From positions 1 through 33,635 of the IMG/VR virus record IMGVR_UViG_3300043544_000319: a stretch of DNA of 33,635 bases, one strand, 5' to 3'. Position numbers and translations under genes: made by a program. The notes under the pieces are model-generated. The model saw only the letters and a list, made by a program, of their open reading frames with translations, made no database searches and was not told the origin of the DNA. Below are positions 1 to 33,635 of this stretch, in pieces. The stretch's first letter is position 1. The number at the start of each line of letters is the position of its first letter. The stretch is from a virus.

Positions 1-382
1 CGGGGATCTCAAGGCGGTTCCATTCCGTTGCGCCGCCTGTGAGTTGTGGAAAAGTGCCTGTGGCGATTGTCTGCCAGCCTGTGGCGAGCGGTGCGCCGTT
101 ATGGTCGGTGACGCGGGCAAGGATGGTGTAGGTGGTCGCGCCTGCGTTCGCTTCTCGGAAGTAGAACCAGATGAGTTTGCGGTACTGTCCGCACCCATCG
201 AGCGTGGGCAGTTCGGGGTTGCCTGTGGCGCCGAACAGGTCGCGTTCGCCTGTGGGAAAGAGGTTCGTTGTGGCAACAAGCAGCGTGTCGACGAACCGTC
301 TCGTGTCGCGCACGGGCAGCGGCGTCGACGGTGAGACGGTCTCTTTGGTACGCTGGTCATCGCGTGAATACTCTATCGTCAT
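1..382 (-). CDS. Partial hypothetical protein, runs off left edge
   Basis: A minus-strand reading frame opens at ATG 382 and stays open for 127 codons to the window edge, so the C-terminus is missing. I do not recognise the protein. The visible part begins MTIEYSRDDQRTKE and continues with short polar and aromatic stretches such as YRKLIWFYFREANAG and TYTILARVTDHNGAP. These look like alternating beta-strands, as in phage fibre or baseplate accessory proteins, but that is only an impression. The start is supported by a TATAAT box ending 8 nt upstream on the same strand, the same arrangement as at other genes here. It is divergent from the holin gene at 423, with only 40 bp between the two ATGs. 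Confidence 0.6.
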   Translation of the reverse strand, partial: MTIEYSRDDQRTKETVSPSTPLPVRDTRRFVDTLLVATTNLFPTGERDLFGATGNPELPTLDGCGQYRKLIWFYFREANAGATTYTILARVTDHNGAPLATGWQTIATGTFPQLTGGATEWNRLEIP

Positions 383-398
383 GGCGTCAAATTATACG
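383..398 (-). promoter_or_regulatory. Leaderless-type promoter for the 382 minus-strand gene
   Basis: Read on the minus strand: CG, TATAAT (396-391), T, three free bases, CG, two bases, then ATG at 382. It matches the repeated promoter motif of this window. The -10 box lies 14 bp from the -10 box of the opposite-strand holin promoter, so each promoter's upstream region contains the other's -10. Confidence 0.6.
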
Positions 399-408
399 CA
401 GGGGTTGC

Positions 409-422
409 CGTATAATTGGGCG
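409..422 (+). promoter_or_regulatory. Leaderless promoter of the holin gene
   Basis: CG, TATAAT (411-416), T, GGG, CG, then ATG at 423. With standard -10 spacing the transcript would start exactly on the A of the ATG, so the mRNA would have no leader and no ribosome binding site. No TTGACA-like -35 box is visible 16-18 bp upstream. Confidence 0.65.
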
Positions 423-842
423 ATGAACGCGGCACTGGATGGTAGACTCGTCGTGGCGATTGCGTTCGCGACAGCGATGCTGACGCATCCGTTAATCGCG
501 AACCCGATAGTTATCTACGCGACACTTGCGATGATTGATGTCGTTGCGGGGCTCATCTACTTCGGCGCACGCCGTCGACTCCGCAGCCGCTCGTATACCG
601 ACGGCATGTTGCGCAAGTCGATGATCCTGCTCTTTCTCGCCGCGCTCGCATGGCTGGAGAAGTTTGTAGTGCGCATCGAGGGCGTTGCAACCGCGGCGTG
701 CATCTTCTATAGCATTGGTGAACTGCTGAGTATCACCGAGAAGATGGCGCTGCTCGGCGCGCCTGTACCCAAATGGCTGCGCGACCGACTCTCGGAATAC
801 CAAGAATCGCGAGGTGAACGAACCGATGACCGTACTGATTGA
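423..842 (+). CDS. Phage holin (TcdE/Cph1 type)
   Basis: A 139-residue membrane protein that should form the lesion in the cytoplasmic membrane letting the amidase reach the cell wall. Hydrophobic segments lie at about residues 9-26, 27-47, 65-80 and 84-96, followed by a charged tail. The pattern ELLSITEKMALLGAPVP near residues 100-116 matches the signature of the phage_holin_4 (PF05105) family, in which E-x-x-S-I-x-E-N is followed by G-x-P-x-P. I chose ATG 423 over earlier in-frame codons because a TATAAT box ends 6 nt before it and the upstream extension looks non-coding. The end overlaps the amidase start by 17 nt, giving a classic holin-endolysin pair. Confidence 0.85.
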   Translation: MNAALDGRLVVAIAFATAMLTHPLIANPIVIYATLAMIDVVAGLIYFGARRRLRSRSYTDGMLRKSMILLFLAALAWLEKFVVRIEGVATAACIFYSIGELLSITEKMALLGAPVPKWLRDRLSEYQESRGERTDDRTD

Positions 843-1380
843 CCCCGGCCACGGCGGGAAAGACCCTGGCGCGATTGCGACGCTCGACGGCGTCGAATAC
901 CGCGAGGCGAATATCGCCTACGCCTACGCACGCACGCTCAAGCACTACCTCGTTCTGGGCGGACATTCCGCCGACTACACGCGCGGTGAAGATGCTGGGA
1001 AACCCATCCCGATGCGCGTCGCGATGTCGCTGCTCAAGCGGTACGATGCATGTATTAGCATCCACCTCAACGCGGGCGGCGGCACAGGCTGGGAAATCTG
1101 GTACAGAGACGAGGACGACCGACAACTCGCACAGGCGATTACCGCCGCGATCCGCGAGCAACCGCTCCTGTCCAAGCTCCGAGAGCGCGGGCTCAAACAC
1201 GAATCCACATGGCATAAGGGCAAACGCATGGGTATACTCTCCATGCGCTGCCCTGTCGTGCTGATCGAAATCGGGTTCATCGATACACCAGCCGACCTCA
1301 GACTGCTCCTGCAGCGCGAGGTGCGAATCGCCTATGCCAAAGCCATCATCGAAGGCATCGAAGCGTTCAAAGCGACTTGA
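826..1380 (+). CDS. N-acetylmuramoyl-L-alanine amidase (endolysin)
   Basis: A 184-residue zinc amidase of the Amidase_3 family that cuts the bond between muramic acid and L-alanine in peptidoglycan at lysis. The family motifs are in order: LIDPGHGGKDPGA with zinc ligand H9, a second acidic ligand at YREAN (E27 most likely), SIHLNAG with H80, and VLIEIGF with catalytic E148. There is no cell-wall-binding domain and no signal peptide, so export depends on the holin at 423. ATG 826 has GAGGTG nine bases upstream (811-816); an in-frame GTG at 814 would add four residues. The gene overlaps the holin end and the methyltransferase start, so the three are probably co-transcribed. Confidence 0.92.
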   Translation: MTVLIDPGHGGKDPGAIATLDGVEYREANIAYAYARTLKHYLVLGGHSADYTRGEDAGKPIPMRVAMSLLKRYDACISIHLNAGGGTGWEIWYRDEDDRQLAQAITAAIREQPLLSKLRERGLKHESTWHKGKRMGILSMRCPVVLIEIGFIDTPADLRLLLQREVRIAYAKAIIEGIEAFKAT

Positions 1381-2356
1381 ACCGCCGTTCAACTATTTCG
1401 GCGGGAAACGGCTCATCGCTCCCATCGTCTGGGAGCTGATAGGCAACCCGCAGACCTATATCGAGCCGTTCGCGGGCGGGCTCGCCGTGCTGCTCGCGCG
1501 ACCCATGCCTCTCGCCGCGAATGTGCATGAGATCGTCAACGACATCGACGGGACAATCGTCAACATCTGGCGGAGCATCCGACAAGACCCCGAAACGCTC
1601 GCGGTATGGCTCGACCGTCCTTCTGCAGAAGCCGACCTCATCGCAGCGCATAACTACCTCGTCGAGAACAAGGAGCGCATCGAACAGCTCGTTAAGAGCC
1701 ACCCTGACGCGTGCGACCCGCTTGCAGCAGCATACCACCTATACTACCTCAGATACAAGGCTGGCGATACTCGATTGCAGGGAACTCTCCATGCAGCTAA
1801 ACCCCAGCCCCTGGTCAACCGACGCAATTACCAGCTGGTGCTGGTGCGCGATTACGACCTGCGCCGTGCGATCTTTGACAAGCGCGGCGCGGCGCAGCTC
1901 TACGCTATAGCAAGGCGACTACGCTATGTGCGTATCCTCTGCGGTGATTGGTCGCGATGCTTCACAGGCTACTACTGGCGCGGTAGAGAATCGTCGGGCT
2001 CCCAACTCACTGTCGGCGTCTACATGGATCCGCCGTATGCTACCACCGACCGCGCCGATTTGTATATGCACGAATCTCGCGAAGTCGCCTACGAGGCGAT
2101 GGAGTGGTGTCTCCAGCACGCGCACGAGCCGTGGATGCGCATCGTGTTCTCCTCGTATGACGAGTTCCTGAAGCCGCCGTGGTGCGAACGGCTCGCCGCA
2201 GACGGATGGCGCATCATCAACTGGAAAACAGGCGGCGGATATTCGTCATTAAGCAAGCATAAGGTCAATCTCAACCCGATGCGCGAGGTACTCTACATCT
2301 CGCCGAACTGCAGACCGCATCCGCAGGCGGTCTTGCTTGCAGACTTGCTCGGATAG
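1334..2356 (+). CDS. D12-class DNA adenine N6-methyltransferase
   Basis: A 340-residue Dam-like enzyme that transfers a methyl group from S-adenosylmethionine to adenine N6. Motif X/I: FNYFGGK (residues 19-25) and YIEPFAGGLAVLL (42-54). Motif IV: DPPY at 232-235. The order is that of class alpha D12 enzymes (PF02086), and the length is somewhat above the usual 270-300. The substrate sequence cannot be read from the protein; GATC is not obviously avoided in this window. It sits in the lysis block and overlaps the amidase by 47 nt with no visible ribosome binding site. The only usable start is ATG 1334. The likely role is protecting phage DNA from host restriction or marking DNA for packaging. 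Confidence 0.9.
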   Translation: MPKPSSKASKRSKRLEPPFNYFGGKRLIAPIVWELIGNPQTYIEPFAGGLAVLLARPMPLAANVHEIVNDIDGTIVNIWRSIRQDPETLAVWLDRPSAEADLIAAHNYLVENKERIEQLVKSHPDACDPLAAAYHLYYLRYKAGDTRLQGTLHAAKPQPLVNRRNYQLVLVRDYDLRRAIFDKRGAAQLYAIARRLRYVRILCGDWSRCFTGYYWRGRESSGSQLTVGVYMDPPYATTDRADLYMHESREVAYEAMEWCLQHAHEPWMRIVFSSYDEFLKPPWCERLAADGWRIINWKTGGGYSSLSKHKVNLNPMREVLYISPNCRPHPQAVLLADLLG

Positions 2357-2358
2357 AC

Positions 2359-5300
2359 ATGTTCGCGGGTCGCGTCGGCAGCTGGGAGCGACTACAGTAC
2401 CGCGTGCGGATAGAGCCTAACATGCAGGGCACGGACGGCGAGGGTGTTAGCGGCGTGCTGACCGTGCCGTTCGCCCCCAACTTATCCACGCTTGCGGAGT
2501 ACCTCAAGCTCACCCTCGCGCTCTCCGTGAGCGGCACCACCACCTCGCGCATCGCAATTGTGCAACTCGGCTCGCTCACTTGGACGCGCACGGATACGGC
2601 GACCATCACAGCGCACGAGCTGATTGTCGAGTTCTGGGAGCCCCGCTGGTACAACTCGCCGCTCATAGACGGCACGCCCGCGTGGGAATTCAGATGGTCG
2701 GATTTGCGCATCTACATCAACGGCGTCGAGGTCACGCACACGCTTCCCACGACGGGCAGCGTGCGGAACGATACCTACTACGCGCCTGCGGGGCTGCCCA
2801 TGAGCATGGCGCGATTGCACGCTACCGCCACAGCGGGCAGCGGGATTGGCGGCACGGGCGGGCCGTGCCAAGCGTGGGCGTTTACTGCCGAGTCGAGCGT
2901 GCGCGTCGTGGGCGGCTGGCGCATCCGAGTGCATGGCGCAAGCGATTGGACAGCGTATCCCATCCGCGCTATCCGCCAGCCGCTGCTTAGCAACCCGTGC
3001 GGGGAGACGCCTCCAGCGCCCGAACTGGGCGGGAGCGACACTTGGAGCGCGGTCGTATTCGCGGAGCAGCACACATCCGCAAGCAACGCAGCGATTGGGA
3101 ATGTGACCTGTCGTTGCCCGTGCCCTGACCCCAATGGCAACATCGTCACCATATCGCTCCCCGCCTACCGCCAGACCTCCACCACGCGCGAGCGTGCGAC
3201 AAGCCTGTGGATTGTGCCCGAACTGCCGCGCGAGTTCGTGCCCATCGGCGAGAACCTCACGCACGAGTACCTGATGTACCGCGCCAAGTTTCCAGAGGTG
3301 CGTGTCGCGCGGTACGCGAGTGGTGTGCGCACGGAGTATAACTGCGACACGGGCAACACGACGCCGTGCAGCAGCACGCTCAGCGAACCCGTCCTGCTCC
3401 ATCCCCAGCGCGACGAGCTGCTCTATGTGCATGACGGCGGCGCGGGGAACCCACTCAACGAGCCGATGGGTGAGCCGCTGCACTGCCCATACACGCTCGG
3501 CATCACGCTCACCCGCGCCGTGACGCACTATATTTGCCCGTCGGGGCCGACGGAATGTCCCGCATGCCCGCCTGAACACCAGGGCAGCACCGAGCCGTGC
3601 TGCTACACTGTCACCAACAGCACCGTGAATTACACCGAGTCGCACATCACCGAAGTCAACGCGAACTGCCACCCGTACTATCGCCACGACAACCTGCCCG
3701 CCCGCTACTGGAACACGCACGCCGCGCCGATGTGGTCGTACATCTGCTGGATGCAAAACTGGGGATTAGACCGCAACGGGGACGGGGTAGCGGAGCCGAC
3801 GCCTGTGGCTGACTATTGGCGTCCGCATCAGTGCCAGCACATCGAGCATCCCGCGCTGCCAAGCACTATCCGCAGCAGGCGGCGGAGCTACTTACTGCTC
3901 GACGCGCTCGCGCACGCCACATGGAGCGCGTGGATATATGACCTGTTCGGCGTGCCGAGCGGCTGGGTCGGCAGTGTGCGCCCTGCGCTCGTCGATTGGC
4001 TCCCGCCGAGCGAACTGCAGCTCACATCCGACTCCGAACCGCGCTGGAGCGCCACGGGCGCGACGCTGGCGTTTACCGCGCTCGGCGTTTCGGTCACGCC
4101 AACCAGCACCACGCACACGCTGGAGTTTACGCTCGCCGATTGGGGCGCTGAGCCGTACCTGTACCCAGCGGTTGCTGACCGCGTGCGTATCTGGCTGCCT
4201 GACACCGCCTATACCAGCATCGCCATCCAGATCGTGAGCGCGGAGAACGAAACCGTCACGATTGCCACCACGCGCGGCACGCATCCCATCCCGCACGGCA
4301 GCGATACCAAGTACGCAGGCACATGGCGCAGGCAGTACGCCGCGCTTGCAGCGGGCTACTCCGAACTCGGCAGCGACTGGGACGCCGACGGAGTGAGCAA
4401 CGCCACATTCGCAGATGCCAGACGCGCGACGCTCTGGCAACTGCTTGGGGCACGCGCAGGCGCACGGCTGCGCATCACCATCACACAAACCACACCGACG
4501 CCGTATGTGATGGACTACCCCATCTTTTACCGCGACGGCGTCACGGACGCGATTGCCACCGATAACGGAGCGCATACTTACCCGCATGTGCGCGGCGACC
4601 AGACGCTGAACTGGGGGCTGCTCGCGTACCCGATTGCGAGCAACACGCCGAGCGTGCGGCCCACTCACCAGCCCATGACGCTCTACGACGCCGCCGCGCT
4701 CTACCGACAGCTTGAACGCGGAATGGGCGCCAGCGCCACCATCGACATCATCGACCAGATACGGGCGTGGGGGATCGATGATGTCGAGACGGGCGGTCAT
4801 CCCGCAGGCGTGCCGCGTGTCAGGCAGATGTGCCGCGCCGTGATGTTGCCGTACCACCAGCATCTCGCGCTGTGGCTGATTAACGACCTGCGCGAGTGCC
4901 CCGCGCTCCCAACACTGCCGACGCGCCGATTACGACTTACGCCGCTTGGATTTAGCGGCGACTGGGGGCAGTGGTGCTACTTCGTCGCGCCCAGCCGACG
5001 CTACTATCTCCATCCCGACGAGAACGCGCATCTCTGGGAGATTGAGGGCACTACAGAGACACAGCGCACGGCGACCGACCGAACTGTCGGACGCTACCTC
5101 ATCACGCAGCACGACATGTCCGTCGACGGCACGGAGACGATGCAACACTCCACCAAGCAGTGGCGCATCCGTGTCGGCACGCGCACGCTCGCACGCACCA
5201 CGCCCTTCTTCTCGCACGCATGCGTCTCCGCAACCGTACAGACCACGCCATCGCTGGCTATCCCGCTCGTCGTGTCGCAACTGCGCGACCGACTCTACTT

Positions 5301-5793
5301 CGCGCTGCAACCCAACACGCTCGAATTCGTCGCGCTACCCTTGCTCAGGCAGCGCACACCACGCAACACGCCGAGACCGCTCCACGCGCTCGAAACGAAC
5401 GACCGTACCGACCTCCCGCAACTCCTCATCGGATACCAGCACGATACCAGCGTCACGCTCGCTATCCTGCCCGCCGACGGTACAATCACAGAGGTCTGGA
5501 CGATGAGCGGGAAGCGAATCCTCATACAGACTTGGGGCGAGGAGTACGCCATCTACGCATGGATACTCGGACAGGACGACCGCGTGCGCGTGCGAGTCTC
5601 ACGCGACCACGCACGCACATGGACAAACCCAACCGACTGCACGCTCGACGGTAATCCCTTCAACGCCGACGACCTCGGCGACTGCACGCTCGACCGCAGA
5701 CACCGCGTGCTATACCTCACCTACAAACGCAACGCGACCGTCGCTATCGCACGCTCTACTGACGGCATCAACTGGGAGACCTGCCTCACATAG
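2359..5793 (+). CDS. Large putative tail-tip / receptor-binding protein
   Basis: An 1144-residue protein without a recognised family over most of its length. Much of it reads as beta-strand-rich, threonine-rich sequence. A cysteine-rich stretch lies around residues 250-260 and 390-420 (CRCPCPDP, CPACPPEH, PCCYT). The C-terminal 150 residues contain two Asp-box-like patterns, SRDHARTWT near residue 1080 and STDGINWE near 1132, which in sialidase-like beta-propellers mark blade turns. Size, beta content and position before the tail genes suggest a fibre or host-recognition protein, but this is inference. ATG 2359 follows the methyltransferase stop by 2 nt with no clear ribosome binding site, so translational coupling is likely. 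A long perfect hairpin begins at its stop codon. Confidence 0.65.
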   Translation: MFAGRVGSWERLQYRVRIEPNMQGTDGEGVSGVLTVPFAPNLSTLAEYLKLTLALSVSGTTTSRIAIVQLGSLTWTRTDTATITAHELIVEFWEPRWYNSPLIDGTPAWEFRWSDLRIYINGVEVTHTLPTTGSVRNDTYYAPAGLPMSMARLHATATAGSGIGGTGGPCQAWAFTAESSVRVVGGWRIRVHGASDWTAYPIRAIRQPLLSNPCGETPPAPELGGSDTWSAVVFAEQHTSASNAAIGNVTCRCPCPDPNGNIVTISLPAYRQTSTTRERATSLWIVPELPREFVPIGENLTHEYLMYRAKFPEVRVARYASGVRTEYNCDTGNTTPCSSTLSEPVLLHPQRDELLYVHDGGAGNPLNEPMGEPLHCPYTLGITLTRAVTHYICPSGPTECPACPPEHQGSTEPCCYTVTNSTVNYTESHITEVNANCHPYYRHDNLPARYWNTHAAPMWSYICWMQNWGLDRNGDGVAEPTPVADYWRPHQCQHIEHPALPSTIRSRRRSYLLLDALAHATWSAWIYDLFGVPSGWVGSVRPALVDWLPPSELQLTSDSEPRWSATGATLAFTALGVSVTPTSTTHTLEFTLADWGAEPYLYPAVADRVRIWLPDTAYTSIAIQIVSAENETVTIATTRGTHPIPHGSDTKYAGTWRRQYAALAAGYSELGSDWDADGVSNATFADARRATLWQLLGARAGARLRITITQTTPTPYVMDYPIFYRDGVTDAIATDNGAHTYPHVRGDQTLNWGLLAYPIASNTPSVRPTHQPMTLYDAAALYRQLERGMGASATIDIIDQIRAWGIDDVETGGHPAGVPRVRQMCRAVMLPYHQHLALWLINDLRECPALPTLPTRRLRLTPLGFSGDWGQWCYFVAPSRRYYLHPDENAHLWEIEGTTETQRTATDRTVGRYLITQHDMSVDGTETMQHSTKQWRIRVGTRTLARTTPFFSHACVSATVQTTPSLAIPLVVSQLRDRLYFALQPNTLEFVALPLLRQRTPRNTPRPLHALETNDRTDLPQLLIGYQHDTSVTLAILPADGTITEVWTMSGKRILIQTWGEEYAIYAWILGQDDRVRVRVSRDHARTWTNPTDCTLDGNPFNADDLGDCTLDRRHRVLYLTYKRNATVAIARSTDGINWETCLT

Positions 5794-5821
5794 ATAAGGG
5801 TGACAAATTGTCACCCTTATC
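5793..5821 (+). terminator. Perfect 14-bp inverted repeat after the 1144-aa gene
   Basis: GATAAGGGTGACAA (5793-5806) pairs perfectly with 5808-5821 around a single central A. It begins on the last base of the stop codon. No T-tract follows on either strand, so it is not a canonical intrinsic terminator. It could stop or stabilise the long upstream mRNA, or serve as a protein-binding site next to the TATAAT at 5836. Confidence 0.55.
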
Positions 5822-5827
5822 GACTGG

Positions 5828-5847
5828 GCGCAGGGTATAATCTGCGC
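5828..5847 (+). promoter_or_regulatory. TATAAT box framed by an inverted repeat
   Basis: GCGCAG, GG, TATAAT (5836-5841), CTGCGC: a six-base inverted repeat encloses the -10 hexamer. The closest ATG is at 5865, so a transcript from here would have a leader, unlike the leaderless promoters nearby. The symmetry suggests an operator or a hairpin that masks the -10 region. Confidence 0.35.
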
Positions 5848-5898
5848 ACCACAGCTGGTGTCCTATGGGAGGCGTCACGACGCGCGACTCCACTTCCT

Positions 5899-5913
5899 AC
5901 CGTACAATTCTAA
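5899..5913 (+). promoter_or_regulatory. Leaderless-type promoter of the 68-aa gene
   Basis: CG, TACAAT (5901-5906), T, CTAA, CG, then ATG 5914. It is the repeated motif with one extra base in the spacer and a C in the third -10 position. It decides the start of the small gene that follows. Confidence 0.5.
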
Positions 5914-6119
5914 CGATGGCGAACCGCAAGCAAGGACGATGGCTCAGCGGCGACGAACTCGTCGAGGCGCTCAAGCGTGAGCTGGACGGGCGCGAGGTGA
6001 CCGATGAACTCGCGAAACCCCGCACGCCGCAATACACCTTGCGCATCCCGCGCAAGCGTGCTAACCAGCCGAAGCCCGCGAAGAAGCCGAACACCGGCCA
6101 GAAACGACTCGACATATAG
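5914..6119 (+). CDS. Small basic hypothetical protein
   Basis: A 68-residue protein, unrecognised. It has an acidic-amphipathic N-terminal half (DELVEALKRELDG) and a lysine/arginine/proline-rich C-terminal half (RIPRKRANQPKPAKKPN), which could bind nucleic acid or an acidic partner. I placed the start at ATG 5914 because TACAAT ends 7 nt upstream; an in-frame ATG at 5865 would add 17 residues rich in threonine and serine that look untranslated. It lies between the putative tail-tip gene and the tail tube block, so a tail assembly role is possible but unproven. Confidence 0.55.
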
Positions 6120-6147
6120 TCATTCGCTCGCAAAGGCTAACGCGCGG

Positions 6148-6161
6148 CGTATAATTCAGCG
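6148..6161 (+). promoter_or_regulatory. Leaderless promoter of the 117-aa gene
   Basis: CG, TATAAT (6150-6155), T, CAG, CG, then ATG 6162. Spacing predicts transcription starting on the A of the start codon. No -35 box is seen. Confidence 0.65.
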
Positions 6162-6515
6162 ATGGCTACCCGACGCAAGCGCACGGTAAACGAGCCGCAG
6201 GCGACTGCGAACGAACCGCAGACGGCGGTGCAACCTGCAGCGGATGGAATCGTGGCGACGGAGTGCGAGATTGTCGACGGCTACGAGAGCGTGCGACGAC
6301 TCGTCACGCCAAACGGCGTCTACTACGGCATACCCGACCCGCAGGACGGCAACTGTTACCGCTGTCTCCGCGAGGACGAATGGAACGCCTTCCAGCGCAT
6401 CCTCGACGACCTCGCCAGCTTCCTGACCATCTCGCGCGAGCTGGCGTTCCGTTGCCGCGTGACGGATTTCGGCGGTGTTGTCACGGTTCGTCTTGGCGAG
6501 GGAGGTGACGACTAA
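6162..6515 (+). CDS. Hypothetical protein before the tail tube gene
   Basis: A 117-residue soluble protein that I cannot assign. The first 30 residues are repetitive and polar (NEPQATANEPQTAVQP), probably disordered. The rest looks folded, with GVYYGIPDPQDGNCYRCLREDEWNAF and a helix (FQRILDDLASFLTISREL) before short strands. It overlaps the tail tube start by one base (TAATG), and GGAGGTGA inside its last codons serves as the ribosome binding site for that gene, so both are made from one transcript. Position suggests a tail assembly or tail completion factor. It is not followed by the -1 frameshift overlap typical of tail assembly chaperones. Confidence 0.7.
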   Translation: MATRRKRTVNEPQATANEPQTAVQPAADGIVATECEIVDGYESVRRLVTPNGVYYGIPDPQDGNCYRCLREDEWNAFQRILDDLASFLTISRELAFRCRVTDFGGVVTVRLGEGGDD

Positions 6516-7447
6516 TGCCCGTACTCTACATCCCGCACGGTAGACGCGCCGTACTCGGCATCGCGCAGACGCTTGACCCGTCTTCGCCTCCAGCGGATGG
6601 CAACTACACGCCGTATCCGCTCGTTGGCGCAGCGGTCATGCGACGGCGCAACCTCATCGTTCCGCCCATCCACTCGCGCGACTGGGCGTTCCTGTTCAGC
6701 GACGGCGTGCAGTTCGCACAGATTCAGCTGCGCATCCTCTGCATGCGCCACTCGACTGGATTCGGAATCGGGATGGACGCGACGCTCCTCGATTGGATTA
6801 TGGCTCGCAAAGCCGACGGCGACTCCTATGCCGCGTCTATCCGCATCTATGACGGCAACGCGACCTACCAGTTCCACGGCTGCAAGGTGCAGACGGCGCA
6901 GATGACCATCACGAAGGGCGACCTCATCGTCTGGAACATCGTCGCGCAAGCGCCGAACATCGGCGCACAGCTCAGCTCGAACCCGTCCCAGCTTGTCTAT
7001 CCCCAGTTCGCCGAGACGCCGCTCACATGGCGCGATGTGCTGTTCGTCTCGGGCGGCGACATCGACCTCCAGCCCATCTACAGCTTCGAGTTCTCTGTCG
7101 CCAACAATCTCGTGATGAACGCGCCCATCGCCGAAGGCACCGCCAACTTCGGCACGGAGCTGGCGCGATGGGACGGCGGACAGATGCAAGCCTCGGCGAC
7201 CATCACGCTCCAGTATTACCGCGACGACCAGCTCGCCAGTCTCTACAACCCGAACGGGTTCGACTTCGGCGTCCGATTCAGCACGCCGAGCAACCGATTC
7301 ATCCGATTCCCGAAGCTCGTCGCAGAGAACCCCGTCGACCTGCCCGTCAACTACGGCCCGATGTTCAAACAAGTCCAGTGCGTCGCGCTGGGCACGCCCG
7401 TTTCGGGACAGACGGGCACTCCGCCGATATACCATGCGACCTCGTAG
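6515..7447 (+). CDS. Putative tail tube protein
   Basis: A 310-residue protein directly upstream of the tape measure gene, where siphophages usually carry the tail tube protein. Residues about 180-245 (YSFEFSVANNLVMNAP, then a strand rich in small residues ending ASATITLQYY) fit the beta-sandwich pattern of phage tube proteins, in which a central strand carries an asparagine-asparagine turn. Residues 60-150 may form a second copy of the fold, since the protein is about twice the minimal length. A strong ribosome binding site, GGAGGTGA, lies 5-12 nt before ATG 6515, fitting high expression. The next gene starts immediately after its stop. Confidence 0.65.
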   Translation: MPVLYIPHGRRAVLGIAQTLDPSSPPADGNYTPYPLVGAAVMRRRNLIVPPIHSRDWAFLFSDGVQFAQIQLRILCMRHSTGFGIGMDATLLDWIMARKADGDSYAASIRIYDGNATYQFHGCKVQTAQMTITKGDLIVWNIVAQAPNIGAQLSSNPSQLVYPQFAETPLTWRDVLFVSGGDIDLQPIYSFEFSVANNLVMNAPIAEGTANFGTELARWDGGQMQASATITLQYYRDDQLASLYNPNGFDFGVRFSTPSNRFIRFPKLVAENPVDLPVNYGPMFKQVQCVALGTPVSGQTGTPPIYHATS

Positions 7448-10324
7448 ATGGAACGCGAGCGTGAACTAACCTTCAACATTCGGATGGACGGACTTGAGAA
7501 GCTCAAGTCCGAACTCGAATCGCTCGTACAAACGCTCCAATCGCTCCTGCCCAGCGTGCCCGCGCCGCCGACGGGCTGGGGCGTCACGCCGTCGGGAATC
7601 GCTGTGCCCCCGTCAGCCACCTCCATCCCGTCGAGTCTCCCAGTAGCCCAGCAAGCGCACGCGCTGGGCATGCAAGCCACGCAACAGAACCGACCACCCA
7701 CGCCGCCACCCAACCCTGCGCAGACAATCCATCACGCGACGCAACCGTATGCGCAGGCGGCTCAGCAATTCGCGCAGGCGCAGCAGCAGGCACAGCAGGT
7801 ACAGCAGGCGCAACAGCAGGCGCAACAGGCGCAACAGCAGGCGCAACAGGCGCAACAGCAGGCGCAACAGGCGCAACAGCAGGCGCAACAGGCGCAACAG
7901 CAGGCGCAACAGGCGCAACAGCAGGCGCAACAGGCGCAACAGCAGGCAGCCACGCCCCCGACTGATCTATACGAACAGGTAGTCACGATGCTTCGGAACA
8001 TCGCGAATATCGGGTACGCAGGCGGGCGTATGGGACTCGGCACTTGGGCGATGGGACAGGTCGCGTCTGGAATTGCTACTGCGCTGCAATCCATCCCCGC
8101 GCTCGGACTCGCGCTCAATCCCGCCACGATGGCAGCCGCCGTGGCGATGTTCCTTCTCTCCCCGTCGCTCAACGCCGTCGGACGCAACACTGGCGCGGAG
8201 ATGATGGCGGGCGTCACAGGGCAAGGCGGCACCACGCTCAGTAGCATCTTCTACGATGCCATCACTGCGAACCCCATCTTCCGCGTGCTGTCGTGGATAC
8301 CGTTCTTCGGCCCCCAGATGGAAGCCGCCGTGCAGGGACACGCGCGGTTCCTGCGTGCCTACGAGTCGCAACTCGTCGCCGCGCTCATCACGCAACAGCG
8401 ACCGCTCATGACGCTTCCGCTCGCAGGCATAGGCCCCGCGCTCGGTATCTGGGGCGCGAGCGTCGACCTGCTGGGGTTCTCACCCTACTACAGCGCCGTC
8501 GAACTCCAACGCGCCGCCGACCTCATGCTGCGCGGGTTCCGATTCCAACAGGGATTCGAAGTGCGCGGCGGACTGGTGCCCGAATTCGTAACCCGCACGC
8601 TCAGAGGCGAACTCGACTTCTTCACCCTGAGCGACGCGGAACTCACATCGCTACTCCAAGCGCCGACAAGCATGCGCCTGAGGCGGCATCGCATCGGCGC
8701 CGAAATCGACATCCCCGAACTACGCGGCTATCGGTACATCGAGCAACTGCTCGATACGGGCTATGTGCCCGAAACACCCATCGTCACGCCCACAGCCGTC
8801 GGACGCGCCTTTCCAAGCATGCCCGCTAACATCCTCGAATTCACGGGCATGCTCCGACACACGCTGTTGCAGCGGTTCCCGCTGCTCGGCGGCGTGGTCA
8901 ACCCCATCGTCGAGCAGGTACTCGACGAACTCGTCACGGCGGTCAACACGCCTGTCATGATGCAGCTCTTCGGCGCGGGCGCGGTCAACAGCTGGGATTA
9001 CGCGCTCATGATGCTCGCGCTGCAGGGCGACCCGCGACTGGTCTCGCTCCAGTTCGCCACAGCGCCCGACGGGCGGAGCCTCCGCGACATCGCGTGGGAG
9101 ATGTTCTACCTCCAGCGCGGGCAGCAGCTCGCAGGCGTCGAGACCGCACGCGCACAGATCCTGCTCGCGCAAGCCCAGCGATTCGGCACCATCCGTGATA
9201 CGACTGCGGCGTTCACGCGCCTGTACGAGGCGACAGAAACCGAAGCGCGGCTCATCAATCGGCGCATCGCGAACATAGGCATGTATGCGCCTGCGCTGAT
9301 GGACACGCCCGAGTTCAGGCAACTGCTCGTCACGGCGGAGCAGCTCGCGCTTCGCCTGCGCGAAATCGCGGTGTCGATGGCGCAGTTCCGCGTGCAGGTC
9401 ACGGAGACAACCAGCGCGTTAGCGACCGTGCAGGCGGAGTACGGGCTCGTCATCGCGCGACGCGGCACAGCGGATACTGTCGGGGGCGCGATGCTCACAC
9501 GCGCTGAGACCCTTGTGCGCACGACCGACGCGCGAATCGCGGCGCTCCGCGAGCTTCAAGCGCAGGTCGGCGAGGTCGAAGCGATGCAAATCGAGACGCA
9601 AATCCAACAGCTTGAACTCCAGCGCATCGCGGGTCTCGAATCGATGGCGACCCCGCCGCCCACGCAGGAATGGCTCCGACGACGCGCCGCGACGCAAGCG
9701 ATACTGACCACCGCGCAGACCACCTTCGCACAGTTCGCCGACATCCGCGCCCTCTACGAATCGCTCATGCGCCAGACGGGCGAGCGGCTCCGCGCGATGG
9801 CGACGCATCGAGAGCGCATGCGCGAGCGCGGACTGTGGACAGAGGAGATGGAGACCCGATGGCGACAGGAGGCGATGCAACAGGTCATCGAACTCGCGCA
9901 GTACCAGCAAGCCTACGAGAACCGCTGGCTCGACCGACTCGTCGCGCAGGTCTGGAACGCGCCCGCACGCATGGACGCCGTCGCGGCATGGTTCACACGG
10001 CGCGAGGCGAGCCTGTTCTACGACATCGTGCCGTGGGCGTTCGGCGGCACGCGCGAACGCGCCCAGTGGATGCGCGAGACCGTGCCGATGATGTACCGCA
10101 CGCTCATCGGCAGACTCGGCACGCAAGAGGGATTCATCGAGACCGCTATGGCAGCCCTCATGGCGGGCGCACAGAACGCCTTCAGCGGCGACCTGCGCAT
10201 CCAAATCGTCGTCGAAGATTCGGGCAACCGACTCATCGACGCGCAGCAGGTACATCTGAACCTGAATAACCAGACGCGAGCGGTCGAATCCGTGACCGTC
10301 ACCGTGCCTGTGCCGACGCAATAG
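7448..10324 (+). CDS. Tape measure protein
   Basis: A 958-residue protein with the features of a siphophage tape measure. A helical N-terminus is followed by a glutamine/alanine heptad repeat at residues 120-161 and a hydrophobic region at about 195-245 (QSIPALGLALNPATMAAAVAMFLL). A long helical, coiled-coil-like middle (ETARAQILLAQAQRFG onward, to about residue 840) leads to a beta-rich end (RIQIVVEDSG). It sits after the tail tube gene and before a hub-like gene, the standard siphophage order. Start ATG 7448 abuts the previous stop with no separate ribosome binding site. Tape measure length normally scales with tail length; at about 1.5 angstrom per residue this would correspond to a tail of roughly 140 nm. 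Confidence 0.85.
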   Translation: MERERELTFNIRMDGLEKLKSELESLVQTLQSLLPSVPAPPTGWGVTPSGIAVPPSATSIPSSLPVAQQAHALGMQATQQNRPPTPPPNPAQTIHHATQPYAQAAQQFAQAQQQAQQVQQAQQQAQQAQQQAQQAQQQAQQAQQQAQQAQQQAQQAQQQAQQAQQQAATPPTDLYEQVVTMLRNIANIGYAGGRMGLGTWAMGQVASGIATALQSIPALGLALNPATMAAAVAMFLLSPSLNAVGRNTGAEMMAGVTGQGGTTLSSIFYDAITANPIFRVLSWIPFFGPQMEAAVQGHARFLRAYESQLVAALITQQRPLMTLPLAGIGPALGIWGASVDLLGFSPYYSAVELQRAADLMLRGFRFQQGFEVRGGLVPEFVTRTLRGELDFFTLSDAELTSLLQAPTSMRLRRHRIGAEIDIPELRGYRYIEQLLDTGYVPETPIVTPTAVGRAFPSMPANILEFTGMLRHTLLQRFPLLGGVVNPIVEQVLDELVTAVNTPVMMQLFGAGAVNSWDYALMMLALQGDPRLVSLQFATAPDGRSLRDIAWEMFYLQRGQQLAGVETARAQILLAQAQRFGTIRDTTAAFTRLYEATETEARLINRRIANIGMYAPALMDTPEFRQLLVTAEQLALRLREIAVSMAQFRVQVTETTSALATVQAEYGLVIARRGTADTVGGAMLTRAETLVRTTDARIAALRELQAQVGEVEAMQIETQIQQLELQRIAGLESMATPPPTQEWLRRRAATQAILTTAQTTFAQFADIRALYESLMRQTGERLRAMATHRERMRERGLWTEEMETRWRQEAMQQVIELAQYQQAYENRWLDRLVAQVWNAPARMDAVAAWFTRREASLFYDIVPWAFGGTRERAQWMRETVPMMYRTLIGRLGTQEGFIETAMAALMAGAQNAFSGDLRIQIVVEDSGNRLIDAQQVHLNLNNQTRAVESVTVTVPVPTQ
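7805..7945 (+). repeat. 21-bp tandem repeat in the tape measure gene
   Basis: Six exact copies of a 21-bp unit run from 7805 to 7930, with a partial seventh to 7945. Each unit encodes the heptad QAQQQAQ. The array is in frame, and its seven-residue period suits a coiled coil. Such an array can expand or contract in whole heptads without frameshift. Confidence 0.95.
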
Positions 10325-10326
10325 CC

Positions 10327-12744
10327 ATGCGAGTACGCGCTGCAGCCCAGTGTGTGATTGACCTGCCACGCGCGGTCTGGGACTACTATCCCTACCCACG
10401 ACTGCGCTGGACGGACTTCCCCGCGCGGGGCAGCGCGTGGCGGTACGATGAGTCCGACGCGGGCATCGTCATCGAGCCGATTATCGACGCCGTGCGCCTG
10501 CGCGAGCATGAACTGCCGACGGAACTGCTCGCATCGCATCGTACCACGCCCGAAGACATCACCGCGCCGACGCTGCAAGTCAGCCACTCCGTGACCCCGA
10601 CGCTGGTCTCGTCGAATGTGCCAGGCGTCGGCAAGGTCTGGGAATACACGCTCGGCGGGCAGAAGTACCTGCACTGGTACGAGCGCATGACGCCCCATAC
10701 GGCGTATGCGGTACTCTGTGAACGCGCGGAGCATATCCCCGCCGACAGCGGCGACGACCGCTGGCTGGACGCCCAGCTCGCACGACGCGGATACATCATC
10801 CGCTGGCGCATGGAGCCGTACACGGCGACGAACGAGTCGCGCCCTGGCATCCGAATCGCGCTCGGACTCCGCGATTCGGACGAGGCGACCGAGTATCTCT
10901 GGTACGCCTTGCAGTTCACGCCGAGCCGTGCGCCCGAGCTGCTCGTGACCCGCGCGACGCTCGCCGACATGCGCACGCTCACCAACATCACATGGACACC
11001 GCTCCGCTCGCTCCGCATCGACGGCATGGACGCCGAACTCGCCCAGACGCTGGATACCTACCGCGAGGAGCCGCGACCCGCCAGCCTCATGCACGGGCTG
11101 CGCGTCATCGTTCTCGGCGGACGACTGCACATCGACCTCGAAGGTCTGCAAGCCCCGCTGGTCATCCCGCTGGTTCGCCCGCCCGCGTTCAGCGACTACG
11201 CCGAAGACCCGTCCGACCCGCTCCCGCCGTACCAGCCGACGCCTATCCCGCCCGATCGGCTCATCGAGGTCGTGCATATCCGCTGGTGGCGCTGGCGCAG
11301 CATCATGCTCGCTCTTAGCCCCATGTGGTTCGACGCCGTCGGCGAGATCGAGGGCGGCGAGCAGCAGGTCGGGTTCGTGCCCACCTCCGAGCCCGACATC
11401 AAGGATGTGCGCTACGCCGTGCCGAAGCCGCCGAATACCGACGCGAGCGTCACCATCGAGGACATCCCCACCCTGCGGTACAAGCTCACCCTGCGCCACA
11501 CGGACTCCACGCAACACCGCACCGTCGGCAACCGCACCGTTGCGCCCGACACGCCCATCGTGCGCTGCGTCGACTTCGGGTTCGACCCGACGCCCCAGCG
11601 CGACCTGTCCGACCCGTCGCTGGCACAACCGCAGGAGATAACCGTCGCGTGGCAGTTCGACATCGCGCGATTGCAGATACGCTCGCAGGCGCAACTGGTC
11701 TACCTCGACCCCGACGGGTACTGGGCGAACTGGAACCAGCAGGTGGGACAACGCGCGATTCGTATCCAGCTCGCACGGTACGCGCACGATGTCGTCGGCG
11801 GAAGCGATGTGCTGCTCCCGCCCCCGTACACCATCCCGCTCACGACCGTATTCACGGGCTACATGCATCGGAGCGGTACGGTCAGCACGGGACAGGGTGG
11901 CGTGCAGCAGTTCGTCGTGCAGTGCGTCGACCGCGTCGCGCAACTGGAGCAACCGCGCTGGTGGCTCGCGTGGATGGACGGGTGGAACAGCTACTATGCG
12001 ATGGCGTACCTCGCAGGACTCGGCGGGATCGCAACCGACGACCTGCTCTTCGCAGACCTCGTGCCCAGCACGCCGTATGATGAGGTTCCTGCGCCCGAGC
12101 CCGCATGGTTCCTGCCCGTCGGCGCGGCTGGTACACCGCTCACACGGTTCACAGGCGTCCCGCTCTGGGAGGTGATGGGACGCATCGCGAAGACCATCGG
12201 GTTCCTGCTCTACTTCAACCAGCACGGCAAACTCGCCTTCCATAAGTTTCGCGGGCTGGAGACGCCCCCAACCGACGACTTCGTCTATACCGAGCAAGAG
12301 GCGACCGTCTCGCTCCAGCGCGACCTCAGCGATGTGCGCAACACGGTCACCATCATCGGCGTCGACGCCTACGCCCCGCTCCAGCTACCCATCGTCTCGC
12401 ATCGCGTCGACACCGCCAGCATGAACAACCCGAACGCGCCGAACTACATCGGCTACCCACAACCGTTTGTCTGGGCGGACTCGCAGTTCGCACGGCTGGA
12501 GTTCGCAAGCGCCGCCGCCGACACCATCTTCCAGCTCTTCCGTCAGCCGAACGAGGTAATCACCATGCGCGTGCCGCTCACGCCGAACCTGTTCCCTGGC
12601 GCGGGCGTGCGATTCGTCTCGCGCAATAACAGGTTCGGTATCAACAACAAGCGATACTTGGTGACCAGCGTACAGCATCGCGTCTGGGGCGGGTCGCACG
12701 GCGAGACGACGCTCACCGCGCGGTACTTCGGAGATAGCGTATAA
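10327..12744 (+). CDS. Putative tail hub / baseplate protein
   Basis: An 805-residue protein following the tape measure gene. The C-terminal third reads like tail hub proteins of the gp27/late-control type: LWEVMGRIAKTIGFLLYFNQ, then HGKLAFHKF, DLSDVRNTVTIIG, and a final strand set (RVPLTPNLFPGAGVRF, KRYLVTSVQHRVWGG, ETTLTARYFGD). Helix-strand patterns ending in a his-containing strand are typical of that fold. The N-terminal 400 residues are unassigned and rich in arginine, proline and tryptophan. No lytic motif is evident. ATG 10327 follows the previous stop by two bases. The stop codon TAA is part of the -10 box of the next gene's promoter. Confidence 0.55.
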   Translation: MRVRAAAQCVIDLPRAVWDYYPYPRLRWTDFPARGSAWRYDESDAGIVIEPIIDAVRLREHELPTELLASHRTTPEDITAPTLQVSHSVTPTLVSSNVPGVGKVWEYTLGGQKYLHWYERMTPHTAYAVLCERAEHIPADSGDDRWLDAQLARRGYIIRWRMEPYTATNESRPGIRIALGLRDSDEATEYLWYALQFTPSRAPELLVTRATLADMRTLTNITWTPLRSLRIDGMDAELAQTLDTYREEPRPASLMHGLRVIVLGGRLHIDLEGLQAPLVIPLVRPPAFSDYAEDPSDPLPPYQPTPIPPDRLIEVVHIRWWRWRSIMLALSPMWFDAVGEIEGGEQQVGFVPTSEPDIKDVRYAVPKPPNTDASVTIEDIPTLRYKLTLRHTDSTQHRTVGNRTVAPDTPIVRCVDFGFDPTPQRDLSDPSLAQPQEITVAWQFDIARLQIRSQAQLVYLDPDGYWANWNQQVGQRAIRIQLARYAHDVVGGSDVLLPPPYTIPLTTVFTGYMHRSGTVSTGQGGVQQFVVQCVDRVAQLEQPRWWLAWMDGWNSYYAMAYLAGLGGIATDDLLFADLVPSTPYDEVPAPEPAWFLPVGAAGTPLTRFTGVPLWEVMGRIAKTIGFLLYFNQHGKLAFHKFRGLETPPTDDFVYTEQEATVSLQRDLSDVRNTVTIIGVDAYAPLQLPIVSHRVDTASMNNPNAPNYIGYPQPFVWADSQFARLEFASAAADTIFQLFRQPNEVITMRVPLTPNLFPGAGVRFVSRNNRFGINNKRYLVTSVQHRVWGGSHGETTLTARYFGDSV

Positions 12745-12753
12745 TTGATCGCT
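12738..12753 (+). promoter_or_regulatory. Leaderless-type promoter of the 62-aa gene
   Basis: CG, TATAAT (12740-12745), T, GAT, CG, CT, ATG 12754. The box contains the TAA stop of the hub gene. The predicted leader is 0-2 nt. Confidence 0.65.
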
Positions 12754-12942
12754 ATGGAGAAGACGAAGCACATCCACATCGGCTCATCGCACCCGAAGGG
12801 CGGAACCGACAAGTACGGCAAGTATTCGCTCGGCAACTGCCACCACGAGGCAACTACTGTGCCCACGCGGCGCGGTATGCAAGCCTCGTTCCAGCGACGC
12901 AGGACGCCGAAATCGACGCTACGCATGCGACGAACGCGATAG
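12754..12942 (+). CDS. Small basic His/Lys/Arg-rich protein
   Basis: A 62-residue protein, unrecognised. The N-terminus contains HIHIGSSHPKGG and a later CHHEA segment, followed by an arginine-rich end (RRRTPKSTLRMRRTR). The histidine-cysteine content could bind a metal, but there is no complete known motif. The start is set by the TATAAT box ending 8 nt upstream of ATG 12754; an in-frame TTG at 12745 overlaps that box and is unlikely to be used. It is followed within 10 nt by the ParB-like gene, whose ribosome binding site overlaps this gene's stop. Confidence 0.6.
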   Translation: MEKTKHIHIGSSHPKGGTDKYGKYSLGNCHHEATTVPTRRGMQASFQRRRTPKSTLRMRRTR

Positions 12943-12952
12943 GAGACGCGCG

Positions 12953-13639
12953 ATGACGGTCAGCCCACAGGTAGAGGTCGTACCTATCGACTCCGTTCGC
13001 CCGCACCCGAAGAACACGCGCCGTCATCCGCAGGAGCAGATTGAGCTGATTAAGAACTCGCTGCGCGAGTTCGGTCAGTACCGTCCGATTGTCGTGCATG
13101 CGGGCACGGATTACATCCTTGCGGGCAACGGCGTCTACGAAGCGGCGCGCCAGCTCGGCTGGGAGACGATCCGCATCGTGCGCGTCGAGTGCGACGAGAC
13201 CCATGCGCTCGCGATACTCATGGCGGATAACCGCCTCGCGGAACTCAGCTGGTGGGACTACGAATCGATGGCTGCCATCCCCGAACTCCAGCCCGTGCTG
13301 GAGATGCCCGTGTTCGACGAATCGTTCGTGCGCATGATTGAAATCGAGCTGGACGCCATTCTCGAAGCGCAGGCGAACGCCGTGATGCGAGATGAGTTCC
13401 TGCCTGTTGACCGCGCGGAGCGCGGAGTGACTGTCGTGCGCAATCCTGCCGCGGCGGCAATCATCCGTACCGTGATGGTCGCCGTGTCGCGCGACGATGA
13501 CATGCTCGCGCGTCAGCTCCATGCGCATCTGCGCGAGGTAGACTCTGAATATGCCGAGAACACCGAACCCGAAGAGTACGACGGGCGCCTCTTCCTCGCA
13601 CTCCTCCGCCGTACAGAATCTCCTGCTGGAACCGATTGA
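12953..13639 (+). CDS. ParB/Srx-fold protein upstream of terminase
   Basis: A 228-residue protein whose first 115 residues form a ParB N-terminal-like domain (PF02195). Visible are VEVVPIDSVRPHPKNTR (8-23), a helix with IELIKNSLREFGQYRPIVV, the glycine motif AGNGVYEAARQLG (57-69) in place of the GERR of true ParB, and ADNRLAELSWWD. Phage copies of this domain often sit next to terminase or methyltransferase genes, and the fold can bind nucleotide or act as a nuclease. The C-terminal half is unassigned. There is no helix-turn-helix, so it is not a full partition protein. AGGAG 7 nt upstream supports ATG 12953. The end overlaps the small terminase gene by 89 nt. Confidence 0.8.
   Translation: MTVSPQVEVVPIDSVRPHPKNTRRHPQEQIELIKNSLREFGQYRPIVVHAGTDYILAGNGVYEAARQLGWETIRIVRVECDETHALAILMADNRLAELSWWDYESMAAIPELQPVLEMPVFDESFVRMIEIELDAILEAQANAVMRDEFLPVDRAERGVTVVRNPAAAAIIRTVMVAVSRDDDMLARQLHAHLREVDSEYAENTEPEEYDGRLFLALLRRTESPAGTD
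13539..13550 (+). promoter_or_regulatory. Possible leaderless -10 box before the small terminase
   Basis: TAGACT (13539-13544) ends 6 nt before ATG 13551, inside the ParB-like gene. It is a poor match to the motif (no following T, no CG pair) and is listed only because the spacing is the same and no ribosome binding site is visible. Confidence 0.25.
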
Positions 13640-14159
13640 GGGCGAGCCAACACGGGCGTACCGCGCGTTCTGCCACTACGCCACGATCGCTCGCTCCATG
13701 CGTCAAGCGGCGGCTGCCGTCAACGCATCGCTTCCGACCGTCGCGCGATGGGCGCGGAAGTACCGCTGGCGCGAACGCATCATCGAATACGAACAGCGCA
13801 TTCAGGAGCAGATTAACAACATCCGCTTGCACTATGCGCTCCATCTGACTCCGCTGGCGGCGCGAACGATTGAGCAGCTCCTGCGCGATGAGCAGACCCC
13901 GCCGAATGTTCGTGCGTCGTTGGCGATTGATGTGTTGCGTGGCGTCGGCGTGCTACGCGACGAGACGCGCGTCGAATGGACATCCAGCACGCCTGAGACG
14001 AACCCGCTCGTGCAGGCACTACGAGAGATCCGCAGTCAAGTAGAATTGTCCTCGCATGCTCGCAGCGTGGAATCGTCTCCCGCCGATAGAGTGGAAGCCG
14101 AAGCTTTACCAGCTGATGGACTTCCGGCCGCACGACGCGCAAGCGGAGATTCTCTATAG
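13551..14159 (+). CDS. Putative small terminase subunit
   Basis: A 202-residue protein directly before the large terminase. Residues 47-73 (ARSMRQAAAAVNASLPTVARWARKYRW) form a helix-turn-helix like that of TerS proteins, which bind the packaging start site. A helical stretch follows (RERIIEYEQRIQEQINN) suited to ring oligomerisation. The last 40 residues are low-complexity and are encoded in the 104-nt overlap with the large terminase, so their sequence may be constrained by the other frame. The gene also overlaps the ParB-like gene at its start, so all three are stacked in staggered frames. TerS assignment rests on position plus HTH. Confidence 0.75.
   Translation: MPRTPNPKSTTGASSSHSSAVQNLLLEPIEGEPTRAYRAFCHYATIARSMRQAAAAVNASLPTVARWARKYRWRERIIEYEQRIQEQINNIRLHYALHLTPLAARTIEQLLRDEQTPPNVRASLAIDVLRGVGVLRDETRVEWTSSTPETNPLVQALREIRSQVELSSHARSVESSPADRVEAEALPADGLPAARRASGDSL
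14041..14055 (+). promoter_or_regulatory. Possible -10 box before the large terminase
   Basis: TAGAATT (14041-14047) lies 9 nt before ATG 14056 inside the small terminase gene. It matches the motif only in part: no preceding CG, and longer spacing. Confidence 0.3.
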
Positions 14160-15360
14160 CCCCGCGCGGTTCCGCATCGTCGCGTGCGGACGACGGTTCG
14201 GCAAGACGACCGCTGCGTCTGCGGAAGCCGTTGCCCACGCGCTGCTGGGCGGACATGTCTGGGTCGTTGCGCCGACTTATGACCTCACGCGACCGCTCAC
14301 CTACGCCGTCGAAGGGATCCTGCGCAACCTCTGTCTCAAGTCGGGACTGCAGTATAAGGACATCGTTGCGCGGCGTCGCTCCGTGCCCTACGAGATAGAG
14401 TTCACAACGGGCGGGATACTCCAGTCGCGCACGGCGGAGAACCCGCGCTCGCTGCAAGGACGCGCGATTGACCTGCTCGTCATCGACGAGGCGGCGACCA
14501 TCCGCGAGGGGTTCATCTGGTCGCAGTACCTGCGTCCCATGCTGACCGACCGCGAAGGGCACGCGCTTGTCATCTCGACGCCGAAGCGCATGAACTGGTT
14601 CTGGGACTTATTCGTCGCAGGCAAAGACCCCGCGCAGCCGCTGTTCGCCGCGTTCCAGATGCCCACGCATCGCAACCCGTACATCCCGCGCGACGAGATT
14701 GAGCAGATGCTCGCCGAACTCGACGAGGATACCGCGCGACAGGAAGTCTATGCCGAGTTCCTGCCCGAAGGCGGGAGCGTGTTTCGGAACCTCACGCGCT
14801 GCCTGAACGCGGAGTGGCAGCCCGCGCCCATCGCAGGACACCAATACACCGTCGGGGTCGACCTCGCCAAGTACCGCGACTTCACCGTCATCGCCGTCAT
14901 CGACGCCACGCGCAAGCACCTGTGCTATATGGAACGGTTCAACCTCATCGACTGGAACACGCAAGCGGAGCGCATCATGCAGGTCGCCCGCAGGTTCCAC
15001 GCGCCGATATGCATCGACGCCACAGGCAACGACCACATGGCGGACACGCTCCTGCGCAACGGGCTGGCGGTCTACCCGTTCGTGTTCACGCCGATGAGCA
15101 AGCTCACGGTCGTCTCCAAGCTCGCGATGGGACTGGAATACGACGGGCTGCAGCTGCTCAACGACCCGATACTCATCGACGAGTTCACACGGTTCGAATA
15201 CGAGCGCACAGACGCGGGACGGCTCCGCGTGAAGGCGCCCGAAGGGAAGCACGACGACATCGTGATAGCGGTCGCGCTCGCGTGGGAACTCGCTATCCCG
15301 TACACACGCTCGGTCGGATACCTGCCGATGGTCGATGACCGCTGGATGCGCAGCGTATAA
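14056..15360 (+). CDS. terL: Terminase large subunit
   Basis: A 434-residue packaging motor that pumps DNA into the prohead and cuts it. ATPase domain: Walker A CGRRFGKTT (44-52), Walker B LLVIDEAA (140-147), coupling motif STP (174-176). RNase H-like nuclease domain: acidic residues at GVDLAKYRDFTVI (D269), ICIDATGN (D321) and HDDIVIAVALA (D400/D401), which form the metal site. All key residues are present, so the enzyme should be active, and length is normal. The ATG lies 104 nt inside the small terminase gene. Its TAA stop is embedded in the -10 box of the following gene. It is the best marker for placing this phage phylogenetically. Confidence 0.96.
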   Translation: MLAAWNRLPPIEWKPKLYQLMDFRPHDAQAEILYSPARFRIVACGRRFGKTTAASAEAVAHALLGGHVWVVAPTYDLTRPLTYAVEGILRNLCLKSGLQYKDIVARRRSVPYEIEFTTGGILQSRTAENPRSLQGRAIDLLVIDEAATIREGFIWSQYLRPMLTDREGHALVISTPKRMNWFWDLFVAGKDPAQPLFAAFQMPTHRNPYIPRDEIEQMLAELDEDTARQEVYAEFLPEGGSVFRNLTRCLNAEWQPAPIAGHQYTVGVDLAKYRDFTVIAVIDATRKHLCYMERFNLIDWNTQAERIMQVARRFHAPICIDATGNDHMADTLLRNGLAVYPFVFTPMSKLTVVSKLAMGLEYDGLQLLNDPILIDEFTRFEYERTDAGRLRVKAPEGKHDDIVIAVALAWELAIPYTRSVGYLPMVDDRWMRSV

Positions 15361-15369
15361 TTCCACGAG
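15354..15369 (+). promoter_or_regulatory. Leaderless-type promoter after terL
   Basis: CG, TATAAT (15356-15361), T, CCA, CG, AG, ATG 15370. The TAA inside the box is the terL stop codon. No -35 box is visible. Confidence 0.65.
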
Positions 15370-15705
15370 ATGAACCGAATCCTATTGCGCACATCGATGC
15401 AGCGCCGTCGACGCGCACGCAAGCTGCTGCAGCACCTGTGGAACCGACGGTTCGTGCTGGCGGGCGTGGGCGTGCGCGTGTTCCACGATCCGGCCCAGAC
15501 GCGACTCGCCATCGTCTGGGATTCCGTCGACAGCTCTAGCGATTGGCTCAACGCTGTTGCTGCGACGCAAGCCGAACTCACGACAGGACTCGGCTACACC
15601 GTGCGAGATTGGACATCGGGCAACTGGACGGCGCGCCTGTTCGCGCTGACGACTACAGGCGACTCCAACGACATTCCGCCCTCGCAGTTCCCGATTCTGC
15701 CCTAA
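15370..15705 (+). CDS. Hypothetical protein between terL and helicase
   Basis: A 111-residue protein, unrecognised. The first 30 residues are strongly basic (MQRRRRARKLLQHLWNRR). Next comes a strand-like segment (FVLAGVGVRVFHD, TRLAIVWDSV) and a helix (SSDWLNAVAATQAELTTGLG). The arginine-rich start suggests contact with DNA or an acidic partner. The start is defined by the TATAAT box at 15356. It is separated from the helicase gene by 9 nt, and a weak AACAGG lies before that gene. Confidence 0.6.
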   Translation: MNRILLRTSMQRRRRARKLLQHLWNRRFVLAGVGVRVFHDPAQTRLAIVWDSVDSSSDWLNAVAATQAELTTGLGYTVRDWTSGNWTARLFALTTTGDSNDIPPSQFPILP

Positions 15706-15714
15706 CGAACAGGT

Positions 15715-18700
15715 ATGCATGCGACTGCGTTGCTTGAGCGTCTGCTGGTACGACTCAGCGAGAAGCCGTGGGACGCCATCATGGCGGCGTGTCCCGACTG
15801 TCGCTGGATTACGCTCAAGCCGCACGGGCCCGATCACCCCGACTACCGCCATGTGCTGATTAAGCCCACGACGACGGGTTTCCGTGTCGTCTGGGCGGGC
15901 AACGCGAATCTCATGCATCTGCGCGTGCATGTGACAGAGGGCGGTCGCCGTCGCGTGCGCGAACCGATGGATGAGTCGAAGCGCGAGGCGCTGAGGCAGC
16001 GCGTCTCCGAATCGTGGGCGCAGGAACGCGACAAGTACGCACAAGCCGCGGCGAAACTGCTCGGATACGACGCTGAGACGCTCAAGCAGACCGATGCAGA
16101 TGACCTCGTGGCACATCTGCTTCGCGCCGTGCGGGTAGAGCGTACGCGACGCGAGCCTGAGAAACCGCAACGGGAACCGAAGCAGCCTGAGGCGGATGCG
16201 GAGACTCCGTCGGAGAAGTCGCAAGAGGACGAGGAGAAGCGCAAGCTCGCGCAGGCGGAGCGCATCCGTGAGGCGGCGGACAATATCGCGAAACGCGCAC
16301 TGGAAGAACTCGGGCTCGCCATCGGCGTCGACATCAAGGATGTACCCGAAGACTTGGGTCAGCGTCTGCGCAACTTGAACGAGGAGCAGTTAGAGGCGCT
16401 CGGGCTGCTGACGAACGAGCTGCGCAGGCACAAGGCGCGGTATGAGCGTGTCATGCGCGAGACTGCGCCGATGGCGACCTCGGCGTCGATTCTGACGGGG
16501 CAGACTGTCGACGATGAAGAGCTTGAGTCGGCGGTAGCGCAGGCGTGGCAGCGTGCGCGGAACACGGCGGAGCTGGAGACTGCCGCGCGGCGCAACATCG
16601 CGTTCTGGAATGCGTTTGACAACGCGGGTCGCGGCGTGCATGCGCGGTACAACAAGGGCGCGGCGGAGGCGCTGGCGAACCTCACCTTGCGTCACGCAGG
16701 CGCGGCGGTACACCCCGCGCTGGTGCAACTGCTGGGCGTCGAAGGCGCTGCACACGCGGCAGCGATATACCTCGCACAGCAAGCGCCAGACATCGAGTCG
16801 CTGACACGCGACATCGAGCAGACGCATGCGGAGTCGGCGCTGCGCATGCCAGCGGAGACGCTCCGCCGAGCGGAAGAGGAAGCGGAGCGCACGCGCCAAC
16901 TGATTGAAGACCTGCGCTCGCGCGATGCGCTCTCGGCTGCCTACGCGGGTCGACTCGCGGCGCGGAACACGCTGTACCGACAAGCCGTGCTGGGACAAGC
17001 CGCAGGATCGCTGGCGTTCACGGCAGCACTCGCCGACGCGCTCCGCAGAGGCACCTACAACGACGATGTGGTAGTGCAAGGCGTCGCGGATTCGTCTCGA
17101 CTGAACGCTATCGCAAGGCGGATGGGACTCAAGGAAGGTGACTACTCCATCTCGCGCACGCAGGACGGACAGACGCGACTCGTCATCAAGCGCGATGCGG
17201 TCGCACAGCTCATGAGACGCGCGACGATGGAGTTCAAGTCGGACGAGGAGGCGAAGCGCATCAAACGACACGAGCTGACGCTCGACGAGGACTGGCGTCC
17301 CGACGGGATGGATCCGACCGTGAAACTGGGCGAGGAGCAACGCGCGGCGATAGAGTTCGCGATGAAGCGCAAGCGAGTCGTATGGGACTTGAAGGCGGGC
17401 ATCGGGAAGTCGCTCTCGTCGATTGCGCTGGGCAAGCACCTGCTCGACACAGGACAGGTCGACGCGGTTATCATGATGGTGCCGAGCAATCTGCGCGACA
17501 CGATGCTGCACGAGCATCGCAAGTTCTTTGGGAACCGCATCCGTGTCGGCGTCGCGGGCGACCTCGCGCCTGAGAATCATGCGCTCGCCGACGCGCATGC
17601 AACGGGCGCAGAGGGGCGCCAGCGTCTCATTCGCGAGGGCGACGCGCAGTTCCTCATCGTGGGGCACGCCACCATCCGCAACGATGTCGACGCGATTATC
17701 GACCGTATCCGCAAGCACGACGGGCGCGTGCTGCTCGTACTCGACGAGGCGCACCAAGCGTTCACACCTGGCACGGGCGAAGCATCGCAGATTATGCAAG
17801 CGATGCAGAAGATTAGCGAGGCGACGAACGATAACACCTATATGGTCGCGATGACGGGCACGCCGATTCGCTCGCGCGTGAGTAATGTGCATCAGATGGT
17901 GAGCTGGGTCGAGCCGCGCATGATCCCCGAATCGAGCTTCCAGCTGGCGTTCGACGGGATCGGTCTCGGCGCGAGCGCGGTACACCACATCAAGGAGGAG
18001 AACCTGAACCGCGCCATCGACCCCATCGTCATCAGCGAGCATTACCAGCTGAATGTGAAGCGTCGCGATTTCGAGCATAGCGTTCCGCTCAGCACGCATC
18101 AGTTAGAGGAACTCCGTCGGATAACCGCTGCAGAGGACACGATACCTGCAGCGGAGCGCGATTACCAGCGTCTGCAGGCGATAGAGGACGGCGACCCTGA
18201 GCGCAACGCGCTGATTCAGCGTCTTCGGCAGGTGGTGGAGTCGGAGCATCAGCGCGACGACTTGCGCGAACTGCGCGACGCAGGTCACCATCCTGTCGGC
18301 ATCGTGTTTGCGAACTACCTATCGGGCGTGCGCACGATTCAGCAGGCGTTTAAGCCAGGCGAGGTGCTGACCTACACGGGCGAGGATAACGGGGCGCGTC
18401 GTCAGCAGGTACGCGCGGCGGTGAATGAACGCGCGATTGTGTCGGGCGGACGCGTCATCTTCGACGGGGGGGAAGGCGTTGCAATCCGAGTGAACCCCAG
18501 CGGCAGCGTGCGCGTGCGACTCGACGACGGGCGCGAGGTGACCGTGCGTCCTGAGCAGAACCCGCGTTCGGGCGTCAAGCTCATCGCGGCGACCTCCGCT
18601 GGTAGCACGGGGCTCAACCTGCAAGGCGCGAACTACATCGTCCACTACGGGCTGCCGTTCACGAAGGCGGAACTCGACCAGCGGAACGCGCGTGCATTTC

Positions 18701-18882
18701 GCAAGGGGCAACGGTTCAGCGTACACACGCACACTATCGTCGCAGAGGTGCCGAAGGAGCATCTCCAGCAACGGCAACTGGAGCAGCAGCGTCGCGCGAT
18801 GGAGTCGCTCAAGCCCGCAGGTCGACACCTGATGGACGATAGCGGTATACTCCTACGGCATAGCGGGGCGCAGCCGACATGA
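15715..18882 (+). CDS. SNF2-family (superfamily 2) helicase/translocase in the virion cluster
   Basis: A 1055-residue protein with a long N-terminal region and a C-terminal SF2 motor. The N-terminal 520 residues include a small folded domain (1-90), a charged disordered linker (residues 140-185, RREPEKPQREPKQP) and helices. Motor motifs: Walker A KAGIGKS (560-566), DEAH (677-680), TGTP (714-717), GSTGLNLQGANYIVHYGLPF (motif V), QRNARAFRKGQ (989-999, arginine fingers). A glycine/valine beta insert (GEGVAIRVNPSG, VRVRLDDGREVTVRP) lies within helicase domain 2. The motor should move along double-stranded DNA. Its place between terL and portal, with ATGA overlap onto the portal, suggests a virion or ejected protein rather than a replication enzyme; phage P1 DarB is a known precedent for an injected helicase-containing protein. 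Confidence 0.88.
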   Translation: MHATALLERLLVRLSEKPWDAIMAACPDCRWITLKPHGPDHPDYRHVLIKPTTTGFRVVWAGNANLMHLRVHVTEGGRRRVREPMDESKREALRQRVSESWAQERDKYAQAAAKLLGYDAETLKQTDADDLVAHLLRAVRVERTRREPEKPQREPKQPEADAETPSEKSQEDEEKRKLAQAERIREAADNIAKRALEELGLAIGVDIKDVPEDLGQRLRNLNEEQLEALGLLTNELRRHKARYERVMRETAPMATSASILTGQTVDDEELESAVAQAWQRARNTAELETAARRNIAFWNAFDNAGRGVHARYNKGAAEALANLTLRHAGAAVHPALVQLLGVEGAAHAAAIYLAQQAPDIESLTRDIEQTHAESALRMPAETLRRAEEEAERTRQLIEDLRSRDALSAAYAGRLAARNTLYRQAVLGQAAGSLAFTAALADALRRGTYNDDVVVQGVADSSRLNAIARRMGLKEGDYSISRTQDGQTRLVIKRDAVAQLMRRATMEFKSDEEAKRIKRHELTLDEDWRPDGMDPTVKLGEEQRAAIEFAMKRKRVVWDLKAGIGKSLSSIALGKHLLDTGQVDAVIMMVPSNLRDTMLHEHRKFFGNRIRVGVAGDLAPENHALADAHATGAEGRQRLIREGDAQFLIVGHATIRNDVDAIIDRIRKHDGRVLLVLDEAHQAFTPGTGEASQIMQAMQKISEATNDNTYMVAMTGTPIRSRVSNVHQMVSWVEPRMIPESSFQLAFDGIGLGASAVHHIKEENLNRAIDPIVISEHYQLNVKRRDFEHSVPLSTHQLEELRRITAAEDTIPAAERDYQRLQAIEDGDPERNALIQRLRQVVESEHQRDDLRELRDAGHHPVGIVFANYLSGVRTIQQAFKPGEVLTYTGEDNGARRQQVRAAVNERAIVSGGRVIFDGGEGVAIRVNPSGSVRVRLDDGREVTVRPEQNPRSGVKLIAATSAGSTGLNLQGANYIVHYGLPFTKAELDQRNARAFRKGQRFSVHTHTIVAEVPKEHLQQRQLEQQRRAMESLKPAGRHLMDDSGILLRHSGAQPT

Positions 18883-20360
18883 TACGGAAACTGTTGCAGC
18901 AGTTCGCGAAGCCTGCACCGCCCGTGCAGGGTCAGCAGGCGCGAGTCGGTCAGAACCGACTCGGCGCGCCGTTAGCCGCGTTCTCGCCAGACGGGCGCAT
19001 GCTGGCGTACCGTCTGGACGATGTCACCATCCGCGACCTCGACCGTCTGCGTCAAGACCCAGTGATACGCGCCTCGCTGCGCCTCATCAAGCTGCCCATC
19101 CTGCGCTGCGACTGGTACATCAACGCCGAGGACGAGCGCGTCGGAGCATTCCTTCAGTCCGTACTGGAGCCCCACATGTACGACCTGCTCTGGGCGCTCT
19201 GCACGGCGTTCGACTTCGGGGTCGCGTTCGTCGAGAAGGTGCTGGAGTTCCGCAAGGAGTACCGCACGACGCGCACGATGTCGACGACGCCCGCACGGCA
19301 GGAACTTCGCCTGCGCGATGTGTGGATACTCTCGCGCGTGGCACATCTCGACCCGTCCATCTACTGGGCGCTGGTGTATCCCACAGGCGAGTTCGCAGGC
19401 GTGCGACACCTCGTGACGCCGTTCGCACCCCAAGGCGAGATCATCGAAGAGGGACGGCTGATTCACTTCGCACTCGACGCCGAGTTCAACGAAGTGTACG
19501 GGAACCCGCTGATTAAGCCCGCGCTGCCGTTCTTCGAGCTGAAGCAACGCGCCCTGCAGGATATGGCGACCTACTACTCGACCTACGCCGTGCCGACGAA
19601 GAAGGGGTTCGCGCCCCCTGGCAAGACGCCCATCGGTACGACGGAATCGGGCGAACCCATCGTGGTGGATAACCTGCAGTACCTGAGCGAGCAGCTCGAT
19701 AAGCTGGCAAACGCGCACTCCATCGTGCTACCGTCACTCTATGACGCGAACGGTCAGCGGATGTGGGAAGTCGAAGCGTTTGAGGTGCCGCCCGCTGTCG
19801 CCATCGAGAACTACATCCAGTTCCTTGACGAGCAGATGCGTCAAGCGATGCTGGTTCCCTCGCTGGCGACGATTCATCCGCTACGAGGCACCTACGCACT
19901 CGGTCAGTCGCAGATTGACCTCTTCCTGCAGAACGAGGATGCGTACCTGACGCAAATCGAGGCGGTGCTGAACAAGCAGCTGATTCCCGACTTGGTGCGC
20001 TATAACTTCGGGAGCGATGTAAAGGCGCGGATCGTGATGCGCATCGATCATGCGTACACGAAGCATCTGGTCGAATCGTTCGTGCAGCGGCTCGCGGCGG
20101 GTCAGCCTGTGACGACGGCGGATGGGGATGTGATTGTGCCCGACTGGGCGCTCATCGCCGAGGACGCGGGCGTGCCCGTGCGCACGCAAGCCGCGTCGGA
20201 GATGGACTACCTGCACGGAATCGCGTGGCAGGGCGGCAGGAATATGGACGGCAACGCGGAACGAAACGGCATGTCGGGAGGTGACGACGATGTGGACAGT
20301 GGAACGGATGCGGATTACCGTTCAACTCTGCCTTATCGAGAATCCGATGACGGGCGTTAG
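18879..20360 (+). CDS. Portal protein (Mu gp29 / DUF935 type)
   Basis: A 493-residue protein forming the ring at the unique capsid vertex through which DNA passes. The patterns RQDPVIRASLRLIKLPILRCDWYI (residues 57-80, helix plus strand), EKVLEFR and a long middle with PLIKPALPFFELKQRALQDMATY match the DUF935 family found in Mu-like and many siphophage genomes. Length is in the usual 450-550 range. ATG overlaps the helicase stop (ATGA). The C-terminus is a low-complexity tail rich in glycine, aspartate and asparagine, within which lies the ribosome binding site (GGGAGG) of the next gene, a 71-nt overlap. Confidence 0.85.
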   Translation: MIRKLLQQFAKPAPPVQGQQARVGQNRLGAPLAAFSPDGRMLAYRLDDVTIRDLDRLRQDPVIRASLRLIKLPILRCDWYINAEDERVGAFLQSVLEPHMYDLLWALCTAFDFGVAFVEKVLEFRKEYRTTRTMSTTPARQELRLRDVWILSRVAHLDPSIYWALVYPTGEFAGVRHLVTPFAPQGEIIEEGRLIHFALDAEFNEVYGNPLIKPALPFFELKQRALQDMATYYSTYAVPTKKGFAPPGKTPIGTTESGEPIVVDNLQYLSEQLDKLANAHSIVLPSLYDANGQRMWEVEAFEVPPAVAIENYIQFLDEQMRQAMLVPSLATIHPLRGTYALGQSQIDLFLQNEDAYLTQIEAVLNKQLIPDLVRYNFGSDVKARIVMRIDHAYTKHLVESFVQRLAAGQPVTTADGDVIVPDWALIAEDAGVPVRTQAASEMDYLHGIAWQGGRNMDGNAERNGMSGGDDDVDSGTDADYRSTLPYRESDDGR

Positions 20361-20724
20361 AACGGTCTGGCTGCGCGAGCATGAGTCCGAGAACCCGCCG
20401 CCGCCGTGGGAGGTGACCGAGTCGCGCGAGGTGCAGGTACGCGCGATTTCGTACATCGAGAGTCTGCGTGCGCAGGACGCTGCGACCGACATCGACGCTG
20501 CGACGGGTCAAGCGGTCATCTCAGCGAGTCGGTACATGTTAGAACTGCTGAAGACGGCGACGGGACTCGACGCGGATACGATTGCATCGCTCCCTAAACC
20601 CGTCGGCGAGAAGCTCGCGTCGATGGTAACGAGGCTATCCGACCCAAACCTGATATTGCCGAGCGTGCCCGCATCGAACTCCTCACCAGCGACAACCCCC
20701 AGCTCGCCATCAGCAGATTCGTAA
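20290..20724 (+). CDS. Hypothetical protein overlapping portal
   Basis: A 144-residue protein, unrecognised. The start at ATG 20290 is preceded by GGGAGGTGACGACG, a good ribosome binding site inside the portal gene; the reading frame further upstream is out-of-frame portal sequence and is not part of this gene. It has a tryptophan-containing strand (TGVRTVWLREHE), a long helix (VQVRAISYIESLRAQDAA, then SRYMLELLKTATG) and a serine/proline tail. Position between portal and the F-like protein suggests a head-vertex accessory or portal chaperone, by inference only. Confidence 0.65.
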   Translation: MWTVERMRITVQLCLIENPMTGVRTVWLREHESENPPPPWEVTESREVQVRAISYIESLRAQDAATDIDAATGQAVISASRYMLELLKTATGLDADTIASLPKPVGEKLASMVTRLSDPNLILPSVPASNSSPATTPSSPSADS

Positions 20725-20742
20725 TTCTGTGGGAGTCAGGCG

Positions 20743-21504
20743 ATGCGCGACTCGATTTGGAACATGCTCCTGCAGGATATGCTCGGCTATGCTTTGAGCT
20801 GCGGTCAATCTGGCGCGACCGACTGCGAAATCATCTTGCTAAGTTATCGCAGGCACGGGGTTCCGAGTCGGGTGACGCGGGGCTATAAGCGTCCGCAGGA
20901 TGCACGCGCGTCGTATACCAAGCTGGAGCGAGCCTTCCGTAGGGAACTGTTGGAGCAGTGGGATAAGTACGAATCGGGTCAGATGACGCTGGAGGAGTTC
21001 GAGGGCTGGTTCGCCGTGCGTCAGCAGGAGACGCTGGTGCATGCGTTCGCGCTCGGTCTGGCAGGACGCGGGATTCGCGGCAAGACACGGTTCACGGACG
21101 ACGAGCTGCGCTATCTGCACGGTCAATACTCGCAGCAGATGCGCTACTTTCATCGGTTCATGCGCGATGTGCGTGCGGGTCGCGGACGGATGCCGTACCG
21201 TCAGCGTCTGGAGCTGTATGGACGCGACTTGTACGGGGTCTTCATGACCGCATGGTTCGCCTACGGCGCAGACCGCTCGCATCGGTTCCTGTGGCATCTC
21301 TCGCACGATGCGGAACACTGCGAGGACTGCGTGCAACGCGCGACGGAATCGCGTGCGAAGGGCGGGTACACTTACGACGAACTCGTCACGCTGGGTCTGC
21401 CAGGCACAGGCAAGACGCGCTGCTTGAATAACTGTCGCTGCTGGATTGAGGAACTCACGACAGGTCAGAAGACGACGCCGAGGAGGTTACGACCGAAGCG
21501 ATGA
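20743..21504 (+). CDS. Minor head / head morphogenesis protein (Mu gpF-like)
   Basis: A 253-residue protein. The helical N-terminal part (ASYTKLERAFRRELLEQW) is followed by a C-terminal cysteine pattern: HCEDCVQRA near residue 190 and CLNNCRCWIE near 225-235, with GGYTYDELVTLGLPGTGKT between. This D-x-x-H-C-x-x-C ... C-x-x-x-C-x-C layout is typical of phage Mu F / SPP1 gp7-type minor head proteins (PF04233), located after the portal gene as here. The GLPGTGKT run resembles a P-loop but is part of the cysteine loop and is unlikely to bind ATP. A GGGAG lies 8-12 nt before ATG 20743. It overlaps the next gene by ATGA. Confidence 0.78.
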   Translation: MRDSIWNMLLQDMLGYALSCGQSGATDCEIILLSYRRHGVPSRVTRGYKRPQDARASYTKLERAFRRELLEQWDKYESGQMTLEEFEGWFAVRQQETLVHAFALGLAGRGIRGKTRFTDDELRYLHGQYSQQMRYFHRFMRDVRAGRGRMPYRQRLELYGRDLYGVFMTAWFAYGADRSHRFLWHLSHDAEHCEDCVQRATESRAKGGYTYDELVTLGLPGTGKTRCLNNCRCWIEELTTGQKTTPRRLRPKR

Positions 21505-21977
21505 CTCCGATAGCACCTGTACGGCAGTGGATTGTGGAACGGCTCGCGGAGTACGCGAGCTACTGCGAGGCGTTCGGGCTCGCGCGTCCGACGGTGTACG
21601 AATGGTATCCGTCGGAAGTGCCGTTCGACAGGTTCCCCATCGTGATGGTGGGTAAGCTGCAATCGTCGCTGGTCTCGCTGGCGCTCCCTGAACTGTTCGA
21701 GCAGCGCCATGTGTATAGCGTCGTCGGGGCGGTCTATTCGCCCGACCCGCGCGAGAGCATCCTGCAACAGGAGTGGTACGCCGACCTCTGGCTGGACTAT
21801 GTGCATCAGCATCCGCATCGGTTTCGTATGCATGCGTCGGAGTTTTACACATCGGATACATGGACGCCGCAGGTCACGATGACGCCCGTCTACATACAGG
21901 AGCATCCGTTGCATGGGTGGTCGTGCGAGGTGATGGTGACGCGCATCGTGCGTGGCGGCACGCGAGGTGGTGGTTAG
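21501..21977 (+). CDS. Putative neck or tail completion protein
   Basis: A 158-residue protein with ATGA overlap onto the minor head gene. It resembles small alpha/beta tail terminator or head-closure proteins: an N-terminal helix (VRQWIVERLAEYASY), strands (RFPIVMVGKL, HVYSVVGAVY), a long helix beginning DPRESILQQEWYADLWLDYV, and a closing strand pair (VTMTPVYIQEHPLHGWSCEVMVTRIV). The strand-helix-strand arrangement suits the lambda gpU/SPP1 gp17 fold, but no motif clinches it. It ends on a TAG that overlaps the GTG start of the next gene. Confidence 0.6.
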   Translation: MTPIAPVRQWIVERLAEYASYCEAFGLARPTVYEWYPSEVPFDRFPIVMVGKLQSSLVSLALPELFEQRHVYSVVGAVYSPDPRESILQQEWYADLWLDYVHQHPHRFRMHASEFYTSDTWTPQVTMTPVYIQEHPLHGWSCEVMVTRIVRGGTRGGG

Positions 21978-22354
21978 TGGTACTCTCGGTTGCGGAGCAG
22001 CGAGTGATTCGCCTCTGTCGGATTATCGGGTACGGTCATATTGACGCGCTGTATGTCTCGGACGGCGAGCCGTCGCATCTGGTGGGTGAACGCGCGATTG
22101 AGTGTCGCATCGATCCTGCGAAGGGCGACTCGCGCTGCGTGGAGCCGTTCGAACTGCAGGAGCCTGAGGCGAATATTGCACTCCATCCCAACGAGGAGCG
22201 ACTCGTCCATCTGATACGCTCTATCCAGCGCGGGTTCATCCGAGTCGCGGTCAAGGACGGTATCCCCGTCAGCTGGAACTACTATCCCGACTTACCGTCG
22301 CGTGCGGAGCTGCGGAGCAAGGCGGTAGACGAGCTGATGCTCGACGCGAAATAG
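21977..22354 (+). CDS. Hypothetical protein before the protease gene
   Basis: A 125-residue protein, unrecognised. It starts at GTG 21977, one base overlapping the upstream TAG, with GAGGTGG 7-13 nt upstream; a longer frame upstream is the shadow of the preceding gene. It has strand-helix sequence (VAEQRVIRLCRIIGYG, ECRIDPAKGD) and a helix plus loop (ERLVHLIRSIQRGFIRVAV, SWNYYPDLPSRAELRSKAVDELML). The context is a run of small head-vertex and neck genes, so a connector role is plausible. An inverted repeat at 22346-22364 covers its stop codon. Confidence 0.65.
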   Translation: MVLSVAEQRVIRLCRIIGYGHIDALYVSDGEPSHLVGERAIECRIDPAKGDSRCVEPFELQEPEANIALHPNEERLVHLIRSIQRGFIRVAVKDGIPVSWNYYPDLPSRAELRSKAVDELMLDAK

Positions 22355-22364
22355 CGAATTTCGC
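22346..22364 (+). promoter_or_regulatory. Inverted repeat immediately upstream of the capsid-operon promoter
   Basis: GCGAAAT (22346-22352) and ATTTCGC (22358-22364) are a perfect 7-bp inverted repeat around AGCGA, ending 2 nt before the TATAAT box. It occupies where an activator or repressor would bind. It could also form a hairpin in mRNA from the upstream operon. Confidence 0.4.
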
Positions 22365-22378
22365 CGTATAATTGGTCG
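22365..22378 (+). promoter_or_regulatory. Promoter of the capsid operon
   Basis: CG, TATAAT (22367-22372), T, GGT, CG, then ATG at 22379. It is a full match to the repeated motif. The transcript would begin AUGUAG, and the protease gene starts 63 nt further on at 22442 with its own ribosome binding site. Confidence 0.65.
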
Positions 22379-22384
22379 ATGTAG
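22379..22384 (+). other. AUG-UAG start-stop at the predicted 5' end
   Basis: ATG at the motif's normal start position is followed at once by TAG. If the transcript is leaderless, a ribosome entering at the 5' end would initiate and stop at the next codon. Such start-stops can stall ribosomes. It may instead only reflect the base preference of the transcription start. Confidence 0.4.
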
Positions 22385-22423
22385 CAGGCGGTGCGCTTGC
22401 ATCATGCGGGCGCACCGCCTGCT
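22383..22423 (+). terminator. 14-bp hairpin in the leader of the capsid operon
   Basis: A perfect stem of 14 bp (AGCAGGCGGTGCGC, 22383-22396, with 22410-22423) encloses a 13-base loop containing GCATCATGC. It is followed by TTCGTTT, a weak U-rich tail. It lies after the promoter and before the protease ribosome binding site, so it can act as an attenuator, or as terminator for the upstream operon. Its first bases overlap the start-stop. Confidence 0.6.
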
Positions 22424-22441
22424 TCGTTTAGGGAGCGCAGA

Positions 22442-23434
22442 ATGGTAGTCGTGACACTGTCGGATGCGGAAGCGGTCACGCGCGGGTCGCGTCCTGCGAT
22501 TCGCGTGGAGGTGCTACGCACGGGCGAATGGCTGCACGAGATGGCGCCTGAAGGGCGGCTCGTCGTTACGGAACGCGAGCTGGACGAAATCGTGCGGAAC
22601 TTCCGCGACGGGGTGTTCGGGTACGAGCTGCCCGTCAATCTGAACCACATGGACGATTCGACCGACGCGATCGGATGGGTCACGGCGCTGGAGCGTCAGG
22701 GCGAGTCGCTGTACGCGACGATTCGGCCGACCAGCGACGAGATTCTCGAACGCGTGCGTGATGGTCGTCTGCGGTTTGCCAGTGCGGAGCTGGTCGTGCG
22801 CGGTCGCGACCCTGAGACGCGTCGCGAGGTCACCGCACTCCGCGCGGTCGCTCTGACGAACCGACCGTACATCAAGCGCATGAACCCCGCACAGGTGGTC
22901 ACGCTATCGGAACGCGCTCGAACCGCAACCTATCAGGGAGGCTACAACACGATGAATACGCAAGGAACCGTACCTCTGGACGAGATTCGCGATTTGCGAG
23001 TGCGTCTGTCGGAGCTTGAGGAGCGGCAGTGGGAATCGGACAGGGACTTGCTCCTGTCGGAGTACGAGCATACCGTTCCGCCGTCGATATTGCGTCTCGC
23101 GCGGTACATCTTCGACTCGCTGCGCGGTCGCGTGGTGACGCTGTCGGATGTGCGCTCCGAGATGCCCGAGTCGCGGGTTGTGCGTCTGAGCGAGAACGCG
23201 CCGTCGGACGCGCGAGTCCCCGTCGAGGACTTCGTACTCGCGATACTGGAAGAGGTCTCGCAGATGGTTCCGAATCGCCCGCGCGTGAACTTGTCGGAGC
23301 AACCGCTACGGTACACGCTACGCACGGGCGAGGAACGCACCACGCGCGAACTCATCGCACGCGCGGAGCGCATCGCCGCGAGTGAGGGCATCACCTACGG
23401 CGAGGCAATCAAACGCGCTGCACGCGAGATTTAG
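22442..23434 (+). CDS. Prohead protease with scaffold region (Mu gpI-like)
   Basis: A 330-residue protein. Residues 20-150 match phage I-like proteases: VNLNHMDDSTDAIGWVTALE (candidate catalytic H69), then RLRFASAELV (candidate S114) and VTALRAVALTNRPYI. Residues 171-330 are helical and charged, as in internal scaffolds. An in-frame ATG at 22952 can give the scaffold alone. The peptide core h-x-L-S-[D/E] occurs seven times (at L6, L155, L189, L205, L234, L249, L284), mostly with V two or three positions earlier, and these could be self-cleavage sites. GGGAG 7-11 nt upstream supports ATG 22442; an in-frame TTG at 22391 lies inside the leader hairpin and is rejected. The decoration and capsid genes follow. 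Confidence 0.82.
   Translation: MVVVTLSDAEAVTRGSRPAIRVEVLRTGEWLHEMAPEGRLVVTERELDEIVRNFRDGVFGYELPVNLNHMDDSTDAIGWVTALERQGESLYATIRPTSDEILERVRDGRLRFASAELVVRGRDPETRREVTALRAVALTNRPYIKRMNPAQVVTLSERARTATYQGGYNTMNTQGTVPLDEIRDLRVRLSELEERQWESDRDLLLSEYEHTVPPSILRLARYIFDSLRGRVVTLSDVRSEMPESRVVRLSENAPSDARVPVEDFVLAILEEVSQMVPNRPRVNLSEQPLRYTLRTGEERTTRELIARAERIAASEGITYGEAIKRAAREI
22952..23434 (+). CDS. Nested scaffold protein from internal start
   Basis: This is the in-frame C-terminal 160 residues of the protease gene, starting MNTQGTVPLDEIRD. AGGGAGG at 22935-22941 provides a ribosome binding site about 10 nt upstream, just after a glycine-rich linker (TYQGGYNT) that ends the protease domain. Phage Mu (I/Z) and lambda (C/Nu3) make their scaffold in this way from an internal start. 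The product would be helical and carry five of the seven L-S-[D/E] sites. Expression of this form is inferred and not proven by sequence. Confidence 0.5.
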   Translation: MNTQGTVPLDEIRDLRVRLSELEERQWESDRDLLLSEYEHTVPPSILRLARYIFDSLRGRVVTLSDVRSEMPESRVVRLSENAPSDARVPVEDFVLAILEEVSQMVPNRPRVNLSEQPLRYTLRTGEERTTRELIARAERIAASEGITYGEAIKRAAREI

Positions 23435-23446
23435 GGGGTGACATGA

Positions 23447-24109
23447 ATGCAAGCACATAAGACCCATTTCACGACGACTTTTCGGTACTACGACTTCGAT
23501 CGCACGCGTCGCGCCGCGATTGCGCGGTACACAGCGGTCATCCTGTGGGACGCGGGACACGGCTCGATTCCTGAACCTGGCATCAACCCCGAAGCGGGGC
23601 TAATCGTCTCCGCTGGGAACCCGACGCAGCACTGGGCGAATGTCGCGCAAGGCGCCACGCAGCAGTGGGCGCTGGTGCGACCCATCATCGGCGTCACGCT
23701 CCAGTTCGCACTGGACGGGAAAGAGGTAATGGTCGCACTGGACGGGATTACCCCGCTCATCGTGAACGCGCAGGTAAACGCGGGCGACTTGCTGTTCGCG
23801 GCGCTGGCAGGCGGCGACACGACGGCAGGGAACCGACTGCTGGTACGCTCGTCATCGCAGACGCCGTTCAGTCGCATCCCCGAACTCCGTCCGATTATCC
23901 ACCCAGAGTTCGGACGCGACTACAACTTCCTCATTACCCCCGTGCGTGCGCTCGCGAACAGCGACCCAGCGTTTAACCGCACGGCTCACAACCAGCAGCA
24001 GCGGTTCTTCCCCATCGGCATCGCGCTGCGTTCGACGACCTCCGACGCAGCGACGAACCCGCAGGTCATCCCTGTCCGCCTGCTGACAGGCACCGTATTC
24101 GTGCAATAA
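23447..24109 (+). CDS. Capsid decoration (cement) protein
   Basis: A 220-residue protein between protease/scaffold and major capsid genes, the normal place for a head decoration protein. Its second quarter matches the DUF2190/cement pattern: TQQWALVRPIIGVTLQFALDGK, then MVALDGITPLIVNAQVNAGDLLFAA. The end, FPIGIALRSTTSD...VRLLTGTVFV, is the usual closing strand set. The protein would bind the outer capsid surface and stabilise the expanded shell. A strong AGGGGGTG lies 7-14 nt before ATG 23447; an out-of-frame ATG at 23443 is not used. About twice the length of minimal decoration proteins. Confidence 0.7.
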   Translation: MQAHKTHFTTTFRYYDFDRTRRAAIARYTAVILWDAGHGSIPEPGINPEAGLIVSAGNPTQHWANVAQGATQQWALVRPIIGVTLQFALDGKEVMVALDGITPLIVNAQVNAGDLLFAALAGGDTTAGNRLLVRSSSQTPFSRIPELRPIIHPEFGRDYNFLITPVRALANSDPAFNRTAHNQQQRFFPIGIALRSTTSDAATNPQVIPVRLLTGTVFVQ

Positions 24110-24121
24110 GGAGGTAAGAAG

Positions 24122-25072
24122 ATGGCAGTCGCACAAGCGCAACGAGTTCACTACGATGAGGTGCTGACGAATGTCAGCGTCAAGTACCGTCCCGAAGGGT
24201 ACATCGCGGAGCGCATCTTCCCGACGATGCCTGTGAAGAAGGAAAGCGACTTGTTCTATGTGTACGACCTCTCCGCGTTTCGGTATGTCGACGACACGCG
24301 GCAGGACGGCGACACGGCGAAGCAGGCGTCGTTCGGATGGAAGGCAGACTGGTACATGTGCGAGCAGCACTCGCTGCGCGATATAATCACACCGCGCCAG
24401 CGTGAGAATGTGTCGGGGCCCATCGACTTGGAAGTCGACATGACGGAGCATCTGACCGACCTGTTGCTGCTCAACCGCGAGATCCGCGCGGCGCGTACCC
24501 TGCGCGACCCAGCAAACAACCTGCATGCGTTCACGCCGTCGACGGCGTGGGATAACTATACCGTCGCGTCGCCGAAGACCGACCTGATTAACGCGAGCAA
24601 CCTCATCTTCACGGCGACGGGGCGTCGTCCGAATGTGGTCGTGATTCCTTCGACGATTGCGCGGCGGATGCTGGCAATCGAGGAGATCAAGGAAGAGCGA
24701 CGCTATGTGACGGACTTGACCCAGAGCGGCCTCCCGCAGAATCTGTGGGGTCTGGAAGTGCTGGAAGCGGCGGCGCTCCAGCTCCCGACAGACCCGTTCG
24801 GCTCGCGCAGTCTCGACCCGCAGGAAATCACGCTGACCAGTCGGATGGATGAGATATGGGGACGCGATGTCTGGGTGGGCTATGTCGATAAGCCAGGTCT
24901 GCGTCGTCTGACCTACGGGGCGACCTTCGAGGCGCGTCAGCGGAATGTGCGCACCTACATCGATGTCGAACGCGACGGCGGCACATGGATCGAGGTGGAC
25001 TGGATTTACACGCACAAGGTCATCGCACGCGCATGCGGGGTGCTAATCCAGAATGTGATGTCGGCAGCGTAA
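24122..25072 (+). CDS. Major capsid protein (HK97 fold)
   Basis: A 316-residue protein that builds the shell. It matches a common phage capsid family: a start like YDEVLTNVSVKYRPEGYIAERIFPTMPVKKESDLFYVYD, a spine-helix region (VDMTEHLTDLLLLNREIRAARTL), a P-domain segment (TGRRPNVVVIPSTIARRMLAIEE), and an end typical of the A-domain and final strand (WVGYVDKPGLRRLTYGATFEA, VDWIYTHKVIARACGVLI). There is no long N-terminal delta domain, so scaffolding must come from the separate scaffold region. AAGGAGGT just before ATG 24122 is the strongest ribosome binding site in the window. A perfect hairpin follows its stop codon. Confidence 0.9.
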   Translation: MAVAQAQRVHYDEVLTNVSVKYRPEGYIAERIFPTMPVKKESDLFYVYDLSAFRYVDDTRQDGDTAKQASFGWKADWYMCEQHSLRDIITPRQRENVSGPIDLEVDMTEHLTDLLLLNREIRAARTLRDPANNLHAFTPSTAWDNYTVASPKTDLINASNLIFTATGRRPNVVVIPSTIARRMLAIEEIKEERRYVTDLTQSGLPQNLWGLEVLEAAALQLPTDPFGSRSLDPQEITLTSRMDEIWGRDVWVGYVDKPGLRRLTYGATFEARQRNVRTYIDVERDGGTWIEVDWIYTHKVIARACGVLIQNVMSAA

Positions 25073-25074
25073 GC

Positions 25075-25111
25075 GTAGCGGGTGCGCTCTGATGCGGAGC
25101 GCACCCGCTAC
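25075..25111 (+). terminator. Perfect 15-bp hairpin after the capsid gene
   Basis: GTAGCGGGTGCGCTC (25075-25089) pairs with 25097-25111 around the loop TGATGCG. It starts 3 nt after the capsid stop. No T-run follows. It could reduce read-through to the downstream genes or protect the 3' end of the abundant capsid mRNA. The stem composition resembles the hairpin at 22383. Confidence 0.65.
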
Positions 25112-25133
25112 CATGCACTACAGGAGGATAACG

Positions 25134-25715
25134 ATGCGAGTCTGGTGGGCGTCCGTACTGCTTAGCGAGCATGCAGCTAACCGCTCATACGAGCCGTTGG
25201 TGGAACGCGCTCGGAACGCGAAGAATCACATGGAACTCGGCGACGCACTGCTTGAACTGCACAAGCACGCCTACGAGCAGGACGACCCCGAACATCCCGT
25301 GCATAAACATCTGGACGACATTCTTCAGCACTACGCGAAGCATAACGAGAAGATGCTCAACGACGCGTTCCACTATCTGATAGGGAGCCACAGTGTCCGC
25401 TGGCAAGACGCGCATCGAACGACGCCGCACTTGAAGCATGTGTTCGGACTACTGGAGCGAACGCCGACGCTTCATGCGACGGTACATCTCGGTAAGTTCG
25501 CCGAGCATGGGAACTTAGATGCATTCGGATCAGCGCACGGGTGGCTCCTTCGTAATCCGCGCAAACACCATTACTTCGGCATGCACATCCTGCCTCACCT
25601 CAATCGCGAGCTGTCTCGCAGGCGCGTCTTTGTTAAGCCCTCGCATCCTTACCTGAAAATGATAAAGCAAGACTACGAAGATTTTGCTCGTAGGTACAGG
25701 GGGAGTGATGATTAG
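25134..25715 (+). CDS. Helical hypothetical protein with N-terminal RVWW tag
   Basis: A 193-residue protein, not assigned to a family. Its first 12 residues (MRVWWASVLLSE) match the N-terminal element of the AAA+ and VWA proteins further downstream. The rest is histidine-rich and helical (ELGDALLELHKHAYEQ, HLDDILQHYAKHNEKMLNDAFHYLI). AGGAGG 5-10 nt upstream fixes ATG 25134; an in-frame ATG at 25092 lies inside the hairpin region. It directly follows the capsid gene, separated by the hairpin, so it is likely made at lower level. A packaged internal head protein is possible, but this is inference. Confidence 0.75.
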   Translation: MRVWWASVLLSEHAANRSYEPLVERARNAKNHMELGDALLELHKHAYEQDDPEHPVHKHLDDILQHYAKHNEKMLNDAFHYLIGSHSVRWQDAHRTTPHLKHVFGLLERTPTLHATVHLGKFAEHGNLDAFGSAHGWLLRNPRKHHYFGMHILPHLNRELSRRRVFVKPSHPYLKMIKQDYEDFARRYRGSDD

Positions 25716-25717
25716 CC

Positions 25718-26146
25718 ATGTCGTGGGTGACGCCAGCGCAGGTACGGTTCTATGTGCGCAATCTGGAGCCGATTGACGATTCCGTGTTGCAGGCGGCTAT
25801 CGATGCTGCGGAGTCGTACATCCGTTCGCGTTTGGTACGGCTGTACCCGCGCATGATGGCGACGAACGAGCCTGCAAAACCGCCTATACCGACGATAGCG
25901 ATGCAGTTGGCGGCGGCGCTGGTGGAGGCGCGAACGCTGGCGATAACCAACATCGGGGCGAGCATGAACCCCTACGCACAGCAGTTGTACCAGCAGGCGG
26001 AAGACGAGTTGCAGCGACTGGAACGGGGCTGGGCGCATGTGCTGGGCGAGTCGGTCGAATGGATGCTTCCAGTATTCGCGCCGCTGTCGCAGCCGACGCC
26101 CGTGCGGAGCGTTCGGAGTGTACGGCGCACGGGAAGCGGATGGTAA
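25718..26146 (+). CDS. Head-tail connector protein (gp36/DUF1320-like)
   Basis: A 142-residue protein after the capsid genes. The pattern PAQVRFYVRNLEPIDDSVLQAAIDAAESYIRSRL, then LYPRM, PPIPTIAMQLAAALVEARTL and YQQAEDELQRL matches small helical adaptors that dock under the portal (DUF1320 and gp6-like families): paired helices with an acidic start and a tyrosine-proline turn. Length is typical. It begins 3 nt after the preceding stop, and GGGGGAG lies 12 nt before the ATG, somewhat far. The arginine/serine-rich C-terminus (VRSVRSVRRTGSG) is probably disordered. Confidence 0.7.
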   Translation: MSWVTPAQVRFYVRNLEPIDDSVLQAAIDAAESYIRSRLVRLYPRMMATNEPAKPPIPTIAMQLAAALVEARTLAITNIGASMNPYAQQLYQQAEDELQRLERGWAHVLGESVEWMLPVFAPLSQPTPVRSVRSVRRTGSGW

Positions 26147-26149
26147 TCT

Positions 26150-26644
26150 ATGACGCGATGGCGGGAGATGCTCGTCGCTTTGGAGCGCGGTCATGAGACC
26201 TGCGAATATGAGCTGTTTGCGGAGTGTGTGCGCGACTGCGCGTTTGCGTGGTATCTCAAGGCGTACCATATCGAGACCGAAGAGGCGGAGTCGCTGGCGA
26301 ACGAGGTCGCGGTCAAGCTGTGGGTAAACGCGCCGCGCATCCGCTTAGAGAGCGCAGAGCGGTACATCCGTCGCGCGATTGCGAACACGGGTCGTGAGTA
26401 CCTGCGCAAGCGGAAGGAGATTGCATACAACGAGTGGGATATTATGTGTGCGATGCACGCTGAGGCGTCTGGTGATGCGCTGGAATGGACGGCGACTCTG
26501 GCAGTGATGTCGCCAGAGGAGCGTGAGGTGGCGGAACGGCTCGTGTCGGGTCAATCGCGCACGGATATAGGACGCGAGCTGGGCATGAGCAGTAGGTATC
26601 TTGACGCGGTCATCGAATCGATTCGTCGGAGGCTGAAAGAATGA
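26150..26644 (+). CDS. Sigma-70-family-like factor (ECF-type)
   Basis: A 164-residue protein with the two-domain plan of small sigma factors. Residues 45-90 resemble region 2, which binds core polymerase and the -10 box: EEAESLANEVAVKLWVNAP, then SAERYIRRAIANTGREYLRKRKE. Residues 120-164 resemble region 4: SPEEREVAERLVSGQSRTDIGRELGMSSRYLDAVIESIRRRL, with a helix-turn-helix at 136-160. The similarity is by pattern only; some phage transcription or packaging HTH proteins look alike. The position among head genes is unusual and suggests late-gene timing. It starts 3 nt after the connector stop and overlaps the next gene by ATGA. Confidence 0.65.
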   Translation: MTRWREMLVALERGHETCEYELFAECVRDCAFAWYLKAYHIETEEAESLANEVAVKLWVNAPRIRLESAERYIRRAIANTGREYLRKRKEIAYNEWDIMCAMHAEASGDALEWTATLAVMSPEEREVAERLVSGQSRTDIGRELGMSSRYLDAVIESIRRRLKE

Positions 26645-26988
26645 AGCGACCGCCGATTGTGCAGGAGATTCTGCAGGTGGAGGACATCGACGCGCTGTTG
26701 GAGCGTGTCCGTGATGTTGGCGTCGCATGCGCCATGGCGCGTCTGGGCGATGCGGATCCGCGCGAGCTGCTGCAGCACCTGTTGGACTTAGCCGAGTCGT
26801 ATCAGGGCGACCCCGACTCTTCGCCGTGGATGATACTGGTCGGTCTCATCGATGTGCTTGCGGATGAGGTGCGCAACAGCGACGCGCCGAGCGACACGGA
26901 TTTGGTCTCACGAGTCGACGCGCTGGTTTCGTCTGCGTATACTCATCATGGAGCGTCTCATGCGAATCGTTACATCGAATCGGATTAA
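26641..26988 (+). CDS. Small helical hypothetical protein
   Basis: A 115-residue acidic, mostly helical protein, unrecognised (VEDIDALLERVRDVGVACAMARLG, ELLQHLLDLAESYQ, WMILVGLIDVLADEVR). It begins on the ATGA of the sigma-like gene and ends 29 nt inside the AAA+ gene, so it belongs to the same operon. GGAG inside its end is the ribosome binding site of the ATPase. A partner or regulator of its neighbours is the simplest guess. Confidence 0.65.
   Translation: MKRPPIVQEILQVEDIDALLERVRDVGVACAMARLGDADPRELLQHLLDLAESYQGDPDSSPWMILVGLIDVLADEVRNSDAPSDTDLVSRVDALVSSAYTHHGASHANRYIESD
26938..26959 (+). promoter_or_regulatory. Possible -10 box and ribosome binding site for the ATPase
   Basis: CGTATACT (TATACT 26938-26943) lies 16 nt before ATG 26960, with GGAG at 26950-26953 between them. 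It lacks the following T and CG of the main motif. An in-frame ATG at 26948 would be only 4 nt from the box, too close, so 26960 is preferred. Confidence 0.35.
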
Positions 26989-29584
26989 TCGCAAGCGTCG
27001 CGTCTGGTGGCGCACGGTGCTGTTCTCGGAGCGGTACGAGTACCATCCGAGTATCCCGCACCATTCGGGGCTGCGTCAAGACCCGATGTCGCGTGGTCTG
27101 CACCCTGAGAAGCGAATGGTGCATCGCGAGGGCACGACCTTCCAGCAGACTTACTGGGTGCGCGGCGAGCGCGGCGAGCCGCTCGAAGCACGCAGGCAGA
27201 AGTCTTCACCTGCACCACCATCCATACCACCTCCTCCTTCCATGTCTCCTCCACAGGCGCCCGCGTCGTCGCACGACGCGGGCGCACCTCCAACGCCTAC
27301 AGAGCTGGAAGTCGAACAGCTCCCTGAAGAGGTACGCGAGTCTCTGCGCAACGCCATCGACCGACTGAACCCGATGGAGCGCCAGATGATGCTCGCACAT
27401 CTCGCCGTGCGTATCCACGAGAACGGGAACGCCGTCGGACACCCCGTGATGATGCTCTCCGCCCCTGGCGTGGGCAAGACCACGCTGTGGGAATCGATGA
27501 TGAACATGAGCGACGCCATGTCGGAACAGGGCGCCGCGCCGTTCCGCACCCACATCGTGAATGTGCAATCGGCAGTCTACAACATTACCGAGCAGATGGG
27601 CGCACAAGCTATCGAGGAGGGCATGGTGCGGTTCATGTTCACGGCGGATTTGGAACACAAGATTCAGTATTGCAAGCAGCATGGCGTACCGCTGGTGCTG
27701 GTGTTCGACGAGGCGACGAAGGCGCCCCAGATTCTGCAGACGATGCTGTCGCTCATCACGAACGGCATCATCGCTGACCGTCGGCTGGGTGTTCCGTTCC
27801 GCATCGTGATGATCGGTAACCGCGCGGACTGGGAAGAAGAGATGGGCAAGATGCGCTCCTCGCTGGTTCCGTTCGCGGACAGGTTCCTCTACTATGTGAC
27901 GACGCCGTCGGAAGAGGACGAGTATGTACGCGCGATTAAGTCGTTGTTTGAGCAGGAGGCGTCGCGCGAAGTGGAAGGTGCGGGTGAGCGTCTGCGTCGG
28001 TTCGTTCTGGATTATGACGAAGAGGCGGAGCGAGAAGCGGAAGAGGCGCGTCGGGCGCGTCAGGCATCGTCGCCTGAGCTGGCGGGCGCGGCGGGCGAGC
28101 TGGAACAGATGCGGGCGAAACTGGAGACGGGTCGTCCCGCACGCGAGGTGCTGCGCGAGCATCAAGGGCTGATGACGCTGCTGAAACTGATGTCGTCGCG
28201 CGGGCTACGCTCGGATCTCCGTGCGGAATGCGCAAAGACGAACTACCGCATCGCGAGTGCGCTCATAGACGCGATGCTATCAGGCGACCTCGCGGGGATG
28301 TGGCATAACTTCAAGTCTGACCCGAACTATATGCCCGATTACGCCTCGATGGATTCCGACCGCAAGCATATGTCGCCGCGGCGCGTGATGATACTCGCCG
28401 ATCAGCTGTCCGTGTTGTTCGCGCTGGGATACGACTTGGACTCGCCAGAGGTGGAGCGGTTCCTCGCATGTAATGTGGGACGCCCGAACATCCCGAAGAT
28501 TCACGAGATTATCCAGACGGCACTCAAGCCGCGAGGCGCGGAATCGGTCGAAGCGATTATGGACGACGCTGCAGGGAGCGAGGCGCATCACGGTCGGACA
28601 GTGCATCGCGCGACGCGGGTACACGACGCCGCGACGCATGAGGGCGTGTTCATCACCCATTCCGACCGCGCGAAGGAGGCGGGCGCAAAGGATACCCGCG
28701 CGACCTTTAAGAACCAGCCGATTGAGACCGTCGACGACTTGATTCGCGTGCTATCCAGCGACGACACGCCCCCATCGCAGCAACCCTACGGGTTCTCGCT
28801 CCCACTGCACTATCTGGATACCGACACGGGCAAGCTGCATGTCGGCACGAACCCCGACGGGACATCCGAACTGCACATGCCAGGGTTCGACTCGCACGCA
28901 TCGGTCGACCTCACGCGCTCGAAGCACCTGCTCCACTTGGCGGGTCATCACGGCGCGCCTGCGGCGCATGCGCTACACCTTGAAGCGGTCGACCCGCGCT
29001 CGCCGCTGGGACGGGGCGTGCGTGCAATACTCGGTTCGGGCAACCCCGAAATCGTCGCACAGCGCCTGCACGACACGCACACAGAGACGGAACGCAGTCT
29101 CAACCGTCTCGACGGTCTGCTGGAGACTCTCGCACAGAACCACGATGCATCGACGGTGCATGCGATTTCGCGCGAGGCGCATCGCGCGGCTGCAGGGATG
29201 GGACTGCTGTCGATGTTCCATACGCCCGTCATCGATGTAGAATCGGGGCAGGAGATACTCCCAGAGGAGATTCAAGACGAGTACCGCGCCTACCATGAGG
29301 ATGCGCGTCGCAAGCAGCACGCGGAACTCGGTCGACTGGCAGGTCATGCGCCTGAGCATGTGGCGCAGGTGCTGTCGCATCCCGCCGTGAATGTCGCGCC
29401 GTTGCATGCGAGCGCACGCGGCAGAATCCGAGACACGATAGAACGGCACTGGGAGACGGTCAATAATGTGTGGGAGCATCTCTCGCCCGAGCATCGCGAG
29501 GAGCTGCTCCACGCACTGCATCTGCTGAGCGCACACGGTCACCTGACCGATGCACCGTATGGTACAATCGCCGAGAGACGATGA
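26960..29584 (+). CDS. MoxR-type AAA+ ATPase with N-terminal phage tag
   Basis: An 874-residue protein. Residues 1-70 carry the shared tag: RVWWRTVLFSE (14-24), LHPE (47-50), FQQTYWV (61-67). A proline/serine linker follows. The AAA+ module has Walker A APGVGKTT (168-175), Walker B LVLVFDEA (245-252), sensor 1 N287 in MIGNRAD, and downstream helices. A charged coil (EEAEREAEEARRARQ) and long alpha-helical C-terminal regions without known domains complete the protein. MoxR ATPases act as chaperone-like remodellers with a VWA partner, here encoded next and overlapping by ATGA. The length is far above the usual 300-350, so the extra domains probably handle phage-specific substrates. GGAG supports ATG 26960. 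Confidence 0.85.
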   Translation: MRIVTSNRINRKRRVWWRTVLFSERYEYHPSIPHHSGLRQDPMSRGLHPEKRMVHREGTTFQQTYWVRGERGEPLEARRQKSSPAPPSIPPPPSMSPPQAPASSHDAGAPPTPTELEVEQLPEEVRESLRNAIDRLNPMERQMMLAHLAVRIHENGNAVGHPVMMLSAPGVGKTTLWESMMNMSDAMSEQGAAPFRTHIVNVQSAVYNITEQMGAQAIEEGMVRFMFTADLEHKIQYCKQHGVPLVLVFDEATKAPQILQTMLSLITNGIIADRRLGVPFRIVMIGNRADWEEEMGKMRSSLVPFADRFLYYVTTPSEEDEYVRAIKSLFEQEASREVEGAGERLRRFVLDYDEEAEREAEEARRARQASSPELAGAAGELEQMRAKLETGRPAREVLREHQGLMTLLKLMSSRGLRSDLRAECAKTNYRIASALIDAMLSGDLAGMWHNFKSDPNYMPDYASMDSDRKHMSPRRVMILADQLSVLFALGYDLDSPEVERFLACNVGRPNIPKIHEIIQTALKPRGAESVEAIMDDAAGSEAHHGRTVHRATRVHDAATHEGVFITHSDRAKEAGAKDTRATFKNQPIETVDDLIRVLSSDDTPPSQQPYGFSLPLHYLDTDTGKLHVGTNPDGTSELHMPGFDSHASVDLTRSKHLLHLAGHHGAPAAHALHLEAVDPRSPLGRGVRAILGSGNPEIVAQRLHDTHTETERSLNRLDGLLETLAQNHDASTVHAISREAHRAAAGMGLLSMFHTPVIDVESGQEILPEEIQDEYRAYHEDARRKQHAELGRLAGHAPEHVAQVLSHPAVNVAPLHASARGRIRDTIERHWETVNNVWEHLSPEHREELLHALHLLSAHGHLTDAPYGTIAERR
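29563..29580 (+). promoter_or_regulatory. Possible internal promoter of the VWA gene
   Basis: TACAAT (29563-29568) is 12 nt before ATG 29581, with CGAGAGAC between acting as a weak ribosome binding site. It is similar to but not a full copy of the leaderless motif (no T after the box). Confidence 0.3.
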
Positions 29585-31416
29585 TCAAGTCGCGCGTGGT
29601 CTGGTGGGATTCGGTCATCCTGAGCGACCCGTCGCACGGAGGCAGGCTCCATCCCGAACCGCACATGGTGCGCGGGACGCACGGGATGTTCCAGCGGCGG
29701 TACTGGGTACTTCCAGAGTCTGCCATGCATGCCCGCGCGGAGTCAGGAACGCCGTCGGAACCCGCGCCTGCATCGTCGTCGCAGTCTCTGGCGCGAGCGC
29801 AGGAAATCGTCGGGAACGCCTTCACACGACTGCGCTCGGTGTTCCCGTCCCTCTCACGCTTGCTCCCGTTCCAGAAGATTGTCTACACGAACGAGCTGGA
29901 TACGATGGCGGTCGACCCGTTCGGACACCTCTACATCTCGCCAGACTTCGTGACGCGCGAGATACCGCGAATCATGGCGGAACAGCACCAGAAGCGCACG
30001 GGACAGAAGATAAGCGAGTCTGACCTCGTGCGGGCGACCGTCGACATGGTGCAGGTGGTGCTGTTGCACGAGGCGCTGCACCTCGCGCTCACCCACTTCC
30101 CACGATTCGATGACTATAAGCGTCTCAATCGCGATATTATCGCCGAGCTGGAACGAGCAGGGGTGAGTCCGCACTCGGTATTCAACGATGTGGCGGATCT
30201 GGAAATCAACACGCTCATCGAGGGGCTGCTGAAGTCGATGCGCGAGGCGCGTGTCGTCTCGCCAGAGGCGAACTTCGATTGGGCAATACACAAGCTTGAG
30301 GATTGCGATCCCTACCTGCCGTGGGAGTCGAACTACCGCACGCATGCGCTGAACCAAATCGCAGAGGCAGAGTCGCAGAAGTCGCAACAGTCGCAGTCGT
30401 CGCAGAAGGCGAAGTCGCAGTCGGGCGGAAGTCGCTCGCAGTCGGGCGGAAGTCAGTCGCAGCAGTCGTCGCAGTCGCAGCAGTCGTCGCAGTCGCAGCA
30501 GTCGTCGCAGTCGCAGTCGGGCGGGGCAAAAGGCAAGCAAGCATCCCAGAGTCCGTTGGGGAGCGACATGCTGGACGAGAACCATGAGCTGGTGCGTCGC
30601 ACGGTCGAGCGTCGCGCGGCAGAATCGGGCATGACGCCTGAGGAATACATGGAGCGTGAGCGGAACCGCACGGCACGCGAGTCGCACGCGGCGTCGGACG
30701 AGATGAGTCGGAAGGCTGCCAAGGGCAGCGCAGACGCGCAGCGTCTCATCAGCACGATTCGGGGCATGCGTCGCGTGAATTGGCAGCAGGTGCTGCGCGA
30801 GTTCATGAGCGCATCGATGGGATTCGCGCGTCGATGGCGTCCGAACATCGCCATCGGACGCAGGCACCCGTCACAGCTCGCCGTCGGGAATGTGCTGCTC
30901 CCGCGCGGGATACGACGCGACTCGATGCGTATACTGGTACTCGTCGATGCGTCGGGCTCCATAGACGACGCGATGCTCAGCAAGTTTCTGGGTCACATGC
31001 AAGACCTCGCCGAGAACTCTGGCGCGGATGAGGGCGTTCAGTTTACCTTCGTGCCGTTCACAAGCACCCTGCACGCTGAACACGCGATTGAGGTTAACGC
31101 TGAGGAACTGCGCAGCCGAATGAAGGACATCGCGAAACAGTTGCAGGTATCTGGCGGGACGGATGTGACGGGTAGTCTCATGCAAGCCGTCGATGAGCTA
31201 ATCGTGCCGCGCCAGAGGGATGAAGAGGGCGGGTACAGCGGCGTGCTGGTGCTAACGGACGGGGAGACCAGCTGGGACGGCGACTGGGACGCACAGTTCC
31301 GACAGAAGACGCAGGGGATGCCCCTGCGAATCGGTATTACGGAGAATACCTACGGTCAGTATTGGCAGTCGCATCCGTCGCTTCCGAATCTGTCGTTTCC
31401 GCTTCCGATGGGGTAG
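29581..31416 (+). CDS. VWA-domain protein with HExxH metallopeptidase-like domain (DUF2201 type) and phage tag
   Basis: A 611-residue protein. The tag is at residues 5-43: RVVWWDSVILSD, LHPE, MV, FQRRYWV. The N-terminal domain has LLHEALHLALTHF (HEALH 163-167), a zinc-peptidase motif of the DUF2201 family. A serine/glutamine linker covers about 262-316. The C-terminal VWA domain has a complete MIDAS: DASGS (456-460), T527 in GGTDVTG, D560 in LTDGE. This is the usual partner of MoxR ATPases, delivering or adapting substrates. ATG 29581 overlaps the ATPase stop; earlier in-frame starts lie within the ATPase gene. The tail overlaps a convergent minus-strand gene by 80 bp. Confidence 0.88.
   Translation: MIKSRVVWWDSVILSDPSHGGRLHPEPHMVRGTHGMFQRRYWVLPESAMHARAESGTPSEPAPASSSQSLARAQEIVGNAFTRLRSVFPSLSRLLPFQKIVYTNELDTMAVDPFGHLYISPDFVTREIPRIMAEQHQKRTGQKISESDLVRATVDMVQVVLLHEALHLALTHFPRFDDYKRLNRDIIAELERAGVSPHSVFNDVADLEINTLIEGLLKSMREARVVSPEANFDWAIHKLEDCDPYLPWESNYRTHALNQIAEAESQKSQQSQSSQKAKSQSGGSRSQSGGSQSQQSSQSQQSSQSQQSSQSQSGGAKGKQASQSPLGSDMLDENHELVRRTVERRAAESGMTPEEYMERERNRTARESHAASDEMSRKAAKGSADAQRLISTIRGMRRVNWQQVLREFMSASMGFARRWRPNIAIGRRHPSQLAVGNVLLPRGIRRDSMRILVLVDASGSIDDAMLSKFLGHMQDLAENSGADEGVQFTFVPFTSTLHAEHAIEVNAEELRSRMKDIAKQLQVSGGTDVTGSLMQAVDELIVPRQRDEEGGYSGVLVLTDGETSWDGDWDAQFRQKTQGMPLRIGITENTYGQYWQSHPSLPNLSFPLPMG
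30366..30530 (+). repeat. Ser/Gln-rich repetitive linker in the VWA gene
   Basis: Short in-frame repeats of CAGTCGCAGCAGTCGTCG and relatives encode SQ/QQS units between the metallopeptidase-like and VWA domains. Probably a flexible linker, with replication-slippage length variation expected. Confidence 0.85.
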
Positions 31417-32014
31417 CGTCCTGAGTAGCGTCTGGCGTGGCGTCGTCAGATTCTGACGGAATCGTAGCGTCAAGGCTCGGCATGCCCGCCATCGCTCGTA
31501 TGCGTTCGAACTGCTCTGGGTCTGGGTCTTCCTGCATGCCGAGCATACCGAGCGTTTCGTTGGCGTGCGCTTCCGCCATCTCCAGTTCGCGGAGTCGCTC
31601 GATGTCCGCTTCGTACTGTGCGAGCGCGTCACGGTAATGTGCCGAGGGCTGCACGGGCGGCTGCGGGTAGCGTCGCCTGAACATCTCGACGCGTCGCGCG
31701 ATTTCGTCACGCTCGCGCTCGATGCGCTCGTACAATTCCAGCATCTCCTCTTGCAGTCGTAGCGCGTTGGCGCGATCCGCTGCCAAGACGCGATTCAACA
31801 TGCGCTCGGTGCCTGTGTCTTCATCGTGACGCTCGCGCACACGCGCATTCGTGGGCAAGCGATGTATCCGTCCGCATCGGGTACAGAGGTTCGCAACCGC
31901 TGGATACCCATCCGCGCTTTCGAGATGGACATCGACGCGATGCTCATCCGCACAATCGCAGATAGGCTCGTCACTCACAACACGCGCCGTCGACTGCTGG
32001 TTCCGTCGCGCCAT
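31337..32014 (-). CDS. Zinc-ribbon plus coiled-coil hypothetical protein
   Basis: A 225-residue minus-strand protein. Residues 19-47 hold CDCADEH and CTRCGRIH, a likely four-ligand zinc site (C19, C21 or H25, C44, C47). Residues 66-120 are a coiled coil (RANALRLQEEMLELYERIERERDEIARRVEMF). The tail from 175 is acidic and alanine/threonine-rich and probably disordered. I know no family for this layout. TATAAT ends 8 nt before ATG 32014. Its last 80 bp overlap the end of the VWA gene in antisense. A function with the HEAT genes upstream on the same strand is possible. Confidence 0.72.
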   Translation of the reverse strand: MARRNQQSTARVVSDEPICDCADEHRVDVHLESADGYPAVANLCTRCGRIHRLPTNARVRERHDEDTGTERMLNRVLAADRANALRLQEEMLELYERIERERDEIARRVEMFRRRYPQPPVQPSAHYRDALAQYEADIERLRELEMAEAHANETLGMLGMQEDPDPEQFERIRAMAGMPSLDATIPSESDDATPDATQDATPSEAETTDSEATDATANTDRRYSP

Positions 32015-32030
32015 ACCGCAGAATTATACC
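32015..32030 (-). promoter_or_regulatory. Leaderless-type promoter of the zinc-ribbon gene
   Basis: On the minus strand: GG, TATAAT (32028-32023), T, CTG, CG, GT, ATG 32014. It lacks the CG before the box but keeps the T and the downstream CG. Confidence 0.6.
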
Positions 32031-32033
32031 AAT

Positions 32034-32927
32034 TCACCCCGACTTGCGCTTCAGCTGGTGTTCTATCTCGTGTATAGCGTTGATAATCATCCCCCGACGC
32101 TGTTGCGGAAGTGCATCGCTCAACAAGGAACGGAGTTTGGAGAGCGCGTACTCTGACTTCCACTCCTTGATGACATTTAGCGTTCGCTCGAAATCATGGT
32201 CGGAGACGGTTCTCAACGCGAGAACCGACACCAGCCCGTCGATAACCTGCTCTGCAACGCGAGCGGGTATCTGACCTTGAACCGCCTGCTCAAATTTCGA
32301 CCTCTCGTAGCTCAACGCGTAAAGAATGAAGGTTATCTCGCCTTCGAGCCTGCCCCACTTGCCTTGCAGCGCGAGTCCGAGCGTCTCCAACGCATCGAGT
32401 ATCGACTCCCTTGCAGGCGTGATTCCTTTACCGAACAGGTTTTGCATCGTGACGATAAGGTAGCTTGCCAATTGGTCGATGGCGAAGCGAGCCGTCCATT
32501 CGTCGGACGCCTTATCGGCGACCTCGCGAATCAAGCGCGGCGCACGCGGATTTATAGAGGCCGCTATCGTATGGATGGCGGCGGTTCGTACATTCCCGTC
32601 GGAGGGTTCGGTCGCCAATCGCACGAGCAGCGACTCTATCTCTGGATACCCACGCAACAGGTAGCGTTGCAGGAACAACATCGGCTTCAAATCATACGAC
32701 TTCGTTCCCTCATACTTTCGCACCAGCGAGCGGTAGACCGACTCCTGTACCGACGGGGTTTGCATAAGTTTCCGTGCCAGCTTCTGCTCCTTGCGCGATT
32801 CCGCCGTGGCGAGGTCGCCGCCTATGACGGCAGTGACCGCATCGTCATGCTCGCGCGAAGGGTTCATCCAGTACCGCTGGGTCACACCGTCCCGTCGCAT
32901 CTTCCGTACCTGATACTTGACGCTCAT
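32034..32927 (-). CDS. HEAT-repeat protein A
   Basis: A 297-residue minus-strand protein. Its first residues (KMRRDGVTQRYWM, 9-21) resemble the second half of the tag on the ATPase and VWA proteins. The body is a series of helical pairs of HEAT/ARM type, for example ESLLVRLATEPSDGNVRTAAIHTIAASI, RAPRLIREVADKASDEWTARFAI, ESILDALETLGLALQ, and DHDFERTLNVIKEW. HEAT proteins act as scaffolds or nucleic-acid-binding solenoids. TACAAT ends 6 nt before ATG 32927. Its paralogue lies directly upstream on the same strand, and 148 bp are identical between the two, indicating recent conversion. Confidence 0.78.
   Translation of the reverse strand: MSVKYQVRKMRRDGVTQRYWMNPSREHDDAVTAVIGGDLATAESRKEQKLARKLMQTPSVQESVYRSLVRKYEGTKSYDLKPMLFLQRYLLRGYPEIESLLVRLATEPSDGNVRTAAIHTIAASINPRAPRLIREVADKASDEWTARFAIDQLASYLIVTMQNLFGKGITPARESILDALETLGLALQGKWGRLEGEITFILYALSYERSKFEQAVQGQIPARVAEQVIDGLVSVLALRTVSDHDFERTLNVIKEWKSEYALSKLRSLLSDALPQQRRGMIINAIHEIEHQLKRKSG
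32477..32624. repeat. 148-bp block identical to 33387-33534
   Basis: Copy in HEAT gene A, direct repeat at an offset of 910 bp. No mismatch occurs over 148 bp, while the sequences just outside differ at many positions. Confidence 0.95.
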
Positions 32928-32941
32928 CGCCGAATTGTACC
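32928..32941 (-). promoter_or_regulatory. Leaderless promoter of HEAT gene A
   Basis: On the minus strand: GG, TACAAT (32939-32934), T, CGG, CG, ATG 32927. It fits within the 22-nt gap between the two HEAT genes. Confidence 0.6.
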
Positions 32942-32949
32942 GCTGACTA

Positions 32950-33635
32950 TTAGTTGAGATTCAGCCGATGTTTTATCTCGGCTACAGCGTCGAAGACCAT
33001 ATCTCGACGCCCTTTCCTATCTAAAGCGTTCCACAGAGAACGGAGCTTGTCGAGCGCGTACTCTGACCCCCACTCCTTGACGACATTCAGCGTTTGCTCG
33101 AACATCTCATTAGTCAAGTCTCCTGACGAGAGAACCGACATCAGCCCGTCGATAACCTGCTTTTCAACGCGAGCGGGTATCTGCCCTTGAGTCGCTCGCT
33201 CGAAATCGAAACGCTTGTAGTCCAGCGCGGCAAGGATGGAGCTTATCTCGTCTTTGGGCTCGAACCACTCGCCTTGCAGCGCAAGACCGAGCGTCTCCAG
33301 CGCATCGAGTACCGCCTCTCTTGCAGGCGTGATTTTCTTTCTGATTAGGTGTTCCATCGTGACATGAAGTGAGGCTGCCAATTCGGCGATGGCGAAGCGA
33401 GCCGTCCATTCGTCGGACGCCTTATCGGCGACCTCGCGAATCAAGCGCGGCGCACGCGGATTTATAGAGGCCGCTATCGTATGGATGGCGGCGGTTCGTA
33501 CATTCCCGTCGGAGGGTTCGGTCGCCAATCGCACAAGCAGCGACTCTGCGCCAGGATACCCACGCGACAAGTAGTCGCGCAGGAACAACATCGGCTGCGC
33601 ATCGAACAACTTCGTTGTCTCATACCGTTGCACCA
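32950..33635 (-). CDS. HEAT-repeat protein B, partial
   Basis: Minus-strand paralogue of protein A that runs off the right edge, so the N-terminus and any tag are missing; the first visible residues QRYETTKLFDAQPMLFLR align with KYEGTKSYDLKPMLFLQ of A. At least 227 residues are visible. The two proteins align end to end without large gaps, with an identical central block (SLLVRLATEPSDGNVRTAA to TARFAI) and more divergent flanks. TAA is at 32952-32950, and gene A follows 22 nt later. Tandem duplication is clear. Confidence 0.78.
   Translation of the reverse strand, partial: VQRYETTKLFDAQPMLFLRDYLSRGYPGAESLLVRLATEPSDGNVRTAAIHTIAASINPRAPRLIREVADKASDEWTARFAIAELAASLHVTMEHLIRKKITPAREAVLDALETLGLALQGEWFEPKDEISSILAALDYKRFDFERATQGQIPARVEKQVIDGLMSVLSSGDLTNEMFEQTLNVVKEWGSEYALDKLRSLWNALDRKGRRDMVFDAVAEIKHRLNLN
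33387..33534. repeat. 148-bp block identical to 32477-32624
   Basis: Copy in HEAT gene B. See the partner block; the repeat is in frame and in the same orientation in both genes. Confidence 0.95.

Follow-up and report, generated by a model that had tools for sequence, protein, structure and literature searches.

A short N-terminal segment is shared by otherwise unrelated proteins encoded in the window, by which we mean the whole 33.6 kb stretch analyzed here (33,635 nt, from an IMG/VR virus record), which has the gene order of a tailed phage. The shared segment is real and not a product of chance, and its core recurs in the protease and scaffold of the same phage. Co-variation of this motif between phages supports well the interpretation of the segment as a capsid-targeting signal. 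Specifically, we consider it likely that its first half is a cleavable propeptide by which cargo would be targeted to the head, cut, packaged and ejected, and that its second half is a separate module.

A shared N-terminal segment on unrelated proteins

The window encodes a terminase, an SNF2-type helicase, a portal, a Mu-I-like head protease fused to the scaffold and the major head protein (phrog_1005), followed by a head-tail adaptor, a sigma-like factor, an AAA ATPase and a VWA protein with a metallopeptidase domain. HEAT proteins are encoded on the strand opposite to the ATPase and VWA genes. A large protein at 7448–10324, probably the tape measure, carries a long run of QQA/QQQA repeats close to its start.

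Comparison of the MoxR-like AAA ATPase (26960–29584, plus strand) with the VWA protein (29581–31416, plus strand) confirmed the original prediction, sequences and coordinates included, that both share RVWW..V[LI][LF]S[ED] followed by LHPE..MV...FQ..YWV in identical order. In the ATPase the two halves span residues 14–67, with RVWWRTVLFSE at residues 14–24 and LHPEKRMVHREGTTFQQTYWV at residues 47–67 (27098–27160, plus strand). The VWA protein starts at ATG 29581 and has its first half, RVVWWDSVILSD, at residues 5–16 and its second, LHPEPHMVRGTHGMFQRRYWV, at residues 23–43 (29647–29709, plus strand). Relatives support the ATPase start at 26960, since this ATG is kept in all of them whereas ATG 26948 is lost in L040. 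A tblastn search of the window with the ATPase N-terminus retrieved only the ATPase and, at E 0.012, the VWA segment, and in relatives the ATPase and VWA starts match each other at E about 8e-6. The family match of the ATPase is weak (AAA_5 E 0.03; phrog_1297 4e-5), its AlphaFold model as a single chain was not usable (pLDDT 40), and a search for its relatives in bacterial genomes found none.

The relatives of the window phage comprise about 25 contigs, most of them more than 90 percent identical, and the tag is retained on every ATPase and VWA protein seen among them. Because these relatives all belong to one close group, conservation within it says little. The spacer between the ATPase halves has indels in relatives, part of SIPHHSGLRQD being missing at ten loci, and both halves are kept.

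As predicted, the first half also opens the accessory gene at 25134–25715 (plus strand), whose start reads MRVWWASVLLSE. This gene encodes a basic protein of 193 residues (pI 9.1), predicted to be all-helical. It is present in the window and in contigs L005 and L031, and the same slot is empty in six other contigs. The start position was deduced from contigs without the gene, whose intergenic sequence matches the stretch preceding it. Across the three sequences the first 12 residues, the predicted propeptide (25134–25169, plus strand), are invariant and several of the next seven are variable; in the structural model residues 1–16 are disordered and the remainder is all-helical. A Foldseek search with this protein returned helical repeats only, with nothing below E 0.05. 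The region 25073–25717 shows a presence/absence polymorphism: only some group members carry the gene, in the slot between the genes for the major head protein and for the adaptor.

A search for the tag on further proteins of the genome, which the original prediction had called for, revealed two locations missed at first: residue 12 of the helicase encoded from 15715, and seven copies in the protease/scaffold. The second-half-like element of HEAT protein A was also confirmed. This element, KYQVRKMRRDGVTQRYWM (32865–32918, minus strand), comes without a protease site in a protein that starts with MSVKYQVRKMRRDGVTQRYWM, and both HEAT copies in relatives open with KYQVRKVRRDGV[AS]QRYWV. The two HEAT-repeat proteins lie in tandem (window 32034–33635, minus strand; L003 7102–8939, minus strand), the second being truncated by the window end.

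V-x-[LF]-S-[ED] forms the core of the first half. In the 28 proteins other than the protease (about 10,490 residues), [VL].[LF]S[ED] has exactly four matches, always within residues 8–24: at residue 8 of the 25134 protein, residue 12 of both the helicase and the VWA protein, and residue 20 of the ATPase. When the proteins were shuffled, a mean of 0.10 N-termini carried the core and never four (3,000 trials). A secretion signal peptide was rejected, since the motif also lies internally in the protease/scaffold and the protein bodies are of cytoplasmic enzyme types. Matches outside the phage group in a degenerate IMG/VR DNA scan for the RVWW first half had a stop inside or shortly after, or no convincing gene start, and RVWW therefore looks group-specific.

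The motif in the head protease and its predicted use

The head maturation protease with its fused scaffold (22442–23434, plus strand; 330 residues; phrog_976) matches Mu-like_Pro (PF10123) with 34.6 bits against a cut-off of 25.2. It lies upstream of the major head protein, as in Mu-I-like systems, with phrog_1005 next but one. The seven copies of [VL]-x-L-S-[ED] in this protein, all on the plus strand, are VTLSD at residues 4–8 (22451–22465), VTLSE at residues 153–157, the end of the protease domain (22898–22912), VRLSE at residue 187 (23000–23014), LLLSE at residue 203 (23048–23062), VTLSD at residue 232 (23135–23149), VRLSE at residue 247 (23180–23194) and VNLSE at residue 282 (23285–23299). 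Shuffled versions contained a mean of 0.066 copies and at most 2 (20,000 shuffles). The motif classes had initially been picked by eye; an unbiased enumeration of three-residue gapped patterns, blind to the tag, agreed, with V.LS ranking first in the protease (6 copies against 0.2 expected, p 7.5e-8, 1755 patterns). An apparent FAE repeat in the protease and portal of contig L024 (MCP 43 percent identical) was dropped, the enumeration having given no significant motif there.

We propose that the first half acts as a capsid-targeting propeptide at the N-terminus, 12–24 residues long and with V-x-[LF]-S-[ED] at its end in each carrier. Its predicted length is 12 residues in the 25134 protein, 16 in the helicase (MHATALLERLLVRLSE, 15715–15762, plus strand; site VRLSE, residues 12–16), likewise 16 in the VWA protein (MIKSRVVWWDSVILSD, 29581–29628, plus strand; site VILSD, residues 12–16), and 24 in the ATPase (MRIVTSNRINRKRRVWWRTVLFSE, 26960–27031, plus strand; site VLFSE, residues 20–24). 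The propeptide would recruit these four proteins to the prohead, probably through contact with the scaffold portion of the protease-scaffold protein, and inside the prohead the head maturation protease would cut it at V-x-[LF]-S-[ED]. By analogy with T4 gp21 ([LI]-x-E) and phiKZ/SPN3US ([SA]-x-E), cleavage would most likely occur on the C-terminal side of the acidic residue. The same protease would also cut itself and the scaffold at the seven motif copies, and the mature proteins would remain in the head until their ejection together with the DNA. Behind the predicted cut comes the second half, LxPExxxVxRxGxxFxQxYWV, which would stay on the mature protein; our guess is that it serves in binding to DNA, to the capsid/shell or to the portal, or as an ejection signal.

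Repeated scaffold copies would fit self-association equally well, and V-x-LS-[ED] could then be a scaffold-scaffold docking motif, through which the tagged proteins dock uncut and perhaps leave the prohead again as assembly factors. One report does propose that MoxR/metallopeptidase-vWA pairs of jumbo phages aid virion assembly (PMC7824862). We nevertheless regard docking of this kind as unlikely, because the motif is also found at the protease N-terminus and at the protease domain end, where self-cleavage is expected, because the tag terminates in an [LI]-x-E type of site, like that of T4, and because its carriers in other phages are of effector types (DarB, PARP and polyvalent proteins).

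Predicted site and protease in other phages

Motif co-variation between protease and tags, as expected if the head protease cleaves a capsid-targeting propeptide, was observed in other phages. The protease/scaffold proteins of Lalka8, phiMa and a Calidithermus prophage contain 7, 6 and 6 copies of AKA, respectively, and 0, 0 and 1 copies of the window motif; the window protease/scaffold contains no AKA. Lalka8 and phiMa are Thermus phages, and the prophage is one of Calidithermus chliarophilus. Tagged proteins of these AKA phages have AKA ahead of the same second half (LRLAKAHQSPLFPEPHVVRRGGKVHTQRYWV, versus VILSDPSHGGRLHPEPHMVRGTHGMFQRRYWV in the window). The Calidithermus tags carrying AKA are MPRLTLRLAKAHQSPLFPEPHVVRRGGKVHTQRYWV, which compares with VILSDPSHGGRLHPEPHMVRGTHGMFQRRYWV of the window VWA protein, and ERFAKARAGLVPHRRAVNRGGKTHIQTFWV; both genes lie between the protease and scaffold genes. 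Both tag halves are also present on the DarB protein of Lalka8, with ELLAKAEQ at residue 11, MDLVRLYQELLAKAEQ and later LVPEKRVVERGGKVFVQTYWV. The protein phiMa_19 has only VVKAK in place of AKA. In virus contig L059, I.KA and KAE are the repeats of the protease, and IEKAE and IVKAE precede VRKIVERGGKKFLGTYWV in a polyvalent protein.

This polyvalent protein (L058 1334–5062, minus strand; L059 1–2730, plus strand) combines topoisomerase IB with other domains. IEKAE, IVKAE and IMKAA recur between its modules, an arrangement suggestive of a polyprotein that the downstream-encoded head protease would process.

Among homologous helicases, the window has LVRLSE and Lalka8 LLAKAE (aligned site ALLAKAE), each before an RWITLKPHGPDxPDY block, which in the window is RWITLKPHGPDHPDYRHVLIK (15802–15864, plus strand) and follows the site. 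Two features of the helicases fit less well: in Lalka8 the site is 80 residues into the annotated protein, and AKA is absent at the aligned place of the Calidithermus helicase. In its longer form, RWITLKPHGPDxPDYxHVxI, this N-terminal block behind the site is found in the helicases of the window phage, Lalka8 and, diverged, Calidithermus (window 15802–15864; L053 1134–6281, minus strand); functionally, it may be a counterpart of the YWV element.

Profile searches of phage proteins had also been suggested by the original prediction. With a profile of the window group, the best outside match was Lalka8 DarB (E 5e-4, 3,566 ORFs), and a 31-residue piece of the ATPase compared with 50,697 phage records matched Lalka DarB proteins only, at about 60 percent identity and with a weak E (0.06). 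A second-half profile built from four Thermus/Calidithermus sequences ranked the window ATPase first (E 1.2e-5), followed by the PARP protein of Lysinibacillus phage LysYB1 and the L058/L059 polyvalent protein; the VWA second half was not recovered by this cross-phage profile. DNA scans for the second half gave two matches in IMG/VR, both to one polyvalent protein, and five in genomes, of which the two from Calidithermus are real. Protein-level tblastn searches of annotated phages with the window protease and VWA protein gave no match.

The LysYB1 protein (M3_0224; L055 35494–38112) is a PARP-domain protein whose gene adjoins that of the portal, and it starts with a second-half element. By comparison with T4 Alt, it is a candidate head-packaged ADP-ribosyltransferase.

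The bodies that follow the tag thus differ, being topoisomerase IB (L058), PARP (LysYB1), a methyltransferase-helicase (DarB), an AAA ATPase and a VWA protein. On the HEAT proteins, and apparently on the LysYB1 protein, the second half occurs without the first, and hence without the site, which identifies it as a separate module. The original prediction had seen in the segment a targeting or docking signal comparable to that of T4 internal proteins. The capsid-targeting part of this idea is supported, because outside the protease the tag core, which is the phage's own protease/scaffold repeat, is confined to N-termini and is swapped in other phages; the notion of one single tag gave way to two separable elements. 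We have accordingly split the interpretation, the first half being a likely removable propeptide and the second half a distinct element, as it lies behind the predicted cut and occurs alone.

The carriers elsewhere (DarB, polyvalent proteins and a PARP) are relatives of packaged proteins. We would give an even chance to the broader reading that unrelated tailed phages use a portable two-part cargo address, composed of a short N-terminal peptide with the site of their own protease, which would vary with that protease, and a constant V-x-R-x-G-x-x-F-x-Q-x-Y-W-V module. If so, packaged and injected proteins could be read from a genome alone by matching the protease/scaffold repeat to N-termini. 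Injected head proteins are normally known only through proteomics (virion proteomics was not found in the Lalka8 paper), and such a rule would predict them for uncultured phages and point to early anti-defence functions. Short portable tags could also be used to load enzymes into phage heads.

Relation to known packaged proteins and to MoxR-vWA pairs

The window tag likely combines a T4/P1-like capsid-targeting propeptide with a second conserved module. As with the capsid-targeting sequence (CTS) of T4 IPI, IPII and IPIII, which are processed by gp21, a common short N-terminal sequence is found on unrelated proteins of one phage. In T4 this sequence ends in [LI]-x-E, the gp21 site; in the window it ends in V-x-[LF]-S-[ED], the putative site of the Mu-I-like protease. 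L-S-E within the window site also conforms to the T4 rule. T4 IPIII needs ten N-terminal residues, ending in the gp21 site, and an aspartate at the propeptide end stopped processing (PMC9026906), yet the predicted VWA propeptide ends in D. In T4, too, small basic accessory proteins differ among relatives, and the internal proteins of T4-like phages, variable and basic (PMC9026906), are similar in character to the 25134 protein. Unlike in T4, the tag, unrelated in sequence, is carried by large enzymes (SNF2 helicase, AAA ATPase and VWA-metallopeptidase) and is followed by an extra conserved module after the site, and the protease, of Mu-I-like type, forms one protein with the scaffold.

Head-packaged antirestriction proteins make up the P1 Dar system (DarA, DarB and Ulx), to which the Lalka8 DarB homologue with its two tag halves provides a link. 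P1 DarB is packaged via its N-terminus, the first 30 residues of which suffice for a reporter, and the Dar N-termini are apparently without a clear consensus (PMC9024508). N-terminal residues are removed from DarA and from the P1 capsid protein, a loss attributed to the prohead protease (PMC12810830). In the window, by contrast, several proteins carry a clearly recognizable tag, which agrees with the motif of the protease. Pfam and PHROGs scans of the larger proteins of the window, which may be incomplete, showed no DarB homologue or fusion, helicase and DNA methyltransferase being separate proteins, and did not recover the combination of DarB with DarA/Ulx homologues.

N-terminal propeptides with several copies of a cleavage motif are also described for giant phages (PMC10052503, PMC9026906). 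The window phage, with its predicted propeptides, resembles phiKZ and SPN3US, which are giant phages, in that many of their head proteins have such propeptides, with several copies of [SA]-x-E or A-x-E. To our knowledge, these phages share no RVWW or YWV element. Polyvalent proteins (Iyer et al. 2017, PMC5512222) are represented among the carriers of the second half elsewhere, namely the L058 topoisomerase polyvalent protein and the LysYB1 PARP protein, whereas the carriers in the window are mostly single-function enzymes.

The ATPase and VWA genes are adjacent and overlapping, and an AAA ATPase, despite its weak family match, thus stands beside a metallopeptidase-VWA protein, as in the neighbouring gene pairs of jumbo phages, whose vWA protein also has an N-terminal metallopeptidase domain (PMC7824862). 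MoxR-vWA pairs are known in phages (PMC2147016, PMC7824862), and the shared segment could accordingly be a partner-binding or oligomerization arm of a MoxR-type chaperone pair with no link to the head. This we consider very improbable: the first half also opens the unrelated 25134 gene, the core opens the helicase and is the protease motif, and the second half is found on DarB and polyvalent proteins of other phages. Still less credible is chance, or a functionless recent gene-start duplication, conceivable as that is between neighbours such as the ATPase and VWA genes, given that shuffles never reached the observed counts, that the tag core is kept in relatives despite the spacer indels, and that other phages carry the tag as well, with a different site in place.

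Read as a capsid-targeting propeptide, the tag suggests that the MoxR-vWA pair and the SNF2 helicase are virion cargo or are active inside the prohead. By analogy with jumbo phages, in which the pair is proposed to be a virion assembly chaperone and for which excerpts of that report describe no head-protease tag (PMC7824862), the pair could also work in assembly without being injected, and the tag would still bring it to the prohead. In the VWA protein itself, VWA, DUF2201 and DUF2201_N matches all scored above cut-off, the latter two making up the N-terminal metallopeptidase domain. A low-complexity SQSQQSSQSQQSS linker (window 30400–30650) separates this domain from the VWA domain in the middle of the protein.
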